Positions 1 through 64,000 of a stretch of DNA of 64,000 bases are shown piece after piece. Positions within the stretch are counted from its first letter, which is position 1. Each line of letters begins with the position of its first letter. Source of the DNA: Flavobacteriales bacterium. GTDB taxonomy: Bacteria > Bacteroidota > Bacteroidia > Flavobacteriales > Flavobacteriaceae. The stretch spans positions 1 to 64,000 of the forward strand of contig JAMONV010000059.1 in NCBI GenBank assembly GCA_027066365.1, read 5' to 3'. Under the pieces are notes generated by a model. That model saw only the letters and a list, made by a program, of their open reading frames with translations. It did not search any database and had not been told where the DNA came from. A program made the position numbers and the translations under genes.

Positions 1-2066
1 ATAAAGGCGATACCAATTGTCCGCAAATGACCATAGCTTCCGATACGCATACATCCGGTAAATGGACGGGCGCCAAAAACAATAATTGGTTCGATTGTTC
101 CAATTGGGATAACCTGAAAGTGCCGGACGAAAATACGGATGTGGAAATACCCTCTACGGCGTCCAACGAAGCTGTGGTGGATGCATCGACTGCCGACGCC
201 GGCCTTTACGGGCGTGTGGCCAAAGCGCGAAATTTAATTATTCGTGACGGCTTGTGGTTGGAAGTGAATACCTCTTCCGATACATTAAAGGTTTTTGGCA
301 ATTTAACTATTGAAAATAATGCTATCCTTGATATCAACGATGACGATGCAACCACTTCACCGGACGGAAATATTGTAGTCTATGGTAACTGGACCAATCA
401 ATACGGAGCGGACGGATTGGACGAAGGCAACGGAACGGTTTATTTTACAGGAACTACACCTACAATCATATCGACGGCAGATCCTACGGGTGTGGAAACA
501 TTTCCGAATCTTGTTATTGACAAGGCTATGAATTTGTCGATTGCGGGTAACCTGAAAGCCACGGGTAATTTGCATGTTACGTCGAACGGAAATTTGAATA
601 TTTCGGATGGAAAATACGTAGAAATTAACGGTAATATTCAAAATGACGGAGATATTACGGTTCAAAATCAAGGTGCTTTGGTGCAAACGGACGATAATTC
701 GACTATTTCGGGTGGAGGAATTTTCAGGCTTAATAAAGTTGCTACGGCATTAAATCATTTTTATGATTATGTATTTTGGTCGTCGCCGCTTCGGTCCAAT
801 AGTTTCAGTGTGGGCGGTTTGGTTGCCAATGCGTGGCGATATTATAAGTTTGATCCTGCCCTTCAAAATCCTTCACAGAATCCTGATCCCGGATGGGTAC
901 AAATGCAATCGTCGGATGCTTTTCCGGTGGGTTACGGTGTGGCTATTTCGGCACCTTCGAATTATGGCGGCGGAGATTTGAATGTAAGCTTTCAAAATGC
1001 CTCGGATCCGTTCAACAACGGCCGAATGGATGTGAATATAGTGGTCAACGGGACCGGCGCCCAAGACGATGACGACTGGAATTTGATAGGCAATCCTTAT
1101 CCTTCGGCCATCGATTTTTCCGCAGTAACAAATGATAATTCCTTGATTGAAGGAAGCTATTATTTGTGGACCAATTGTGCCGGGTTGGATGCGCAGGGGC
1201 ATCATCAAGAATCCGGCTATGCCGTGTTTGCTTCGGGAACGGGCGGAATACAAGCATGTAGCACGGGTATTACGCCTTCGGGTTATATTGCTTCCGGTCA
1301 GGGTTTCTTTGTAGAAGCTAATAATTCCGGGGTATTGACATTCAAAAACAGTCATCGTGTAACGGGACATAACGATAATTTTGCCGGAAGGACTGTTCCG
1401 GGGCGAAAAATTTGGCTTGATTTGACAAAACCCGGTACCGGGGCTTTTAGTCAGACATTGGTAGGATTTGTTCCCGGAGCAACGGACGCTAAAGACCGTT
1501 TATATGATGCCCGGTTGATAGTTTCCGGGTCAATTGCCATTTATTCGATTATTGATGATCAACGGTTCAGTATACAGGGCTTGCCGTTTACGGATTCGCT
1601 ATCTTTTCAACGAGTCCCTTTGGGCGTATATACTCAAAATGCAGGCCGGCTAGGCATACATCTCAATCGGACCGAAGGTGATTTTCAATCTTGGAATATT
1701 TATATTTACGATCGTTTCGCCAATATCTATCACGACATAGTTCGGGGAGATTATATCGTCGGTGTAACGAGCGGTTATACGGACGATCGATTTGAGTTGG
1801 TTTTCGTTCCTCGTCAATTGACGAATGATAAAAAGACCGATAAAAATTTAGTCTTGGGTGTCAATGACGGTATTTTCGTTGTGGAAGCGGAGCATTTGCA
1901 CTCGGTGGATGTCTATGATATGAACGGGCGTTTTATTTCACGGAGCGAAAGCGGTTCCAATAACGGCATTATTAGAGTGGATTTACGCCGTTCGGCACAG
2001 GGGGTATATCTTTTTGTAATTCGATTTGATGACGGATCGGTTGTCAGACGGAAAATAGTTCGCTAA
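1..2066 (+). CDS. T9SS-secreted surface protein, 5' end outside the window
   Basis: The frame is open to the first base of the window, so the codons before the ATG at 27 are coding and the gene begins further left. The visible part opens with a WTG...W...NW...P...IP pattern typical of secreted Bacteroidota proteins, then shows repeated short beta-strand units (GNL, GNI, GNW) that suggest a beta-helix or beta-sandwich stalk. A WNLIGNPYPSAID motif follows, and the last ~75 residues look like a T9SS type A sorting domain (VYDMNGR, then GVYLFVIRF and a basic end). The product is probably exported through the Sec and T9SS routes to the surface or medium; its ligand is unknown. A terminator follows immediately. 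The gene cut by the right edge is a relative with the same motifs in the same order. The export route is well supported; the biochemical role cannot be told. Confidence 0.8.
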   Translation, partial: KGDTNCPQMTIASDTHTSGKWTGAKNNNWFDCSNWDNLKVPDENTDVEIPSTASNEAVVDASTADAGLYGRVAKARNLIIRDGLWLEVNTSSDTLKVFGNLTIENNAILDINDDDATTSPDGNIVVYGNWTNQYGADGLDEGNGTVYFTGTTPTIISTADPTGVETFPNLVIDKAMNLSIAGNLKATGNLHVTSNGNLNISDGKYVEINGNIQNDGDITVQNQGALVQTDDNSTISGGGIFRLNKVATALNHFYDYVFWSSPLRSNSFSVGGLVANAWRYYKFDPALQNPSQNPDPGWVQMQSSDAFPVGYGVAISAPSNYGGGDLNVSFQNASDPFNNGRMDVNIVVNGTGAQDDDDWNLIGNPYPSAIDFSAVTNDNSLIEGSYYLWTNCAGLDAQGHHQESGYAVFASGTGGIQACSTGITPSGYIASGQGFFVEANNSGVLTFKNSHRVTGHNDNFAGRTVPGRKIWLDLTKPGTGAFSQTLVGFVPGATDAKDRLYDARLIVSGSIAIYSIIDDQRFSIQGLPFTDSLSFQRVPLGVYTQNAGRLGIHLNRTEGDFQSWNIYIYDRFANIYHDIVRGDYIVGVTSGYTDDRFELVFVPRQLTNDKKTDKNLVLGVNDGIFVVEAEHLHSVDVYDMNGRFISRSESGSNNGIIRVDLRRSAQGVYLFVIRFDDGSVVRRKIVR

Positions 2067-2074
2067 TTTATGAT

Positions 2075-2103
2075 AAAAGCCGCCTTTTGAGGCGGTTTTT
2101 TTT
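2075..2103 (+). terminator. Rho-independent terminator after the left-edge T9SS gene
   Basis: A CCGCC/GGCGG stem extended by A-T pairs, with a TTTTGA loop, is followed by a run of eight T. It lies just after the stop codon at 2066 and separates this gene from ftcD. Confidence 0.85.
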
Positions 2104-2169
2104 GTTGTGTGTTGGCTTTAATCCGGTTTTATTTTACTATTTTTAAGCGCCGAGAAAAAGAATAAAAGA

Positions 2170-3876
2170 ATGAATATGAATAAACGAATTATTGAATGTG
2201 TTCCCAATATCAGTGAGGGACGCGATATACAAAAAATCAATGAAATAGCACGTCAAGTGGAAACCGTTGAAGGTGTTAAACTCTTGGATGTCGATCCCGG
2301 CAAAGCCACCAACCGGACGGTGATTACTTTTGTGGGGGATCCGGAAGCGGTGACGGAAGCCGCTTTTCGTTTAATCCAAAAAGCCAAGGAATTGATTGAT
2401 ATGCGTTTTCATAGCGGCGAGCATCCGCGCTTCGGTGCCACCGATGTTTGTCCTTTGGTACCCGTTTCCGGAATCAGCATGGAAGAAACGGTCGTTTATG
2501 CCCGGAAGCTCGGCGAACGCGTAGGAAAAGAACTGAACATTCCCGTTTATTTATATGAAAATGCCGCCACAGAAGAAAAAAGGCGTAATTTGGCTAATGT
2601 GCGCAAGGGCGAATACGAAGGACTTAAAGAAAAACTCACTGATCCTGCTTGGCAACCGGATTTCGGTCCGTCGGAATGGAATGAAGAAATCGCTCGTTCC
2701 GGTGCCGTTGCGATTGGGGCACGTGATTTTTTGGTAGCATACAACATTAATTTAAATACTACTTCCACGCGTCGGGCTAATGCCATTGCTTTCGATATTC
2801 GTGAAGCGGGCAGGGTAAAGCGAAAAGGTAATCCGTTGACCGGCGAAATTGTTAGAGACGATCAGGGTAATCCGGTGAGAATTCCGGGCAAATTTAAAGG
2901 CGTGAAGGGAATCGGTTGGTATATTGAAGAGTATGGCATAGCACAAGTTTCTTATAATATTACAAATATTAAAAATGCGCCGGTTCATTTGGTTTTTGAC
3001 GAGACGGTGAAGGCGGCAGACAAGCGAGGTGTGCGTGTGACGGGTTCCGAGATTGTCGGTTTGGTTCCCAAAAAAGTAATTATGGATGCCGCCGATTATT
3101 TTTTGCGTAAGCAACAGCGTTCGCTGGGTATTTCGGAAAAAGAGAAAATTAAAATCGCCGTTAAATCTTTAGGATTGGACGATTTGAAACCGTTTAAACC
3201 GGAGGAGAAAATCATCGAATACATGCTGGAGGATAATTCCACCAAACGTTTGGTAGATAGAACCTTGGAAGATTTTTCGTCCGAAACGGCTTCGGAATCA
3301 CCGGCGCCGGGAGGCGGTTCCGTGTCGGCCTATATCGGGGCATTGGGAGCGGCTTTGGGAACCATGGTGGCTAATTTGTCGGCACACAAGCGAGGGTGGG
3401 ATGAACGATGGGAATTCTTTTCCGGTTGGGCGGTGAAAGGCGAAAATTATCGCCGTCAATTGATGCAATTGATCGACGAAGACACGCTTGCTTTTAACCG
3501 GATTTTAGCGGCGTATCGATTGCCCAAAAAGACGGTGGAAGAAATTGAGCGGCGGCAACAAGCCATTGAAGAAGCTACACTATATGCAACCCGGGTTCCG
3601 CTTAAAGTGATGCAAATATCCAAAGCCGCGATGGAGGTGCCGGAAGCTATGGCTAAAGAAGGATTGCAAGCCAGCATTTCCGATGCCGCCGTAGGCGCAA
3701 TGGCACTGCGAACAGGTGCTTACGGAGCCTATTTCAATGTTTTAATCAATGCCGGTCAATTGAAAAACCGTCAAACATCCGGAGAATTAATTGATGAAGC
3801 CGAAAAAATATTGAAGGAAATCATACAAAAAGAACAAGAAATCATTGCGTTTGTAAAATCTAAAATGCAAGGATAA
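2170..3876 (+). CDS. ftcD: Bifunctional glutamate formimidoyltransferase / formimidoyl-THF cyclodeaminase
   Basis: The first half transfers the formimino group of formiminoglutamate to tetrahydrofolate; the second half cyclises and deaminates the product to 5,10-methenyl-THF, the last step of one histidine degradation route. The transferase part (about residues 5-300) begins with IIECVPNISEG and has the FHSGEHPRFGATD segment, where His81 and His85 are the likely catalytic and substrate-contact residues. The cyclodeaminase part (about 355-568) is marked by SPAPGGGSVSAY and is rich in Ala/Gly helices, as in that family. At 568 aa it is the full-length fused form known from mammals and many Bacteroidota. 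The start is the ATG at 2170, although a second ATG two codons on is possible. No other hut genes are in the window. Identification is confident. Confidence 0.95.
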   Translation: MNMNKRIIECVPNISEGRDIQKINEIARQVETVEGVKLLDVDPGKATNRTVITFVGDPEAVTEAAFRLIQKAKELIDMRFHSGEHPRFGATDVCPLVPVSGISMEETVVYARKLGERVGKELNIPVYLYENAATEEKRRNLANVRKGEYEGLKEKLTDPAWQPDFGPSEWNEEIARSGAVAIGARDFLVAYNINLNTTSTRRANAIAFDIREAGRVKRKGNPLTGEIVRDDQGNPVRIPGKFKGVKGIGWYIEEYGIAQVSYNITNIKNAPVHLVFDETVKAADKRGVRVTGSEIVGLVPKKVIMDAADYFLRKQQRSLGISEKEKIKIAVKSLGLDDLKPFKPEEKIIEYMLEDNSTKRLVDRTLEDFSSETASESPAPGGGSVSAYIGALGAALGTMVANLSAHKRGWDERWEFFSGWAVKGENYRRQLMQLIDEDTLAFNRILAAYRLPKKTVEEIERRQQAIEEATLYATRVPLKVMQISKAAMEVPEAMAKEGLQASISDAAVGAMALRTGAYGAYFNVLINAGQLKNRQTSGELIDEAEKILKEIIQKEQEIIAFVKSKMQG

Positions 3877-3944
3877 TCTTTTGCCGGGAAGTTCGTTTAT
3901 TTGTAACAAATGTTAATTGAAGCTGTCTCTATACAAAAAATAAA

Positions 3945-6353
3945 ATGAATTCACACAGAATTGTGCTTGCTAGGTTAATGTTTTTGATATTTGTTGCAAC
4001 GGGATTTGCGCAAAAAATCAAAACCATCCGGGCAGTTCGAACGGAAAAAGCGCCACGTATCGACGGAAAAATCGACGATGTTTGGAACCGGGCCGAAATA
4101 GTCACCGGATTTTATGAATTCGATCCGGGTTTTGGCAATCCCGCCCCGCCCGAATATCAAACCGAAGTACAAGTTTTATATGATGATGCCGCCTTGTATA
4201 TCTTGGCAGTGATGCATGATCCCGACCCGGCAAGCATTTCCCGTGAATTTGCTTTGCGTGATCAGATGGTAATGAGCGATTTATTCGGCGTTTTCATTAA
4301 TCCGTTTCGTGCAGCGGGTAATAATTATTTTTTCGGTGTTTCGGCCGCTGGCACCCAAATCGACGGAATTAATTCGGATGATTTGGACCCGAGTTGGAAT
4401 GCCGTGTGGTATTCTGCGGTGGCTTTCTCGGACAAAGCATGGATAGTGGAAATGGCGATTCCTTATTCGGCTTTGCGTTTCCAAAAAGAAGAAAATCCCG
4501 TTTGGGGCATTAATTTTATCCGGATGATCACCCGTACTCGCAAACAGTATTCCTGGACTTATATCGACAAAACCAAGCAGGGAGATATTGTTCAATTTTT
4601 GGGCAATTTGACCGGCATGAAAGGGCTTAATCCTCCCGTGCGATTGAGTTTTTATCCCTATGCTTCGGTCAATTGGACACACTACAAGGGTGAGAATAAA
4701 TTTTCGCCCGGCTTCGGCTTGGATTTGAAATACGGCTTGAACGAAAATTTCACCTTGGACGCCACCCTTATTCCCGATTTTAGCGATGTGCCTTATGACG
4801 ACGTGGTGTTGAACTTGGGCCCCTTCGAGCAATATTACAACGAAAACCGTCCGTTTTTTACCGAAAGTATGCAACTTTTTAACAGCGGGAATATCTTTTA
4901 TTCGCGACGCATCGGCAGCCGTCCGGAAGGATATTACGAGGTTTATACCCGTAAATCCCCAACGGAAATAATCGAAAAGAATCCCGAAAAAAGTCAATTA
5001 ATCAATGCATTGAAACTTTCCGGACGCACCAAGCGGGGGCTGGGTATCGGTTTCCTTAATGCGGTAACACAACCGGCTTATGCCGTTTTGCGCGATACGG
5101 TTACGGGAAAAATACGACAAATGATGACCGAACCTTGGACGAACTTCAATGTATCGGTAGTGGATTATGCCTTTGGTAAAAATAATTCCGTGGGTTTAAT
5201 CAATACGAATGTATTACGTGCCGGTGATTATAAAGATGCTAACGTCACGGCGGCGTTTTATAATTTGAACTTTATGCACAACACCTTACAAATCACCGGC
5301 AAAACCGCCGTCAGTTTCATTCGAGCTCAAACGCCGGTCACGGGTTGGGCATCCGATATGGAAATTGCCAAAAGTTTTGCCCGGCATACCTTAGGGGTGG
5401 AACTTACCATGGCCGATCACCGCTATGATATTAACGATGCAGGTTATATGCGAATGAATAATTATGCCAAGTACGACATATACTATCGCTATGCCATTCT
5501 GAAACCCACCAGGCATTTCAACCGGTTTTCATTCCGTATCGGCGCCGGATTCGACCATATTTACAAACCTTATAAAACCTATCGCCGGGATTTATATACA
5601 GGGATTTTTGCTACGAACAAAAAGTTTTTAAGTTACGGAATGAATTATTACATCTCGACGGATACATATGATTATTATGAGCCACGCGTGCCCGGCCGGT
5701 ATTATTTGGAACCCGCACATCATTTTTTTCGGACATTCGTTTCAACAGATTATCGCAAAAAATTTGCCATGGATATTCGTGTGGGATACGGAAAAAAATT
5801 TACTACCGATGAACATGGATATTCCATTGGTATTTCTCCGCGCCTGCGATTAAGTAATCGTTTCAAGATGATATATGATTTGGGTTTTGAAATATATCGC
5901 AACGACCGGGGATATGTAACGTTAAATAACAACCGGATTATTTTCGGCAAGCGTGATAAGAAAACCGTTTCGCAAAAACTTACGGCTCATTATTTCTTTA
6001 CCGTCAAATCGGCGGCAAGTATCAGTATAAGGCATTATTGGTCGCCGGTGCATTATAAATCTTTTTACATCTTAGAGAAAGACGGAAGTTTGAGTCCTCA
6101 TTATTCATTCGATGGCAATCCCGATCTGAATTTTAACGTTTGGAATTTGGATTTGGGTTATTCGTGGGAATTTTCGCCCGGCAGTCGATTAAGCGTTTTA
6201 TATCGCAACAGCTTGCTCAACACCGATCAACAATATGATTTGAGTTACACTAAAAATTTGAATAATCTTTTCCATCAACCGCAGAAACATAGTTTTATCG
6301 TCAAAATGATTTATTATTTGGATTACAATACGATGGTAAGGAGGTGGTTTTAG
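3945..6353 (+). CDS. DUF5916 family outer-membrane protein with CBM9-like N-terminal domain
   Basis: This 802-aa protein has a signal peptide (cleavage probably after VATGFAQ). A domain starting at APRIDGKIDDVWNRAE resembles the family 9 carbohydrate-binding fold found at the start of DUF5916 proteins (roughly residues 30-220). The rest is rich in alternating aromatic residues and Tyr/Arg strands, and the chain ends in Trp-Phe, which fits an outer-membrane beta-barrel. DUF5916 proteins are common in Bacteroidota and have no settled function; binding of a sugar or peptide ligand at the surface is a guess. The gene stands alone between ftcD and the DUF2853 gene, with no terminator seen on either side. 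Family membership is fairly sure, function is not. Confidence 0.8.
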   Translation: MNSHRIVLARLMFLIFVATGFAQKIKTIRAVRTEKAPRIDGKIDDVWNRAEIVTGFYEFDPGFGNPAPPEYQTEVQVLYDDAALYILAVMHDPDPASISREFALRDQMVMSDLFGVFINPFRAAGNNYFFGVSAAGTQIDGINSDDLDPSWNAVWYSAVAFSDKAWIVEMAIPYSALRFQKEENPVWGINFIRMITRTRKQYSWTYIDKTKQGDIVQFLGNLTGMKGLNPPVRLSFYPYASVNWTHYKGENKFSPGFGLDLKYGLNENFTLDATLIPDFSDVPYDDVVLNLGPFEQYYNENRPFFTESMQLFNSGNIFYSRRIGSRPEGYYEVYTRKSPTEIIEKNPEKSQLINALKLSGRTKRGLGIGFLNAVTQPAYAVLRDTVTGKIRQMMTEPWTNFNVSVVDYAFGKNNSVGLINTNVLRAGDYKDANVTAAFYNLNFMHNTLQITGKTAVSFIRAQTPVTGWASDMEIAKSFARHTLGVELTMADHRYDINDAGYMRMNNYAKYDIYYRYAILKPTRHFNRFSFRIGAGFDHIYKPYKTYRRDLYTGIFATNKKFLSYGMNYYISTDTYDYYEPRVPGRYYLEPAHHFFRTFVSTDYRKKFAMDIRVGYGKKFTTDEHGYSIGISPRLRLSNRFKMIYDLGFEIYRNDRGYVTLNNNRIIFGKRDKKTVSQKLTAHYFFTVKSAASISIRHYWSPVHYKSFYILEKDGSLSPHYSFDGNPDLNFNVWNLDLGYSWEFSPGSRLSVLYRNSLLNTDQQYDLSYTKNLNNLFHQPQKHSFIVKMIYYLDYNTMVRRWF

Positions 6354-6393
6354 TGGCGGGTAGATTTAGTTTTTTTTTTCAATAAAAGTTTTA

Positions 6394-6401
6394 TAAATTT
6401 G
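6394..6401 (+). promoter_or_regulatory. Bacteroidota -7 element TAAATTTG for the DUF2853 gene
   Basis: TAAATTTG matches the TAnnTTTG consensus exactly. No clear -33 TTTG is visible in the T-rich stretch upstream. It overlaps a possible TTG start at 6399, so the ATG at 6432 is the better start. Confidence 0.6.
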
Positions 6402-6431
6402 GCTAACAAAAACCATAAAAGTTATATCGTT

Positions 6432-6767
6432 ATGAGCAAATTTGACGACGTAGTAAAAAAAGCCGCCGAACAATTAAGTAAAGTAGGCGTTAAAGCTGAC
6501 GAAACGCTATTGCGTGCCGTAGCCAAATCACAAGGACCTTCCATTTATCTGAAGGACGCTTCCTTGGTATCCTGTGGCGACGATGCCGAATTGAAACGGG
6601 TAATTGATAATTTTATTGTGAAAAAATTAGGCGTTACCGATGATAAAACGATCGATTCCGTCGTTAAAAAAGCATGTGACAAATTCAGTTCGATTCGTCA
6701 AAAGATGCGTGTGGCATTTTATTATTTTCTGGTAAAAGAATTGGGAAAAGAATCCAAATTGGCTTAA
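6432..6767 (+). CDS. DUF2853 family small protein
   Basis: This 111-aa soluble protein belongs to the DUF2853 family, recognisable from the opening MSKFDDVVKKAA, the central GPSIYLKDASLVSCGDDAEL segment and the ending FYYFLVKELGKES. The family is small, helical and uncharacterised, and occurs in Proteobacteria and Bacteroidota. The frame extends upstream to a TTG at 6399, but that codon lies in a consensus -7 promoter element, so translation most likely starts at the ATG at 6432. The gene has its own promoter and a strong terminator and is therefore monocistronic. No enzymatic motif is visible. Confidence 0.85.
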   Translation: MSKFDDVVKKAAEQLSKVGVKADETLLRAVAKSQGPSIYLKDASLVSCGDDAELKRVIDNFIVKKLGVTDDKTIDSVVKKACDKFSSIRQKMRVAFYYFLVKELGKESKLA

Positions 6768-6784
6768 TTTCTAGTAAAAATAGC

Positions 6785-6818
6785 AAAAAAAGGCTGCCTG
6801 AAAAAGACAGCCTTTTTT
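6785..6818 (+). terminator. Rho-independent terminator after the DUF2853 gene
   Basis: An AAAAAAGGCTG/CAGCCTTTTTT stem of 11 bp with a loop of about 12 nt ends in a T run. The A-rich left arm means it could also act on the minus strand. Confidence 0.85.
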
Positions 6819-6885
6819 GTTGGTAAGGCATTTTCCCGTTGATGGAAAAATGCAAGGAACATTCAATAGCGGATATTTTTTTATA

Positions 6886-6917
6886 GTTGTAAAAGAAAAA
6901 AAATCTTGATATATTTG
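6886..6917 (+). promoter_or_regulatory. Promoter of rplU-rpmA
   Basis: GTTG at 6886-6889, a 20-nt spacer and TATATTTG at 6910-6917 fit the Bacteroidota housekeeping promoter. The distance to the rplU ATG at 6940 leaves a leader of only about 15 nt, so no room exists for an RNA-binding autoregulatory leader. Confidence 0.75.
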
Positions 6918-6939
6918 CACGCCAAAATTGATGTAAATT

Positions 6940-7635
6940 ATGTATGCAATTGTTGAAATAGCAGGGCTACAATTCAAAGTAAAAAAAGACCAAAAGTTGT
7001 TTGTCCATCGTCTTCCCGGTGAAGAAGGTAGCGAAGTGGTGTTTGATAAAGTGCTTTTAATCGATCATGACGGACAAATCGACGTTGGCGCCCCGGCTAT
7101 AGAAGGAGCGGCGGTGAAAGCCAAAATCCTTCAGCATTTAAAAGGAGACAAGATTATCGTTTTCAAAAAAAAACGGAGAAAGGGTTACCGCGTAAAGCGC
7201 GGGCATCGTCAGCCTTTGAGCCGGATTGTAGTGGAAGAAATTATGGCGAGTGGCTATAAGGGTGGTTCTCAAAGCTCGATGAAAAAAACAGAGAAAAAGA
7301 CCGAAAAGAAAGAATCGACTGAAAAGGCAAAAAAAGCCGAATCAGTCAAGCCGGCTGGCAAAGCGGTCAAAAAAGTCAAAGCTGACGATTTGAAGAAAAT
7401 CGAAGGTATCGGACCAAAGATTGCGGAAATTTTGAGTGCATCGGGTATCGATACTTTCGAAAAATTGGCACAAGCCGATCCCAAAGCTATCAGCGAATTG
7501 CTGGTGGAAAAGGGAGGTAAGCGATATGCCATGCATGATCCTTCCACTTGGCCCAAGCAAGCGCGTTTGGCGGCCGATGGGAAGTGGGATGAATTAAAGG
7601 CTTTACAAGATAATTTGAAGGGAGGACGTGAATAA
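6940..7635 (+). CDS. rplU: 50S ribosomal protein L21 with C-terminal helix-hairpin-helix extension
   Basis: Residues 1-103 are ordinary L21, which binds 23S r[17 protein letters not shown] at the start, [18 protein letters not shown] near the end. The chain is 231 aa, more than twice the usual ~103. Residues 110-147 are a Lys/Glu/Ala-rich linker, and residues 148-192 carry a helix-hairpin-helix motif ([17 protein letters not shown]...[11 protein letters not shown]), a fold that usually contacts nucleic-acid backbone. A last segment with [18 protein letters not shown] follows. Extended L21 of this sort is known in flavobacteria; the role of the tail is not. The gene is followed 32 nt later by rpmA, the universal partner, and has its own promoter. 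Confidence 0.95.
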
Positions 7636-7667
7636 CAAACGTCATTGAAGCGGAAAAAATTACAATT

Positions 7668-7931
7668 ATGGCACATAAAAAAGGTGTAGGTAGTTCCAAG
7701 AACGGAAGGGAGTCGGAAAGTAAACGGCTCGGAGTTAAGATTTTCGGCGGGCAAAAAGCTATCGCCGGCAATATTATCGTACGTCAACGTGGCACGAAAT
7801 TTCATCCCGGTCGTAATGTTTACATGGGAAAAGATCACACGATACATGCCGCTATTGACGGGATCGTTAAGTTTGAAATCAAAAGCGGGAAGCGTAAATA
7901 TATCAGTGTAATTCCCGAAACCGAAGCTTAA
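7668..7931 (+). CDS. rpmA: 50S ribosomal protein L27
   Basis: This 87-aa protein begins [16 protein letters not shown] and contains [11 protein letters not shown] and GTKFHPG..V..GKDHT, the standard L27 pattern. L27 lies near the peptidyl-transferase centre. The N-terminus starts directly with AHKKG, without the cleavable extension seen in Firmicutes. It is cotranscribed with rplU and ends at a strong terminator. Length and sequence are normal. Confidence 0.97.
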
Positions 7932-7952
7932 AAACGATTTGAATGTATAGAG

Positions 7953-7983
7953 GCCGCCCTTCGTTATGAGGGCGGTTTTTTTA
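7953..7983 (+). terminator. Rho-independent terminator after rpmA
   Basis: A CCGCCCT/AGGGCGG stem with an 8-nt loop is followed by seven T. Confidence 0.9.
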
Positions 7984-8070
7984 TTGGTAATAAATCGAAA
8001 GACGCAAGAAAACGAATTTTTTCGGGTTTGTTTCGGAGGTTTTTTTGATGAAGAAGTGGCATATTTTTAT

Positions 8071-8078
8071 TAAATTTG
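8071..8078 (+). promoter_or_regulatory. Bacteroidota -7 element TAAATTTG upstream of tsaE-ald
   Basis: TAAATTTG is an exact consensus match 25 nt before the tsaE ATG. A TTTG at 8044-8047 is 23 nt upstream, slightly further than usual. Confidence 0.6.
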
Positions 8079-8102
8079 TAAGGAACGAAATCAAAAAAAT
8101 TG

Positions 8103-8531
8103 ATGCGGGAGCGGAATAAGATCCTGAAATACCGGTTGGAATCGTTGGATGAAGCGGCGGATTTTGTTATTCGGAATACGGAGAGCACGATTTGGTTATT
8201 GGATGCCCCGATGGGAGCGGGAAAGACCACCTTGGCGGGGAGGATTATCGAAAAACTGACGAATCAGGTATTTGAAGGTTCTCCCACTTTTGCTATCATA
8301 AGGGAATACCTGACGAAGGATGGAAAACCGCTTTATCATTTCGATTTGTATCGTTTGAAGGATGAAGAGGAACTTTGGAATACGGGATTTGAGGAATATT
8401 TGGAAGAAGAGGGTATTATTATGATTGAATGGCCGGCATTGGCCGAAGTTTTTATTCCGGATCATTTTGACCGTATTCGTATTTATGTGAATGAGGATGA
8501 GAGCCGAACATTGGAAATTATCTCAGCATGA
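8103..8531 (+). CDS. tsaE: tRNA threonylcarbamoyladenosine biosynthesis ATPase TsaE
   Basis: TsaE (YjeE) is the P-loop ATPase that supports TsaB/TsaD in making the t6A37 modification of ANN-decoding tRNAs. The 142-aa chain shows the Walker A segment APMGAGKTTL, then SPTFAIIREY, the HFDLYRL motif and IIMIEWP, all typical. The ATG at 8103 follows a TTG in the same frame and is the more likely start. The stop overlaps the ald start by four bases (ATGA), so the two are probably translationally coupled. No other t6A genes are present nearby. Confidence 0.93.
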   Translation: MRERNKILKYRLESLDEAADFVIRNTESTIWLLDAPMGAGKTTLAGRIIEKLTNQVFEGSPTFAIIREYLTKDGKPLYHFDLYRLKDEEELWNTGFEEYLEEEGIIMIEWPALAEVFIPDHFDRIRIYVNEDESRTLEIISA

Positions 8532-9721
8532 AAAAACCTAAATATCCGCAGCAGTTATTTATTCCGCAGGAAGAGCGGTTGGCGGTTCTTCATCGGAAGG
8601 GAGAACTATTTATCGGTATTCCCAAGGAGATGCATATGCAGGAAAAGCGTGTTTGCCTAACGCCCGATGCGGTGGCTACATTGGTGAGTCATGGTCACAG
8701 AGTGGTGGTGGAAAGCGGAGCCGGCGAAGGAGCGCTATATACCGATTTGGATTATTCGGAGGCGGGTGCCGAAGTGATTCCCGATAAAAAAACCGTTTTT
8801 AGAGCGGGGATGGTCCTTAAAGTGGAGCCACCTACTTTGGAAGAAATAGATATGATGAAACCGGGCTCGGTTTTATTTTCCGCCTTACAAGTGAATTTGC
8901 AGGAGAAGCGTTTTTTTGACCGGCTTGCGGCGAAACGAATTACGGCTTTGGCCTATGAATTTATCAAGGACGATCACGGTATTTTTCCGATTGTCAGGAC
9001 GCAAAGTGAAATAGCCGGAACGGCTTCCATTTTGATTGCAGGGGAATATTTGAGTAAGCCGAATTTGAGTAGAGGTTTGCTTTTGGGTAATGTAAGCGGT
9101 GTGCCTGCTGCCGAAGTGGTCATTTTGGGTGCGGGAACCGTGGGCGAATATGCGGCACGGACGGCTATCGGTTTGGGTGCATCGGTGAAAGTTTTTGACA
9201 ATTCCATTTCCAAATTGCGGCGTTTACAGACCAACGTGGCACGAGTGATTTATACTTCCACCCTGCAGCCTAGTAATATTGCCCGTGCCTTGCAACAGGC
9301 GGATGTGGTAATCGGTGCATTGCACGGAAAAATACGCACGCCCGTTGTGATAACCGAAAGTATGGTAGAGATGATGAAGCCGGGTTCGGTGCTGGTGGAT
9401 GTGAGTATTGATCGCGGCGGTGTGTCGGAGACTTCGGAACTAACCACACACACCAATCCGATTGTTATCAAGCACGATGTGATACATTACGGTGTCCCGA
9501 ATATTCCTTCAAAATATTCCCGGACGGCAACGATTGCGTTCAGTAATGTTTTGACTTCATACTTACGAAAAATTGCCGAAATGGGAGGTTTGGAAAAGGC
9601 TGTTGCCATTGACCGGGGGTTGCGTGAAGGTATTTATACCTACCGGGGAGTAATTACGAACCGGACGGTTTCGGAATGGTTCGATACGGATTATCGCGAT
9701 ATTAATCTTTTGTTTTTGTAA
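8528..9721 (+). CDS. ald: Alanine dehydrogenase
   Basis: This 397-aa enzyme should interconvert L-alanine and pyruvate plus ammonia with NAD(H). After an N-terminal extension of about 27 residues the catalytic domain begins GIPKEMHMQEKRVCLTP. The Rossmann fold is marked by VVILGAGTVGEYAART (about residues 197-212), and the motif VLVDVSIDRGGVSETS follows. The extension is longer than in Bacillus enzymes but resembles other Bacteroidota homologues. The same superfamily includes PntAA, also in this window, but the length and the lack of transhydrogenase partners favour Ald. It overlaps tsaE by four bases; the prohibitin gene follows after 18 nt. Confidence 0.92.
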   Translation: MKKPKYPQQLFIPQEERLAVLHRKGELFIGIPKEMHMQEKRVCLTPDAVATLVSHGHRVVVESGAGEGALYTDLDYSEAGAEVIPDKKTVFRAGMVLKVEPPTLEEIDMMKPGSVLFSALQVNLQEKRFFDRLAAKRITALAYEFIKDDHGIFPIVRTQSEIAGTASILIAGEYLSKPNLSRGLLLGNVSGVPAAEVVILGAGTVGEYAARTAIGLGASVKVFDNSISKLRRLQTNVARVIYTSTLQPSNIARALQQADVVIGALHGKIRTPVVITESMVEMMKPGSVLVDVSIDRGGVSETSELTTHTNPIVIKHDVIHYGVPNIPSKYSRTATIAFSNVLTSYLRKIAEMGGLEKAVAIDRGLREGIYTYRGVITNRTVSEWFDTDYRDINLLFL

Positions 9722-9739
9722 CCTTTAAATTTTATACAT

Positions 9740-10594
9740 ATGGAATTCGGGAAAGATATTGAGGATTACCGAAAAACGGCTCGAAAAGGCTGGCGTCTTG
9801 CGGCATTGATAATCGGGGGTTTTATTTTGTTTATTTTGTTTTTGTCGTCATTTGTCAGTATAGGTCCCGGTGAGTCCGGGGTCATTTTTCGGCCTTTCGG
9901 AGGCGGGGTGGATACGATTAATCCGCCGTTAGCGGAAGGGGTTCATATCGTGGCGCCTTGGAATAAGGTTTATGTTTACAATATCCGTCAGCAGGAAATC
10001 AAAGAAGTGATGAAGGTTTTGTCGCAGGACGGTTTGGATATCACTTTGGAAACAAGCGTTTGGTTTCAGCCGGATGTTTCGCATTTGGCACAATTGCACA
10101 AATATCGCGGGCGAAATTATGTGGAAGCCGTGCTTAAGCCTGCAATCCGGTCGGCGACACGTGCCGTGGTGGGGCGTTATACGCCGGAGCAGATTTATTC
10201 GTCGAAGCGGGAAGCCATTCAGCAGGAAATTTTTGATGAAACGGATCGGATATTGAAAAATCAATATGTTCAATTAAATAAAGTATTGGTTCGTGACGTT
10301 ACGCTTCCGCCTACGATTAAATCGGCCATTGAACGGAAGCTGAAACAACAGCAGGAAGCTTTGGAATATGAGTTTCGTTTGCAAAAAGAAAAGAAAGAAG
10401 CCGAGCGAAAGCGAATAGAGGCGGAAGGTATTCGTGATTTCCAACATATAGTAACCGAAGGTATTTCGGATAAACTTTTGCGATGGAAGGGAATAGAGGC
10501 TACGTTGAAATTGGCCGAATCGCAGAATGCCAAGGTGATTGTGATAGGTGGAGGTAAAGACGGTTTGCCGATCATTTTGAATCCGGAAGATTAA
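9740..10594 (+). CDS. Prohibitin-like SPFH domain membrane protein
   Basis: This 284-aa protein has one N-terminal membrane segment (about residues 20-42), then an SPFH/prohibitin domain starting at SIGPGESGVIFRPFGGGVD and including VRDVTLPPTIKSAIE. A charged coiled-coil region (about 195-240, KLKQQQEALEYEFRLQKEKKEAE in part) follows. Prohibitin-like proteins form large ring assemblies at membranes and often modulate FtsH-type proteases; no such protease is next to it here. It faces the inositol-monophosphatase gene with only 6 nt between stop codons, and no terminator is visible between them. Confidence 0.9.
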   Translation: MEFGKDIEDYRKTARKGWRLAALIIGGFILFILFLSSFVSIGPGESGVIFRPFGGGVDTINPPLAEGVHIVAPWNKVYVYNIRQQEIKEVMKVLSQDGLDITLETSVWFQPDVSHLAQLHKYRGRNYVEAVLKPAIRSATRAVVGRYTPEQIYSSKREAIQQEIFDETDRILKNQYVQLNKVLVRDVTLPPTIKSAIERKLKQQQEALEYEFRLQKEKKEAERKRIEAEGIRDFQHIVTEGISDKLLRWKGIEATLKLAESQNAKVIVIGGGKDGLPIILNPED

Positions 10595-10600
10595 ATCGGT

Positions 10601-11404
10601 TTAATTCGGGCTCAATGTTTTTTGGAGGGCGGTTAGGAATTCGGGATGGATACGGCCGTTGGAGGCAACTATTTCTCCGCCGAAAAGCCAATTGTTTCTA
10701 CCGGAAAAGTCGCTTATTTGTCCTCCGGCTTCCAGGACGATGAAAGCCCCGCCGGCTACGTCCCAGGGATTTAATCCGTATTCATAGAATCCGTCCATGC
10801 GTCCGCATGCCACATAGACCAAATCGGCGGCGGCGGAACCTAAGCGACGCAATCCCGAAGTGTGAAACATAAGGTATTCAAAGCTTTTCATGTAGGCATT
10901 CAATCGATCGTAGTTTTTGAAGGGGAAGCCGGTGGCGAGTAGTGATTTTTCCAAAGAAGTTTCGGATGAAACGCTAATAGGGAAACCATTTAGGAAAGCT
11001 CCTTTATTTCGGATTGCATAGAACAATTCATTTGCCCCTATTTCATAAACGGCTGCCACAACGGTTTCGTTTTTGTATTGTAGAGCGACACTGAGGGTTA
11101 CCGGGAATAATCCGTGAATGAAATTGGTTGTTCCGTCTATAGGGTCGATGATGAACCGCCAGTTGGAGGAGGTGGTTTCTTCCACGGTTTTTTCTTCGGT
11201 CAGGAAGGAAGCTTCGGGTATAATCCGGTTTAGTTTTTCAACGAGGTATCGTTCGGTTTTTTTATCGATTTCGGTAACGAAATCGTGGGTGGATTTGCTT
11301 TCTATTTGCGATTGCTTGATGTTGCCGTGATAGGACCGGACTAATTTTCCGGCTTCGATAATTGTTTTATTGATGGCGGTTGATAAGGCGAATAAATCCA
11401 TCAT
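10601..11404 (-). CDS. Inositol monophosphatase family protein (SuhB-like)
   Basis: The 267-aa product is a Mg-dependent, Li-sensitive phosphatase fold member. Metal-site motifs are present: FVTEIDKKTE (a DxxTE variant), LTEEK, WRFIIDPIDGTTNFIHG, and the C-terminal GLNPWDVAGGAFIVLEAGG. Substrate could be inositol-1-phosphate or a related sugar phosphate; motif content does not separate these. The frame reaches 11425, but that ATG lies in a -7 promoter element, so the start is taken at 11404 (or the adjacent ATG at 11401). tRNA-His lies upstream on the same strand, separated by a terminator. Confidence 0.9.
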   Translation of the reverse strand: MMDLFALSTAINKTIIEAGKLVRSYHGNIKQSQIESKSTHDFVTEIDKKTERYLVEKLNRIIPEASFLTEEKTVEETTSSNWRFIIDPIDGTTNFIHGLFPVTLSVALQYKNETVVAAVYEIGANELFYAIRNKGAFLNGFPISVSSETSLEKSLLATGFPFKNYDRLNAYMKSFEYLMFHTSGLRRLGSAAADLVYVACGRMDGFYEYGLNPWDVAGGAFIVLEAGGQISDFSGRNNWLFGGEIVASNGRIHPEFLTALQKTLSPN

Positions 11405-11422
11405 AATATTACGGTTGGAATA

Positions 11423-11430
11423 CAAAGTTA
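11423..11430 (-). promoter_or_regulatory. Bacteroidota -7 element TAACTTTG of the inositol-monophosphatase gene
   Basis: On the minus strand TAACTTTG matches TAnnTTTG, about 19 nt before the ATG at 11404. No good -33 TTTG is seen at the proper distance. Confidence 0.55.
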
Positions 11431-11443
11431 AACATTATGAAAC

Positions 11444-11470
11444 AAAAAAGAGACCGGCAATTTCGGTCTC
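11444..11470 (-). terminator. Rho-independent terminator after tRNA-His
   Basis: Read on the minus strand, GAGACCG pairs with CGGTCTC around a 7-nt loop and is followed by six T. It lies directly downstream of the tRNA. Confidence 0.85.
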
Positions 11471-11476
11471 CGTCCG

Positions 11477-11551
11477 GGTGGCTAATCGGGTTCGAACCGA
11501 CGACCTCCTGAGCCACAGTCAGGCGCTCTAACCAGCTGAGCTATAGCCACC
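11477..11551 (-). tRNA. tRNA-His (GTG anticodon)
   Basis: The minus strand folds as a tRNA. The acceptor stem is GTGGCTA/TAGCCAC, with an extra G at position -1 facing C73, the identity signature of tRNA-His. The D arm AGCTCAGCTGGTTAGAGC is standard, the anticodon stem is CCTGA/TCAGG with loop CTGTGGC (anticodon GTG), and the T loop is TTCGAAC. The 3' CCA is not encoded and must be added after transcription. Confidence 0.96.
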
Positions 11552-11597
11552 GTAAAGCGATTGCAAATATACGTTTTTTTTTATTGCACTGCAAGTG

Positions 11598-12350
11598 TCA
11601 GCGAAAAATAACTTTTCCCGTATAATGTGTTCGTATTTCCATAACGGCCGGATGATGATAAAGGATTAAATCACCGGTGGAATAAAGGTCGCCTTTGGCC
11701 GAATGAAGCGGTTTTATCAAAATATCATTGGCGCTATTGTGATGCACTTCAAGTTCCGAAACGGTTAAACGGGTTCCTTCGAATCGGGGCATATTACCAT
11801 AGAATCCGATGAAGAGTTTTTGTGTATTTCCTTCCACATAAAAAGTGCTGCTACCATTGGCAATGATGTCCAGTTGGCGGTTATTGATTTTCAGTTTAAA
11901 ATTTCCCGAGTTTAGTGCTTCGGGTTCCGAATAATTTTCCGATATCAATTTCAAATATTCAAAGGGTAAGTATTCCGTAGAATACACTTCAAAAGCGGAA
12001 GCATTGCGGATGGTTTTCAGGTTTGGTGCGAAAATATTGACATGTAAAGCGCGGGCGGAATCGCGCAAGAGACAATATGCGTTGAGGCTTATATATAAAA
12101 TACTGTCTTTTAATTTGATTTTGACATTATCCAATAGTTTTTCTCCGGCAACCAGTTCCACTTTATATTGATTGGTGGGAATAATTCGTGTTTTGGTGTA
12201 TTTTCCGCATACTACGGTATGGAATGGTCCGGGGCTCAGGCTTAGGGTTTTGGGATTTTCTTCATTACATAAATAGGTTTTTCTGCATGAAGCCAAGCAG
12301 ATTGTTAATGTGAAAACAGTAATAAAGATATATCGAAGCGATAATTTCAT
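11598..12350 (-). CDS. GIN-domain (DUF2807-like) lipoprotein
   Basis: The 250-aa product has a lipoprotein signal (hydrophobic residues 5-20 and lipobox L-A-S-C with Cys22), so it should be lipid-anchored. The body alternates short strands and turns, with LDIIANGSSTFYVEG and the ending SAKGDLYSTGDLILYHHP, resembling the right-handed beta-solenoid of GIN/DUF2807 putative adhesins. The family's function is not established. The reading frame is open upstream to 12425, but the ATG at 12350 is preferred because it starts the signal peptide and overlaps the stop of the PagL-like gene by four bases. The two are probably one transcription unit. Confidence 0.72.
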   Translation of the reverse strand: MKLSLRYIFITVFTLTICLASCRKTYLCNEENPKTLSLSPGPFHTVVCGKYTKTRIIPTNQYKVELVAGEKLLDNVKIKLKDSILYISLNAYCLLRDSARALHVNIFAPNLKTIRNASAFEVYSTEYLPFEYLKLISENYSEPEALNSGNFKLKINNRQLDIIANGSSTFYVEGNTQKLFIGFYGNMPRFEGTRLTVSELEVHHNSANDILIKPLHSAKGDLYSTGDLILYHHPAVMEIRTHYTGKVIFR

Positions 12351-13438
12351 AATCGAAAACTTATTCCCCACTCTAATTCTTCGGCCATAAAATAATGTAA
12401 CTTGACCGAATAGGAAACGGACCATCGGTCAAAAATACGGTATTCCACGCCGAGCCTCGAATACCAGAAACTTTCTTTTTTGGACGGGTTATAAAGGTAA
12501 AGGCCCAAGGCTTGGTTGAGAGAAGTTTTTCCGAACATAAAGCGGTGTGACAGGAACCAGCCGATGCGTTTGAAATCCGGTTCTCCCGAGGGGTAAGTCG
12601 AATATGCGATATTTTCGTAGTGAAGGAGTTCTTTGACGGAATAGTTCATCATTAATTCGATGCCGGTTCCCCATGTGTGTTTATAGGTCGGTTGCCGGAG
12701 ATATTGGATGCCGGGAATGAAAAACGGGAATTTACCCATGCCGGGAATATCGGTTTCGTTGATGCCGGCGCGGAGAAAAATTTGCCAATGTCTTTTCGGC
12801 TTAAAATGGATTTTGCGGGAATTTTTTATGAATTGCGCGGTATCGTTCTTTAAGGGAAAGGATAAATGCAAGAACAAGGAGGGGCAATTAATGCCGTTGT
12901 TGGGGGATTGGTAATTGCCGTTTGAGAAATGCCGGATTCCGATGCCAAGACCTGCATTCCACAATGAAAATTTATAACGGTAATAGAAGGCGAAAGCGAA
13001 AGTGGAACTGAAATGCGAGCCGAAAATAACGTTTTCGGGATTGGTGACTTTGTTGTAAGGGCGGGTGATATAACCGAATCCGGCGGAAGTTCTGAAAAAC
13101 CATTGCCCTTTTTGTTTCCGGTTGTTGAGACGAAAGTCGGCGAAGTAGAATAGGGCGAAAGCTTGTCCCAGATGTTTTTGATTAAAGTCATACCAAACGG
13201 CTTCAATGCCGGTTTCGGGATGGTTCCAAATTTGAGACCAATATTGGCCGGGCGAAATCCGGGCGTATTGTATAGCGACGGCGTGTGTGAGTGTTCCCGT
13301 GATACCTTCCAAAAAGGAGTGATGTGCCCATGTGTAGCCGAATTCGGGCTCCATGCGTATAAAATTCAGTTGCGCTTGGGTTGATGTTATCCCCAAAGCG
13401 ACGATCAGAAAAAATAAGAATTTGTCGAGCATATGCAT
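12347..13438 (-). CDS. PagL-like lipid A deacylase (acyloxyacyl hydrolase family)
   Basis: This 363-aa protein starts with a signal peptide (cleavage near TSTQA/Q) and has many amphipathic aromatic strands, fitting an outer-membrane barrel. The segment GIRHFSNGNYQSPNNGIN (around residues 167-184) contains the His-x-Ser-Asn arrangement of PagL active sites (His170, Ser172, Asn173 here). PagL removes the 3-O-acyl chain of lipid A in Gram-negative outer membranes. The protein is about twice the length of Pseudomonas PagL, with an extra C-terminal half of more strands, as in Bacteroidota members of the family. The next gene overlaps by four bases. An alternative start is Met3. Confidence 0.75.
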   Translation of the reverse strand: MHMLDKFLFFLIVALGITSTQAQLNFIRMEPEFGYTWAHHSFLEGITGTLTHAVAIQYARISPGQYWSQIWNHPETGIEAVWYDFNQKHLGQAFALFYFADFRLNNRKQKGQWFFRTSAGFGYITRPYNKVTNPENVIFGSHFSSTFAFAFYYRYKFSLWNAGLGIGIRHFSNGNYQSPNNGINCPSLFLHLSFPLKNDTAQFIKNSRKIHFKPKRHWQIFLRAGINETDIPGMGKFPFFIPGIQYLRQPTYKHTWGTGIELMMNYSVKELLHYENIAYSTYPSGEPDFKRIGWFLSHRFMFGKTSLNQALGLYLYNPSKKESFWYSRLGVEYRIFDRWSVSYSVKLHYFMAEELEWGISFRL

Positions 13439-13524
13439 TGTGCCCGTAAATTTAAAAAAATAATCCCTTTTGCTCGTAATAGTAATGGCGAATGTCTCGC
13501 ATAAATGTAAAAATCAAAAATTCC

Positions 13525-13532
13525 TATCTTTA
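13525..13532 (+). promoter_or_regulatory. Probable -7 element TATCTTTA of gpsA
   Basis: One mismatch to TAnnTTTG, 12 nt before the ATG at 13545. No clear -33 box is seen. Confidence 0.45.
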
Positions 13533-13544
13533 CACAAAAAAAGC

Positions 13545-14546
13545 ATGAGTAATTTACCGTCAGTGGGTGTTTTGGGTAGTGGCAGTTGGGCAACGGCTTT
13601 GGTGAAAATGCTCAGTGAGAATTTGCCGTTGGTTCATTGGTATGTTCGCACGCCTTATACTTTGGAGTATATTCAATTGCACAAGCATAATCCCAAATAC
13701 ATTCGTCAGATTGAATTTGATACGAAGAAGTTGAATTTGAGCACCGATATCAATGAAGTCGTTTCGGCTTCGGATTATATTATCATTGCCATTCCATCGG
13801 CATTTGTGAAGGGGGAGTTGGATAATTTGGAGATGACTTTGGAAGAAAAAGTCGTTTTTTCGGCCACCAAAGGTATTATTCCCGAAAATTTGATGATTTT
13901 GAGTGATTATTTGGTAGAAAGGTTTCGGTTGCCGGTGAAGCAGGCAGGTGTGATAGCGGGACCTTGTCATGCCGAAGAAGTGGCGATGGAGCGTTTGTCA
14001 TATTTAACGGTGGGTGCCGGGAAAAAGATATATGCCCGAACCATGTCCGAAATGTTGGAAAGCGAATATATTCGGACGACTTACAGCAAAGATATTCACG
14101 GGATAGAGTGGGCGGCGGTGTTAAAAAATATTTATGCCATTGCGGCGGGTATTGCGCACGGGTTGGGTTACGGCGATAATTTTCAGGCGGTTTTGGTTTC
14201 CAATGCCATTCGTGAAATGAAGCGTTTTCTCAAGCGAAATTTGGATCGAAAAAAACGAAATATCATGCGTTCGGCTTATTTGGGTGATTTATTGGTGACG
14301 GCATATAGTGTGTTCAGTCGTAACCGGATGTTCGGAAACATGATAGGCAAGGGCTATACGGTTAAATCGGCGATGATGGAGATGACTATGGTTTCGGAAG
14401 GTTATTATGCCACCAAAAGTGCATGGCTGATTAATCGCGACCGGGGGGGCGTGGAAATTCCCATTATTGAAGCGATATATCAAATTCTTTACGAAAACAA
14501 ACCGGCCAAAAAAGTAATGCGAGCCTTAACTATGCAGTTGGATTGA
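13545..14546 (+). CDS. gpsA: NAD(P)H-dependent glycerol-3-phosphate dehydrogenase
   Basis: The 333-aa enzyme reduces dihydroxyacetone phosphate to sn-glycerol-3-phosphate, the backbone for phospholipid synthesis. The N-terminal Rossmann fold has GVLGSGSWATAL (about residues 7-18), the FSATKGI region is present, and the C-terminal domain carries the conserved EWAAVLKNIYAIAAGIAHGLGYGDN segment with the catalytic lysine. The frame is open further upstream, but the ATG at 13545 places the dinucleotide-binding motif where the family has it, directly behind a near-consensus -7 box. The gene converges on pntB across a 214-nt gap with a long hairpin. Confidence 0.95.
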   Translation: MSNLPSVGVLGSGSWATALVKMLSENLPLVHWYVRTPYTLEYIQLHKHNPKYIRQIEFDTKKLNLSTDINEVVSASDYIIIAIPSAFVKGELDNLEMTLEEKVVFSATKGIIPENLMILSDYLVERFRLPVKQAGVIAGPCHAEEVAMERLSYLTVGAGKKIYARTMSEMLESEYIRTTYSKDIHGIEWAAVLKNIYAIAAGIAHGLGYGDNFQAVLVSNAIREMKRFLKRNLDRKKRNIMRSAYLGDLLVTAYSVFSRNRMFGNMIGKGYTVKSAMMEMTMVSEGYYATKSAWLINRDRGGVEIPIIEAIYQILYENKPAKKVMRALTMQLD

Positions 14547-14696
14547 AAAGTGTCGATTTATTTCCGGTTTGTAGGTTCAAAATATGTTCGGTTCCGTTTT
14601 TAGGTTTATCCCGAAAAAGGTTAAAAGTTTTCGAGTTCCGGGAATGACGGCCTTTACGAAAAATCGGGATTTTCGGGGTATTTGACAGAGTGGATA

Positions 14697-14740
14697 ATGA
14701 AAAGGAGCTTTCCGTTAAGTTACGGCCCGCTCCTTTTCAT
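14697..14740. terminator. Long inverted repeat between convergent gpsA and pntB
   Basis: ATGAAAAGGAGC (14697-14708) pairs perfectly with GCTCCTTTTCAT (14729-14740), and CCGT/ACGG inside could extend the hairpin. No T run follows on either strand, so it would be an atypical bidirectional terminator or a 3'-end stabilising structure. Confidence 0.55.
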
Positions 14741-14760
14741 GTCTTATCGATTAGTGTTTT

Positions 14761-16146
14761 TTACATGTTTTTCACTTCGTTGATAATCTTTGTAATGGAA
14801 TCTTTGGCATCGCCGAAGAGCATAGAGGTTTTGGGATAATAGAATAATTCGTTGTCGATGCCGGCGTATCCGGGTTTCATGCTTCGTTTCAGGACGATTA
14901 CGTTTTTGGCTTCGTCCACGTTTAGTACGGGCATGCCGTAAATGGGGCTGGAAGGATTGGTTTTGGCCGCCGGATTGACTACATCATTGGCACCCACCAC
15001 CAGAACCACATCGGTATTTTTGAATTGTGGGTTGATGTCGTCCATATCCACCAATTTATCGTAATCCACATTGGCTTCGGCCAGCAAGACGTTCATGTGT
15101 CCGGGCATACGACCGGCTACGGGATGAATGGCGTATTTGACGTTTACGCCTTTGCTTTCGAGCAATTCTTCCAATTCATGGATGGTGTGTTGGGCTTGGG
15201 CGACGGCCAGTCCGTAACCGGGCACAATCACCACATTGTTGGCATAATTCAGCAAGATGCCTGCATCCGAAGGCGTAACCGACTTGACGGAACCTTGTAT
15301 GCTTTCGCCACCACCGCTTCCGCCGGTATCACCGAAGCCGCCGAAAATCACATTGCTCAGCGAACGGTTCATAGCTTTAGTCATGGCAATGGTCAGGATG
15401 GTTCCGGCCGATCCTACCAATACTCCGCCGGTGAGCATGGCCATATTGTCATATAAAAATCCGCCGAAGGCGGCCGCCAAACCCGTAAATGAGTTGAGCA
15501 ACGAAATAACCACCGGCATATCCGCACCGCCAATGGGAAGGACAAACATTATACCATATATCAAGGCCAGAGCGAAGAGCAAATACAAATATAGGGGCGA
15601 TTCGGGACGTTCCGCCACGATATAAACGGCCAACGCTATGTTAAGCAGCAGAATAAGTGTATTGATAATATTGTAGGAAGGTAAACGAACCGGCTTTCGC
15701 ATTTTTCCGCTGAGCTTACCCCAAGCAATCATACTTCCCGAAAAAGATATGCTTCCGATCAATAATCCGGCAACGATCATGGCGATTTTGTAGGTCGAAT
15801 CCGTGTTGTGCACATATTCCAACAAACCGATCAAAGCCGCCGTAGCACCGCCCATGCCGTTAAAAAATGATACCAATTCGGGCATTTTGGTCATTTCCAC
15901 CTTGACGGCAATATACCAACCGGTGAAAGTTCCCAACGCAATGGCGGCAAAAATCAGTGTGTAAATGAGTAGTGGAATTTGTTTTTCGTGTAGAAAAATA
16001 GTGGCCAAAATGGCTATACTCATCCCTGCGGCGGCAATCAAATTTCCTTTGCGTGCCGTTTTGGGGCTTCCCAACATTTTCATTCCTGCCATAAAGGTTA
16101 CGGCTGCAATCAAATAACTTATATTGAGTAGTGCTTGAATGTCCAT
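14761..16146 (-). CDS. pntB: NAD(P) transhydrogenase subunit beta
   Basis: PntB supplies most of the proton channel and the NADP(H)-binding domain of the membrane transhydrogenase, which makes NADPH from NADH at the expense of the proton gradient. The 461-aa chain begins with several hydrophobic helices (residues 1-270 approximately). It ends with the dIII Rossmann domain: VVIVPGYGLAVAQAQH, AIHPVAGRMPGHMNVLLAEANV, VVLVVGANDVVNPAA and VLKRSMKPGYAGIDN are all typical. It is the last gene of pntAA-pntAB-pntB, 6 nt after pntAB. The three-gene form is like that of Rhodospirillum rubrum, not the two-subunit E. coli form. Confidence 0.97.
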   Translation of the reverse strand: MDIQALLNISYLIAAVTFMAGMKMLGSPKTARKGNLIAAAGMSIAILATIFLHEKQIPLLIYTLIFAAIALGTFTGWYIAVKVEMTKMPELVSFFNGMGGATAALIGLLEYVHNTDSTYKIAMIVAGLLIGSISFSGSMIAWGKLSGKMRKPVRLPSYNIINTLILLLNIALAVYIVAERPESPLYLYLLFALALIYGIMFVLPIGGADMPVVISLLNSFTGLAAAFGGFLYDNMAMLTGGVLVGSAGTILTIAMTKAMNRSLSNVIFGGFGDTGGSGGGESIQGSVKSVTPSDAGILLNYANNVVIVPGYGLAVAQAQHTIHELEELLESKGVNVKYAIHPVAGRMPGHMNVLLAEANVDYDKLVDMDDINPQFKNTDVVLVVGANDVVNPAAKTNPSSPIYGMPVLNVDEAKNVIVLKRSMKPGYAGIDNELFYYPKTSMLFGDAKDSITKIINEVKNM

Positions 16147-16152
16147 AATCGA

Positions 16153-16461
16153 TTATTTTTTGGTTTTAAACATTTCCAACATGCGGTCGGTTACTACAAA
16201 TCCGCCTACTACATTCAGTGTTCCCAGGACCACGGCAATAAAACCGATGGCCAAGCCCGTATAGTTTTCGGGATCCATATGCAACATTACCAAAATGGCG
16301 CCAATGATAACCACTCCGTGAATGGCATTTGCACCGGACATCAACGGCGTATGCAAAACCGCCGGCACATGGCTGATCAATTCTATTCCTACAAACACCA
16401 TCAATACGACGATGTATATCATCTCGATATTTTGGTTGACAAAGTCAAATAATGCTTCCAT
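16153..16461 (-). CDS. pntAB: NAD(P) transhydrogenase subunit alpha, membrane part
   Basis: This 102-aa protein is nearly all hydrophobic, with about three membrane helices, and corresponds to the C-terminal membrane section of E. coli PntA. Segments such as GIELISHVPAVLHTPLMSGANAIHGVV are diagnostic (given here over 20 only by region: residues about 26-52). It is the middle gene of the pnt operon, 24 nt after pntAA. Confidence 0.95.
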   Translation of the reverse strand: MEALFDFVNQNIEMIYIVVLMVFVGIELISHVPAVLHTPLMSGANAIHGVVIIGAILVMLHMDPENYTGLAIGFIAVVLGTLNVVGGFVVTDRMLEMFKTKK

Positions 16462-16485
16462 AGTATGTTGTTTTTTTTCAGGTTA

Positions 16486-17592
16486 TTATGATTTGCGAAT
16501 TTCACCGTCTTTCACCGTCAAAGTTCCGTCGATGATTTCGTCTTCGAGGTTGATGACAGGTTGACCTTCGGGCATGAGGAAGGTAAGGAAGTTATACATG
16601 TTTTTGGCATATAATTCGCTGGCGTTTACGGCCAAGAGCGAAGGGAGATTGGTTTTTCCGATGATTTTCACACCGTGTTTTTCGATGATTTTGTCCGGCT
16701 TGCTCAATTCCACATTTCCGCCTTGTTCCACGGCCATATCTACGATGACGGCGCCGCGTTTCATTTGCCGTATTTGTTCTTCGGTTATCAAACGTGGTGC
16801 TTTGCGCCCCATTACCAATGCGGTGGTAATGACCAAATCGGCTTGGAAGAGGGATTTGTCTACGGCTTCTTTTTGTTTGCGCAGAAATTCTTCGCTGGCT
16901 TCTTTGGCGTAGCCTCCTTCGGAAATGTCCTTGAGGGATTCGTCTTCCACTTGAATGAATTTAGCACCCAAGGATTCGGCTTCTTCTTTGGTTTCGGGTC
17001 GAATGTCGGTGGCTTCCACCACGGCACCCAGACGTTTGGCGGTGGCGATGGCTTGTAATCCGGCCACGCCCACGCCGTAAATCAATACGCGAGCGGGTTT
17101 GATCGTTCCGGCGGCGGTCATCATCAACGGAAATATTTTTTCCAATGCGTCGGCACCGATGATCACGGCTTTGTATCCGGCCAAATTGCTTTGCGAACTT
17201 AAAACGTCCATGTTTTGTGCCCTTGAAATGCGCGGAATCAATTCCATGGCAAAAGCCGTTACGCCTTTATCGGCCAGTTGCTTGATCAATTCCCCGTTGT
17301 TGTAGGGGAAAAGCATGCCCGCCAAAATTTGGCCTTGGCGAAACAGGGGCAAATCCTCGTCCGATGGCGGATTGATTTTGACGATAACATCCGCTTGTTC
17401 GAATACTTGTTTTTTATCCGCTATAACGGCTCCGGTTTCGCGGTATTGCTCGTCGGTGAAGTGCGAATCCAGTCCGGCGCCGCTTTCCACCACGACTTCA
17501 AATCCTTTGGCTATCAAGTCGGAGGCGGCCGAAGGTGTAAGGGCTACCCTTCGTTCGCCCGGGCGAGTTTCTTTGATGATACCTATTTTCAT
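16486..17592 (-). CDS. pntAA: NAD(P) transhydrogenase subunit alpha, NAD-binding part
   Basis: The 368-aa soluble subunit binds NAD(H) (domain dI). It begins MKIGIIKETRPGERRVALTP, the shared start of the alanine dehydrogenase/PntAA superfamily. A dinucleotide-binding segment VLIYGVGVAGLQAIATAKRLGA with EATDIRPETKEEAESLGA follows, and the RQMKRGAVIVDMAVEQGGN motif near residue 290 is PntA-like. Its position ahead of pntAB and pntB separates it from a true alanine dehydrogenase. The small membrane protein gene at 17690 is divergent from it across about 97 nt. Confidence 0.95.
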   Translation of the reverse strand: MKIGIIKETRPGERRVALTPSAASDLIAKGFEVVVESGAGLDSHFTDEQYRETGAVIADKKQVFEQADVIVKINPPSDEDLPLFRQGQILAGMLFPYNNGELIKQLADKGVTAFAMELIPRISRAQNMDVLSSQSNLAGYKAVIIGADALEKIFPLMMTAAGTIKPARVLIYGVGVAGLQAIATAKRLGAVVEATDIRPETKEEAESLGAKFIQVEDESLKDISEGGYAKEASEEFLRKQKEAVDKSLFQADLVITTALVMGRKAPRLITEEQIRQMKRGAVIVDMAVEQGGNVELSKPDKIIEKHGVKIIGKTNLPSLLAVNASELYAKNMYNFLTFLMPEGQPVINLEDEIIDGTLTVKDGEIRKS

Positions 17593-17689
17593 AATAACAT
17601 AAATTATTTTTGCTAACTTTGAATTGCAAAATACAAAAAAAGAATCTGCTTAATGCAACATTTGTCACACATTGATTAAATTTACGATT

Positions 17690-18070
17690 ATGAAGCGTTT
17701 TTTGTTAAAATTTCTTGCTTTTGTTGTTTTGGTGTTAATAGGGTTGTATTTTTTTAATATTTATGTGCCGTATAGTGAAGGATTTCGTTCGGGGCGATTG
17801 ATTAAGTTGAGTAAAAAAGGTATTATTTTCAAAACCTGGGAGGGTGAATTGAGTCTTGGAATCGGTCATGATCAGCGTTGGAGTTTTTCCATAGAACCGG
17901 GTGATGAGGAGGTCCGGCAACAATTGATTGATTTGCAGGGAAGGGATGTAAAGGTTCATTATATAGAGCGATTTTGGAAAATTCCGTGGAAAGGGAAAAC
18001 GAAATATTTTGCTAAGGGAGTGGAACAGGTTCGTGCAGAAGGTCCGTCGAATTATGATTTGCAGGAATAG
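17690..18070 (+). CDS. Small single-pass membrane-anchored protein, function unknown
   Basis: The 126-aa product has one N-terminal hydrophobic segment (residues 4-23), then a folded part with YSEGFRSGRLIKLSKKGIIFKTWEGELSLG. A pattern of this kind recurs in small Bacteroidota proteins that are sometimes labelled 6-phosphogluconate dehydrogenase; that label is unsupported because no nucleotide-binding motif is present. It probably sits in the inner membrane with its C-terminus in the periplasm. A TTG start six codons upstream is possible, but the ATG at 17690 gives a better signal anchor. It is isolated between divergent pntAA and the SusC gene. Confidence 0.7.
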   Translation: MKRFLLKFLAFVVLVLIGLYFFNIYVPYSEGFRSGRLIKLSKKGIIFKTWEGELSLGIGHDQRWSFSIEPGDEEVRQQLIDLQGRDVKVHYIERFWKIPWKGKTKYFAKGVEQVRAEGPSNYDLQE

Positions 18071-18285
18071 ATTTTTAGACCTGCCGACCTAAGAAGTTTT
18101 TATTGGGAGTTAGTTTTTATTTGCGCTTTGGTAAGCTGATGTATCGAATGATTTTTTGAGGGGCAAATAAGGTTATTTTTTTTTCGGTGTATCATATTTT
18201 GCTTAAAAAAAACTTTAAAATGACATAAAATAAAAGGAATAAGGTTTTTAAAATTAATATTAATTCAAAGTTTATTTTGAATGTC

Positions 18286-18317
18286 ATTGCGATTTAAAAA
18301 AACCTTTTTTATATTTA
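18286..18317 (+). promoter_or_regulatory. Promoter of the susC/susD-like pair
   Basis: ATTG at 18286-18289, a 20-nt spacer and TATATTTA at 18310-18317, one mismatch to TAnnTTTG. It overlaps an upstream in-frame ATG at 18281, which makes the ATG at 18344 the likely start of SusC. The A/T-rich stretch 18071-18285 shows nothing else recognisable. Confidence 0.6.
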
Positions 18318-18343
18318 TGGCAAATAATCCAAAAAACTCGATT

Positions 18344-21300
18344 ATGCGATACAAATCCCTACTCAGTTTGATTGCCGTTTTGACCGGCTTTGTGCTACGG
18401 GCTCAAGACGTGCAAGTTCAAGGAACCGTTACGGATGAAGCGGGACAGCCGCTTCCCGGTGTTAACATTGTAGTGAAAGGGACCCAAAAGGGAACCACCA
18501 CCGATTTTGACGGTTTATACAAGCTTTCGGTGCCTAAAGGAAGCACTTTGCTTTTTTCATATGTCGGTTTTAAAGACAAGGAAGTTGTCATTAAAGGTCC
18601 CGGTACTTATAATGTTAAAATGGAAGCCGCGGTTGAGTCATTGAACCAAGTGGTCATTACGGCCATGGGTATTAAGAAGAAAGAAAAAGCTTTGGGTTAT
18701 GCCGTGCAGGAGGTGAAATTGGCTAATTTGAAAACCCCGCAAACGGATGTGTTTACGAGTATACAGGGTGAAGTGTCGGGCGTTATGATTCAACAAACCT
18801 CCGGAACACCCGGTGCCGGGGTGGATATACTTATCCGGGGTATTACTTCGTTGGATCCCAACCAAAATAACCAGCCCTTAATTGTAGTTGACGGTATTCC
18901 CGTAAGCAATGATATTGTTTATGGTGATGTGTTGCCGAGTGCCGGCACCAATGCCCCCAGTTCTTCTCAGCAATTTTCTTTTTCCAACCGCGGGCTGGAT
19001 ATCACCCCCGAGGATATTCAAAGCATCACTTTCCTTAAAGGAGCGGCTGCAACGGCATTGTATGGTATTAAGGCCGCCAATGGTGCCATTATCATTACTA
19101 CTAAAAAAGGAATGAAAGGCCGGCCGGCTTTTACCTTTAATTCCAAAATAATCACAAATCATATTACCAAATGGTTTGAGCCGCAAACCAAATGGCGTGA
19201 AGGTTACGGGCGCATTCCCAAAGTAACGATGGATCCCGATAATCCGGATATTGCACCTGTTCAACGCAACGGATACGGTCCCGACAAAGGAGTATGGTTA
19301 TTAAACGGTCAAAGGTATAGCTTTCATACTTGGGGGCCTTCCTATGCCGAAAATACCGATCCGTCCATTAGATTCCATGATGTCTATAAAGAGTTATTCC
19401 GCACAGGGGTTAATTATGATAACAGTTTTTCCGTTAGAGGCGGTACGGACAAATACAATTATTATTTTTCGCTCGGTAATATTCAAGCTAAAAGCATTGT
19501 TCCGTATACCAAATACAGTAAATCATCCATTCGTTTCCGCGGAGATTATCAATTAACCCCCAAAATCAATTTGGAAACAAGTAACAGTTATATATATACC
19601 ACGGGCAATCTTCCCAATAACGGCGATAAATCCATCATGAGTTCATTGGCTTATTGGAGCACCTCTTTCCCCTTGGATAGATTGTGGGGACCCGACGGAC
19701 GTTCATGGAACTATACTCCGTATTGGATTGATAACCCGCGATATTTTGCTTATATCAGTAGCTTGAAATCGGATGTGAATCGTTCGATTAACGGATTGAA
19801 ACTTACTTATTTATTTGCTAATCATTGGAATTTTGTTTTCCGTGGAGGTGTGGATACTTATACCGATTCGCGAAACCGTTTCGTTCCCCCGGATTTGGAT
19901 GTGGGAACGCAGGTTCATGGATTTGTATATAACGCTAATATTAAATACCGTCAATTGGATGGTAATTTCCTGTTGAATTATGATAATAACTTAACCAAAA
20001 ACATTCATTTGGCGGCTACTTTCGGAAATGAAGTGTATTCGATGAAGCGTACTTATGAATATGTTCGTGGAGAAGGATTACAAATACCCGATTACAATCA
20101 CATTTCCAATACGACCAACATTTATGAAGGCGAACGAACCATACGCAAACGTTTGGTTGGAGTATTCGGCGAATTGCGTTTGGCGTATGCCGACAGATTA
20201 TTTCTCAACTTAACCGGTCGTAATGACTGGACTTCTACTTTTGTCAAAGAACATCGTTCATTCTTTTATCCTTCGGCCAGTTTGGCATTCGTATTTAATG
20301 ACTTTATTGATAAAGACAAAGAATACTTCTCCTTCGGAAAATTGCGTTTGGCGTATGCCGAGGTAGGTAAGGATGCACAAATCGGCCGTTTGAACGAGTA
20401 TTATTATCTGAATAACGGAATGCCGGGAGGAACGCCCAGAGTATATAAATCCATCGCTGTGGGCGATATAAATGCCCGTCCCGAACGTCAAATTACCAAA
20501 GAAATAGGTTTTGATTTGCGATTCTTGGACAATCGATTCCGAATTGACTATACTTATTACGATATAGTTAATAAGGACCTGTTGTTCGGAATGCCGATGC
20601 CCTACAGTAGCGGATTAAGTTCTTTTTATCGCAATGTAGGAAAAATCAAAAACTGGGGTCATGAATTATTGATTACGGCCAATTGGATTAAGAAGGAAAA
20701 CTTCTCCTGGCGTACAACGGTCAATTATACCAAAAGCAAAGGTAAAGTATTGGAACTCAACGAAAATGTTGATCAGATTGTCTATGGAGGAGGTTTTATC
20801 GTGAATATGGTTAAAGAAGGCGACTATTTGGGTTCGTTATACGGGTATACATGGCAATATACCGACGACGGACAGGTTATAGTGGACGGAAGAAGAAATA
20901 TGCCTTTGATTGACTGGACGGAGTTGAAATTGGTAGGGAATGCGTTCCCCGATTGGGTGGGAAGCATAGGAAATCACTTTACTTTCAATAATATAGGTTT
21001 CGGTTTCAATATCGAATACAAAAAAGGAGGCGACGTTTTTGACAGCTTTATCCGCACGGCCACACGTAACGGAAACGCCAAGGAAACGGAAGAACGTTAT
21101 GTCGAGCGAATATATCCCAATTCCGTAAAACCCAATGGACAAGGAGGTTATGATCCCAATACCGATCCTATGCAATTGAACGAATATTGGTACCGGTATC
21201 GATATCCTTATGTAGCGGAAACGCAATTGCGCGACGGTTCTTGGATTAAACTCAGGAATATTTATTTATCATATAATATTCCGCCTCGGTATTTGAAAAA

Positions 21301-21481
21301 TAGCTTTTTGAAAAAAGTTTCCTTTAATTTGTCGGTGAGCAATTACGTATTGTGGACCCCTCACGCCGGGTGGGACCCCGAAGGTTCGGAATATGCCGCC
21401 GGTAGTAATAAATACGGATTTACCGGTTATAGCACACCATTAACAACCAATTACAGCCTTGGTTTAAGTGTCGAATTTTAA
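18344..21481 (+). CDS. SusC/RagA family TonB-linked outer-membrane transporter
   Basis: The 1045-aa protein has a signal peptide (about residues 1-20, ending VLRAQ). A carboxypeptidase-D-like beta-sandwich (VQGTVTDEAGQPLPGVNIVVKG, in two parts over about 22-100) is the N-terminal mark of SusC proteins. The plug domain (about 115-240) contains LIVVDGIPV and ALYGIKAANGAIIITTKKG, and the rest is a 22-strand barrel ending in Phe. Together with the SusD lipoprotein encoded 11 nt downstream it should form a pedal-bin importer driven by TonB. No glycoside hydrolase, sensor or sigma/anti-sigma pair is adjacent, so the substrate is open: sugar oligomer, peptide or other. The start is chosen from the promoter position and signal peptide. 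Confidence 0.95.
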   Translation: MRYKSLLSLIAVLTGFVLRAQDVQVQGTVTDEAGQPLPGVNIVVKGTQKGTTTDFDGLYKLSVPKGSTLLFSYVGFKDKEVVIKGPGTYNVKMEAAVESLNQVVITAMGIKKKEKALGYAVQEVKLANLKTPQTDVFTSIQGEVSGVMIQQTSGTPGAGVDILIRGITSLDPNQNNQPLIVVDGIPVSNDIVYGDVLPSAGTNAPSSSQQFSFSNRGLDITPEDIQSITFLKGAAATALYGIKAANGAIIITTKKGMKGRPAFTFNSKIITNHITKWFEPQTKWREGYGRIPKVTMDPDNPDIAPVQRNGYGPDKGVWLLNGQRYSFHTWGPSYAENTDPSIRFHDVYKELFRTGVNYDNSFSVRGGTDKYNYYFSLGNIQAKSIVPYTKYSKSSIRFRGDYQLTPKINLETSNSYIYTTGNLPNNGDKSIMSSLAYWSTSFPLDRLWGPDGRSWNYTPYWIDNPRYFAYISSLKSDVNRSINGLKLTYLFANHWNFVFRGGVDTYTDSRNRFVPPDLDVGTQVHGFVYNANIKYRQLDGNFLLNYDNNLTKNIHLAATFGNEVYSMKRTYEYVRGEGLQIPDYNHISNTTNIYEGERTIRKRLVGVFGELRLAYADRLFLNLTGRNDWTSTFVKEHRSFFYPSASLAFVFNDFIDKDKEYFSFGKLRLAYAEVGKDAQIGRLNEYYYLNNGMPGGTPRVYKSIAVGDINARPERQITKEIGFDLRFLDNRFRIDYTYYDIVNKDLLFGMPMPYSSGLSSFYRNVGKIKNWGHELLITANWIKKENFSWRTTVNYTKSKGKVLELNENVDQIVYGGGFIVNMVKEGDYLGSLYGYTWQYTDDGQVIVDGRRNMPLIDWTELKLVGNAFPDWVGSIGNHFTFNNIGFGFNIEYKKGGDVFDSFIRTATRNGNAKETEERYVERIYPNSVKPNGQGGYDPNTDPMQLNEYWYRYRYPYVAETQLRDGSWIKLRNIYLSYNIPPRYLKNSFLKKVSFNLSVSNYVLWTPHAGWDPEGSEYAAGSNKYGFTGYSTPLTTNYSLGLSVEF

Positions 21482-21492
21482 AAATATTTATT

Positions 21493-22971
21493 ATGAGAAA
21501 ATACAAGTTTTTAATAATGCTTATGGTCTTTGCATTATCGGGATGTAAAGACTCCTTCTTTGATGTGAATCAACCCTCCAATGCCTTGTTGGAGGACCAA
21601 GTAAGTGTCAAGGATATGTTGCCCTATGTAGAGGTTAAGTTGGCCACCATGCATTACAGCATAGCTTATTATACGGGTCGTTACTCGCAACATATCATGG
21701 ATACCCGTTACCGTTCTACGGACCGCCACGGCCGTGTGTCGTTAAGCGGTGCATGGTCTACTCTGTACTTGCGTATTTTATATAACCTTCGTATCATAGA
21801 AAAGAAAGCCGTCGAACAAAACCTGAAACATTATTTGGGAATAGCCCAAGTCTTGGAAGCTCTAGCGATGCAAACAGCCACCGACCAATGGGGCGATATC
21901 CCTTATTCCGAAGCCGGATACGGATTGGAAAACACCTATCCTCACGTAGACAGTCAGGAGGCCATATATAACCGTTTATTGAATCTCCTTGATGAAGCGA
22001 TTGACAATTTAAGTGCAACGGGCCAAACCGATTCCCCCGATAGCAGAGCGGATGTTATCTACCGCGGTGATTTGACTAAATGGATTAAAGCGGCTCATTC
22101 TTTGAAAGCACGCATTTATCTCCATTTGAGTAAACGGGATCCCAATATGATGCAAAACGTAATTAATGAACTGCAAAACGGATTCACCTCATTGGAAGAT
22201 GATATGCAAGTATATTTCGATCCGCATTACCGCAATCCTTGGTATACCGGAGTGGTGGCTGCCAGACGTACGTCCAATTCCACTATTATGTTTTCGGAAC
22301 AATTAATCGGAAATATGAACGGACGCATTCTGCCTTTGGATACTTCGTTTGTCGGTAATGATACATTGATGATTGATATCGATCCCCGTTTGCCGAAGTA
22401 TGCCGAAAGAACCGGTGGTTCCCAATATCTCGGTGGAATTAACGGTAGTAGAGGAACTGCCGTAGGAGGAGGCAGTGCCAACGCTATTTTGGCCGATGAC
22501 GGCTATTTTAAAGAAGACGCACCCATTTTCATGATATCCTACATGGAAACTGAGTTTATGAAAGCCGAGGCATATTTTAAACTGGGAGATAAAGTCAATG
22601 CTTATCAAGCATATATGAATGGTATCCGGGCAAGTTTAAATAAATTGGAAATTGCTCCTTACTACAAGGATTTGTATCTAAACGCCCGTACCGTCGGCTT
22701 GAAAGGGGATCCCAATCAATTGACCCTCAGCCATATTATGACCCAAAAATATATTGCTTTGGTTGTTCATCCCGAAATTTGGACGGATTTGCGCCGTTAT
22801 GATTTCGATTCAAACATTTATAACGATTTTGATTTCCCCCAAGACAGAGTTTCCGATATACCCGCAAATGAATGGCCTCGTAGGGCCGTTTATCCTAGTT
22901 CCGAAGTAAATAGAAACCCCAATATCGACCAAGTGGAAGAATATTGGAGCAGACTCTGGTGGGATCAATAG
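21493..22971 (+). CDS. SusD/RagB family substrate-binding lipoprotein
   Basis: The 492-aa lipoprotein has a short signal sequence with lipobox L-S-G-C (Cys18). It then has the SusD-like TPR-containing helical fold: LGIAQVLEALAMQTATDQWGDIPYSEA is the conserved early segment (about residues 115-141), and MISYMETEFMKAEAYFKLG lies in the later TPR region. The C-terminal part carries ALVVHPEIWTDLRRYDF, typical of the SusD/RagB-like group. It forms the lid of the SusC transporter encoded just upstream. A terminator follows. Confidence 0.93.
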   Translation: MRKYKFLIMLMVFALSGCKDSFFDVNQPSNALLEDQVSVKDMLPYVEVKLATMHYSIAYYTGRYSQHIMDTRYRSTDRHGRVSLSGAWSTLYLRILYNLRIIEKKAVEQNLKHYLGIAQVLEALAMQTATDQWGDIPYSEAGYGLENTYPHVDSQEAIYNRLLNLLDEAIDNLSATGQTDSPDSRADVIYRGDLTKWIKAAHSLKARIYLHLSKRDPNMMQNVINELQNGFTSLEDDMQVYFDPHYRNPWYTGVVAARRTSNSTIMFSEQLIGNMNGRILPLDTSFVGNDTLMIDIDPRLPKYAERTGGSQYLGGINGSRGTAVGGGSANAILADDGYFKEDAPIFMISYMETEFMKAEAYFKLGDKVNAYQAYMNGIRASLNKLEIAPYYKDLYLNARTVGLKGDPNQLTLSHIMTQKYIALVVHPEIWTDLRRYDFDSNIYNDFDFPQDRVSDIPANEWPRRAVYPSSEVNRNPNIDQVEEYWSRLWWDQ

Positions 22972-22997
22972 TTCGAGTGAATCTTTAAAATTATATT

Positions 22998-23034
22998 GGA
23001 AAGTGCCTCTTTTTCGAGGCGCTTTCTTTTTTAT
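22998..23034 (+). terminator. Rho-independent terminator after the SusD-like gene
   Basis: GAAAGTGCCTC pairs with GAGGCGCTTTC (one G-T pair) around a T-rich loop and runs into TTTTTTATT. Confidence 0.85.
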
Positions 23035-23037
23035 TAT

Positions 23038-23045
23038 TATTTTTG
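23038..23045 (+). promoter_or_regulatory. Bacteroidota -7 element TATTTTTG of ftsY
   Basis: Exact TAnnTTTG match 17 nt before the ftsY ATG; it abuts the preceding terminator. No clear -33 TTTG. Confidence 0.5.
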
Positions 23046-23061
23046 TGAAAAATAATACAAT

Positions 23062-24003
23062 ATGTCCTTTTTCAAAAAAATATTCGGGAGAGAGGAAAAA
23101 GAAAAACTCGAAAAGGGTCTCGAGAAAACAAAAAAAAGTTTTTTTGAGAAATTAGGCAAAGCCATTGCCGGTAAGTCCAAAGTGGATGAAGAAGTGCTTG
23201 ATAATCTGGAAGAAGTCTTGATAACATCCGATGTGGGTGTGCCCACTACCTTGAAAATCATCGAACGAATAGAAGCCCGGGTAGCCAAGGAAAAATATTT
23301 GGGAACCCAAGAATTGAACCGGATTCTTAAAGAAGAAATCGCTGCACTTTTAGCGGAAAACGAAACGGAGAACCCAATATCGGGAAAGACCAAACCCTAC
23401 GTAATTATGGTAGTGGGAGTTAATGGTGTGGGAAAGACCACAACTATCGGTAAATTGGCCTATAAATTCAAAAATCAAGGAAAAAAGGTAGTTATCGGCG
23501 CAGCGGATACTTTCAGAGCAGCCGCTATCGACCAACTGCAAATTTGGGCGGACAGAACAGGCGTAAAGCTCATCAAACAACAACCCGGATCCGATCCCGC
23601 TTCAGTGGCTTATGATACACTTCATCACGCCTTGCATAATGACGCGGATGTCGTGCTGATTGATACCGCCGGACGCTTGCATAACAAAGTGAACCTGATG
23701 AACGAACTAACCAAAGTCAGGCGCGTAATGCAAAAACTCATTCCCGAAGCACCTCACGAAGTATTGCTCGTGCTGGACGGAACCACCGGCCAAAATGCGT
23801 TCGAGCAAGCCAAGCAATTTACCAAAGCTACCGAAGTCAATGCATTGGCCATAACCAAACTTGACGGAACCGCCAAAGGCGGTGTGGTGATCGGCATATC
23901 CGATCAATTCAAAATCCCCGTCAAATATATCGGCGTGGGTGAGAAGGCCGGAGATTTACAAGACTTCGATAAATATGAGTTTGTCGATTCGTTTTTTAAT
24001 TAA
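23062..24003 (+). CDS. ftsY: Signal recognition particle receptor FtsY
   Basis: FtsY is the membrane-associated SRP-type GTPase that receives ribosome-SRP complexes. The 313-aa protein has a short basic N-terminus, a four-helix N domain (about residues 15-100), and a G domain with GVNGVGKTTTIGKLA (P-loop), DTFRAAAIDQL, VLIDTAGRL, AITKLDGTAKGG and the closing GVGEKAGDLQDF. It lacks the long acidic A domain of E. coli FtsY, as is common in Bacteroidota. Opposite-strand neighbours are absent; porP/sprF-like follows after 48 nt. Confidence 0.96.
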   Translation: MSFFKKIFGREEKEKLEKGLEKTKKSFFEKLGKAIAGKSKVDEEVLDNLEEVLITSDVGVPTTLKIIERIEARVAKEKYLGTQELNRILKEEIAALLAENETENPISGKTKPYVIMVVGVNGVGKTTTIGKLAYKFKNQGKKVVIGAADTFRAAAIDQLQIWADRTGVKLIKQQPGSDPASVAYDTLHHALHNDADVVLIDTAGRLHNKVNLMNELTKVRRVMQKLIPEAPHEVLLVLDGTTGQNAFEQAKQFTKATEVNALAITKLDGTAKGGVVIGISDQFKIPVKYIGVGEKAGDLQDFDKYEFVDSFFN

Positions 24004-24051
24004 AAAATTTGTATTATTTTTACCGATAACATAGTGCATAAATTATAACGG

Positions 24052-25023
24052 ATGAAAAGCTTACGTCTGCTTGCTTTGGGGTTATTATTAATGTATATAA
24101 TACCGGGAAAAGCACAAGAAGGAATTCCCATTTATTACGATTATCTTACCGACAATCTTTTTTTGATTCATCCCGCCTTGGCCGGCGCAAGTTCTTGTAG
24201 CAAAGTCCGTTTGACAGGTCGTATGCAATGGTCGGGAGTAAAGGATTTTCCCATGTTACAAACCCTTAACGTGAGCGCTCATCTGGGAAAACATTCCGGA
24301 TTCGGATTGATTTTGTATAACGATCGAAACGGATATCACAGTCAAAAAGGCCTTCAAATGGCTTTTGCGCATCATTTACAACTCAGTCAAGGACGCACAC
24401 TCAATCAACTTTCTTTCGGTGTTAGCGGCATGTATTCGTTCAATCAACTCGATATGACCGGATTCGACCCCGACGATTTCGATCCCGCCGTGGCCAACGT
24501 GATGCAAAGTGCAGGCTATTTTAATATAGACGTCGGCTTGGCTTGGCATGTCGAAAACTTTTTCTTCATAGCTTCGGCTAAGAATTTATTATTAATGTCG
24601 CGTCCGCTTTATACATCCGGATTGGAAAATAATAATTTGCGGAATTATGTCGGTTCCATGGGTTATTTTTTCGGAAAAAAAGAAGGATTCCACTTTGAGC
24701 CTTCCGTGATGTTTCAATTTAAAGAATACAGCCGCGACATGATAGGGGATGTTAACTTGAAATTTTATCAAGACATGAGCAACGGGGCTTTTTTCTGGGG
24801 TGTTTCCTACAGAAATTATTTAAATGAAAGCGCTTACGGTAACCTTCAGGATTTGACGCCATTCATCGGATTTTATTCCAATAAATTTATAATCTCCTAT
24901 GTTTACACCTATCAATTGGCCGAAAATACTTTCAGCAAGGGCGGATTTCACCAGGTTTCGCTAGGTTTCAATTTCGATTGCCGCCGCCGTGAACCCGTTT
25001 TAGGTTGCCCGCATATTCGATAA
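24052..25023 (+). CDS. PorP/SprF family type IX secretion-related outer-membrane protein
   Basis: The 323-aa protein has a signal peptide (about residues 1-21, ending GKAQE). It then has the PorP/SprF hallmark region: YYDYLTDNLFLIHPALAG, then GRMQWSGVKDFPMLQTLNVSAH and GFGLILYNDRNG. The C-terminal barrel strands follow and the chain ends in a Cys-containing RREPVLGCPHIR tail. Family members are outer-membrane barrels that attach T9SS components or large adhesins. It is not next to other T9SS core genes or a SprB-type adhesin here, so it may be an accessory copy. It sits between ftsY and folP; a -7-like TATTTTTA at 24015-24022 lies upstream. Confidence 0.87.
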   Translation: MKSLRLLALGLLLMYIIPGKAQEGIPIYYDYLTDNLFLIHPALAGASSCSKVRLTGRMQWSGVKDFPMLQTLNVSAHLGKHSGFGLILYNDRNGYHSQKGLQMAFAHHLQLSQGRTLNQLSFGVSGMYSFNQLDMTGFDPDDFDPAVANVMQSAGYFNIDVGLAWHVENFFFIASAKNLLLMSRPLYTSGLENNNLRNYVGSMGYFFGKKEGFHFEPSVMFQFKEYSRDMIGDVNLKFYQDMSNGAFFWGVSYRNYLNESAYGNLQDLTPFIGFYSNKFIISYVYTYQLAENTFSKGGFHQVSLGFNFDCRRREPVLGCPHIR

Positions 25024-25038
25024 ATCCGTTTATACTTC

Positions 25039-25878
25039 ATGAATCCATCATTTTCAACGATAAATTGCCGTGGAAATTTAATTGCATTTTCTACGCCACG
25101 AGTGATGGGTATTATAAATGTTACGCCGGATTCTTTTTTTCCCGGGAGTCGCATAGCAACGGAGAAAGATTTGCTGAAAAAGGCGGAGCAAATGCTCGAC
25201 GAAGGTGCTACATTTTTGGATATAGGAGGCTATTCTTCTAGACCGGGCGCACGGCATATTGACGAAGAAACGGAAAAGCAACGTGTCATTCCGGCTGTTA
25301 AGCTCCTCGCCAAACATTTTCCGCAGGCTTGTATTTCGGTGGATACATTCCGTTCGGATGTGGCTCGAGCCGCTTTGGATGCCGGTGCGGGAATGGTGAA
25401 TGATATATCGGGAGGCAATTTGGATAAACGGATGTTTGATACGGTTGCGTCTTTCGGTGTTCCTTATATTTTAATGCATATGCAAGGCACTCCGCAAACC
25501 ATGCAAAAAAATCCCCGTTATGATGATCCCGTTGTCGATATTAATCGTTTTTTCGCCCGGAAAATCCGACGGTTGCAAGAAACGGGTATTCGGGATATTA
25601 TTTTGGATCCGGGATTTGGTTTCGGAAAAACACTTCAACATAATTACCGGATTTTATCCCGGTTGGATCAATTGACATGGCACGGATATCCCGTTCTTGT
25701 GGGAATGTCGCGTAAGTCGATGCTGTTTCGTTTGTTGGACGGGAAACCGGAAGAAATGCTCAATGCCACTACGGTTGTCAATACGATTGCCCTTATGAAA
25801 GGCGCTTCGATTTTGCGTGTACATGATGTAAAACCTGCCGTTGAAGCCGTAAGGATTTTTATGGAACTTAAGGAATAA
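25039..25878 (+). CDS. folP: Dihydropteroate synthase
   Basis: FolP joins dihydropterin pyrophosphate to p-aminobenzoate in folate synthesis and is the sulfonamide target. The 279-aa TIM barrel shows VMGIINVTPDSFFPGS, FLDIGGYSSRPGA, ISVDTFRSDVARAAL, MVNDISGG, ILMHMQGTPQTMQ, IILDPGFGFGKT and LVGMSRKSML, in the canonical order. It is encoded 15 nt after the porP/sprF-like gene and ends at a terminator shared with trpB2. Confidence 0.96.
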   Translation: MNPSFSTINCRGNLIAFSTPRVMGIINVTPDSFFPGSRIATEKDLLKKAEQMLDEGATFLDIGGYSSRPGARHIDEETEKQRVIPAVKLLAKHFPQACISVDTFRSDVARAALDAGAGMVNDISGGNLDKRMFDTVASFGVPYILMHMQGTPQTMQKNPRYDDPVVDINRFFARKIRRLQETGIRDIILDPGFGFGKTLQHNYRILSRLDQLTWHGYPVLVGMSRKSMLFRLLDGKPEEMLNATTVVNTIALMKGASILRVHDVKPAVEAVRIFMELKE

Positions 25879-25879
25879 A

Positions 25880-25927
25880 AAATGCCGCAACCCGAAAATA
25901 AAGGTGCGGCATTTGATAGTTTTTTTT
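25880..25927. terminator. Bidirectional terminator between convergent folP and trpB2
   Basis: AAATGCCGCA (25880-25889) pairs perfectly with TGCGGCATTT (25905-25914). T runs follow on the minus strand (directly) and on the plus strand (after GATAG), so it can end both transcripts. Confidence 0.85.
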
Positions 25928-25937
25928 AACTTCGTAT

Positions 25938-27320
25938 TCAGGCTTTTGGGAAACCCATTTCGTCCAACACTTTGAGATTTTCCGCAATTTGTTCGTCCGT
26001 TACGGAATAATCGTGGATACTGCCTTCGAGGTATTTTTCATAAGCTCCCAAATCGATGTGTCCATGTCCGCTCAAATTGAACAATATGGTTGTTTCTTTG
26101 CCTTGTTCTTTGGCTTTGAGGGCTTCTCTAATGGTTTGTGCCACGGCGTGAGTTGATTCCGGAGCGGGAATGATTCCTTCGGTTCTGGCAAAAAGGACAC
26201 CGGCCTCAAAGCTCTCCAGCTGATGCACGGCTTTGGCTTCAATAATGCCGTCTTTGAGTAATTGACTCACAATGGCTCCCGCACCGTGATAACGCAGTCC
26301 ACCCGCATGAATGGCCGGCGGCATAAAATTGTGCCCTAGCGTAAACATAGGAATCAAGGGGGTCATTCCGATGGTATCTCCGAAGTCATAGCGGAATTCG
26401 CCGCGCGTAAGTTTGGGACACGATTCCGGCTCAACGGCTATGACGCGCATATCTTTCTCTTGCTTAATTTTATCTTGTAAAAACGGAAAACTGATACCCG
26501 CAAAATTGGATCCGCCTCCGAAACAACCGATTACTATATCGGGGTAGGCATCAGCCATTTCCATTTGTTTTTTCGCTTCCAACCCTATAACGGTTTGATG
26601 CAGTAGCACATGATTTAAAACGGAACCCAAAGCATATTTCGTTTGTGGATCTTGAACCGCTATTTCCACCGCTTCGGATATGGCAATTCCCAAGCTTCCG
26701 GGGGAGTCCGGATCTTCCGCAAGAATTTTTCTTCCGGCTTCGGTTAAATCCGTGGGAGAGGGAACCGTATTGGCTTTCCAAATATTCATCATCGTTTTGC
26801 GGTAAGGTTTTTGATAGAAACTTACTTTCACCATAAACACTTGCAATTCCATGTCGAAAAGTTGTGTGGCATAACTCAAAGCACTTCCCCATTGACCGGC
26901 CCCCGTTTCAGTGGTTATTTTCTTGACACCTTCGGCGTGATTATAAAAAGCTTGGGCCACGGCCGTATTAGGTTTGTGTGAGCCGGCGGGGCTGACGCCT
27001 TCATATTTATAATAGATTTTAGCCGGTGTGTCCAAAGCTTTTTCCAATTCGTATGCTCTGATTAGCGGCGAAGGTCTCCAAATGCGGTAAATTTCCCTCA
27101 CTTTGTCGGGTATTTCAATGTAGCGCTCTTGACTGACTTCCTGCATGATAAGCTCCATTGGAAAAAGCGGAGCCAAATCATCCGGCCCTACCGGTTCTTT
27201 GGTGGCCGGATGCAGTGGAGGTAAAGGCTTGCTGGGCATATCCGCCACAATGTTGTACCAAAACTTAGGCATTTCTTCTTCGGGTAAGTAAATTTTTTTC
27301 GGATGTTTTTTTGTGCTCAT
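25938..27320 (-). CDS. trpB2: TrpB2-type tryptophan synthase beta subunit
   Basis: The 460-aa PLP enzyme is of the TrpB2 class, longer than TrpB1 and able to convert indole plus serine to tryptophan without needing a tight TrpA complex. The PLP lysine is in AGSHKPNTA (Lys116), followed by [12 protein letters not shown], the phosphate-binding [10 protein letters not shown], and the C-terminal [11 protein letters not shown]. The frame continues upstream to 27389 through the terminator hairpin, but the ATG at 27320 is the start because residues before it have no family counterpart. The gene stands alone; no other trp gene is in the window. It is preceded by a leader ORF with three tandem Trp codons and a terminator, which points to control by tryptophan supply. 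Confidence 0.95.
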
Positions 27321-27355
27321 ATCGATTATATTTTTGGGTTTATGTTTTCTTTTAT

Positions 27356-27385
27356 AAAAAAAGGCGACCCGCAACGGGTCGCCTT
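27356..27385 (-). terminator. Attenuator terminator in the trpB2 leader
   Basis: On the minus strand AAGGCGACCC pairs with GGGTCGCCTT (10 bp, perfect) around the loop GTTGC and runs straight into seven T. It lies 36 nt before the trpB2 ATG and downstream of the leader promoter, so it would end transcription before trpB2 unless a competing structure forms. Confidence 0.9.
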
Positions 27386-27415
27386 CCATTTTTTGCGCAA
27401 AAACCGATTACGGGC
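27367..27415 (-). promoter_or_regulatory. Possible antiterminator pairing in the trpB2 leader
   Basis: On the minus strand GCCCGTAAT (27415-27407, end of the leader ORF including its stop) can pair over nine positions with GTTGCGGGT (27375-27367), which is the loop and part of the 3' arm of the terminator. Four of the nine pairs are G-U, so stability needs to be computed. If formed, it excludes the terminator. This is inference from pairing by eye. Confidence 0.5.
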
Positions 27416-27476
27416 AAACGAAATTATTCATCCGCCACCACCAGTTCTTTACCGTATTATTCAATAGTAAATGCAT
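27408..27476 (-). CDS. Tryptophan-rich leader peptide (trp attenuation)
   Basis: A 22-codon ORF starts with ATG at 27476 and stops with TAA at 27410-27408. It reads MHLLLNNTVKN, then three consecutive Trp codons (TGG TGG TGG, 27443-27435), then RMNNFVCP. It begins about 18 nt after a consensus -7 element and ends 23 nt before the terminator stem. A hairpin (27436-27427 with 27422-27413, GGCGGATGAA against TTCGTTTGCC, loop TAAT) begins inside the last Trp codon. A ribosome stalled for charged tRNA-Trp would cover it. The arrangement is that of a classical attenuation leader peptide. The peptide itself probably has no function after translation. It is too short to appear in routine gene calls. 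Confidence 0.85.
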   Translation of the reverse strand: MHLLLNNTVKNWWWRMNNFVCP

Positions 27477-27493
27477 CTTGATTTTCTGTATTG

Positions 27494-27524
27494 CAAGTAT
27501 ATGAATTTTTTTTTATTTGACAAA
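27494..27524 (-). promoter_or_regulatory. Promoter of the trpB2 leader transcript
   Basis: On the minus strand TTTG (27524-27521), a 19-nt spacer and TATACTTG (27501-27494; one mismatch) form a good Bacteroidota promoter. It begins 9 nt after the wecC stop codon. Confidence 0.75.
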
Positions 27525-27532
27525 ATTTTCCA

Positions 27533-28762
27533 TTAAGGCAAGGCTTTCACGAAATCCAAAATAATTCTATTTCTATCCCGGGGAATTTTCAGATTTTTAA
27601 ACTCTTTATGCGCTACTAAGAAGGCAATGATATCCGCTTGTTCAATAGCATTTTTATAATCATACAAAGAAAGACCGTCTAAGCTCTGTTGTTTCAGATT
27701 GGGTTCAACGGCTAAAATATCATGCCCTTCATTGTGTAAATATTCGGCAATAAAGAGGGAGGGTGATTCGCGCAAGTCGTCAATATCGGGTTTAAAGGCA
27801 AGTCCCATGGCGGCGATTGTAGGTTTTTTTCCATTTAGATTTTCGAATGCCCGAGCGGTATTTTTAATTTTTTCTATCACCCATAAGGTTTTATAAGTAT
27901 TGACCTCCCGGGCGGTTTTAATCAAGCGTGCTTCATCAGAAAAATCGGAAACGATAAACCAAGGATCAACGGCAATGCAATGTCCGCCTACTCCGGTGCC
28001 GGGTCGTAAGATGTTGACCCGAGGATGTTTATTGGCTAATTCGATGAGTTCCCAAACGTCTATTCCGGCTTTATCTGCAATAAGCGAAAGCTCGTTGGCA
28101 AAGGCAATTTGCACATCGCGGGAGGCATTTTCAACAAGTTTGACCATTTCGGCGGTGCGTGCATTGGTGGGGTAGAGTTCACCGTCCACAAAGCGGGCGT
28201 AAAAATTCATGGCTTTTTGGGTGGAAATTTCATCGATACCGCCGATAGCTCGGCTATTATGGGTCAATTCGTATAGGATTTTTCCCGGCAAAACACGTTC
28301 TGGGCAATAGGCCATGTGAATTTTCCCTTTTAATTCGGGACGTTCCGCTTCAATGAGTGTCAACATCTTTTCGGTGGTTCCCACCGGTGAAGTGGATTCG
28401 ATGATTACCAGATTGCCTGCTTGCAAATGCGGAATAATCATTCTCGTAGCGGATTCCACATACTTCAAATCGGCAGCTTTTTGGTCCGTGACAGGTGTGG
28501 GCACGGCAATCATGAACACTTCCGATGAAGCGGGTTCGGTGGCGGCTTTCAACCGGCCTTCTTCCGTCATTTTTTTGACTAATCCTTCCAAATCGGGTTC
28601 TACGATGTGAATTTCACCGCGGTTAATGGTGTTGACAACTTCGGGATTAATATCAACCCCCAAGACATGATATCCTCTCGAAGCCATCAATGCCGCCGTG
28701 GGCAGGCCGATATAGCCTAATCCCATCATCACTACATTCGGTCGATTATAATCGGGTTTCAT
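27533..28762 (-). CDS. wecC: UDP-N-acetyl-D-mannosamine dehydrogenase
   Basis: The 409-aa enzyme oxidises UDP-ManNAc to UDP-ManNAc-uronate with two NAD, for surface polysaccharide. It shows the Rossmann start VVMMGLGYIGLPTAALMAS, the NAD-domain segment IIESTSPVGTTEKM, the middle-domain AEMVKLVENASRDVQIAFANEL (in two halves) and the catalytic cysteine in GTGVGGHCIAVDPWF. C-terminal AFKPDIDDLRESPS is typical of the UDP-sugar dehydrogenase family. The stop of wecB overlaps its start by four bases, so product and substrate enzymes are made together. Confidence 0.95.
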   Translation of the reverse strand: MKPDYNRPNVVMMGLGYIGLPTAALMASRGYHVLGVDINPEVVNTINRGEIHIVEPDLEGLVKKMTEEGRLKAATEPASSEVFMIAVPTPVTDQKAADLKYVESATRMIIPHLQAGNLVIIESTSPVGTTEKMLTLIEAERPELKGKIHMAYCPERVLPGKILYELTHNSRAIGGIDEISTQKAMNFYARFVDGELYPTNARTAEMVKLVENASRDVQIAFANELSLIADKAGIDVWELIELANKHPRVNILRPGTGVGGHCIAVDPWFIVSDFSDEARLIKTAREVNTYKTLWVIEKIKNTARAFENLNGKKPTIAAMGLAFKPDIDDLRESPSLFIAEYLHNEGHDILAVEPNLKQQSLDGLSLYDYKNAIEQADIIAFLVAHKEFKNLKIPRDRNRIILDFVKALP

Positions 28763-29877
28763 AAATTTATTTTTTCCAAAAACCGTCTTATTCGTTCGGC
28801 TGCTTTTCCGTCGCCGTAAGGGTTGTGTGCTTTTTTCATTTGCACGTATAGTTCATCTTCGCTTAAAATTTCCTTCGTTTTTTCTATAATTTTTACGGGG
28901 TCGGTTCCCACCAGGGCCACGGTACCCGCTTCAACTGCTTCGGGACGTTCCGTTGTATCGCGCATGACAAGAACCGGTTTTCCAAGGGCCGGTGCTTCTT
29001 CCTGAATGCCGCCGCTATCGGTGATAATCATAAAACTTTTGTGCATTAGCCAAACGAAAGCGGGATATTTCAAAGGCGAAATCAGATGAATATTATCAAT
29101 GCCTTCCAAAATGCGCTTAACCGGCTCCTGAACATTGGGGTTTAGGTGAACGGGGTAAATAATTTGAACATTAGGATTGTCTAATGCCAATTTTTTGAGT
29201 GCGGCGGTGATATTTTCAAATCCCAGCCCGAAATTTTCCCGGCGATGTCCTGTTACCAAGATGAGTTTTTTGTCGGGTTGAATGATTTTTTTCAATCTTT
29301 CAATTTCATCGTCCGAATAACTTTTTAATTTTTCTAACGCTTGAAACAAAGCGTCAATCACCGTGTTGCCGGTTACTAAAATTTGTTCTTTTTTAATACC
29401 TTCGGAGAGTAAATTATGTTTGGCTGTAGGGGTTGGTGCAAAATGAATATCCGCCAAGCGGCCGGTTAACTGACGATTTATTTCTTCGGGGAAGGGAGCG
29501 CGTTTGTTGTAAGTTCTTAGGCCGGCTTCCACATGTCCGATTCTAATATTGTTATAAAAAGCGGCTAATGCGCCGACGAATGTGGTTGTCGTGTCGCCGT
29601 GAACTAAAACATAATCGGGTTGATAATCTTCCAATACGGTTTTTAATTGCAATAAAATTTTCGAAGAAAGTTCATATAAATTTTGATTCGGCTTCATCAA
29701 ATTTAAATCGTAATCGGGCTTGATATCGAAGAAATCGAGAACTTGGTCGAGCATTTCCCGGTGTTGGGCGGTTACGCAAATTTTGACCTTTAACCGGGAA
29801 GATTGATTTAATGCTTGAACGACGGGTGCCATTTTGATGGCTTCGGGTCGTGTGCCGAATAATATCAATATTTTCAT
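28759..29877 (-). CDS. wecB: UDP-N-acetylglucosamine 2-epimerase (non-hydrolysing)
   Basis: The 372-aa enzyme converts UDP-GlcNAc to UDP-ManNAc, the substrate of WecC encoded next. Family signatures are the start ILFGTRPEAIKMAPVV, VHGDTTTTFVGALAAFY, HVEAGLRTY, GDTVIDA-like TGNTVIDALFQ, VTGHRRENFG and ITDSGGIQEEAPALGKP. It begins 10 nt after the infB stop with no terminator or promoter visible between them, so it may be read through from the rimP-nusA-infB transcript. Confidence 0.96.
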   Translation of the reverse strand: MKILILFGTRPEAIKMAPVVQALNQSSRLKVKICVTAQHREMLDQVLDFFDIKPDYDLNLMKPNQNLYELSSKILLQLKTVLEDYQPDYVLVHGDTTTTFVGALAAFYNNIRIGHVEAGLRTYNKRAPFPEEINRQLTGRLADIHFAPTPTAKHNLLSEGIKKEQILVTGNTVIDALFQALEKLKSYSDDEIERLKKIIQPDKKLILVTGHRRENFGLGFENITAALKKLALDNPNVQIIYPVHLNPNVQEPVKRILEGIDNIHLISPLKYPAFVWLMHKSFMIITDSGGIQEEAPALGKPVLVMRDTTERPEAVEAGTVALVGTDPVKIIEKTKEILSEDELYVQMKKAHNPYGDGKAAERIRRFLEKINL

Positions 29878-29887
29878 GGGTTCCCCC

Positions 29888-32596
29888 TTATAATTTTTGT
29901 CGTTCCAGCTTTATTTCGTATGCTTCCAGAATGTCGCCTTCTTTAATATCGTTGAAGTTTTTGACGGTTAAGCCGCATTCATATCCTTTGGAGACTTCTT
30001 TTACGTCGTCTTTGAATCGCTTGAGCGAGCTCAATTCGCCGTCATGAATTACAATTCCGTCACGAATGACGCGAATGCGTGCTTTATTGGTGATTTTGCC
30101 CGAAGTAACCATACAACCGGCCACCGTTCCGATTTTGGAGATTTTGAAAGTTTGTCGCACTTCGGCCGTGCCGAGCATTTCTTCGCGTTCTACGGGCGAA
30201 AGCATATTTTCGAGTGCATTTTTCACATCGTCAATGACATCATAAATCACCGAATAGGTTTTGATTTGGACGCCTTCTTCTTGTGCTTTACGTGCGGCGT
30301 TGGCGGAAGGACGAACATTAAACCCGATAATGATGGCGTCGGATGCGGTGGCTAAATCCACATCGGCTTCCGAGATTTGTCCTACACCTTTGTGCAGAAT
30401 GCGCACTTCCACCTTTTCGTTGGAAAGCTTGAGTAATGAATCCGACAGGGCTTCTACTGATCCGTCCACATCGCCTTTGATAATCAGATTCAATTCTTTG
30501 AAGTCGCCTTGTGCCAAACGTCGACCGATATCATCGAGGGTTAAGCGGCGTCGTGATTGCAATTGCTGTTCGCGATAAATTTGGTCTCGTTTTTGCGCCA
30601 CTTTTTTAGCTTCTTTTTCGTCGAGGTATACTTGGAATTTATCACCGGCTCGCGGGGCGCCGTCCAGTCCGATGATTTTAACCGGAATGGAAGGGCCTGC
30701 TTCTTTGATACGGTTGCCACGTTCATCGAACATGGCGCGTATTTTTCCGTGATTACGCCCGGCCACTACATAATCTCCCACTTTTAGCGTTCCGTCTTGA
30801 ACCAAGACGGTTGCCGTGTAGCCTTTGCCTTTTTCCAACGAAGCTTCCACCACGGTTCCTTTGGCCGGTTTGTTGGGATTGGCTTTCAGTTCGAGTAATT
30901 CGGCTTCAAGCAGGATTTTTTCCAGCAGATCGTTAACGCCTTCTCCCGTTTTGGCTGAAATATTATGTGATTGATAGTTACCGCCCCAGTCTTCGACCAA
31001 AATACCTTCTTGCGAGAGTTCGGTTTTGATGCGGTCGGGGTCGGCATTGGGTTTGTCTACTTTGTTGATGGCGAAAACAATAGGCACTCCGGCCGCTTTG
31101 GCGTGGCTGATAGCTTCTTTGGTTTGTTTGTTTACTTTGTCGTCCGCAGCGATGATAATAACCGCCACATCGGTAACTTTGGCCCCGCGGGCACGCATGG
31201 CGGTAAAAGCTTCGTGACCGGGTGTGTCGAGGAAAGTGATTTTTTTACCGTTTTCCAAGGTTACATTATAAGCGCCGATATGTTGCGTAATACCGCCTGC
31301 TTCTCCGGCCACCACATTGGTTTTGCGGATATAATCCAAAAGTGAAGTTTTCCCGTGGTCGACGTGTCCCATGATGGTCACAACGGGTGGCCTCGGCACC
31401 AAATCTTCGGGGTTGTCGGTTTCTTCCGCTTCTTGTTTTTCTTCGATTTCTTCAATATCGGCGAATTCCACCATATAGCCGTATTCGTCTGCTAATAATT
31501 GGATGGTTTCTTTGTCGAGCCGTTGATTGACCGTTACCATGATGCCCAATTCCGAAAAGGCTTTGGAAATCAAATCCATAGGTGAAATGTTCATCATGCC
31601 GGCCAATTCGCTGACGGAAGCAAATTCCGATAAACGCAGGGTTTTTTCGGCGATTTCTTCTTGTTGGCGCAGTTTTTCCAGTTTTTCTTTTTTGCGTTCA
31701 CGTTTTTCGCGTTTTAATTTTTTCTTGGTGCCTGTTCCTTGAAGACGTTCCAAGGTTTCTTTGATGGTTTTTTTGATTTCTTGGTCCGTAGGTTCTTGTT
31801 TTTTTGCCCGCTTTTCGATGCCGGGTTTGGTTCTGCGTATGCGTTTTCGTTTTTTCTTGGTTTTTTCTACTTTTTCCTGTTCTTGTTCTTCTTTTTTGAC
31901 GATTTTTACCTTGGTCTTTTTTTTCGGCTTGGTGGAAGGGTCTATTTCGTCCAAATTGATTTTTTCCCCGGTAAATCGAAGTTGTGGTTTCTCGGGAATT
32001 TTGGGTTCTATAATATTTTTGGTGTTGGTTTCGGGTTCCTTTTTTGTTTCTTGGGCAGATTGAACCGTTTCTTTTTTTTCCGGTTCCGTTTCATTGGATT
32101 CGGCATTGGATTGCTGTTGCTGTCCGGTTTTGTTAATTTCTTTTTGTTTTTTTTCTTCGGCAAGTTTTTCCGGAGCAACCGTCGTTTTTTCGGTTTTATC
32201 TTTCGGTTTTTTTGCTTTTTCGGGCTTATCGGATTTTTCCAATTCGATTTTACCCAAAATTTCAGGCTTCTTTACCAGTTCTTTCGGCGATACTTCGGTT
32301 TTTTCTTCTTGCTGTTGGGGTATATTTTCTTTTGTGGTTGTTTCGGCGGTTTTTTCCTCGGTTTCCGGAGGAATTTGTTCCGGTTGACTTTTGCTTTTTT
32401 CTTTTTCGAGGATGGCTGCCAGTTTTCCGTCTTTATCCAAGTGTTGAATTATCAAATCCAAAGCTTCGTCCGAGAGCTTCGACGAGGGTCTTTCCGATAC
32501 TTCGATACCGTGTTCTTTCAAGAAATTGGCGATTGTGTGCGCTCCCTCGCCAAGGGCTTTCATGACAAATCTGATGGTTCTTTGCTTTCCTGCCAT
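29888..32596 (-). CDS. infB: Translation initiation factor IF-2
   Basis: The 902-aa GTPase brings fMet-tRNA to the ribosome. Residues 1-55 are an IF2-N domain, residues 60-330 a long Lys/Glu/Pro-rich low-complexity linker, and the conserved core begins near 400 with GHVDHGKT (410-417), [13 protein letters not shown] and SAKTGEG as G1, G3, G4 and G5. Domains II to IV follow, ending [17 protein letters not shown]. The linker produces a long Phe-rich open frame on the opposite strand that is not a gene. infB is the third gene after rimP and nusA, as in most bacteria. Confidence 0.97.
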
Positions 32597-32640
32597 ATCA
32601 ATTGATTAGAAATCGTTTTTAGTTTTTAACCGGGTTAATT

Positions 32641-33906
32641 TTACTCTTCATTATCGAATTCCGCCCGCAAAATATTCATGACTTCCTTGATGGTTTCTTC
32701 TTCCAGTTCGGTTTTTTTTACAAGGTAGTCGATATCTTGTTCCAAAACGCGTTTGGCTGTATCCAAACCGATTTTTTTGAATTCGTTGATAATCCATTCG
32801 TCTATTTCGTCGGTAAATTCGCTCAATTCCACGTCTTCTTCCTCGATGTCACTCATGACATTCAAGTCATAACCGGTCAAATCGCTAGCCAGCTTGACAT
32901 TGGTTCCTCTCTTTCCTACGGCTCGTGAGATATCTTCGTTTCTGACGAAAACGGTTGCTTCTTTTTTGTCTTTATCCACTATCATACGCACCACTTTAGC
33001 CGGGCTTAATGCGCGTTGGATAAAGAGTTCGATATTTTCGGTATAGTTGATCACGTCGATATTTTCATTGCGTAATTCCCTAACGATTCCGTGGATTCGT
33101 GAGCCTTTGATTCCCACGCATGCACCTACGGGGTCGATGCGGTCGTCGAAGGTGGAAACGGCTACTTTGGCTTTGACGCCCGGTATGCGTGCAATACGGT
33201 TGATTGTAATAATGCCGTCCATGATTTCGGGGATTTCCTGTTCAAAGAGGCGTTCCAGAAATCGGTTGTCGGTGCGAGACATGATGATCAACGGCTTGTT
33301 GCGTTCGATTTTCACTTCTTTGATAATGCCGCGAACCGTGTCGTCTTTACGATAACGGTCGCCGGGAATTTGTTCGCTTCGTGGTAGAAAAATTTCTCTT
33401 CCTTCATCGTCCAACAAATATAGGCCTTCGGGTCGAATGTGGTTGACATCAGCAGCATACAGTTCACCCAAGCGCTCTTTGAAAAAATCGAACACTTGTG
33501 CATTTTCATATTCCGCCACTTTGGTATCGAAGTGTTGTTTCAAGGCGGAAATATAACGTCTACCCAAATCTTGGATTTTGACTTCCTTGTCGATTTCTTC
33601 ACCCACTTCGATTTCGGGGTCGATTTTGCGCGCTTCCGATAATGGAATTTGACGATTGGGATTATATTCCACACCGTCTTCCACCACCTCATAGTAAACC
33701 CAGATTTCAATATCGCCCTTGTCGGGGTTAACTACGACGTCGAAATTGTCTTCCGGAGCGGGCTCGCCTTTTTTGGTTTTCAAACCCAATTTTTTGCGCA
33801 TGGCGGAGGTGAGCACTTCCTGCAGTATGTTGAGCAGGTCGATATGGTCGATCATTTTTTCGTTCTTGTATTCTTTGAAAGCCTCGATGAATTCTTTATT
33901 TCCCAT
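32641..33906 (-). CDS. nusA: Transcription termination/antitermination factor NusA
   Basis: The 421-aa protein binds RNA polymerase and nascent RNA. It has the N-terminal polymerase-binding domain (1-~130), an S1 domain (~130-210, with VRGIIKEVKIERNKPLIIMSR) and two KH domains (VGACVGIKGSRIHGIVREL and VGKRGTNVKLASDLTGYDL). It lacks the two acidic C-terminal repeats of E. coli NusA (495 aa), as in other Bacteroidota. A terminator-like hairpin in the leader of this operon could be a target for NusA feedback, which is inference. Confidence 0.96.
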   Translation of the reverse strand: MGNKEFIEAFKEYKNEKMIDHIDLLNILQEVLTSAMRKKLGLKTKKGEPAPEDNFDVVVNPDKGDIEIWVYYEVVEDGVEYNPNRQIPLSEARKIDPEIEVGEEIDKEVKIQDLGRRYISALKQHFDTKVAEYENAQVFDFFKERLGELYAADVNHIRPEGLYLLDDEGREIFLPRSEQIPGDRYRKDDTVRGIIKEVKIERNKPLIIMSRTDNRFLERLFEQEIPEIMDGIITINRIARIPGVKAKVAVSTFDDRIDPVGACVGIKGSRIHGIVRELRNENIDVINYTENIELFIQRALSPAKVVRMIVDKDKKEATVFVRNEDISRAVGKRGTNVKLASDLTGYDLNVMSDIEEEDVELSEFTDEIDEWIINEFKKIGLDTAKRVLEQDIDYLVKKTELEEETIKEVMNILRAEFDNEE

Positions 33907-33917
33907 AATTGCAAATT

Positions 33918-34382
33918 TTAAAAACCGATAATGACTTTAGCTTTTTCTATTTGTTCAAAAGGAATGATGATTTTTTTGACAACCGTGTGTTTGCCTTTGC
34001 CTACCGGCTTCGGTTCACGGACTTTATTCTCCAGCACAATGCCGTTTTCCGTAATTTGTTGGAGTATTCCTTCTTTTTCGCCCTCGGAAGTTTTGACTTT
34101 AAGTCGATGTCCCAAATTTTTGTGAAACTGCCGGCGGTCTTCGAACCATTTGGTGATATCAAAGGTGCCGACCGTAAGGGCATAGTCTTCGATATCGCGA
34201 TTGACTTTGCTTTCCACATCGCGGGTAATACGCATACATTCGCTCAACGGCACGGGACGGAATCCGTCCACCGTTACTGTGATGTTTTTTTCGGGTGAAA
34301 TTTGTAATTCCACCAGAAACAAATCGGGGTTGGCGGCAATGCTTTCTTCCACGGCTTTTCGTATGCGTTCTTCGAATATCAT
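33918..34382 (-). CDS. rimP: Ribosome maturation factor RimP
   Basis: The 154-aa protein helps assemble the 30S subunit. It shows the RimP N-domain pattern with ITVTVDGFRPVPLSECMRITRDVE and the C-domain YALTVGTFDITKWFEDRRQFHKNLGHRLKV (both long segments given by region: about residues 34-57 and 62-92). The usual YxLEVSSPG motif is degenerate here (ALTVGTFDI). Position ahead of nusA-infB supports the call. It is the first gene of the operon, with a consensus promoter 78 nt upstream. Confidence 0.93.
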   Translation of the reverse strand: MIFEERIRKAVEESIAANPDLFLVELQISPEKNITVTVDGFRPVPLSECMRITRDVESKVNRDIEDYALTVGTFDITKWFEDRRQFHKNLGHRLKVKTSEGEKEGILQQITENGIVLENKVREPKPVGKGKHTVVKKIIIPFEQIEKAKVIIGF

Positions 34383-34405
34383 TGCTTATTTGATTTTCTA
34401 GACTA

Positions 34406-34431
34406 TTAAAACAGGGGCTCTTCAGCCCCCG
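34406..34431 (-). terminator. Terminator-like hairpin in the leader of rimP-nusA-infB
   Basis: On the minus strand GGGGCT pairs with AGCCCC around a GAAG tetraloop, followed by TGTTTTAA. It lies after the rimP promoter and before the rimP ATG at 34382, so it is inside the operon leader. The T run is broken, which suggests partial termination. Confidence 0.6.
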
Positions 34432-34459
34432 TCGTTGTTCAATTCCTTAAAATCCGTTG

Positions 34460-34491
34460 CAAATATACGATTTTTTAATGCGAAAAACAAA
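34460..34491 (-). promoter_or_regulatory. Promoter of rimP-nusA-infB
   Basis: TTTG (34491-34488), 20-nt spacer, TATATTTG (34467-34460), an exact match to the Bacteroidota consensus. The -33 box overlaps the T run of the trxA terminator. Confidence 0.8.
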
Positions 34492-34517
34492 AAAACCGTT
34501 CCGAGGAAAGAACGGTC
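34488..34517 (-). terminator. Rho-independent terminator after trxA
   Basis: On the minus strand ACCGTTC pairs with GAACGGT and runs into seven T; it starts 6 nt after the trxA stop. Confidence 0.85.
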
Positions 34518-34522
34518 TTTTA

Positions 34523-34858
34523 TCAGGCATTTTCTTCGTATCCGACCAGTTTGTCTAACGCTCTTGTAAAGACTTCCAAAGGCGCCACGCCCACTTGGCG
34601 TCCGATAGCTTCGCCTTTATGAAAGACAAGAACCGTCGGGATATTGCGCACGCCGTATTGTGCGGCGTATTGTTGCTCGCGGTCAACATCCACCTTGGCC
34701 ACTTTGATTTTGTCGCCGTAGCGTTGCTCCAATTGTTCCATGATAGGAGCAATCATACGGCAAGGACCGCACCAAACCGCCCAAAAATCCACTACAACCG
34801 GCACATCCGATTGCAAAACTTCCTTTTCAAAGGTAGCATCTGTTACTATAACTGGCAT
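34523..34858 (-). CDS. trxA: Thioredoxin
   Basis: The 111-aa protein is a cytoplasmic thioredoxin with the redox motif WCGPC (residues 29-33) after VVVDFWAV, and the cis-proline loop NIPTV. It has no signal peptide. A perfect promoter lies upstream and a terminator directly downstream, so it is monocistronic. Confidence 0.97.
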   Translation of the reverse strand: MPVIVTDATFEKEVLQSDVPVVVDFWAVWCGPCRMIAPIMEQLEQRYGDKIKVAKVDVDREQQYAAQYGVRNIPTVLVFHKGEAIGRQVGVAPLEVFTRALDKLVGYEENA

Positions 34859-34885
34859 AGTTTTCCTGTTTTAAAAAATTACGTG

Positions 34886-34916
34886 CAAAGATATGGATTT
34901 TTTTGTTCTTGGCAAA
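34886..34916 (-). promoter_or_regulatory. Promoter of trxA
   Basis: TTTG (34916-34913), 19-nt spacer, TATCTTTG (34893-34886): exact consensus, 27 nt before the ATG. Confidence 0.8.
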
Positions 34917-34981
34917 CGACTTACGACGGATATCAAGGAAAAAGATTTTATTTGCCGTGGTATGGAAATTCGGTCCGTTTA

Positions 34982-35584
34982 TTACATGGCATATTTAAAC
35001 CGCTCGTCGAACGGATAATTTTCTCTGAGAGGTCTCAATTGCTTGGCATACAGTTTTAATTGTTGCAGGGAATAGGCGATACGCGCTCGTATGTTCCGGT
35101 CGTTTTCGCCGGTGGCTTCGGATTTGTTTAATAGCTCATTGACGTAGCGGATAATCAGGTGGTCGGGAATGTAAATCCATTTGTTGTTTTTCCCGCCGAA
35201 AGCGCGCATGTCACTAACGGGATATTGTCCGTTTGCTTCATTGCTAATCGAAATGAGCAATACGGGTTTGTGTCCCGTTTCCCGCTCTCCGAAAAAAAGC
35301 AGAAAATTTTTAATGGCGGGTGTGGCGGCGCCGTTCCATTCGGGTATGACGAGGACATAGGCATCGGCTTCTTTTATTTTTACTGTGATTTCGCCAAGCC
35401 ATTCCGGCCATTGGCCGGCGTGTTTCCAAATCTTTTCGTCCCACAAGGGTAATGGGTGTTCTCCCAAATCAATAAGTGATGTTTGTTTGAAGTCGAATCC
35501 GGCGGATTGTTTGATGATATAATTCGCCACTTTTCTGGATTGGGACGAATGGCGTTGGCTTGCGCTAATGACGACTAATTTCAT
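34982..35584 (-). CDS. NAD(P)H-dependent FMN reductase-like flavoprotein
   Basis: The 200-aa protein has the flavodoxin-like fold of the NADPH-dependent FMN reductase family. It starts LVVISASQRHSSQSRKVANYI, where the FMN phosphate loop is expected, and has VLVIPEWNGAATPAIKNFLLFFG, the counterpart of the PEYNGSxPGxLKN motif. The C-terminal 70 residues are longer than in ArsH/azoreductase relatives and are of unknown use. It overlaps rsmG by four bases (ATGA), so the two are coupled, although no functional link is known. Substrate cannot be told. Confidence 0.8.
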   Translation of the reverse strand: MKLVVISASQRHSSQSRKVANYIIKQSAGFDFKQTSLIDLGEHPLPLWDEKIWKHAGQWPEWLGEITVKIKEADAYVLVIPEWNGAATPAIKNFLLFFGERETGHKPVLLISISNEANGQYPVSDMRAFGGKNNKWIYIPDHLIIRYVNELLNKSEATGENDRNIRARIAYSLQQLKLYAKQLRPLRENYPFDERFKYAM

Positions 35585-36243
35585 TTTTTAATGATTTTTT
35601 CGGGTAAATAAATCAATTTTTTGGTTTCAAAAAAACTTTCTTTGAAGAAGTTTGAAAGAGGAATTATTCGTGCACCGGGGAACGGATGAAGTTCCCGGGT
35701 TAAATCACCGCCTTTTAAATAGAGAATTCCGTTTTCGATTTCATGACGGTGGACGGGAGAAATGTTTTTGGCGGTCCATTTGACAAAGGTATCCATACGT
35801 GTAACGGCACGGCTAATCACGAAATCATATTGAACGTGATGATTTTCGACACGAATTTTTTGGGCGGTTACATTATTGAGTTCCAAATCGCGGGCAATTT
35901 CCGAAACGGCTTTTATTTTTTTTCCGGTGGAATCGATAAGGTGAAATATGACTTCGGGAAAAAGGATTGCTAGGGGGACGCCCGGGAATCCGCCGCCGGT
36001 TCCCACGTCAAGGATGCGGCCATGCGGGCGGAATCGTATAAATTTGGCAATAGCCAATGAGTGCAACACATGATGCAGGTATAAATGTTGAAAATCTTTG
36101 CGGGAAATCAAATTGATGCGTTCGTTCCAATAAGCATATAGCCCGGCGAGTCGCCTGAATTTCTCTTTCTGTGAATGCTTTAAGTCGAAGTATTTTTCAA
36201 TAATTCCGGCGTGAGGTTCTAATTCGGGCAATAAATTTTTCAT
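35581..36243 (-). CDS. rsmG: 16S rRNA (guanine527-N7)-methyltransferase RsmG
   Basis: The 220-aa SAM-dependent enzyme methylates G527 of 16S rRNA; its loss often gives low-level streptomycin resistance. The SAM-binding motif is ILDVGTGGGFPGVPLAILFP, and the start of the fold is marked by NERINLISRKDFQHLYLHHVLHSLAI (about residues 39-65). FVISRAVTRMD matches the family's later motif. The frame reaches 36276, but that ATG lies inside the -7 promoter box, so the ATG at 36243 is the start. Confidence 0.95.
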   Translation of the reverse strand: MKNLLPELEPHAGIIEKYFDLKHSQKEKFRRLAGLYAYWNERINLISRKDFQHLYLHHVLHSLAIAKFIRFRPHGRILDVGTGGGFPGVPLAILFPEVIFHLIDSTGKKIKAVSEIARDLELNNVTAQKIRVENHHVQYDFVISRAVTRMDTFVKWTAKNISPVHRHEIENGILYLKGGDLTRELHPFPGARIIPLSNFFKESFFETKKLIYLPEKIIKK

Positions 36244-36263
36244 TTTTGCATTAAAAATAATAG

Positions 36264-36271
36264 TAAATTTG
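36264..36271 (+). promoter_or_regulatory. Bacteroidota -7 element TAAATTTG of the wzz-rmlC-rmlD-mce operon
   Basis: Exact TAnnTTTG match 22 nt before the ATG at 36294. A TTTG at 36245-36248 is only 15 nt upstream. It lies 2 bp from the rsmG -7 box on the other strand. Confidence 0.6.
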
Positions 36272-36273
36272 TC

Positions 36274-36304
36274 CAAAGATAAAAATTCCTGTTATGACGA
36301 CAAA
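36274..36304 (-). promoter_or_regulatory. Promoter of rsmG
   Basis: TTTG (36304-36301), 19-nt spacer, TATCTTTG (36281-36274): exact consensus on the minus strand. Its -33 box lies within the first codons of the divergent wzz-like gene. Confidence 0.8.
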
Positions 36305-37385
36305 CCATCCGCCGCACTACTCGCCTAATGAAGAGGTAGACATTATAGGATTTTTTAGAGCATTGGGCAATTTTTTTAAGAAATCGTCCGAAGCCGTTGT
36401 GCGGCTATTGAAAGCCTTATTTTATTTTTTCGTTTTTATCCCGTATTTATACATTAAACGTCATTCCAAAGCTGTTTTTTCTCTTTTAATTGCTACTTTT
36501 ATTATAGGAATTATTCTTGACAATATTAAAATTACCAATTATAAAGCCGAAATTTTGGTCAGTCCCAATTACGATAGTGGAAAAGAATTATATACTACCA
36601 TCGAATATTTTAACAGTTTAATCGGAGAGGGTGAATTTGGTAAGCTGGGGCGGGTTTTGGGAATGGATTCGACGCGTGCTTCCGCCTTCATCAGTTTTGA
36701 GGTGGAACCCAATATGAACGAACGCATTACCGTCAGAAGTTATAGCGAATTTTCCAAGTTAATTGACACGACCTATATGGATATCATGGAATACGATAAA
36801 TATAAAGAATCATTTCACGAACAGAAATTCGATTATCCCCAACACCGGATTACCGTCATAGCATCCAAGCCGGATGTTTTTGCCCCGCTTAATGTCTTTT
36901 TTGAAAAATTTTTGGAACGAAAAAAAATCTTTCAAGACCGGCGTAATAGTCATCTGGCGATAACGAAGCAAAATATTCGTATTGTAGAAAACGCTTTGGC
37001 GCAAATAGACAGTTTGCGTAAATCCATCGACCGAGCCATTGCCAATATGGGAAAAACCGGATCGTCGAGCGGACAAAATATTATTGTTGGAACCTCCAAT
37101 ATTCAATTCCCCGAACAACAATACGATTTGTTCGATAAGAAAAAGGAATTAATCGATTTTTTAAACCGGCTGAAGGTGGATTTGGTGGAGTCGGAGCATA
37201 TTTTGATTCTCAATTCTTTATTTCCGGAACGCGGGAAGGAATATTCGCCTCTTTTGAGAACCTACAAGTTTTTCTTGCCGTTGGTGGCATTATTATTCCT
37301 GTTAGGTGTTTTTTATTTCATTGAGTTTATAAGATTTCTCGATGCAATTTATCGCCAGCGTGTCCATAATGAACCGAAGAGATGA
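36294..37385 (+). CDS. Wzz-like polysaccharide chain-length/co-polymerase membrane protein
   Basis: The 363-aa protein has two membrane segments, one at about residues 57-77 (SKAVFSLLIATFIIGIIL) and one near the end (about 325-348), with a periplasmic region between them that includes coiled-coil stretches. This hairpin topology is that of Wzz-type polysaccharide co-polymerases. No tyrosine kinase domain is fused. The first 45 residues are cytoplasmic and also contain an amphipathic segment. Sequence similarity to Wzz is weak by eye; topology and the following rmlC and rmlD genes, overlapping by four bases, support the role. It could be an exporter accessory protein instead. Confidence 0.6.
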   Translation: MTTNHPPHYSPNEEVDIIGFFRALGNFFKKSSEAVVRLLKALFYFFVFIPYLYIKRHSKAVFSLLIATFIIGIILDNIKITNYKAEILVSPNYDSGKELYTTIEYFNSLIGEGEFGKLGRVLGMDSTRASAFISFEVEPNMNERITVRSYSEFSKLIDTTYMDIMEYDKYKESFHEQKFDYPQHRITVIASKPDVFAPLNVFFEKFLERKKIFQDRRNSHLAITKQNIRIVENALAQIDSLRKSIDRAIANMGKTGSSSGQNIIVGTSNIQFPEQQYDLFDKKKELIDFLNRLKVDLVESEHILILNSLFPERGKEYSPLLRTYKFFLPLVALLFLLGVFYFIEFIRFLDAIYRQRVHNEPKR

Positions 37386-37927
37386 AAATCATTGACCGAC
37401 CCTTTGAAGGAAGTTTTCTGTTACAACCGGATATCTATACGGACAAGCGTGGTTTTTTTTCCGAAATTTTCAATTTGAATAAATTCCGGGAAGCCACAGG
37501 ATTGAATATTCGTTTTGTGCAAGATAATTTGGCAGGCTCATTCAAAAATGTTTTCCGCGGGATGCATTTTCAAAGGCAACCTTACGAACAAGCCAAATTA
37601 ATCACATGTCTGCAGGGAAAAATTTTGGATATTATCGTGGATTTACGTCCCGGTTCTCCGACTTTTAAAAAAACATTTCAAGTGGAATTAAGCGTCGAAA
37701 ATCGGTATCAACTGTTTGTTCCCAAAGGTTTTGCGCACGGTTATTTGGCTTTGACCGACCGGGTGTTGGTGATGTATAAAACCGACGAATTTTATCACCC
37801 GGAAGCCGACGGTGGATTTCATTATCAAGATCCTTCCGTTGATATTCGATTGCCAGTGGATGATCAAGTTTTGATTTTATCCGGTAAGGATCAAGCGCTA
37901 CCTTTTATTGTCGATTTGGACTTATGA
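37382..37927 (+). CDS. rmlC: dTDP-4-dehydrorhamnose 3,5-epimerase
   Basis: The 181-aa cupin converts dTDP-4-keto-6-deoxyglucose to dTDP-4-keto-L-rhamnose. It shows DKRGFFSEIF, VFRGMHFQRQP with the catalytic histidine, GKILDIIVDLRPGSPTF, and FVPKGFAHGYLAL. It is the second gene of the overlap-coupled set and precedes rmlD, the next enzyme in the pathway. rmlA and rmlB are not in the window. Confidence 0.95.
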   Translation: MKIIDRPFEGSFLLQPDIYTDKRGFFSEIFNLNKFREATGLNIRFVQDNLAGSFKNVFRGMHFQRQPYEQAKLITCLQGKILDIIVDLRPGSPTFKKTFQVELSVENRYQLFVPKGFAHGYLALTDRVLVMYKTDEFYHPEADGGFHYQDPSVDIRLPVDDQVLILSGKDQALPFIVDLDL

Positions 37928-38781
37928 AAACCAAAGTGCTTATCATCGGTGCTAACGGTTTGACGGGACAAACCTTAACCCGGTTGTTTGCCCGTGATGC
38001 GGATTTTGAAATTTTTTCTTTCGGCAGAGAAGACTTGGATATAACCCGGTCCGAAAAAACGGAAGAAGTTTTTCGTGTCCTCAAACCCGGTTATGTTATC
38101 AATTGTGCGGCTTTCACACAAGTAGACGCCGCCGAAACGGAACGCACTCGGGCATATGCGGTGAATGTGACCGGCGTGCGTCATTTGGTGCAAGCTTCGG
38201 AAAAGACCGGTTCGACACTCATTCACTTGTCGACGGATTATGTTTTTGACGGGAAAAAACAAAGCCCTTATTCGGAAACCGATCCGGCCAATCCTTTAAA
38301 TTACTACGGCTTGACCAAGCGGAAAGGCGAACTGGAAATAAATGGCCGCTTGGAAAAGTTTTTTATTATTCGCACTGCTTGGATTTACGGAAAATACGGG
38401 AATAATTTCTATCATTTATTGCTAGGGTTGGCCAAGGAACATCAAACATTGCGCTTCATAAACGACCGGTGGGGGAGTCCAACCTATGCCGGTGATTTGG
38501 CCGAATTTATCCGTTTCTTAATCCGGGAAAAAATCCGTCAGTACGGTATTTGGCATTTCAGCAACGAAGGCGAAACCACGCGATACGGACAGGCAAAATT
38601 GATGTCGGATTTATTGGGATTGAAAAACCGTATCGAACCCGTAACGCACGATTATTTTAAGCCTGTAGCCAAGCGCCCTGCATACAGCGTACTTTCCAAA
38701 GAAAAAGTCAAGCGTCAATTAGGCTATGATGTGCCGCATTGGAAGGAGTCCTTGGAAAAATTCATAAAATCGATGCAATGA
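37924..38781 (+). CDS. rmlD: dTDP-4-dehydrorhamnose reductase
   Basis: The 285-aa short-chain dehydrogenase completes dTDP-L-rhamnose synthesis. The NAD(P)-binding motif GANGLTGQTL is at residues 9-18, VINCAAFTQVDAAE and LIHLSTDYVFDGK follow, and the catalytic YGLTK is present. Later FIIRTAWIYGKYGNNFYH is family-specific. It overlaps rmlC by four bases and mce by four bases. Confidence 0.95.
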   Translation: MKTKVLIIGANGLTGQTLTRLFARDADFEIFSFGREDLDITRSEKTEEVFRVLKPGYVINCAAFTQVDAAETERTRAYAVNVTGVRHLVQASEKTGSTLIHLSTDYVFDGKKQSPYSETDPANPLNYYGLTKRKGELEINGRLEKFFIIRTAWIYGKYGNNFYHLLLGLAKEHQTLRFINDRWGSPTYAGDLAEFIRFLIREKIRQYGIWHFSNEGETTRYGQAKLMSDLLGLKNRIEPVTHDYFKPVAKRPAYSVLSKEKVKRQLGYDVPHWKESLEKFIKSMQ

Positions 38782-39185
38782 TAAAAAAAGTGGAACATAT
38801 CGGCATTGCCGTAAAAAATTTAGACGACGCCGAAAAACTCTATGAAAAACTCCTGGGCGTAAAATCTTATAAACGCGAAACGGTGGAATCGGAAGCGGTG
38901 ACGACTTCATTTTTTCAAACCGGTGAAAATAAAATCGAGTTGTTGGCTTCCACCGACCCGGATGGGGTCGTAGCACGATTTGTGAACAAGCATGGTGAGG
39001 GCATTCACCATATTGCTTTTGAAACCGATGATATCGAAGCAGAAACGGAACGGCTGAAGAATGAAGGGTTTATTTTATTAAATGAAAAGCCCAAGCGCGG
39101 CGCCGACAATAAATGGGTTGTTTTCGTGCATCCCAAATCCGCCGGAGGTGTGTTGGTGGAATTATGTCAGGAAAGGGAAGATTAA
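38778..39185 (+). CDS. mce: Methylmalonyl-CoA epimerase
   Basis: The 135-aa vicinal-oxygen-chelate enzyme interconverts (R)- and (S)-methylmalonyl-CoA. Metal ligands expected in the family are visible: His7 in VEHIGIAV, the His in GIHHIAFE, and the Glu in LVELCQ. The sequence KLYEKLLGVKSYKRETV follows the first strand as usual. The ATG at 38778 overlaps the rmlD stop (ATGA); an in-frame start at 38739 inside rmlD is unlikely. Methylmalonyl-CoA mutase genes are not in the window, so its placement in a rhamnose operon is odd. Confidence 0.92.
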   Translation: MIKKVEHIGIAVKNLDDAEKLYEKLLGVKSYKRETVESEAVTTSFFQTGENKIELLASTDPDGVVARFVNKHGEGIHHIAFETDDIEAETERLKNEGFILLNEKPKRGADNKWVVFVHPKSAGGVLVELCQERED

Positions 39186-39601
39186 GCATCATTTGTTGGG
39201 ATGCTTTCCGTAAGCCATTGCATGAGTTTCTGCGGTTGCCGGAAGAAACGCACTTCCAAGTCTTTTCCCGAAGGTAGTGTATAAATATGATTTTCCGGAT
39301 GTTGATCCGGGTTCAAGCCCGTCAGATAGGCCAGCTTGCGGGCGTTGAAAGAAGCCAGCTTGGGCAGGATATATTGCTCAAACCAACCGAAAAATTCCGG
39401 TTCGATTAAATGATCCGTTTTTTGTAAATCCAAGTAAAACAAACGGCTGCGTTTATGAATGCGTTGCCCTAGAAAATTCAACATTTCATGATAAATGCCT
39501 TCGGTATCCATGTAGGCGGCATATTCCGAAAAAACGAAATGCGTAATATGTTGCAATTCCAAGTAATTCACTTCCAAAAATTTGGATTTGTATAAAATCA
39601 T
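39182..39601 (-). CDS. Hypothetical protein, 139 aa
   Basis: I do not recognise this protein. It is soluble, without signal peptide or membrane segment. It has a central SRLFYLDLQKTDHLIEPEFF segment followed by KLAYLTGLNPDQHP, a pattern vaguely like the alternating strand-helix layout of STAS/SpoIIAA-like proteins. That resemblance is weak. It converges with mce, the two ends overlapping by four bases, and lies 7 nt after the MGMT-like gene in the same direction, so it may be the last gene of the symporter operon. Confidence 0.6.
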   Translation of the reverse strand: MILYKSKFLEVNYLELQHITHFVFSEYAAYMDTEGIYHEMLNFLGQRIHKRSRLFYLDLQKTDHLIEPEFFGWFEQYILPKLASFNARKLAYLTGLNPDQHPENHIYTLPSGKDLEVRFFRQPQKLMQWLTESIPTNDA

Positions 39602-39608
39602 ATCCCGA

Positions 39609-39929
39609 TTAGAATTTAAAGCTAGGTTTCCAAAGATATTTTTCCCAGTTCACCACTTGGTCGTTTATCACGCTTATCCCTTCCGCTTCAAGAAGCTTTT
39701 GCATAAGGGAAGGCGTTTCGAAATGCCATTTTCCGGTGAGTCTGCCATGGCGATTGACGACACGATGGGCCGGGATTTCGCGATTGAATTTTTGTCGGTT
39801 GAGAATCCAACCCACCATGCGCGCACCGGAACGATTTCCTGCCGCTTCGGCAATTAGACCGTAAGTAGTTACCTTGCCGGACGGAATTTGCTTGACGATT
39901 TCCAAAACCCGTTTTTCAAATGTTTTCAT
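39609..39929 (-). CDS. Alkyltransferase-like (MGMT-family) protein without the catalytic cysteine
   Basis: The 106-aa protein matches the DNA-binding domain of O6-alkylguanine-DNA alkyltransferases: IPSGKVTTYGLIAEAAGNRSGARMVGWIL (about residues 15-43) carries the helix-turn-helix and arginine finger. The acceptor motif PCHRV is PAHRV here (residues 53-57), so the methyl-accepting Cys is Ala. Such ATL proteins bind alkylated guanine and hand it to nucleotide excision repair in other organisms. The ATG at 39929 overlaps the symporter stop by four bases; the frame is open slightly further up. Confidence 0.88.
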   Translation of the reverse strand: MKTFEKRVLEIVKQIPSGKVTTYGLIAEAAGNRSGARMVGWILNRQKFNREIPAHRVVNRHGRLTGKWHFETPSLMQKLLEAEGISVINDQVVNWEKYLWKPSFKF

Positions 39930-41260
39930 GGCTTCAAATAGTCGTCCCATTCTTTGGGATATGGCTCGTGCAATTTTCCCACGCTTTTTGCAACAATGGT
40001 GGCTACGGTGGCATCACCGGTCACGTTTATTACTGTTCGTAGCATGTCCAGCGGACGGTCAATGGCAAAAATCAATGCCAATGCCAAAGGCATTTTGGAA
40101 GCGGGGAATCCCAATGCTTCCAAGACAATAACCAGCATAATCATGCCCGCTCCCGGCACTGCTGCAGCGCCAATGGAAGCCAAAAGAGCTGTTAAAATAA
40201 CGGTCATTTGATTGGAGAAACCGAGTCCTTGAGGCCATAACACCTGCAGGATAAACACTGCCGCCACGGCTTGATAAAGACTGGTGCCGTCCATATTTAC
40301 CGTAGCGCCCACGGGCAACACGAATCCCGCCACTTGCTTGTCTACACCCACATGTTCTTCCACGCGCTCCATGGTTACTGGTAGCGTGGCGGCACTTGAA
40401 CTACTGGAAAAAGCCAACAATTGCGCCGGTGCAATTTGCTTGAAAAACCAAAACGGATTTTTCTTGGCAAAAACGGCAATCAAAATCATATATATCGCCA
40501 ACATAAGGGCAAGACCGATAATCACGGTGAAGGCATACCGAAGCAAACTCCACATGATTTCGACGTCGCCGGACGTATTGACCACGACGCCTGCAATGAG
40601 TGCAAACACCGCATAAGGTGCCGTTAGCATGATTAAATCTACCATTTTGAGCACCACTTCATTGAGCGAATCAAACAAGTCCTTTAGCGGTCGGGCTTGA
40701 TGTTCCGGAATTAAAATTAAGCCGATGCCAAGGAAAATGGCAAAGAATATTACTTGTAGCATCAGGGTATTGTTACTCATGGCCTTCACAATATTGTCGG
40801 GCACCATATCTATCAAAAACTGTAATTTGGGCCGATGTTTATGTTCGTGGGCTTTGCTGATTTTGGTTCGCAATTTTTTATTTCCCGCATATTGATTTTC
40901 CAATTTTCGAACGGTTTCTTGCGGAATACCTTCGCCGGGACGCAAAAGGTTTACGGATGCCAAACCAATGGAGACGGCTAAAGCGGTAGTTCCGATATAA
41001 ATCAGAATGGTGCGCACGCCAATACGTTTAAAAGCCGAGATGTCATGCAAATCCGACACGCCTTTCACCAGCGATGCCAAGATTAACGGAATAGCTATCA
41101 TTTTCAGCAAGCGGACAAAGATAATGCCGACCGGTGAAATCCAATCGTAGGTGAAAGCCTTTCCGCCCGGAATTTGCAATAAAACATAACCGCCAATCAG
41201 TCCTAAAACCATTCCGGCCATAATACGCCAGTGCAAAGGCCGTTTTCCCTTTTTGCTCAT
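39926..41260 (-). CDS. Dicarboxylate/amino acid:cation symporter (DAACS family)
   Basis: The 444-aa inner-membrane protein resembles GltP/GltT/DctA glutamate-aspartate or C4-dicarboxylate symporters. It has about eight hydrophobic segments and the family signatures LLAFSSSSSAATLPVTMERVEEH (serine-rich hairpin, about residues 287-310) and GATVNMDGTSLYQAVAAVFI. An inserted hydrophilic region (about 110-165) lies between helices, as in Bacteroidota members. Substrate (glutamate, aspartate or C4-dicarboxylate) cannot be decided. The ATL gene overlaps its end. Confidence 0.93.
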   Translation of the reverse strand: MSKKGKRPLHWRIMAGMVLGLIGGYVLLQIPGGKAFTYDWISPVGIIFVRLLKMIAIPLILASLVKGVSDLHDISAFKRIGVRTILIYIGTTALAVSIGLASVNLLRPGEGIPQETVRKLENQYAGNKKLRTKISKAHEHKHRPKLQFLIDMVPDNIVKAMSNNTLMLQVIFFAIFLGIGLILIPEHQARPLKDLFDSLNEVVLKMVDLIMLTAPYAVFALIAGVVVNTSGDVEIMWSLLRYAFTVIIGLALMLAIYMILIAVFAKKNPFWFFKQIAPAQLLAFSSSSSAATLPVTMERVEEHVGVDKQVAGFVLPVGATVNMDGTSLYQAVAAVFILQVLWPQGLGFSNQMTVILTALLASIGAAAVPGAGMIMLVIVLEALGFPASKMPLALALIFAIDRPLDMLRTVINVTGDATVATIVAKSVGKLHEPYPKEWDDYLKP

Positions 41261-41392
41261 AAAAAATTTTTAGCCCAAAATACATAAAAATTCGCTTATA
41301 ACTGACAATATTACATGAGATTAAACGTTAAAATCGTGTTCGATTGCAATTGCACGGTTTTTGACATTTGAAATATAAAATTTTAATGCTAT

Positions 41393-42391
41393 ATGAGCTA
41401 CGAAAATACGGATATTAAAGCGCTGAATGATAAAGTGAAAGAAAAAAGCGCTTTTATCGATTTATTGAAAATAGAAATCAATCGCGTGATTGTCGGGCAA
41501 GACCGTATGATCGACCGGTTGTTAATCGCCTTGTTGGGTAAAGGGCATATTTTGCTGGAAGGCGTTCCGGGATTGGCTAAAACATTGGCTATCAAAACTT
41601 TAGCTGATGCTATAGATGTGACATTCAGCCGTATTCAATTCACTCCCGATTTGCTGCCGGCGGATGTTATAGGTACTTTGATTTATAATGTTAAGGAGAA
41701 TAAATTTGAAGTGAAAAAGGGGCCTGTTTTCGCCAATTTTGTTTTAGCCGATGAAATTAACCGGGCGCCGGCCAAAGTGCAATCGGCACTGTTGGAAGCC
41801 ATGCAAGAACGTCAGGTTACGATTGGCGAACAAACTTTTAAGCTGGAAGAGCCTTTTATGGTGATGGCCACCCAAAACCCCATTGAGCAAGAAGGAACAT
41901 ACCCGCTTCCGGAAGCACAAACCGACCGTTTTATGATGAAGGTTTTAATTTCTTATCCCGGCATGGAAGAAGAACGGGAAATCGTGCGCCGTAATTTGAA
42001 TGACAATTTCGGAAAAGTCAACAAGGTTGCTAGCAAGGACGATATTTTGGATGCCCGGAGAATCGTGAAGGAAATTTATACCGATCCCAAAATCGAACAA
42101 TATATTTTGGACATCGTATTTGCAACGCGTTATCCTGAAAAATACGGTTTGGAAGAATTGAAGCCGTTCATAGCCTACGGTGCATCTCCGCGCGGAAGTA
42201 TCAACTTGGCTATGGCGGCCAAAGCCAATGCTTTTTTGAATCACCGCGGTTTTGTGGTGCCCGAAGATATTTTATCCACCGTTCACGACGTTTTGCGTCA
42301 CCGTATCGGTTTGACTTATGAGGCGGAAGCCGAAAATATCCGATCCGACGATATTATCAATAAAATCATGAATTCCGTTCAAGTGCCGTAA
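41393..42391 (+). CDS. MoxR family AAA+ ATPase
   Basis: The 332-aa AAA+ protein shows LLEGVPGLAKTLAIKTLA (Walker A, GxPGxAKT), VLADEINRAPAKVQSALLEAMQE (Walker B region, given over about residues 119-141), MATQNPIEQEGTYPLPEAQTDRF (sensor 1) and RGSINLAMAAKANAF at the C-terminal lid. MoxR ATPases act with VWA-domain partners as chaperones for folding or cofactor insertion. The DUF58 gene follows 4 nt later and the batA/B VWA genes come next, the standard arrangement of Bacteroidota Bat operons. Confidence 0.95.
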   Translation: MSYENTDIKALNDKVKEKSAFIDLLKIEINRVIVGQDRMIDRLLIALLGKGHILLEGVPGLAKTLAIKTLADAIDVTFSRIQFTPDLLPADVIGTLIYNVKENKFEVKKGPVFANFVLADEINRAPAKVQSALLEAMQERQVTIGEQTFKLEEPFMVMATQNPIEQEGTYPLPEAQTDRFMMKVLISYPGMEEEREIVRRNLNDNFGKVNKVASKDDILDARRIVKEIYTDPKIEQYILDIVFATRYPEKYGLEELKPFIAYGASPRGSINLAMAAKANAFLNHRGFVVPEDILSTVHDVLRHRIGLTYEAEAENIRSDDIINKIMNSVQVP

Positions 42392-42395
42392 GGTT

Positions 42396-43262
42396 ATGGA
42401 TGCCAAGGAATTACTTAAAAAAGTTCGTAAAATAGAAATCAAAACGCGTCGTTTGTCCGATAATCTTTTTTCGGGTGAATACCACAGTCATTTCAAGGGG
42501 CGCGGGATGACTTTTTCCGAAGTGCGTCCTTATACTTATGGCGATGATGTGCGCACGATCGATTGGAACGTTACGGCGCGCCATCGCACCCCTTTCGTAA
42601 AATTATATGAAGAAGAACGGGAATTAACCGTTATGCTCGCGGTGGATATTTCGGGTTCCGAAGATTTCGGGACACAAAGCCGGCTCAAGCGGGAAATGAT
42701 TACCGAAATTGCAGGCACCTTGGCTTTTTCCGCCATAAAAAATAACGATAAGGTGGGATTGGTGCTTTTCAGCGACGAAATAGAATTGTTTATTCCACCC
42801 GGAAAAGGACGGTCGCATGTTTTGAATATCATTAGGCAATTGGTGGATTATCAACCTCAACGAACACGCACTTCCACCGAACGCGCCCTTCGCTATTTGT
42901 TTAATGTGATGAAAAAGCGCGGCATTATTTTTCTTATTTCCGATTTTATCGATAAAAATTATGCGGATACCTTGAAAATTGTCGCCAAAAAACACGATAT
43001 TGTAGGCATTCGTGTTTATGATTACGCCGAAAACCGTTTGCCCGGCTTGGGATTTATCTTAGTGGAAGATCCCGAAACGGGAAAACGTTTTCAATTGGAT
43101 ACTTCGTCGAAGCATCTAAAAAAACTCTTGGCGGAAAAATTCAAAGATTTTACGTTATATTTTCATGAAGCTTTCAATAAGGCGGGCGGTGGAAAAGTGG
43201 AAATCGCCACCGGTGAATCTTATGTAAAAGCCTTGATGAATTATTTCAAAACAAGAGTTTAA
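42396..43262 (+). CDS. DUF58 domain protein
   Basis: The 288-aa protein has the DUF58 core RGMTFSEVRPYTYGDDVRTIDWNVTARH (about residues 33-61), followed by a VWA-like half with LAVDISGSEDFG, a variant of the metal-site motif. DUF58 proteins pair with MoxR ATPases. It is soluble and starts 4 nt after moxR. The next gene begins on its last base. The exact molecular job is unknown. Confidence 0.93.
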   Translation: MDAKELLKKVRKIEIKTRRLSDNLFSGEYHSHFKGRGMTFSEVRPYTYGDDVRTIDWNVTARHRTPFVKLYEEERELTVMLAVDISGSEDFGTQSRLKREMITEIAGTLAFSAIKNNDKVGLVLFSDEIELFIPPGKGRSHVLNIIRQLVDYQPQRTRTSTERALRYLFNVMKKRGIIFLISDFIDKNYADTLKIVAKKHDIVGIRVYDYAENRLPGLGFILVEDPETGKRFQLDTSSKHLKKLLAEKFKDFTLYFHEAFNKAGGGKVEIATGESYVKALMNYFKTRV

Positions 43263-44809
43263 TGAAACGACTTGGATTGGGCATATTAATCCTGTGGGCA
43301 AGTTTTTCGCAAGCGCAAATTCAGTGGAAAATTTCCGCTGATAGCATTTTGTTCGGTCAACAACTGCAATATGAAATTTCAGCCCGTGCCGATTCGTCCG
43401 ATAAAGTGGTTTTTCCCTCATCCACGGTATTCGCCCCTTTGGAATCCGTTAAGCACAAAACCGACACACTTCCCGGTAAAATCAAACGGATTTGGTATTT
43501 GACCGCTTGGGATTCGGGACGATATGTGATTCCCGCATTAGCCGTGAAAATTAACGATTCGGTGTATCATACGGACAGTATTTCCGTTTTTGTATCTAGC
43601 ATTCCTGTTGATACAACCGGACAAGGTCTTTTCGGTTATAAGGGTATTGTTTCTTATGATCAGAAATCGTCATTGCGTTTGAAACGGGGACGCTATTGGT
43701 ATGGGTTGATTCCTTTAATTTTATTAGCGGCGGTTTGGATAGTATATCGTTTCTATTTCCGCCGGAAAATATCGGAAAAACAAAAATCTTTATCGCCATA
43801 CGAGCAATTTTCTTCGATTGTAAAGGGTTTGAAACCGGATACGCAATCCGACCCCGAAAAATTTTATGTCAAATTGACAGATGCGTTTCGGGAATATTTG
43901 GAAAGCGCTTTGAACATTCCGGCTAGAGAATCCGTTTCGGAGCAATTACTCCGGCTATTGTCGGAATATACTTTTGAAAACGGTAAAAGCATCAATCCGG
44001 CACTTGTTACGGAGCTTCAAACATTATTCAGGCGTGCCGATTGGGCTAAGTTCGCCAAGCACAAACCTTATCCGACGGAGATGGTGAAAGATTTGGAATT
44101 AATCCGTCGAACGGCAGGTGAAGTTCAACAGGTTTTGGATGAAATCGATGCGGTCAGACGAGCCGAAGAAGCACTTCGCTTGAAGGCGGAAAAACAAGAA
44201 AAACGCAAGCATCTCGTCATTCGGTCTGTCGGCGGATTGGTTATTTTAGCATTGGTGGTTTGGGTGCTTACCCGGTTTTACGGAGCGCAAATAGCACAAC
44301 AATGGGAAAAAGGTGTTTATGCATTTTATCAAATTCCCGGGCCCGCTCTTTGGTATGAATCAAGTTACGGTTCCGTTCCCGCGTTGGAAGTGAAGGCGCC
44401 AGTGATAGCCGAAAGTGTTCATAGCGGGGAATGGAACACCACGTCGAATGAATTGGAAGAAAAAGCCGCTTGGAGGGCCCAATCGGGGAAAACCCGTATT
44501 TTGATTATCGCATTGGATTTTAAGGAAAATGCCAAATGGAATAATGATCAAATTCTGGGCTTGGTTAAGCAACTATGGGCAAAAAACGATAAGGACGTCG
44601 AATTGCAATGGAAAAACGACGGAACATTGTCGGGCCATTGGAAAAAAGACGGGAAAACTTTTGTATTAACCGGTAAGTTATTCGATGCGGGACAAAAAGT
44701 CCGTGTGTTATTGGTTGATTATCCCGAAGGAAGTCAAATATGGAAAAATTTGGCGGATAGGATTATCCGTTTGAGCGGATTGGAAAACACAGAAAACAAA
44801 CAACCATGA
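43262..44809 (+). CDS. Bat-operon membrane protein, two membrane segments (BatD/DUF4381-like)
   Basis: The 515-aa protein has a signal peptide (ending SFSQAQ), then a periplasmic region (~20-140) with a BatD-like beta-sandwich look. A membrane segment lies near residue 145-160 (YWYGLIPLILLAAVWIVY). A cytoplasmic helical region follows (~165-320) with FYVKLTDAFREYLE and RADWAKFAKHKP, reminiscent of DUF4381. A second membrane segment is near 325-340, and the C-terminal domain (~370-515) is of unknown fold. It sits where DUF4381-like genes occur in Bat operons and overlaps batA by four bases. Family assignment is tentative. Confidence 0.7.
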   Translation: MKRLGLGILILWASFSQAQIQWKISADSILFGQQLQYEISARADSSDKVVFPSSTVFAPLESVKHKTDTLPGKIKRIWYLTAWDSGRYVIPALAVKINDSVYHTDSISVFVSSIPVDTTGQGLFGYKGIVSYDQKSSLRLKRGRYWYGLIPLILLAAVWIVYRFYFRRKISEKQKSLSPYEQFSSIVKGLKPDTQSDPEKFYVKLTDAFREYLESALNIPARESVSEQLLRLLSEYTFENGKSINPALVTELQTLFRRADWAKFAKHKPYPTEMVKDLELIRRTAGEVQQVLDEIDAVRRAEEALRLKAEKQEKRKHLVIRSVGGLVILALVVWVLTRFYGAQIAQQWEKGVYAFYQIPGPALWYESSYGSVPALEVKAPVIAESVHSGEWNTTSNELEEKAAWRAQSGKTRILIIALDFKENAKWNNDQILGLVKQLWAKNDKDVELQWKNDGTLSGHWKKDGKTFVLTGKLFDAGQKVRVLLVDYPEGSQIWKNLADRIIRLSGLENTENKQP

Positions 44810-45825
44810 ACATGAGCCAACATTGGGAGTGGATCAATCCTTGGTTTTTTTGGTTTTTGGTCTTATTGCCGCTTCTTTTCTATTGGTTATATCATAATAT
44901 AGGTAAGGAAAGGCCATTTATGCGCTATTCCATGGCGGGGATTTTGAGCCGGCGTAAAACTTGGCGAAATCGTTTATGGGATTTGACCGTTTGGTTTTTA
45001 CCGTTGGTGTTGCTGATGATGATTGTGGCGGGAGCCGGTCCGCGTAATGTGGAATCGGGGAAGCGCATCAAGAAAACCAAGGGAATCGATATCATTTTGG
45101 CGGTGGATGTTTCGGGTAGTATGTTGGCCAAAGACTTTAAGCCCAACCGGTTAGAGGCGCTCAAGCGCACGGCTATTGATTTTATTCGCCGGCGTCCGAA
45201 CGATCGAATCGGTTTGGTGGTTTATGCCGGTGAAGCGTTCACCAAAGTGCCGCTAACCACTGATAAACGGATTGTGGAAAATGCCATAAGAAAAATCAAT
45301 TTTCAAACTTTGAGCAAGCAAATTGATCAGGGAACGGCAATCGGGATGGGTTTGGCGGTGGCGGTTAATCGCTTAAAGGACAGCAAAGCCAAAAGTAAAG
45401 TGATTATTTTGATGACCGACGGTGTCAATAATACGGGCGCAATAGATCCGGAAACGGCCTTGGAACTGGCCAAGCAATTCGGTATAAAGGTTTATACCAT
45501 CGGAATAGGCACCAATGGAGTGGCGCCCATGCCGTTGGTGGACCGATACGGGAATATCGTCGGTTATTCACCGCAAAAGGTGGAAATCGATGAAAGATTA
45601 TTGAAGAAAATCGCCAAAGAAACCGGCGGGCAGTATTATCGTGCCACTAACAGTGCCAAGTTAAAGCGAATTTACGATGAAATCGACAAATTGGAAAAAA
45701 CCGTCATTGAAGAAACCCGTTTCTACAACTATACGGAATGGTTTCGTCCGTTTGTGTGGATAGCATTATTGCTTCTGTCGATCATCTGGATAATAAGACA
45801 AATTATTTTACCGAGTAAAATTTAG
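44806..45825 (+). CDS. batA: BatA-type von Willebrand A domain membrane protein
   Basis: The 339-aa protein has two N-terminal membrane segments (about residues 12-30 and 60-77), a VWA domain, and a C-terminal membrane segment (~314-333). The metal site is complete: DVSGS at residues 101-105, and LMTDGVNNTG with the later Asp. BatA was described as part of the Bacteroides aerotolerance operon; a role in envelope stress is likely. The start is an ATG overlapping the previous stop. batB follows 12 nt later. Confidence 0.92.
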   Translation: MNMSQHWEWINPWFFWFLVLLPLLFYWLYHNIGKERPFMRYSMAGILSRRKTWRNRLWDLTVWFLPLVLLMMIVAGAGPRNVESGKRIKKTKGIDIILAVDVSGSMLAKDFKPNRLEALKRTAIDFIRRRPNDRIGLVVYAGEAFTKVPLTTDKRIVENAIRKINFQTLSKQIDQGTAIGMGLAVAVNRLKDSKAKSKVIILMTDGVNNTGAIDPETALELAKQFGIKVYTIGIGTNGVAPMPLVDRYGNIVGYSPQKVEIDERLLKKIAKETGGQYYRATNSAKLKRIYDEIDKLEKTVIEETRFYNYTEWFRPFVWIALLLLSIIWIIRQIILPSKI

Positions 45826-45837
45826 AAATCAAAGGCG

Positions 45838-46887
45838 ATGTATCGAATCGAAAAACCCGAATATCTTTGGCTTTTGTTGATTATACCGGTTATATGGTTC
45901 GTATTTTTCGTGCTGAATTGGTATCGTGCCAAACAGCGAAATCAAGCCATAGACAGTGAATTGGCCGTTTATATTATCCGGGAAAAATCATCGTTTAAGC
46001 CATGGTTGAAGTTATTTTTTTGGTCGATGACGATGATATTCTTGATTTTTGCGCTGGCTAATCCGCAAATAGGGACGAAAATGGAGACCGTCAAACGCAA
46101 AGGAGCCGATATTGTTTTTGCTTTGGATGTGTCCAAAAGTATGTTGGCCGAAGATGTTAAGCCTAACCGTTTGGCGGTGGCCAAAAGAATCATTTCGTTG
46201 ATGATTGACAAAATGATTTCGGACCGGACGGGAATTATTGTATATGCGGGCGAAGCCGTTCCCACTTTGCCGGTCACCACCGATTATGCCGCGGCAAAAA
46301 TGTATTTGTCTCAGATGGGAACCGGCGATGTGTCTTCGCAAGGGACGGCCATCGACGATGCCATTCGTTTGGCGGAAACTTATTTCGATCGCAATAATGC
46401 CGATAAGGTGCTGCTGATTCTTTCCGACGGTGAAGATCATGGCGAAAAGGCATTGGAAGCCGCCAAGGAAGCCGCCGAACAAGGGATTAAAATCATCACC
46501 GTCGGGATTGGAACCGAAACCGGCGCCTTAATTCCACTCAAACGAAACGGACAACTAACCGGATATAAAACCGATCGCAACGGAAATCGCGTGGTCACAC
46601 GACGCAACAGAACTTTGCTATATCGCTTGGCACAAGCCACCGGTGGTGTGTATATTGACGGAAATAATACGCGCGAAGCCGTGAAAAAAATCGAAGCAAT
46701 ACTGAAAAAATTGAACCGTAAAGAGTATCAAACCGCCAAAGTGGCCGGATATGAATCGCGATATACTTGGTTTGTGGCTGTTGCATTGTTGTTCTTTATG
46801 TTATATGTATTGACCAATGAACGGGAAACCGTTTGGCTTCGTAAATTGAATTTGTTCAACGAAAACCAAAATGCCATTGAACGATGA
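45838..46887 (+). CDS. batB: BatB-type von Willebrand A domain membrane protein
   Basis: The 349-aa protein parallels BatA: an N-terminal membrane segment (~10-28), a second near 60-75, a VWA domain, and a last segment near 305-322. The metal site is DVSKS (residues 97-101) with LSDGEDHG later. The batC start overlaps its stop by four bases. BatA and BatB are thought to form a complex with BatC in other Bacteroidota. Confidence 0.92.
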   Translation: MYRIEKPEYLWLLLIIPVIWFVFFVLNWYRAKQRNQAIDSELAVYIIREKSSFKPWLKLFFWSMTMIFLIFALANPQIGTKMETVKRKGADIVFALDVSKSMLAEDVKPNRLAVAKRIISLMIDKMISDRTGIIVYAGEAVPTLPVTTDYAAAKMYLSQMGTGDVSSQGTAIDDAIRLAETYFDRNNADKVLLILSDGEDHGEKALEAAKEAAEQGIKIITVGIGTETGALIPLKRNGQLTGYKTDRNGNRVVTRRNRTLLYRLAQATGGVYIDGNNTREAVKKIEAILKKLNRKEYQTAKVAGYESRYTWFVAVALLFFMLYVLTNERETVWLRKLNLFNENQNAIER

Positions 46888-47777
46888 AAAAATCAAGTCT
46901 ATTTAGCATATTGTTTTTGGTTTTAGGCGGACATGCAATTCGGGCACAAACTGCCGGTGATACACTGCGCGCTTATGCTTACCGAGGTTGGCAACACTAT
47001 AAAGACGCCGATTATGCCAAAGCCGAAAAATTCTGGCGTCAGGCGATTCAATTCGGAAAAAACGACACCGTTGCTTATGATTTGGCGCAGAGTATTTTAC
47101 AACAAAATCGCACCAACGAAGCCTTGGAAAATTTTTTGAAAACGGCCAAAACCGCTACCAATGATTCGATTAAAGCCAAGGCATGGCATAATGCCGGAAA
47201 CATTTATTTCCATAAAAAACAATATGAAAAAGCTCTGGAAGCATATAAAAATGCATTGCGAGCCAATCCCGATGACGAACAAACACGATATAATTATGCA
47301 TTGACTAAAAAATTGTTGAATAAACAAAAGAAACAAAATAAAAATAACAAGAATCGAAAAAATAAGAATCAAAACCGGAATCAGAAAAATAATAGCACGA
47401 ATAAAAACAATCAAAAAAACAATCGGAATAAAAATCAGGATAAACCAAATCAACGTAACCAAAATCAAAACGATCAAAATAAACGAAACCGTAACAAGCA
47501 TCAGGAAAAATCAAAACAAAATCAAGGAAATCAGAAAAATAAGGAAGATAAAAATCGAGATAAGAACCACGGACGCAACAAAAATAATCAACAAAATCTT
47601 CAAAACCGGCCTAATAGACGCCAAGAAGGCGAAGGTCAAAAACGAAAAAGTCGTTTAAGCCCGGAAGAAGCAAAACGATTGCTTCAAGCCTTGAAGAACA
47701 AGGAAGAGCAAACCCTGAAAAAAGTGAAAGCCCGCCCGGTGAAAGGAAGGAAAGTGAGAACCGATAAAGATTGGTAA
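46884..47777 (+). CDS. batC: BatC-type TPR protein with Asn/Lys-rich tail
   Basis: The 297-aa protein has a signal peptide (ending GHAIRAQ), then two or three TPR units (about residues 28-145), the last with AWHNAGNIYFHKKQYEKALEAY. Residues 150-250 are an extreme Asn/Lys/Gln/Arg low-complexity tract, and the end is basic (ARPVKGRKVRTDKDW). TPR proteins of this kind bind BatA/BatB. Usual BatC has a milder Lys/Gln/Asn-rich tract, so this one is at the long end. No batD or batE follows; the next gene is 235 nt away and belongs to another system. Confidence 0.85.
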   Translation: MKKSSLFSILFLVLGGHAIRAQTAGDTLRAYAYRGWQHYKDADYAKAEKFWRQAIQFGKNDTVAYDLAQSILQQNRTNEALENFLKTAKTATNDSIKAKAWHNAGNIYFHKKQYEKALEAYKNALRANPDDEQTRYNYALTKKLLNKQKKQNKNNKNRKNKNQNRNQKNNSTNKNNQKNNRNKNQDKPNQRNQNQNDQNKRNRNKHQEKSKQNQGNQKNKEDKNRDKNHGRNKNNQQNLQNRPNRRQEGEGQKRKSRLSPEEAKRLLQALKNKEEQTLKKVKARPVKGRKVRTDKDW

Positions 47778-48012
47778 TTTGTGAATCGACAAAGGACGAT
47801 GAGCATTTGATTTTATTATATTTAACGAAGAATTTTCGGGACTTAAGGTTTTGAACCGGGAAATTACCCGTTAATAATCGTTGAGGTTCAGTCATGATTT
47901 ATTTGCAAAACCGGTGTGGTTCCATAGATGTAAATTTACCCTGACTTTTTGTCAATAAATTTTTGTAAGGCATTGAAATTGATTCGGTTAAAGCGGGAAA
48001 AATACGGGACTT

Positions 48013-48582
48013 ATGAGATCGTTAGAAGCGATTATGTTGCATATAGCGCGATTGGCTATTATGGAAGTTTTTTTAGGTAAACCATTGATTGACAGGGAGG
48101 AATTAATTAGAGAATATCCGCAATTGGCGGAAAAACAGGCTGTATTTGTAACCTTGAATAAGCAGGAAGGCGGGCGAACATCGCTACGCGGATGTATAGG
48201 CTCCATTATTCCGTATCGATCGTTGATTGATGACATTATTTACAATGCACGTGCGGCGGCATTTGAAGATCCGAGATTTCCGCCTTTGAAAGAGGAGGAG
48301 TTGGAACATATTAAAATCGAAATTTCTTTGTTGACTATTCCGCGGGCATTGTCTTATTCGGATACGGAAGATTTGCGTCGGAAAATTGTTCCGGGAAAAT
48401 ACGGTGTTATTTTGAAATTCGGCGGAAGGCAAGCAACTTTCTTGCCGCAAGTATGGGAGCAATTGCCGGAATTCGATTTATTTTTTCAACAACTCTGCCT
48501 GAAAGCGGGTTTACCCGGTAATTGTTTGAAGTGGCATCCGGAAATCGATGTGTATGAAGTGAAAAAATTTGAAGAGCCATGA
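48013..48582 (+). CDS. amrA: AMMECR1 domain protein (AmmeMemoRadiSam system protein A)
   Basis: The 189-aa protein has the AMMECR1 motif LRGCIGS (residues 58-64), with the invariant cysteine, and later VSLLT-like EISLLTIPRAL and FLPQVWEQLPEFDLFFQQLC segments. AMMECR1 proteins are found in all domains of life with no established reaction. It overlaps the radical SAM gene by four bases; the three genes form one unit. The preceding 235 nt (47778-48012) show only weak promoter-like matches. Confidence 0.95.
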   Translation: MRSLEAIMLHIARLAIMEVFLGKPLIDREELIREYPQLAEKQAVFVTLNKQEGGRTSLRGCIGSIIPYRSLIDDIIYNARAAAFEDPRFPPLKEEELEHIKIEISLLTIPRALSYSDTEDLRRKIVPGKYGVILKFGGRQATFLPQVWEQLPEFDLFFQQLCLKAGLPGNCLKWHPEIDVYEVKKFEEP

Positions 48583-49595
48583 CGTTGGAAAGACATTCCC
48601 ATATTGTTCCCGAAATTTTTTACGAAAAAAAGGGCGACCGGATTGTCTGCAAATTGTGTCGTCATTATTGTCAATTGAAGGAAGGTCAAATCGGAGTGTG
48701 TGGCGTGAATAAGAACGAAAACGGAAGTTTGGTGAATTTGGTTTACGGTAAAATCGCTGCCATTCATATCGATCCGATCGAAAAAAAACCGTTGTATCAT
48801 TTTTTGCCCGGAAGCCGTGCGCTTTCCATAGGGACTGTAGGATGCAACATGCAATGTTCGTTTTGCCAGAATTGGCGTATTTCTCAAACCCGGAAGGTGG
48901 AACGGCAGGATTATGTTAGTCCCGAAGAATTGGTGAAATTGGCAAGGAAGTATCAAGTGGAAAGTATTGCATACACCTATAATGAACCTACCGTTTTTTA
49001 TCCTTATGCCCGGGATGTGGCATTGGAAGCCAAAAAATATGGCATTCGCAATATTTTCGTAACCAATGGCGTGGAAAGTCCTGAAGTTATTGAGGATATG
49101 AATGGCGTAATTGATGCGGCCAATGTGGATTTTAAAGCATTTGACGAAAAATATTACAAGCGCGAATTGAAAGCGCCTTTTTCCGTTCCCGATACGCTCA
49201 AGCGCATGCGAGAAGCGGGTTTGTGGATTGAAGTAACCACTTTGATTATTCCGGGTATTAACGATGCACCGGAACATTTGAGAAAAATAGCGGATTTCAT
49301 AGCCAATGAATTGGGTAGGGACACACCGTGGCATTTGTCGGCTTTTCACCCGGATTATAAAATGACGGATCGTCCGGCTACGCCCGTAACCACATTGCAG
49401 GAAGCATACCAAATCGGGAAAACGGCCGGATTGCATTATGTTTACCTGGGCAACATAGGTGTGAAGAATGTCACTTATTGTCCTCATTGCGGAGCGTCGC
49501 TTATTGAACGTGCCGGTTATGTGATATTAGACGACCGGTTGAAAAACGGAACCTGTTATCGGTGCGGAACAAAAATTGCAGGCGTATGGAATTGA
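48579..49595 (+). CDS. amrS: AmmeMemoRadiSam system radical SAM enzyme
   Basis: The 338-aa protein has an N-terminal Cys cluster (Cys24, Cys27, Cys31, Cys41), the radical SAM iron-sulfur motif CNMQCSFC (Cys89, Cys93, Cys96; CxxxCxxC), a TIM-barrel core with AYTYNEPTVFYPY and TTLIIPGINDAPEHL, and a C-terminal Zn-ribbon-like end (CPHCGASL...CYRCGTK). It resembles PflA-type activases and is part of the AMMECR1/MEMO1 set. Overlaps exist at both ends (4 nt with amrA, 10 nt with amrB), pointing to translational coupling. Confidence 0.95.
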   Translation: MTLERHSHIVPEIFYEKKGDRIVCKLCRHYCQLKEGQIGVCGVNKNENGSLVNLVYGKIAAIHIDPIEKKPLYHFLPGSRALSIGTVGCNMQCSFCQNWRISQTRKVERQDYVSPEELVKLARKYQVESIAYTYNEPTVFYPYARDVALEAKKYGIRNIFVTNGVESPEVIEDMNGVIDAANVDFKAFDEKYYKRELKAPFSVPDTLKRMREAGLWIEVTTLIIPGINDAPEHLRKIADFIANELGRDTPWHLSAFHPDYKMTDRPATPVTTLQEAYQIGKTAGLHYVYLGNIGVKNVTYCPHCGASLIERAGYVILDDRLKNGTCYRCGTKIAGVWN

Positions 49596-50383
49596 TTAGA
49601 AAAGCGGGTAACCGGGGAAGGTTTTATCCTTCGTCGGCTGCGGAAATTGAAAAAATGATTAGAGAATGGAATCAATTGGCGGGTACAGAACCCGTCATTC
49701 GTCCCGAAGCTATCGTGAGTCCTCATGCGGGATATGTTTATAGCGGATTTACGGCCAATACGGCGCACCGGCTATTGCCCGGTTCGAAGCCGGAAAGAGC
49801 CGTAGTGATAGGTCCATCGCACCATGTGTATTTGGAAACCTTAAGCACGGCGCCTTTTGATGCGTTTGAAACTCCTTTCGGATATTTGCCGGGAGAAAAG
49901 TTTTGGGCGGATAAAATAATGAAAAATTTTCCGGTAGAATTTAATGCGCGAGCCCATTTCCTTGAACACAGTACCGAAACACAATTCCCTTTTTTGGCTT
50001 ATTATTTGAAGGATATTCCAACGGTTGAGATCATTTATGGTAATATTTCGCCTGAAATATTGACCGGACTAATCGATTTTGTCAAGTCCGTTCCCGGAAC
50101 TGTGGTGATTATTTCCACCGATTTGAGTCATTATTACCCGCAAGCGGATGCCAACCGTTTGGATAAGCATTGTATTGACGCCGTATTACATAGGGATTTG
50201 CGGGCGATTGTTCCCTGTGAAGCTTGTGGTAAAACCGGCTTGTGGGCGGTGATTCAAGCGGCTAAAGAAAAAGGATGGCAAAGCATCGTTACCGGCTATA
50301 GTACAAGCGGCGATATTACCGGTGATTACAGTGCGGTGGTGGGTTATATGGGAGCCGCTTTTTATCAATCATTTGAGCGGTAA
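49586..50383 (+). CDS. amrB: MEMO1 family protein (AmmeMemoRadiSam system protein B)
   Basis: The 265-aa protein is of the MEMO family, related in fold to class III extradiol dioxygenases. The likely metal or active residues are His47 in SPHAGYVYSG, His79/His80 in GPSHHVYLE, and a Cys in CEACGKTG. EHSTETQFPFL and ISTDLSHYYPQADANRLD are also typical. The ATG at 49586 overlaps amrS by 10 nt and is preferred over a GTG at 49562. In eukaryotes MEMO1 binds metal ions; its bacterial role is unsettled. Confidence 0.94.
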   Translation: MELIRKAGNRGRFYPSSAAEIEKMIREWNQLAGTEPVIRPEAIVSPHAGYVYSGFTANTAHRLLPGSKPERAVVIGPSHHVYLETLSTAPFDAFETPFGYLPGEKFWADKIMKNFPVEFNARAHFLEHSTETQFPFLAYYLKDIPTVEIIYGNISPEILTGLIDFVKSVPGTVVIISTDLSHYYPQADANRLDKHCIDAVLHRDLRAIVPCEACGKTGLWAVIQAAKEKGWQSIVTGYSTSGDITGDYSAVVGYMGAAFYQSFER

Positions 50384-50393
50384 TCCGGAAGCA

Positions 50394-50425
50394 TAAAAAA
50401 TGCATCCGTTTAGCCGCATTTTTAT
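50394..50425. terminator. Terminator between convergent amrB and ppiD-like gene
   Basis: AAAAATGC pairs with GCATTTTT around a 12-nt loop; T or A runs lie on both flanks, so it could stop both transcripts. Confidence 0.65.
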
Positions 50426-50453
50426 CGGTATTTCAAGGAAATCCCAGATAGGT

Positions 50454-52589
50454 TTAATAGCCGATAACTTGTCTATTGTCTTTGATTTTGGCTTTCTTTT
50501 TAAGCGCTTCCACAATTTTATTAAGTGCGCCGCGTTCGGTTTTTTGCTTGACTTGTTCCACAAAGGCGGCATAACTTTTAATATCGGGAGCAATTTCTTT
50601 TTTGAAGGGTTGTACGACATAAGCTCCGTATTCTCCTTCGACGGGTTTTGAAATTTCCGATTCGGGAACGATGAGAGCAACGGCCACTACTTTCGGCTCT
50701 TTACCCAATCCCGGAATCACAGGGGATTCAATGGATGCTCCGGTAACTTTTCCTTTTTGTCCGCCGCTTTTTTTGGCGATTTCGTCCAAGTTATTGCCTT
50801 GGAGTTTATCTTTCACCATTTCGAATTTTTTCTTTTTGATCAGGATCGGTTTAACCAAGACCATGGCTTCGGAGGCGGGCATAAGTCCCTCGGGTGTTTT
50901 GTTTGTAAATTGTACGATTATGTAACCGTCTTCGGTTTCAAACCGTTTGATATCGCCTTTTTCGGTTTTTTTGTTGAATAACCAATTGGCTATACGCGGT
51001 TGGTCGTTCAGGCCGGGGAAGTGGGATTCGTATTTATGAATTTTCTTTACGGGGAAGGCTTGTTTGTGCGATTCTTTAGCCGCTTTGAAGATGTCGCCTG
51101 CTTTTTTGACTTTCATTTGAAATTCGGCGGCTTGGGTGTAGATGCTATCCAGCGTGGCTTCGCTGGGTTCCACTTCTTTGATTAATTGAGCGATTTTGAC
51201 GGCGGAAGTTTTTTCATTACTTTGATCATCTACTTTGATAATGTGATATCCGTAGCGGGTTTCTACCAAGCCCAAATCACCTTTTTTGTGCGTAAAAACA
51301 AATTTGCTAAAGGGTTCCACCATTCGGTCGAAGGAAAAGTCGCCCAAGTCACCGCCTTTGGTTTTGGAGCCGGGGTCGTCGGAATATTTTTTGGCCAAAT
51401 CGGCGAATTGACCGGGATTTTTCTTCAAAACCGCCATCAGGCTATCCGCTTTTTTCTTGGCTTGTTCTTTGGTAAGATTGGATTGAGCGGCGGAACCTTG
51501 GTAGGCAATAAGAATATGTGATGCTTTGGCGGTTTTTGGAATGTTGTCAAGGCGATCCACGATGCGGTAAACATAATATGCGCGTTTTTTCAATACGGGA
51601 CCATACACGGCGCCTTTAGGTAATTTGGCCAATGTGTCTTTGACGTCCTTGGGCAGTGATGACAGATTAAACCAGCGAACGGGAAGCACTTGATCGGAAT
51701 ATTGTTTGATAAATCCGTCGATGTCTCCGGTATCTTTGAAGCCCGGCACTTTTTTGGTTTGATTGGTTTGGTTGTCCAACACTTCCCATCCGTTTATCAA
51801 TTCGGTTATTTTCTGTTTTACTTCATTAAAATCTTCACGCGAGGGTTCAAATGGAAATTTAACGTATGCTATATCGCGCGTTTCTTCGGTTTTGTATTGT
51901 TCGGGGTGGGTTTTGATATATTTTTCGATATCCTCTTCCGTTATTTGAATGATGGAATCGGGGATGGAAGAATAGGGAACCACCACGAAATTAAAGTCCA
52001 CTTTGTCGTTTTGTTTGTGGTACTCCCACTTGCCTTCTTCCAAGCTGGGTTGAATGGCGGCATTGATCAGGCTTTGGAAAATTTGTTCGCCTTCGCTTTT
52101 TCGTGTTTGGTTTTGATAGTCGGTCCAAGCTTGATAAGCTTGAGGGTTTTCGTCTTTGGCTGCTTTGATATTTTCCAGGTAGTTGATAAAAGCGTTTTCG
52201 TCAAAAACGCCTTGTTCATTGGTGAACATACGGCGAATGCCGGGGTCGTTTTTCATTTTCTCATAGATGCGATCGTCGGGCACTATGATACCTGCTTTGT
52301 GGAATTCGCTTTCGAGGAGTTTTTGGCGGACAAAATCGTTCCAGACCAATTTCATGATTTGCATGTTAGAATAGCGGGGTCCGTATTGTTTTTGGAGTTG
52401 AGCGGTTTTGGCTTGGAATTCTTTGGTGGGAATAGGTTCGCCGTTCACCTTGCCGACATACTCGCGCGAAGGGCGAAACAATGCGGGGGCATTTTTAATT
52501 AATCCGCTGATAATGAATGCAAAAAGTGCTAAACCGATCAAGCCGATAAGTGCGGCTGAACTTTTTCTTATTTTTCCTAATATGGCCAT
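50454..52589 (-). CDS. PpiD-like periplasmic peptidyl-prolyl isomerase / foldase
   Basis: The 711-aa protein has a membrane anchor (about residues 12-31), a SurA-N-like helical domain (~35-250), a parvulin domain (~355-460) starting AKASHILIAY, with FADLAKKYSDDPGSKTKGGDLGDF as the diagnostic centre, and a second, divergent parvulin-like region further on. It should sit in the inner membrane and help fold outer-membrane and secreted proteins in the periplasm. The gene is followed, convergently, by amrB; upstream lie the metallopeptidases, behind a terminator. Confidence 0.93.
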   Translation of the reverse strand: MAILGKIRKSSAALIGLIGLALFAFIISGLIKNAPALFRPSREYVGKVNGEPIPTKEFQAKTAQLQKQYGPRYSNMQIMKLVWNDFVRQKLLESEFHKAGIIVPDDRIYEKMKNDPGIRRMFTNEQGVFDENAFINYLENIKAAKDENPQAYQAWTDYQNQTRKSEGEQIFQSLINAAIQPSLEEGKWEYHKQNDKVDFNFVVVPYSSIPDSIIQITEEDIEKYIKTHPEQYKTEETRDIAYVKFPFEPSREDFNEVKQKITELINGWEVLDNQTNQTKKVPGFKDTGDIDGFIKQYSDQVLPVRWFNLSSLPKDVKDTLAKLPKGAVYGPVLKKRAYYVYRIVDRLDNIPKTAKASHILIAYQGSAAQSNLTKEQAKKKADSLMAVLKKNPGQFADLAKKYSDDPGSKTKGGDLGDFSFDRMVEPFSKFVFTHKKGDLGLVETRYGYHIIKVDDQSNEKTSAVKIAQLIKEVEPSEATLDSIYTQAAEFQMKVKKAGDIFKAAKESHKQAFPVKKIHKYESHFPGLNDQPRIANWLFNKKTEKGDIKRFETEDGYIIVQFTNKTPEGLMPASEAMVLVKPILIKKKKFEMVKDKLQGNNLDEIAKKSGGQKGKVTGASIESPVIPGLGKEPKVVAVALIVPESEISKPVEGEYGAYVVQPFKKEIAPDIKSYAAFVEQVKQKTERGALNKIVEALKKKAKIKDNRQVIGY

Positions 52590-52654
52590 TTTTACGTGTC
52601 GATTTTAAAATATGTGCGAAAATACGACATAATCGTTAATTATAAAAATCCGAA

Positions 52655-52686
52655 CAAAAAAAAGAGAACCCCTAAGGTCCTCTTTT
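52655..52686 (-). terminator. Rho-independent terminator after the metallopeptidase pair
   Basis: On the minus strand AAAAGAGGACC pairs with GGTTCTCTTTT (one G-T pair) and continues into a T run. Confidence 0.8.
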
Positions 52687-52709
52687 ATGATATGTAAGTG
52701 GAAAAGGTT

Positions 52710-55373
52710 TTACTCGACAATTATTTTTCTAATGGATTGTTTATCTCCGTCGGTGATATGGAGGATATAAACGCCTTTCGACCAATTTTTTACGGAAATT
52801 TCTTTGAAGGTTTCACCGGTTGCGTGGTAGTTGTTTTGATAAATTATTCTTCCGTTTAAGTCGGTGATGCGGATATTTTGACGGGATGAAGTGCCGATGA
52901 ATTGAATCCGGATAAAATCGCAGGCGGGGTTGGGGTAAATTTCCAATCCGCTGACGGGGTTGTGTTCTTCTACGTCCATTAGGGTGCAGATATTTAAATT
53001 CCAGCTGTTGAGTGCTCCGGTATCTTGATCGGCGTTATCGGATATAAATAAAGTCCATGTGCCTTGTGCATTTTCTCCGTCAAATGCAGATAAGGCGTCC
53101 ACTGCTTGATAATGGTTTCCTGCGTTCATAGAGTTGCAATCCATATTGGGTGCTTCGTCATCGAAAACGGTATTGATATGGTCTTGTCCGCTGCAGTTAC
53201 GATTAAATAGTGAGACCGTTGTTCCTTGGGGAGAAGTGAGGCGAATAATCAAATCTTGGATGTAAGTATGGGAAATATTCACACTAACGTTCAAATCGGA
53301 GATGGAAATGCTTTGGTTGACGTTGATGGTCGAGGTAATACCATTAGGGTTATTGTCGGGGATGGCTACTTGCGTGGTGTCGCTGAAATCGTAGCATACG
53401 GTGGTATAATTTCCAATGGTTAAATCGGCGTGGTTTATATCGAAGAAGTAATTGTTATGTGCTTTCACCATATATCTTGCACTGGGAGATTGGGCTGTGG
53501 AAGGAATGACAACGGTTTCGGAACCGTCGTTGGGAGTGTTGGAAGCGAGGATGATATTATAGGTTTCGCCTCCGTCGAGGGAAAGAAGGATGTCAACGGA
53601 AGAGCAATTGATATTATTGGCATCGGTGCCGGCTACGTCCCATGTGATGTTGACACTTTGGCCGGGTTGCAGGGTTTGGGGTGTGTCGTGAGAGGTAACG
53701 CGAAAAGGTCCCGTTCCGTCGACGGTTCCCAGAACGACTTCATCGCGAGCGATTTGACCGCCCGGGGTAACATTGTCTCTGACGGTGACGGTGAAACTCA
53801 AGATTCTTTGCACTGTGGGCAACACTTCCCATGTGTTTCCGTAATTGCCGTTCAGGATGTCCTGAATGCGGGGAAAATAACGGATATTATCGGTTGTGGC
53901 GGGATAGCTTCGGAACATGGGACCGGTTGTGTTGGTGGAAGAAGGCGGGGCATTGGTTTGTCCGCTGTCGTTAAATACGTCGGTTTCATCCCATGAGTAG
54001 GTTAAAATATCATTGCTGTCCGCATCGGTAGCGGTGGCGATAATCATGAAGGGGGTATTCATTGGTATCCATTTGTCGGCACCTAAGGTTACGGTTGGTG
54101 TGTGGTTGCTTAAGGTGGTATGATTGGAGCAATCGTTCCCTTGAATATGATTCCAAATTTCGTTGATGGAAACGGTATGGAATTGCGGGTCGCTGTGATT
54201 TTGAACGTTGGGGGCGCAAACGCCGGCGTAAGCCATGATTGTAGTTCCGCTGCCGGGTTCTACGGCGGTATTGTCATTTCTGTTTCCTCTACAGTAGTTG
54301 GCAAAGGTATGATTTCCACCGAACTGGTGTCCCATTTCATGGGCGACAAAATCGATGGCGTAGGGGTCGCCAACGGGATCATTCAATCCGGTTTCGCCTC
54401 TGGCTTTGTAATTATCTACGCAAACAACTCCCAATCCGGCCAATCCGCCGCCGCCGGTGGTGCCTACGTGGCCGATATCATAATTGTTAGAGCCGATTGT
54501 ATTGTCGAGGTTATTTTGGTTTTGTGCCAATAATGCGGATGAATTATTGTTGTCGTAAGGGTCGTTATTGGGATCTAAGTAAATAATGTCCAATTCATTA
54601 GGAATCAATTCTAAATGGATGGCCAAGTCCACTTCATAAACTTCATTAACGCGGTCGATAATGGCAACGATAGCATTCAAAACCGCTTGTTTTTTTTGAG
54701 CGTCGGTGGCATTGGAAGGGATATCACCGTTGTTAATAGCTCGTTGCACGTGATATTGTGAAAATTCTCCGTCGGCGGCAAATGCCAAGCGGAAAGTTCT
54801 GAGGATGCCGTCGTTAAATGCCGGCCGTGCGTTTTGATTTTGATCGAGGGTTTCGCGGGTGATTTCGGTCACGTCGCAATGAAATTCCGGTGCCGTTCTG
54901 TTTTTCAGATAGTAATATATATAGGTATCATCATTGTCGTATTGCTGCAAAACGGCGCGTCCTTCTTTCAAACCATATATTTCCCATGTCACACCGAAGG
55001 GTGATATCAATAAGCGAAATCTGTGTCCTTGTTTGCTGATTCCGCGATAGGTTTTGATTTCCGGTGCTTTGGTTTCCAGTTCCGGACTCATGGGGTGGGT
55101 TCGATACATGAAGAAGGTTTCGGTATTTCCGTCGGGTGTTGGAATATCCAAGCCTAACGGTGATTGCTGTCCCGAGAATTGATCGGGCGTGTCGTTTAGC
55201 ATATCGGTTAAGACTTGCTTGTCGATTTTGAGTAACGTATAACTTACAGGCATATTTTCCGCCGGATAAGTAACTTGTCCGGTTGCTTCTTTTACTTTGG
55301 TGACAAATTTTTGGGCATATGTGCTAATGCCGAAAGTCATTGTCAAAATCAGAGCATAAATCGTTTTTCTCAT
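52710..55373 (-). CDS. Secreted reprolysin-like metallopeptidase with P domain and T9SS signal (copy 2)
   Basis: The 887-aa protein has a signal peptide (ending STYAQ), a pro-like region (~25-190), a metzincin protease domain with HEMGHQFGGNH (residues 345-355) and a downstream AYAGVC in which Met-turn is expected, a central Ig-like region, a proprotein-convertase P domain (~665-800), and a T9SS type A sorting domain (last ~75 residues, YPNPACDF...KGVYILHITD). It should be secreted and cleave protein. It follows its paralogue by 6 nt on the same strand. Confidence 0.92.
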   Translation of the reverse strand: MRKTIYALILTMTFGISTYAQKFVTKVKEATGQVTYPAENMPVSYTLLKIDKQVLTDMLNDTPDQFSGQQSPLGLDIPTPDGNTETFFMYRTHPMSPELETKAPEIKTYRGISKQGHRFRLLISPFGVTWEIYGLKEGRAVLQQYDNDDTYIYYYLKNRTAPEFHCDVTEITRETLDQNQNARPAFNDGILRTFRLAFAADGEFSQYHVQRAINNGDIPSNATDAQKKQAVLNAIVAIIDRVNEVYEVDLAIHLELIPNELDIIYLDPNNDPYDNNNSSALLAQNQNNLDNTIGSNNYDIGHVGTTGGGGLAGLGVVCVDNYKARGETGLNDPVGDPYAIDFVAHEMGHQFGGNHTFANYCRGNRNDNTAVEPGSGTTIMAYAGVCAPNVQNHSDPQFHTVSINEIWNHIQGNDCSNHTTLSNHTPTVTLGADKWIPMNTPFMIIATATDADSNDILTYSWDETDVFNDSGQTNAPPSSTNTTGPMFRSYPATTDNIRYFPRIQDILNGNYGNTWEVLPTVQRILSFTVTVRDNVTPGGQIARDEVVLGTVDGTGPFRVTSHDTPQTLQPGQSVNITWDVAGTDANNINCSSVDILLSLDGGETYNIILASNTPNDGSETVVIPSTAQSPSARYMVKAHNNYFFDINHADLTIGNYTTVCYDFSDTTQVAIPDNNPNGITSTINVNQSISISDLNVSVNISHTYIQDLIIRLTSPQGTTVSLFNRNCSGQDHINTVFDDEAPNMDCNSMNAGNHYQAVDALSAFDGENAQGTWTLFISDNADQDTGALNSWNLNICTLMDVEEHNPVSGLEIYPNPACDFIRIQFIGTSSRQNIRITDLNGRIIYQNNYHATGETFKEISVKNWSKGVYILHITDGDKQSIRKIIVE

Positions 55374-55379
55374 AGTGGA

Positions 55380-58040
55380 TTATTTTATTTGTATGATTTC
55401 ATTCACTAATTGTTTGCCGGTAGCAACTTTTAGAATGTAATTTCCTTTTTGGAGATACGGAACGTGAATTTCGGCTTGCCAATGATTGCCGTATGTTTCG
55501 AAGTCTTTTTGATAGACCGGCCGTCCGCTCATATCTGTAATTTGAACCGAAACTTTTTTATCGGTAAGTTCGGGAATTTCGATATTGAATACGCCGTTTG
55601 ACGGATTGGGGTAAATTTTAAGTCCGGGAATTTTTGTGGTGGCTATGTTTTGTTGAATAAAACAAAAATCCAGTCCCCAGCTGTTTAGGATTCCTTCATC
55701 GGGAGAATTATTGTCGACAATATGAATGATCCAATCGCCTTGTGAATATTGGGAATTGAATGCGGACAAAGCTTCGACGGGGGTTATGTTTCCCGAGAGG
55801 TTGGAACATGAGATGTTGTTTCCTTGGTCGTCGAAGGTGAGTTGTAGATTATCTTCTCCGCCGCAGTTATGGTTCCAAAGCACTACGTGAGTTCCGGCGG
55901 GGCTGATTAATTCGACAAACAAATCGCGCACGTATTGGTGTGAAATGTTCAGGTTTAGATTGACATCGGAAATGTATTCATTATCGGCTATGTGTATGGT
56001 GTCATAAATTCCGTTTGTATTGTTGTCGGGAATGATTAATGCCGGAGAACGGGAGAATTGATGTCCGCAACTGTTTTGGAAATTACCAACGGAAATACTT
56101 CCTCTGCTTAAGGTGAAGAAGTAATTGTTTTGTGCTTTTACCATCAATCTTCCCGAAGGGGTATTGATATTGGAGGGGACGGTAATGGTAGCGGTTCCGT
56201 TGTTGGGTATGTTGGCCGCCAAGGTGTCGGTAAAATGACGTCCTCCGTCTGTTGAAAAGATAATATCTACGGTTTGACAATTGACGTTTCCGCCGTCGGT
56301 TCTGGCGACGTTCCATGTGATGTTTTTGGTTTCTCCGTGTTGCCAAGATTCAAAACCGGTTTGTGAAGTTAGTTCGAAGGGGCCGGCGGTTTCTTCCACG
56401 CCGAAAACGATTTCATTGGTTGCGGTTTGTCCGCCGGCGGGATTATTGTCCCGTGCGGTGACTTTGAAGCGGAGCAATCGCGTAACCGATGGTAGGACTT
56501 CCCATGTGGTCGAAAGCCGGTTGGTCAAAAGAGAGTCGAGATTGGGCAAGAATCGAACCGTGTCGGTGGTTGGCGGGAAGGGGCGGAACATGGGGCCGTG
56601 TGTCCAAGTGGGTTGGGGTGGTGTTGAGATGTTTTGGCTTTGTTGGGGGCGGTCGTATTCATCCCAAACAAAAGTGATTGTGTCGCCATCGGGGTCGGTG
56701 GCGGAGACGGGGATCATAAGTGGGGTTTGTTTCGGGACGTAGCGGCTGGGCCCTAGGGTTAAAACGGGTGCTTGGTTTCCGGTTGAAGTATTAGTGCTAC
56801 AGGTGGCATTTAAACGGATAAAATTTTCAATTTCGTTAAGAGAGGCGGTATTGAACCGGTCGTCGGTCCAATCTTGTATGTCGGGCGGACAAATACCGGC
56901 GTATGCCATAATGGTGGTTCCGCTGCCGGTTTCTACGGCGGTGTCGTCGTTTCGCCGTCCGCCGCATGTGGAATTGGAAAAGACGTGATTGGCGCCAAAC
57001 AAATGCCCTAATTCGTGGCTGGCAACGGAAATAATAAAACGGTCTGTTTCGGGGTATCTTCCCCGGGCGGCACTGCTGGCTTTAAATCCCTGACATACTT
57101 GACCTAATCGTGCTAATCCTTGTAATACGCCTTGACACCATACTTGACTGGCGTCGTAGTTGGCGCTTCCGATATTGCTATCGACGGTATTTTGATTGGC
57201 GCCGATTAGCGAAGACATGTTGGTAGTGTTGTTGTCGAAGGGGTCATTATTCGGGTCTAAAAAGATGATTTGGTCATTATTGTTCACCAGTTGCATACGC
57301 ACACTTAAATCGCGTTCATAAACGCTGTTAATCCGGGTTACGGCAGCCACCAGCTCGCCCAGAATAGCGTTTTTCTTTTCCGATATGCTGGCTGAAGCTG
57401 AAATGCCCAAGCGGTTTAGGGTATATTGCGAAAATTCGCCGGTGGTGGAAACGGCGTAGCGAAAAGTGCGTAGTGTTCCGTCATTGAAGCCGGGGCGTGC
57501 TTGATTATCCGGTTCGCCGCCGGGTGTTATTTCTTCCGTATCGCACTGAAAATTGAAGCCGGGGATGATTTGTTTGTCGATGGAAAAACCTATCCATGTG
57601 TTTGGGGAATAGGGTTTGAGCAGAAAAGTGGTTTGGCCGGGCCTTAAAACCGTTACGTAAATTCTGTATTTGGTTAATGCCACATAAACGGATTTTCCGC
57701 TTTTGGATTTTCCTGCGAAAGTATGAATATCGGGATTGTTCCGTGCCAAGTCTTCTTCCATATACCGGGTGGAAAGTATTTCGAAACTTTCTTGATGTCC
57801 TGCTAAATCAACGGGAAAATTTACGTATCGACCGGAACGGGTTGTTTCGAAACGATAGGGGATACCGGATAATTGATCCCGCAAATTGCGATCGTCGACA
57901 TAAAAATAGGAGAATTGTTGCGGCATGGGTTCGGTGAAGAATAATTCTCCTTTCGGTTGTTCAAAATGCATTTTCCATTTTTGAGCGTGTAGATTTAAGC
58001 TCAAAATAACGGCTAGAAAAAATAGTGCCTTTTTCATCAT
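55380..58040 (-). CDS. Secreted reprolysin-like metallopeptidase with P domain and T9SS signal (copy 1)
   Basis: The 886-aa protein has the same architecture as the next gene: signal peptide (ending LHAQ), pro-like region, HELGHLFGANH zinc motif (residues 342-352), AYAGICPPDIQDW as the Met-turn area counterpart, Ig-like region, P domain with FVELISPAGTHVVLWN, and T9SS sorting domain (YPNPSNGVFNIEIP...KGNYILKVAT). The two are close paralogues from a tandem duplication and probably one operon. Confidence 0.92.
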   Translation of the reverse strand: MMKKALFFLAVILSLNLHAQKWKMHFEQPKGELFFTEPMPQQFSYFYVDDRNLRDQLSGIPYRFETTRSGRYVNFPVDLAGHQESFEILSTRYMEEDLARNNPDIHTFAGKSKSGKSVYVALTKYRIYVTVLRPGQTTFLLKPYSPNTWIGFSIDKQIIPGFNFQCDTEEITPGGEPDNQARPGFNDGTLRTFRYAVSTTGEFSQYTLNRLGISASASISEKKNAILGELVAAVTRINSVYERDLSVRMQLVNNNDQIIFLDPNNDPFDNNTTNMSSLIGANQNTVDSNIGSANYDASQVWCQGVLQGLARLGQVCQGFKASSAARGRYPETDRFIISVASHELGHLFGANHVFSNSTCGGRRNDDTAVETGSGTTIMAYAGICPPDIQDWTDDRFNTASLNEIENFIRLNATCSTNTSTGNQAPVLTLGPSRYVPKQTPLMIPVSATDPDGDTITFVWDEYDRPQQSQNISTPPQPTWTHGPMFRPFPPTTDTVRFLPNLDSLLTNRLSTTWEVLPSVTRLLRFKVTARDNNPAGGQTATNEIVFGVEETAGPFELTSQTGFESWQHGETKNITWNVARTDGGNVNCQTVDIIFSTDGGRHFTDTLAANIPNNGTATITVPSNINTPSGRLMVKAQNNYFFTLSRGSISVGNFQNSCGHQFSRSPALIIPDNNTNGIYDTIHIADNEYISDVNLNLNISHQYVRDLFVELISPAGTHVVLWNHNCGGEDNLQLTFDDQGNNISCSNLSGNITPVEALSAFNSQYSQGDWIIHIVDNNSPDEGILNSWGLDFCFIQQNIATTKIPGLKIYPNPSNGVFNIEIPELTDKKVSVQITDMSGRPVYQKDFETYGNHWQAEIHVPYLQKGNYILKVATGKQLVNEIIQIK

Positions 58041-58062
58041 TGTTTGTTTTCTTTATTTCGTT

Positions 58063-58070
58063 CAAAGTTA
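58063..58070 (-). promoter_or_regulatory. Bacteroidota -7 element TAACTTTG of the metallopeptidase pair
   Basis: Exact TAnnTTTG match on the minus strand, 22 nt before the ATG at 58040. The -33 position is a T run rather than TTTG. Confidence 0.55.
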
Positions 58071-58314
58071 TGAAATATTCTATGAAAACTAAAAAAGAAA
58101 TATTCAAAAATTATACCGTAAATAAGGTAAATTATATTGAAAAATACAATATTTATATGCGAATTCTTAATTTAGTTGAATTTGAATAAAAATTTTAATA
58201 AAATGGAGGCCAATCTTCGTGCCTTTTTGCATTAGCTTCGCGTCGAGTTGTGAAGTTCGAGAGCAAAATTTAATCGGAAGAAATATCCATCGAATAACCG
58301 GCAATTTATTGCAT

Positions 58315-58346
58315 TTTGAATGTTTAATTTGAAGTTTCTACCTTTG
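58315..58346 (+). promoter_or_regulatory. Promoter of oligopeptidase B
   Basis: TTTG (58315-58318), 20-nt spacer, TACCTTTG (58339-58346): exact consensus, 21 nt before the ATG. Confidence 0.8.
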
Positions 58347-58367
58347 CATGCTAAAGTTTGAAATTCC

Positions 58368-60437
58368 ATGGTTCCGAAGAAATCTTATCCCGTTGCCCCG
58401 CGTAAGATTAAGAAATTGGAAAAATTCGGCGATGTGCGTTTGGATCCGTATTATTGGATGAGGGATCGCGGCAGCAAGGCAGTGATGGATTATTTGGCAG
58501 CGGAAAATGATTATTATAAAGCCGTTACGGCCGATTTGCGGGAATTTGAACAAAAGCTTTTTGAGGAATTGAAAGCCCGGTTTAAGGACGAAGACGAGTC
58601 GGTTCCTTATTATTATAAGGGATGGTATTTTCAGACTAAATATCCGAAAGGACGGGAATATCCGGTTTTTTTGCGTTGGCGGAATGAATCGGATAAGGAA
58701 ATTTTTTTCGATGCCAACGAAAGAGCCGAAGGTCATGAATTTTATGCACCCGGTGGATTGCGTATCAGCCCCAATGATAGGTGGTTGGCTTTTGCGGAAG
58801 ATTTTCGCGGAAGGAGATTGTATCAAATCCGGCTTAAAGATTTGGAAAGCGGACGTATTATTGAAGGAGAAGTTTTGACGAATACGACCGGTTCGGTGGT
58901 TTGGCAAAATGATTCCAAAGCGTTTTATTATGTCAAAAAAAATCCCGTAACCTTGCGTGCCGAGAAGGTATATAAACATTATTTGGGCAGACCAGTGGAA
59001 GAAGATATTTTGGTGTATGAAGAAAATGATCCGGAATATGACGTGCATGTGTCCAAAAGCAAAACCGAAGATTTTATTTTTATTGTCATTGCCGCTAACA
59101 CTTCCACCGAATATCGTTTAAAGGATGCTCGCATTGACCGGGATGATTTCGTGCTTATCAAACCGCGCAGAAAAAATATCGAATATTATCCTTATCACAT
59201 AAAAGACAATCGTTTCCTTGTGGTAACCAATGAAGATGGTGCCACCGATTTTAAAATCGTGCATGCGATTTTGAAGGAAGGAAAACTTGAATATCAAGAC
59301 GGTTTTTTACCTCACCGGCAGGGGATTTTGCTAGAAGAAATAGAAGTTTTTCGTGACAGGATTGTATTGACGGAACGTGAAAACGGCTTGACACGAATTC
59401 GTTTGTTATCATTGGACAAAAAAACGGATTTTTATATTCCGTTTGACGAAGAAACTTACACGGTATATTTGGGAACCAATCCCGATCCGGATGCCAAGGC
59501 ATTTCGTTATGTTTACAATTCAATGACCACGCCTTCCGGTGTGTTGGAATATGATTTCGAATCGGGCGAAAGGCGGGTATTGAAGGAGGATGAGATTCCC
59601 GGCGGAAAATTCAATAAAAACAATTATGATTCCAAACGGATTTGGGTGCCGGGTCGCGACGGAGCAAGGATTCCGGTATCGATGGTTTGGAATAAAAAAA
59701 TAGATCTTAGGGCGGGAAATCCGCTTTTATTATACGGTTACGGTGCTTACGGAATCACGATTGATGATAATTTCAGCAAGAACCGTTTGTCGTTGCTCGA
59801 TCGCGGTTTTATTTTCGCCATTGCCCATGTGAGAGGCGGAGAATATCTCGGCCGGAAGTGGTATGAAGAGGGAAAATTATTGAAGAAAAAAAATACTTTC
59901 CACGATTTTATTGATGTAGCGAAATACTTGATAAAAGAAGGGTACACTTCGGCGGAACAACTCTATGCTATGGGTGGTTCGGCGGGTGGTTTGTTGATTG
60001 GTGCCGTGCTGAATATGGCGCCGGAATTGTTTCACGGAGCCGTGGCGCAGGTGCCTTTTGTGGATGTGCTTACTACGATGTTGGACGAAAGTATTCCGCT
60101 TACGACGGGTGAATATGAAGAATGGGGAAATCCCAATGAAAAGGTCTATTACGATTACATCAAATCCTATTCGCCTTACGATAACGTCAAACCGCAAGTT
60201 TATCCCCACTTATTGGTGACCGCGGGATATCACGATTCGCAAGTGCAATATTGGGAGCCGGCCAAATGGGTTGCCAAATTACGACATGAAAAATCCGGTG
60301 AAAACATTTTGTTATTACACACTGATATGAAGACCGGGCATTCGGGAGCGGCCGGTCGTTTTGAATCGCTCAAAGATACGGCACGTGAATTCGCCTTTGT
60401 TTTGGATCTTGCCGACCGCAAAAAAATTATCCGATGA
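58368..60437 (+). CDS. ptrB: Oligopeptidase B (S9A serine peptidase)
   Basis: The 689-aa enzyme has a beta-propeller (~70-400) and an alpha/beta-hydrolase domain. The nucleophile motif is GGSAGG (residues 541-546), the acid Asp is in TAGYHDSQVQYWEPAKW, and the His in TDMKTGHSGAAGRF. DESIPLTTGEYEEWGNP is a signature of oligopeptidase B, which cuts after Arg/Lys in short peptides. No signal peptide is visible, so it is cytoplasmic. The EamA gene overlaps its stop by four bases. Confidence 0.94.
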   Translation: MVPKKSYPVAPRKIKKLEKFGDVRLDPYYWMRDRGSKAVMDYLAAENDYYKAVTADLREFEQKLFEELKARFKDEDESVPYYYKGWYFQTKYPKGREYPVFLRWRNESDKEIFFDANERAEGHEFYAPGGLRISPNDRWLAFAEDFRGRRLYQIRLKDLESGRIIEGEVLTNTTGSVVWQNDSKAFYYVKKNPVTLRAEKVYKHYLGRPVEEDILVYEENDPEYDVHVSKSKTEDFIFIVIAANTSTEYRLKDARIDRDDFVLIKPRRKNIEYYPYHIKDNRFLVVTNEDGATDFKIVHAILKEGKLEYQDGFLPHRQGILLEEIEVFRDRIVLTERENGLTRIRLLSLDKKTDFYIPFDEETYTVYLGTNPDPDAKAFRYVYNSMTTPSGVLEYDFESGERRVLKEDEIPGGKFNKNNYDSKRIWVPGRDGARIPVSMVWNKKIDLRAGNPLLLYGYGAYGITIDDNFSKNRLSLLDRGFIFAIAHVRGGEYLGRKWYEEGKLLKKKNTFHDFIDVAKYLIKEGYTSAEQLYAMGGSAGGLLIGAVLNMAPELFHGAVAQVPFVDVLTTMLDESIPLTTGEYEEWGNPNEKVYYDYIKSYSPYDNVKPQVYPHLLVTAGYHDSQVQYWEPAKWVAKLRHEKSGENILLLHTDMKTGHSGAAGRFESLKDTAREFAFVLDLADRKKIIR

Positions 60438-61333
60438 GTCTTTCCCCACGTGCCAAAGGGTATATTTTTACCTTTCTGTCTATATTGGCGGTTTCCAATG
60501 TTTTTGTTTTTAGCAAAGCCGTGCTTAATCGTGTGGCATTTCCTCAATTCGGATTTTGGTGGTTCTTCACGGGCGGTGTATATATTCTGATTTACGGTTT
60601 ACTTATGAAATCTTTCGGTATTTATAAAACTTTCGGACGTCGCGAATATTTTATCCTGCTCATCAACGGCTTTTTGGAGTTAGGCGGAACCATTTATTTT
60701 TTTAAGGCCATTCAAACGGTTCCCAACCCGAGTATCGTTTCGTTTTTGGGGAATCTTACACCGGTGTTTGTGGTTATTTTAGGAACGCTTTTATTACATG
60801 AGCGATTTAATTTTCGTGAGGCCGCCGGTATTGTTATTACTTTGACAGGGGCGTTTTTAATCAGCTATAAGGGGGGGAATGCTTGGGAAGAAATGTTTAT
60901 AGACGGGAGCGAATATGTGTTGTTCTATACTTTGATTTTTGCCGTTAATTCCATTTTGTTGAAAAAATTCGTGCGCAAGCTTTCGCCTGTAGTGCTCACA
61001 GTTAACCGGATTATTTTTTTGACCGCTTTCTTTTTTATTCGCTTGTGGAGCGGTCCTTATTCGTTTGTCATTCCGGCGGATGCATTAAAAAACGTTTGGA
61101 TAGGTTCGTTTCTCGGTCCTTTTCTGACGGTTATTCTTTCCTTGCATGCACTCAAATATATCGAAGTATCCAAAAAATCCGTTTTGGGTGCCACCAAAGG
61201 TTTGTTCGTCATGCTATTATCTTATTTAATGTTTAAACATTTTCCCACTCCCCTTCAAATAACCGGAGGTATCTTATCCATCATCGGTTCAATTTTAATA
61301 GTAACCGGACGTTTGCGATTGAAGAGAGCGTAA
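60434..61333 (+). CDS. EamA/DMT family transporter
   Basis: The 299-aa protein has about ten hydrophobic segments arranged as two EamA repeats. The first ends with VVILGTLLLHERFNFREAAGIVITLTGAFLI (about residues 112-142), the second with LLSYLMFKHFPTPLQITGGILSIIGSILI. DMT transporters move metabolites or drugs; the substrate cannot be told. It is coupled to ptrB and ends 7 nt from the convergent transketolase gene without a visible terminator. Confidence 0.9.
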   Translation: MSLSPRAKGYIFTFLSILAVSNVFVFSKAVLNRVAFPQFGFWWFFTGGVYILIYGLLMKSFGIYKTFGRREYFILLINGFLELGGTIYFFKAIQTVPNPSIVSFLGNLTPVFVVILGTLLLHERFNFREAAGIVITLTGAFLISYKGGNAWEEMFIDGSEYVLFYTLIFAVNSILLKKFVRKLSPVVLTVNRIIFLTAFFFIRLWSGPYSFVIPADALKNVWIGSFLGPFLTVILSLHALKYIEVSKKSVLGATKGLFVMLLSYLMFKHFPTPLQITGGILSIIGSILIVTGRLRLKRA

Positions 61334-61340
61334 AAAAGAT

Positions 61341-62297
61341 TTAACTCTTTCTTTCCAAAACTTTTTTAGCGGCTTGATAGATGGCTTCGTCGTCCAATCC
61401 GTATTTTTTCATTAGCTCGAAATCTTTTCCCGATTCACCAAAAGTGTCGTTAACAGCTACAAATGCTTGCGGAACCGGATATTCACGTGCTAATAATCCC
61501 GCTATACTTTCGCCCAATCCCCCCAGAAAGTTGTGTTCTTCGGCCGTCACTATCGCACCGGTTTTCCGCACCGATTTCAAAATGGCTTCTTCGTCCAAAG
61601 GTTTTATGGTGTGAATATTGATAAGTTCGACCGAAATGCCTTCCCGTTCAAGACGTTCGGTTGCTTCAACGGCTTCCCAAACCAAATGCCCCGTGGCTAC
61701 GATGGTTAAATCGGTTCCTTCTTGCATGAGCCATGCCTTGCCGATTTCAAAAATTTGATTCGCCGGCGTAAAATTTGGCACTTTCGGTCGCCCGAAGCGC
61801 AAATAGACCGGTCCTTTATGCCGGGCAATGGCAAACGTTGCGGCATAAGTTTGGTTGTAGTCACAAGTATTGATTACGGTCATTCCGGGTAGCATTTTCA
61901 TAAGTCCCAAATCTTCCAGTGCCTGGTGTGTGGCGCCGTCTTCGCCCACCGTCAGTCCGGAATGCGAAGCCGCTATTTTCACATTCTTTTCCGAATAGGC
62001 CACCGATTGGCGAATTTGATCATAGACACGTCCCGAAGCAAATTCGGCAAAGGTGGAAGCAAAAGGAATTTTTCCTTCGAGGGTGAGGCCGGCTGCCATG
62101 CCGATCATATTGGCTTCTTGGATGCCCACGTCGAAAAAACGTTCGGGAAAAGCCTTCGCAAAGGCCGTCATTTTAACGGATCCTGCAACGTCGGCGGTTA
62201 ATGCTACGATGTGTGGATTTTCATATCCCAATTTTAACAGGGCGTCGCCAAATCCCGATCGGGTGTCCTTTTTTTCGGTATATGTGAATGTTTTCAT
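61341..62297 (-). CDS. Transketolase, C-terminal subunit
   Basis: The 318-aa protein is the C-terminal half of a split transketolase: pyrimidine-binding domain with VALTADVAGSVKM, DVGIQEANMIGMAAGLTLEGKIPF (~43-66), SHSGLTVGEDGATHQALEDLGLM (~115-137, the catalytic region) and the C-terminal domain ITAEEH-like IVTAEEHNFLGGLGE. The N-terminal, ThDP diphosphate-binding half is not adjacent; upstream is an unrelated T9SS gene behind a terminator. DXS is excluded by length and motifs. The ATG at 62297 is preferred because a -7 box lies between it and an earlier ATG at 62345. Confidence 0.93.
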   Translation of the reverse strand: MKTFTYTEKKDTRSGFGDALLKLGYENPHIVALTADVAGSVKMTAFAKAFPERFFDVGIQEANMIGMAAGLTLEGKIPFASTFAEFASGRVYDQIRQSVAYSEKNVKIAASHSGLTVGEDGATHQALEDLGLMKMLPGMTVINTCDYNQTYAATFAIARHKGPVYLRFGRPKVPNFTPANQIFEIGKAWLMQEGTDLTIVATGHLVWEAVEATERLEREGISVELINIHTIKPLDEEAILKSVRKTGAIVTAEEHNFLGGLGESIAGLLAREYPVPQAFVAVNDTFGESGKDFELMKKYGLDDEAIYQAAKKVLERKS

Positions 62298-62324
62298 CGG
62301 TTGTTCTTTAAAAAGAAATGTTTT

Positions 62325-62332
62325 CAAAGATA
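62325..62332 (-). promoter_or_regulatory. Bacteroidota -7 element TATCTTTG of the transketolase gene
   Basis: Exact TAnnTTTG match on the minus strand, 27 nt before the ATG at 62297. A TTTG lies only 12 nt upstream, in the terminator tail of the T9SS gene. Confidence 0.55.
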
Positions 62333-62344
62333 CGGAATTATCCA

Positions 62345-62377
62345 CAAAAAAATCCCGGACTTTTTTATTCGCCCGGG
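62345..62377 (-). terminator. Rho-independent terminator after the right-edge T9SS gene
   Basis: On the minus strand CCCGGGC pairs with GTCCGGG (one G-T pair) around a 10-nt loop and is followed by a T run (ATTTTTTT). Confidence 0.85.
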
Positions 62378-62406
62378 CGTGTGGATGGGTTGTAATGCTA
62401 TGTTTA

Positions 62407-64000
62407 TTATTTTTTTAGAAGTTTGAATGTTTTTTCTGCTTTATCATTATTGATTATAATCGAATACAAACCCGATTTCCAATTTTTGATATCGATACGG
62501 ACGGATTTTTGATTTTCAACCGTTTGCTTCCAAATAATTTTTCCCTGCATATCGGATACGGTAATACGGAAAGTTCCGGGTTCGTTGAGGTGTATTTCGG
62601 TGAAATCTTCTGCCGGATTGGGGAAGACATTCCATTGTGCAATGCTTTGTTTCGTATCGTTCAGCGTTCTGGCATTGAAGATAACTTCAAACCGGTCTTC
62701 AAATTGCCCGGCATTGCTGTAGAAACGGTATTCCAAGCCGGGGGTTACGGAAATTTCCGTATTTAAGTAATTGTCTCGAAGGATAATATGGACATTATCC
62801 AAAGCTTCAAACAATGATAAATCAATGGTGTAGTTTCCGGCTTCGCTTACGTAGAAGTCGAGCGGGACAGTGAAGTTGGTGCGTTGCAGGGCGTCTTTAC
62901 CGAATGTTTGGATGCCCAAGGGTGTATTTCCTACTTTGGTATACAGACTAAGGTAAGTGGATACCGCCGCTTTTCGTCCGTCATATAAGCGATCGAAATC
63001 ATCCGAAGCATCGCTCTTGAAGGCAATCAAGGCGTCGCTAATTCTGTGGTCGTCGTGTAATTGGAAGCGCAACCGGTTGATGGTTTCGGAAGGGCGGAAG
63101 AATTGCGAGTTATTGGTATCGCGCATGCTGTTATGGAAAACCACTTGCCCGTTGGTAGTGGCTTTAACCATAAATCCTTGATGCGCTCCGATTTTTCCAT
63201 TAGGTGTTTGTCCGCCGCCAACACCTGCAGTGCCGGCTCCGTTCCATAATGCATAATCTTCGGATTGGTAAACCCCGTCGCCGTTCGCATCATTCCAGAA
63301 GTAAACGGTTCCTTCGATTACGTCCGTGTTGGCATCAATAAACGCATTGGCATCGATGGCGGAAGGGTAGGGATTACCCACCAAGTTGAACCCCCGGTCG
63401 TCGGCGGGCAAGGAACCGTCGGTGAAGGTTACGCCAACGGAATAGTCGCCGGAATTAACTTTTGAACCGGAGAATTGGATCAATTTATCGTTTGTGTAGT
63501 ATACGGCGTATCCGAGGGCGTTTTGCATGGTGCCGCTTGCCCATTGCCATCCGAGCATACGGTCGTCGGTTCCTTGGGTTTCGTCATACCAGTAATGAGC
63601 ATAAGAACCCTGGAAGGCATCTTCTACGGTTTCACCTTCTATGGGCGTTGAAAGATAGTGGTAATCGCCACCTGTGAGATAACGTTGAATGTAGGCCATA
63701 TCACCGAGCACCAAGTTGTTGCCGGAGTTATAATCGATTAAGGCACCGGCTGACGTTTCGTTGGCCAGGATGTAGAGTTGTTTCCCGATATCGAGATAAT
63801 GACCTTGCGGAATAACGACATGTGCTCCCGGACGAATGGTTAGAACCATGGCAAGACCGGCTTCGTCGGACATGGTTTCGGGGAAATGTCCTCCGGAGGG
63901 GTTGGAAGGAATTAACACATAGTCCATGTCGGTGGGGATAATTTTGGGTTCCCAGTTTCCTTCTTTGTGCCAGTCCGTATCGATATTTCCCGTCCAAGTG
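62407..64000 (-). CDS. T9SS-secreted surface protein, 5' end outside the window
   Basis: The frame is open to the right edge of the window on the minus strand, so the ATG at 63927 is internal. The visible start reads WTGNIDTDWHKEGNW...P.D....IP, the same WTG/NW/IP pattern as the left-edge gene. A short beta-strand stalk follows, then FNLVGNPYPSAIDANAF, matching the other gene's NLIGNPYPSAID block, and a T9SS sorting domain (WNVFPNPAEDFTEIHL...SGLYSIIINND). The two proteins are paralogues in layout. It is expected to be secreted or surface attached. No catalytic motif is visible. Confidence 0.8.
   Translation of the reverse strand, partial: TWTGNIDTDWHKEGNWEPKIIPTDMDYVLIPSNPSGGHFPETMSDEAGLAMVLTIRPGAHVVIPQGHYLDIGKQLYILANETSAGALIDYNSGNNLVLGDMAYIQRYLTGGDYHYLSTPIEGETVEDAFQGSYAHYWYDETQGTDDRMLGWQWASGTMQNALGYAVYYTNDKLIQFSGSKVNSGDYSVGVTFTDGSLPADDRGFNLVGNPYPSAIDANAFIDANTDVIEGTVYFWNDANGDGVYQSEDYALWNGAGTAGVGGGQTPNGKIGAHQGFMVKATTNGQVVFHNSMRDTNNSQFFRPSETINRLRFQLHDDHRISDALIAFKSDASDDFDRLYDGRKAAVSTYLSLYTKVGNTPLGIQTFGKDALQRTNFTVPLDFYVSEAGNYTIDLSLFEALDNVHIILRDNYLNTEISVTPGLEYRFYSNAGQFEDRFEVIFNARTLNDTKQSIAQWNVFPNPAEDFTEIHLNEPGTFRITVSDMQGKIIWKQTVENQKSVRIDIKNWKSGLYSIIINNDKAEKTFKLLKK

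Follow-up and report, generated by a model that had tools for sequence, protein, structure and literature searches.

Why a 22-codon reading frame with three consecutive tryptophan codons should lie directly in front of a trpB2 gene that belongs to no trp operon is the question raised by this locus, which was found in a window (the whole stretch of DNA that was analysed) of 64,000 nucleotides from a Flavobacteriales bacterium. The role of TrpB2 in vivo is an old question in its own right, as a second function has been proposed for the enzyme, together with an unidentified role in organisms where the other trp genes are gone (PMC1854888, 2007; this and the other papers are cited from the part of their text that was available). 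A reading of the sequence alone had interpreted the arrangement as trp attenuation, and this interpretation is supported by the genome comparisons described here. A classical ribosome-mediated Trp attenuator very probably controls what appears to be a stand-alone gene of indole salvage; the mechanism is known and its target, a stand-alone salvage gene, is unusual.

The trpB2 locus and its conserved leader

The minus strand carries, in order, a wecC-like gene, a promoter, the leader ORF, a terminator and trpB2, beyond which lies a convergent dihydropteroate synthase gene (Table 1). The trpB2 product scores 667.2 bits against TIGR01415 (trpB_rel), above the curated cut-off of 518.85, and 749.6 against NF009057 (cut-off 366); the TrpB1 model TIGR00263 gives 139.3, below its cut-off of 392.45. 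The best-scoring solved chain is 6hul_B (E 9.2e-133), in an alignment that spans residues 14-431 and includes the SHK..NTA and ETGAGQWG blocks, the lysine of the SHK block being presumably the PLP anchor. The gene is the sole TrpB-type match in the source genome.

Table 1. Features of the trpB2 leader region and the neighbouring genes, in window coordinates
Feature	Position	Strand	Remarks
wecC-like UDP-ManNAc dehydrogenase	27533-28762	minus	upstream neighbour of promoter and leader
Promoter, TTTTG (27525-27521) and Bacteroidota-type -7 box TATACTTG (27501-27494)	27494..27525	minus	predicted, from sequence only
Leader peptide ORF, 22 codons, MHLLLNNTVKNWWWRMNNFVCP and stop	27408..27476	minus	frame and WWW kept in 9/9 genus genomes
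Three tandem Trp codons (TGGTGGTGG), codons 12-14	27435..27443	minus	proposed sensor; invariant in 9/9
Protector (1:2)	27400..27449	minus	from folds; inner hairpin 27436-27427 with 27422-27413, outer helix 27449-27440 with 27408-27400
Strand 2 of proposed antiterminator (CCGUAAUCGGUUUU)	27395..27415	minus	includes leader stop UAA (27410-27408); proposed partner of the terminator's 5' arm and loop
Intrinsic terminator (3:4), GAAGGCGACCCG-TTG-CGGGTCGCCTTT	27360..27386	minus	-21.5 kcal/mol; seven-T run 27362-27356
trpB2 (TIGR01415 / NF009057, TrpB-like PLP enzyme)	25938..27320	minus	candidate regulated gene; ATG at 27320
Dihydropteroate synthase	ends 25878	plus	nearest plus-strand gene identified; convergent with trpB2

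Several claims of the sequence-only reading held. The ORF was found with TGG TGG TGG at codons 12-14 directly before trpB2, its stop codon 87 nt from the gene (82-103 nt across the genus), and the gene does stand alone within the window, the next one being the convergent dihydropteroate synthase. That reading had also proposed looking for the leader ORF, its Trp codons and the hairpins in related genomes, and this comparison bore it out: among 99 genomes searched (the source genome and its relatives) eight others of the genus carry TrpB2 at 82-88% identity, and leader, protector hairpin and terminator precede trpB2 in all nine, with WWW in frame each time. Ahead of the Trp codons the peptide differs among the genomes in both sequence and length, with the frame kept; the start codon is ATG in seven genomes, and L002 and L008 offer TTG only. 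Over the span from Trp codons to T-run, UGGUGGUGGC and UUGxCCGUA show no variation. Judged from these alignments, conservation of the trpB2 leader exceeds chance.

A covariance model of the leader finds one strong copy per genus genome (E 4e-20 to 1.6e-13), always before trpB2, and with stricter filters no second strong copy in the nine genomes; as the model was built from these same genomes, its informative part is the lack of a second strong copy. Within the genus, the weak extra matches either coincide with this site on the other strand or have E 0.07-0.09, and the next matches, at E 1.8e-4 and weaker, fall in other genera. A search of positions 26800-28000 against Rfam release 15 returned 11 matches with E of 5 or less, all of them below gathering score; the sole amino-acid leader among them was Phe_leader, on the plus strand, with 18.6 bits against the 55 required.

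With minus-strand genes on either side, wecC and trpB2, the hairpin could be a mere terminator of the upstream gene and the WWW ORF incidental. We consider this highly improbable. Genes within about 1.5 kb of trpB2 mostly differ among the nine genomes (ORFs of at least 90 codons compared at E 1e-10, with only 612 nt of upstream sequence for L005 and little downstream for L003): a neighbour is shared upstream by L004 and L006 alone, and downstream by L004-L006 and by L002 and L008. Leader and terminator nevertheless stay with trpB2, the WWW is invariant and in frame in 9/9, and a conserved promoter-like box separates wecC from the leader.

The claim that the ORF lies between a consensus promoter and a strong terminator fared unevenly. 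The terminator was confirmed, but the promoter scan, which picked TTGTCA-16-TATACT (10/12), found 2 candidates against a shuffle mean of 2.5, not above chance. The promoter consensus of Bacteroidota is TAnnTTTG, and the box TANNNTTG is conserved at 56-65 nt before the first Trp codon in 9/9 genus genomes, a count with no chance rate attached.

Terminator, protector and proposed antiterminator

In the strand anatomy of E. coli trpL, which is followed here, strands 1 and 2 form the protector, 2 and 3 the antiterminator, and 3 and 4 the intrinsic terminator. The 3:4 hairpins of the genus range from -13.4 to -21.5 kcal/mol and are followed by six or seven T in 9/9 genomes, and the fold of 27490-27320 has z = -3.6, with 0/200 shuffles equally stable. 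The tool used for the promoter scan listed this hairpin on the plus strand only, the likely reason being that stem and T-run are continuous on the minus strand. At 27361-27385 a T-rich stretch (CCATTTTTTG) follows the terminator hairpin on the plus strand as well.

A leader of this kind could sense Trp and still act otherwise than by intrinsic termination, through translational control or Rho or by boosting trpB2 via reinitiation. E. coli tna offers a Rho-type precedent (PMC1262725), and four Bacteroidales-type loci (L051, L056, L060, L079) have hairpins in which no U-run is seen by eye. Within the genus, the six or seven T after every hairpin argue against such control, as does the distance of 28-42 nt between T-run and trpB2 start, which leaves the start codon outside the hairpin. 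Reinitiation has a proposed peak at about 10-16 bp (PMC4833913), far short of the 82-103 nt between leader stop and trpB2. Overall, we regard control of this type as unlikely, and intrinsic termination as the preferred reading.

The predicted protector consists of two helices. The inner hairpin starts within the third Trp codon; in the outer helix the region before and at the first Trp codon pairs with CCGGUUUG-like sequence from the stop codon onward, and so occupies part of the antiterminator strand. In the genus alignment 85.8% of cells are paired over both helices, compared with 31-58% when the helices are slid by one to three columns; the inner helix reaches 93.8% and the outer 77.8%, being weak in G004, G007, G001 and G005. 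The covariation score of the protector was equalled by 3/500 shuffles. Of the five protector measures, two are unremarkable: 63/500 shuffles reach the observed number of pairs with both partners changed, and 214/500 reach another.

For the antiterminator, nascent RNAs ending after the terminator loop were folded with a ribosome stalled on the Trp codons. By minimum free energy, strand 2 (CCGURRC plus spacer) then forms pairs with both the 5' arm and the loop of the terminator in 9/9 genus leaders, a count that stands for at least one stall position per leader; in L001 this requires the ribosome to be on the third Trp codon, and in L004 and L005 the outer helix is cut to three pairs plus inner pairs. 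With the ribosome modelled as a 15-nt footprint that begins at the first base of Trp codon 1 or 3, the mean pair probability of the outer helix is 0.49-0.99 in nine of nine leaders; with no ribosome at all it is 0.00-0.98 over the nine, so that the untranslated state is not clearly "off" in every one of them. An alternative in which strand 2 merely copies the 5' arm (a 2:4-only antiterminator) was dropped, as the nascent folds show pairing with the 5' arm plus loop.

The antiterminator helix is paired in 93.8% of alignment cells, against 21-43% when slid, and the covariation of its outer helix within the genus is not beyond that of shuffles (85/500 reach the score). Taken leader by leader over a wide stretch, complementarity in the genus is without significance (p 0.06-0.50 over the nine); a narrower stretch, picked after the fold had been seen, gives single-leader values of 0.008-0.134. 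A broader comparison took ten leaders, comprising one from the genus and 9/14 others with an evident terminator (L051, L056, L060, L079 and L122 being omitted, and L015 and L016 sharing one genus). In this set the complementarity test between strand 2 and the terminator (its 5' arm and loop) gives a Fisher combined p of 1.7e-6 (single p 0.003-0.26), and 1.3e-6 when the genus leader is removed. The signal is clearest in L110, the spirochaete (-25.1 kcal/mol, p 0.003), and in L045 (p 0.007).

The leader, its WWW, the protector and the terminator, with their conservation, come from comparison of genomes; from their arrangement we infer ribosome stalling and the switch as follows. Transcription would begin just upstream, and a ribosome would translate the 22-codon leader behind the polymerase. 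With ample Trp-tRNA it would reach the stop codon, and because this codon lies within strand 2, a ribosome finishing the leader would by geometry cover that strand; the terminator would then form and trpB2 would not be transcribed. With Trp-tRNA scarce, the ribosome would stall on UGGUGGUGG and cover strand 1, so that strand 2 became available to the 5' arm and loop of the terminator; pairing there would delay the terminator and allow readthrough and production of TrpB2. By joining scavenged indole to serine or phosphoserine TrpB2 would yield Trp and close the loop.

Missing pathway genes, probable indole salvage and leaders in other lineages

In the genus, 0/9 genomes have TrpA (PF00290) over the cut-off, 0/9 have TrpC (PF00218) and 0/9 have TrpD (TIGR01245), each model being positive in 14/14 control genomes. 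Two genus genomes contain sub-threshold PF00290 fragments (E 2.5e-4), and similar fragments occur beside a true TrpA in other genomes. TrpB1 was not found either, as the TrpB2 protein used as query at E 1e-3 gives one TrpB-type match in each of the nine genomes, six of which have a completeness of 90% or more and a contamination of 5% or less. With no TrpA, TrpC or TrpD found and one TrpB-type gene per genome, de novo synthesis of Trp seems to be beyond the host, and TrpB2 probably salvages indole. On this gene content, its natural substrate is probably indole scavenged from outside, there being no evident internal source. The sequence-only reading had taken TrpB2 for a true tryptophan-producing enzyme; the role in Trp supply is supported, but in a sharper form, in which the indole would come from outside the cell and not from a TrpA of its own.

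The leader is not confined to the genus. Tandem-Trp ORFs, for which an ATG start, a length of 8-40 codons, WW and a position no more than 400 nt upstream of trpB2 were required, were found at 12/113 other loci, against 1.25 expected from shuffles and 4/331 for other long ORFs of these loci, taken as controls. The 113 loci comprise 78 of 80 from named contigs (the best 80 of at least 565 confirmed matches), 28 from a class sample, in which 28/395 genomes besides the source genome have TrpB2, and 7 from relatives. Three loci were dropped before counting: L031, which is identical in sequence to genus genome G003 (no other near-identical pair was present), L017 (G080, TrpA-negative), where the contig ends 112 nt upstream, and L059 (G521, TrpA below cut-off), with 6 nt upstream. 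An order sample, with TrpB2 in 8/395 genomes besides the source genome, added three new loci, two with leaders (NNNWWWQSF and NNNWWWTSS) followed by terminators and a third with none.

The twelve leaders include NNNWWWQSF in Bacteroidetes OLB9, NNWWRTW in a Sphingobacteriales MAG, NTNWWYHK in a Flavobacteriales MAG, NWWRTS and HWWRTL in two genomes of family f9, LSWWCTSW in G389 and AWWWWNN in a Spirochaetota genome. Four Bacteroidales-type MAGs, one a Lentimicrobium, have WSWWWP (twice), WSWWRS and WAWWPA; the weakest case is L122 (G375, FWWYK), which is TrpA-positive and has no terminator that could be seen.

Some of these loci depart from the genus in layout. In the four Bacteroidales-type MAGs (L051, L056, L060, L079) the leaders, of WSWW, WSWWW or WAWW type, start 200-308 nt before trpB2, and by eye a GC hairpin of the GGGAGC..GCTCC type, lacking a U-run, follows the leader well before the gene; it is perhaps another way of ending transcription. 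The WWWW leader of the spirochaete L110 starts 302 nt before trpB2 and is followed by two terminator-like hairpins in a row, in a genome where TrpA, TrpB1 and TrpD are all present. Five loci of family f58, genus g125 (L136-L140, all the TrpB2 genomes of that genus in the class sample, each with TrpA below the cut-off), have a short ORF in which Trp codons alternate with others (WVW, often GWxWVW); it starts 179-357 nt before trpB2 and is a candidate leader of a kind without tandem Trp codons.

Leaders and TrpA tend to exclude one another. TrpA is over the cut-off in 2/22 leader genomes and in 78/97 leaderless TrpB2 genomes, in a table put together by hand from which L122 (G375) and the five TrpA-negative f58 genomes with WxWVW ORFs were left out. 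Fisher's test gives 4.3e-10, or 2.2e-6 with the genus counted once, values that ignore kinship and come with no completeness given for the named MAGs; with L122 (G375) added as a leader genome and the genus again counted once, p is 8e-6. The remaining 19/97 leaderless genomes also lack TrpA over the cut-off, which means that presumed salvagers often have the leader but can do without it; no Trp leader was found in these 19, of which 15 and L183 were inspected by eye and L103, L105 and L109 by script only.

TrpB1 is over the cut-off in seven of 23 genomes tested for both proteins, and the identical seven have TrpA, among them the leader genomes G091 and G497. TrpD passes in three of 25 genomes tested (G091, G497 and G496). 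In G496 (L079) leader and TrpD occur with neither TrpA nor TrpB1 over the cut-off, which may reflect a partial pathway, an incomplete MAG or contamination. Genus g60 of family f9 contains both states: L015 (G091) has TrpA, TrpB1, TrpD and the leader, and in L016 (G067) only TrpB2 and the leader were found. On gene content the leader in g60 may be older than the loss of the pathway.

These distributions also bear on a reading in which the attenuation is real and TrpB2 serves something other than salvage, such as serine deamination. Serine deaminase has been proposed as the second TrpB2 function, and an unidentified selective role has been argued for Pyrococcus horikoshii (PMC1854888); the TrpB1 and TrpB2 proteins tested there, however, had poor serine deaminase activity (PMC1854888). 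Control by Trp codons would link expression to Trp supply, and the leader is commonest where TrpA is missing. We therefore think a non-salvage role very unlikely and infer indole as the in vivo substrate.

Beyond the genus, we think it fairly probable that this form of indole-salvage control is widespread in Bacteroidota and present in at least one spirochaete, such that cells losing trpA and trpB1 keep TrpB2 under a Trp-codon attenuator and uncharged tRNA-Trp switches on scavenging. If so, the distribution of leaders points to Trp synthesis from external indole as the role of TrpB2. A switch that reads Trp-tRNA and occurs in front of trpB2 only, in a genus with no trpA, trpC or trpD detected, would be regulatory evidence for a role in Trp supply. 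It would extend Trp leader-peptide attenuators to Bacteroidota and a spirochaete, and would be a case of a salvage gene that retained or acquired attenuation once the pathway had been lost.

Comparison with known systems

In 2010 leader-peptide systems were stated to have been shown only in Proteobacteria and Actinobacteria, before the Firmicutes cases of that same paper (PMC2965389). Clues to leader-peptide attenuation in Bacteroidota exist for Flavobacterium psychrophilum (PMC9723704) and Bacteroides thetaiotaomicron (PMC7366714), which belong to the same phylum, but the main texts of these papers, as far as available, make no mention of tryptophan. The open-licence literature, in the text that was available, yielded no account of a Trp leader preceding a stand-alone trpB2 in Bacteroidota.

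Candidate Trp attenuators precede trpB2A and trpB1EDGC in Corynebacterium diphtheriae (PMC1262725), where, as here, one stands upstream of a gene named trpB2. This likeness is one of gene name, and the trpB2 of that actinobacterium heads an operon with trpA. In Bifidobacterium, external indole is reported to be salvaged by tryptophan synthase (PMC11085991).

Another remnant of the Trp pathway, the trpRBA operon of Chlamydia trachomatis, turns scavenged indole into Trp, and a WWW motif in YtgCR couples it to Trp supply. Its Trp-dependent control runs via YtgR, and attenuation in cis has been called an outstanding question (PMC7755916). The repressor acts in trans, and the annotated trpL is long, without consecutive Trp codons and unvalidated, according to the available text of the same paper (PMC7755916); the flavobacterial locus, in contrast, has a compact cis element, and TrpB2 without TrpA.

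The leader would work like E. coli trpL, where the ribosome stalls at WW (PMC7755916). Unlike that leader, which precedes trpEDCBA, the one described here stands before a single stand-alone trpB2 in the phylum Bacteroidota, has three Trp codons and a stop codon inside the antiterminator strand, and belongs to a host with no detected trpA, trpC or trpD. Like trpL, it combines tandem Trp codons in a short leader with a protector 1:2 and an intrinsic terminator 3:4, between which an antiterminator 2:3 may form, and a tandem-Trp ORF between promoter (by sequence) and gene, a terminator and a protector are present in 9/9 genomes of the genus.
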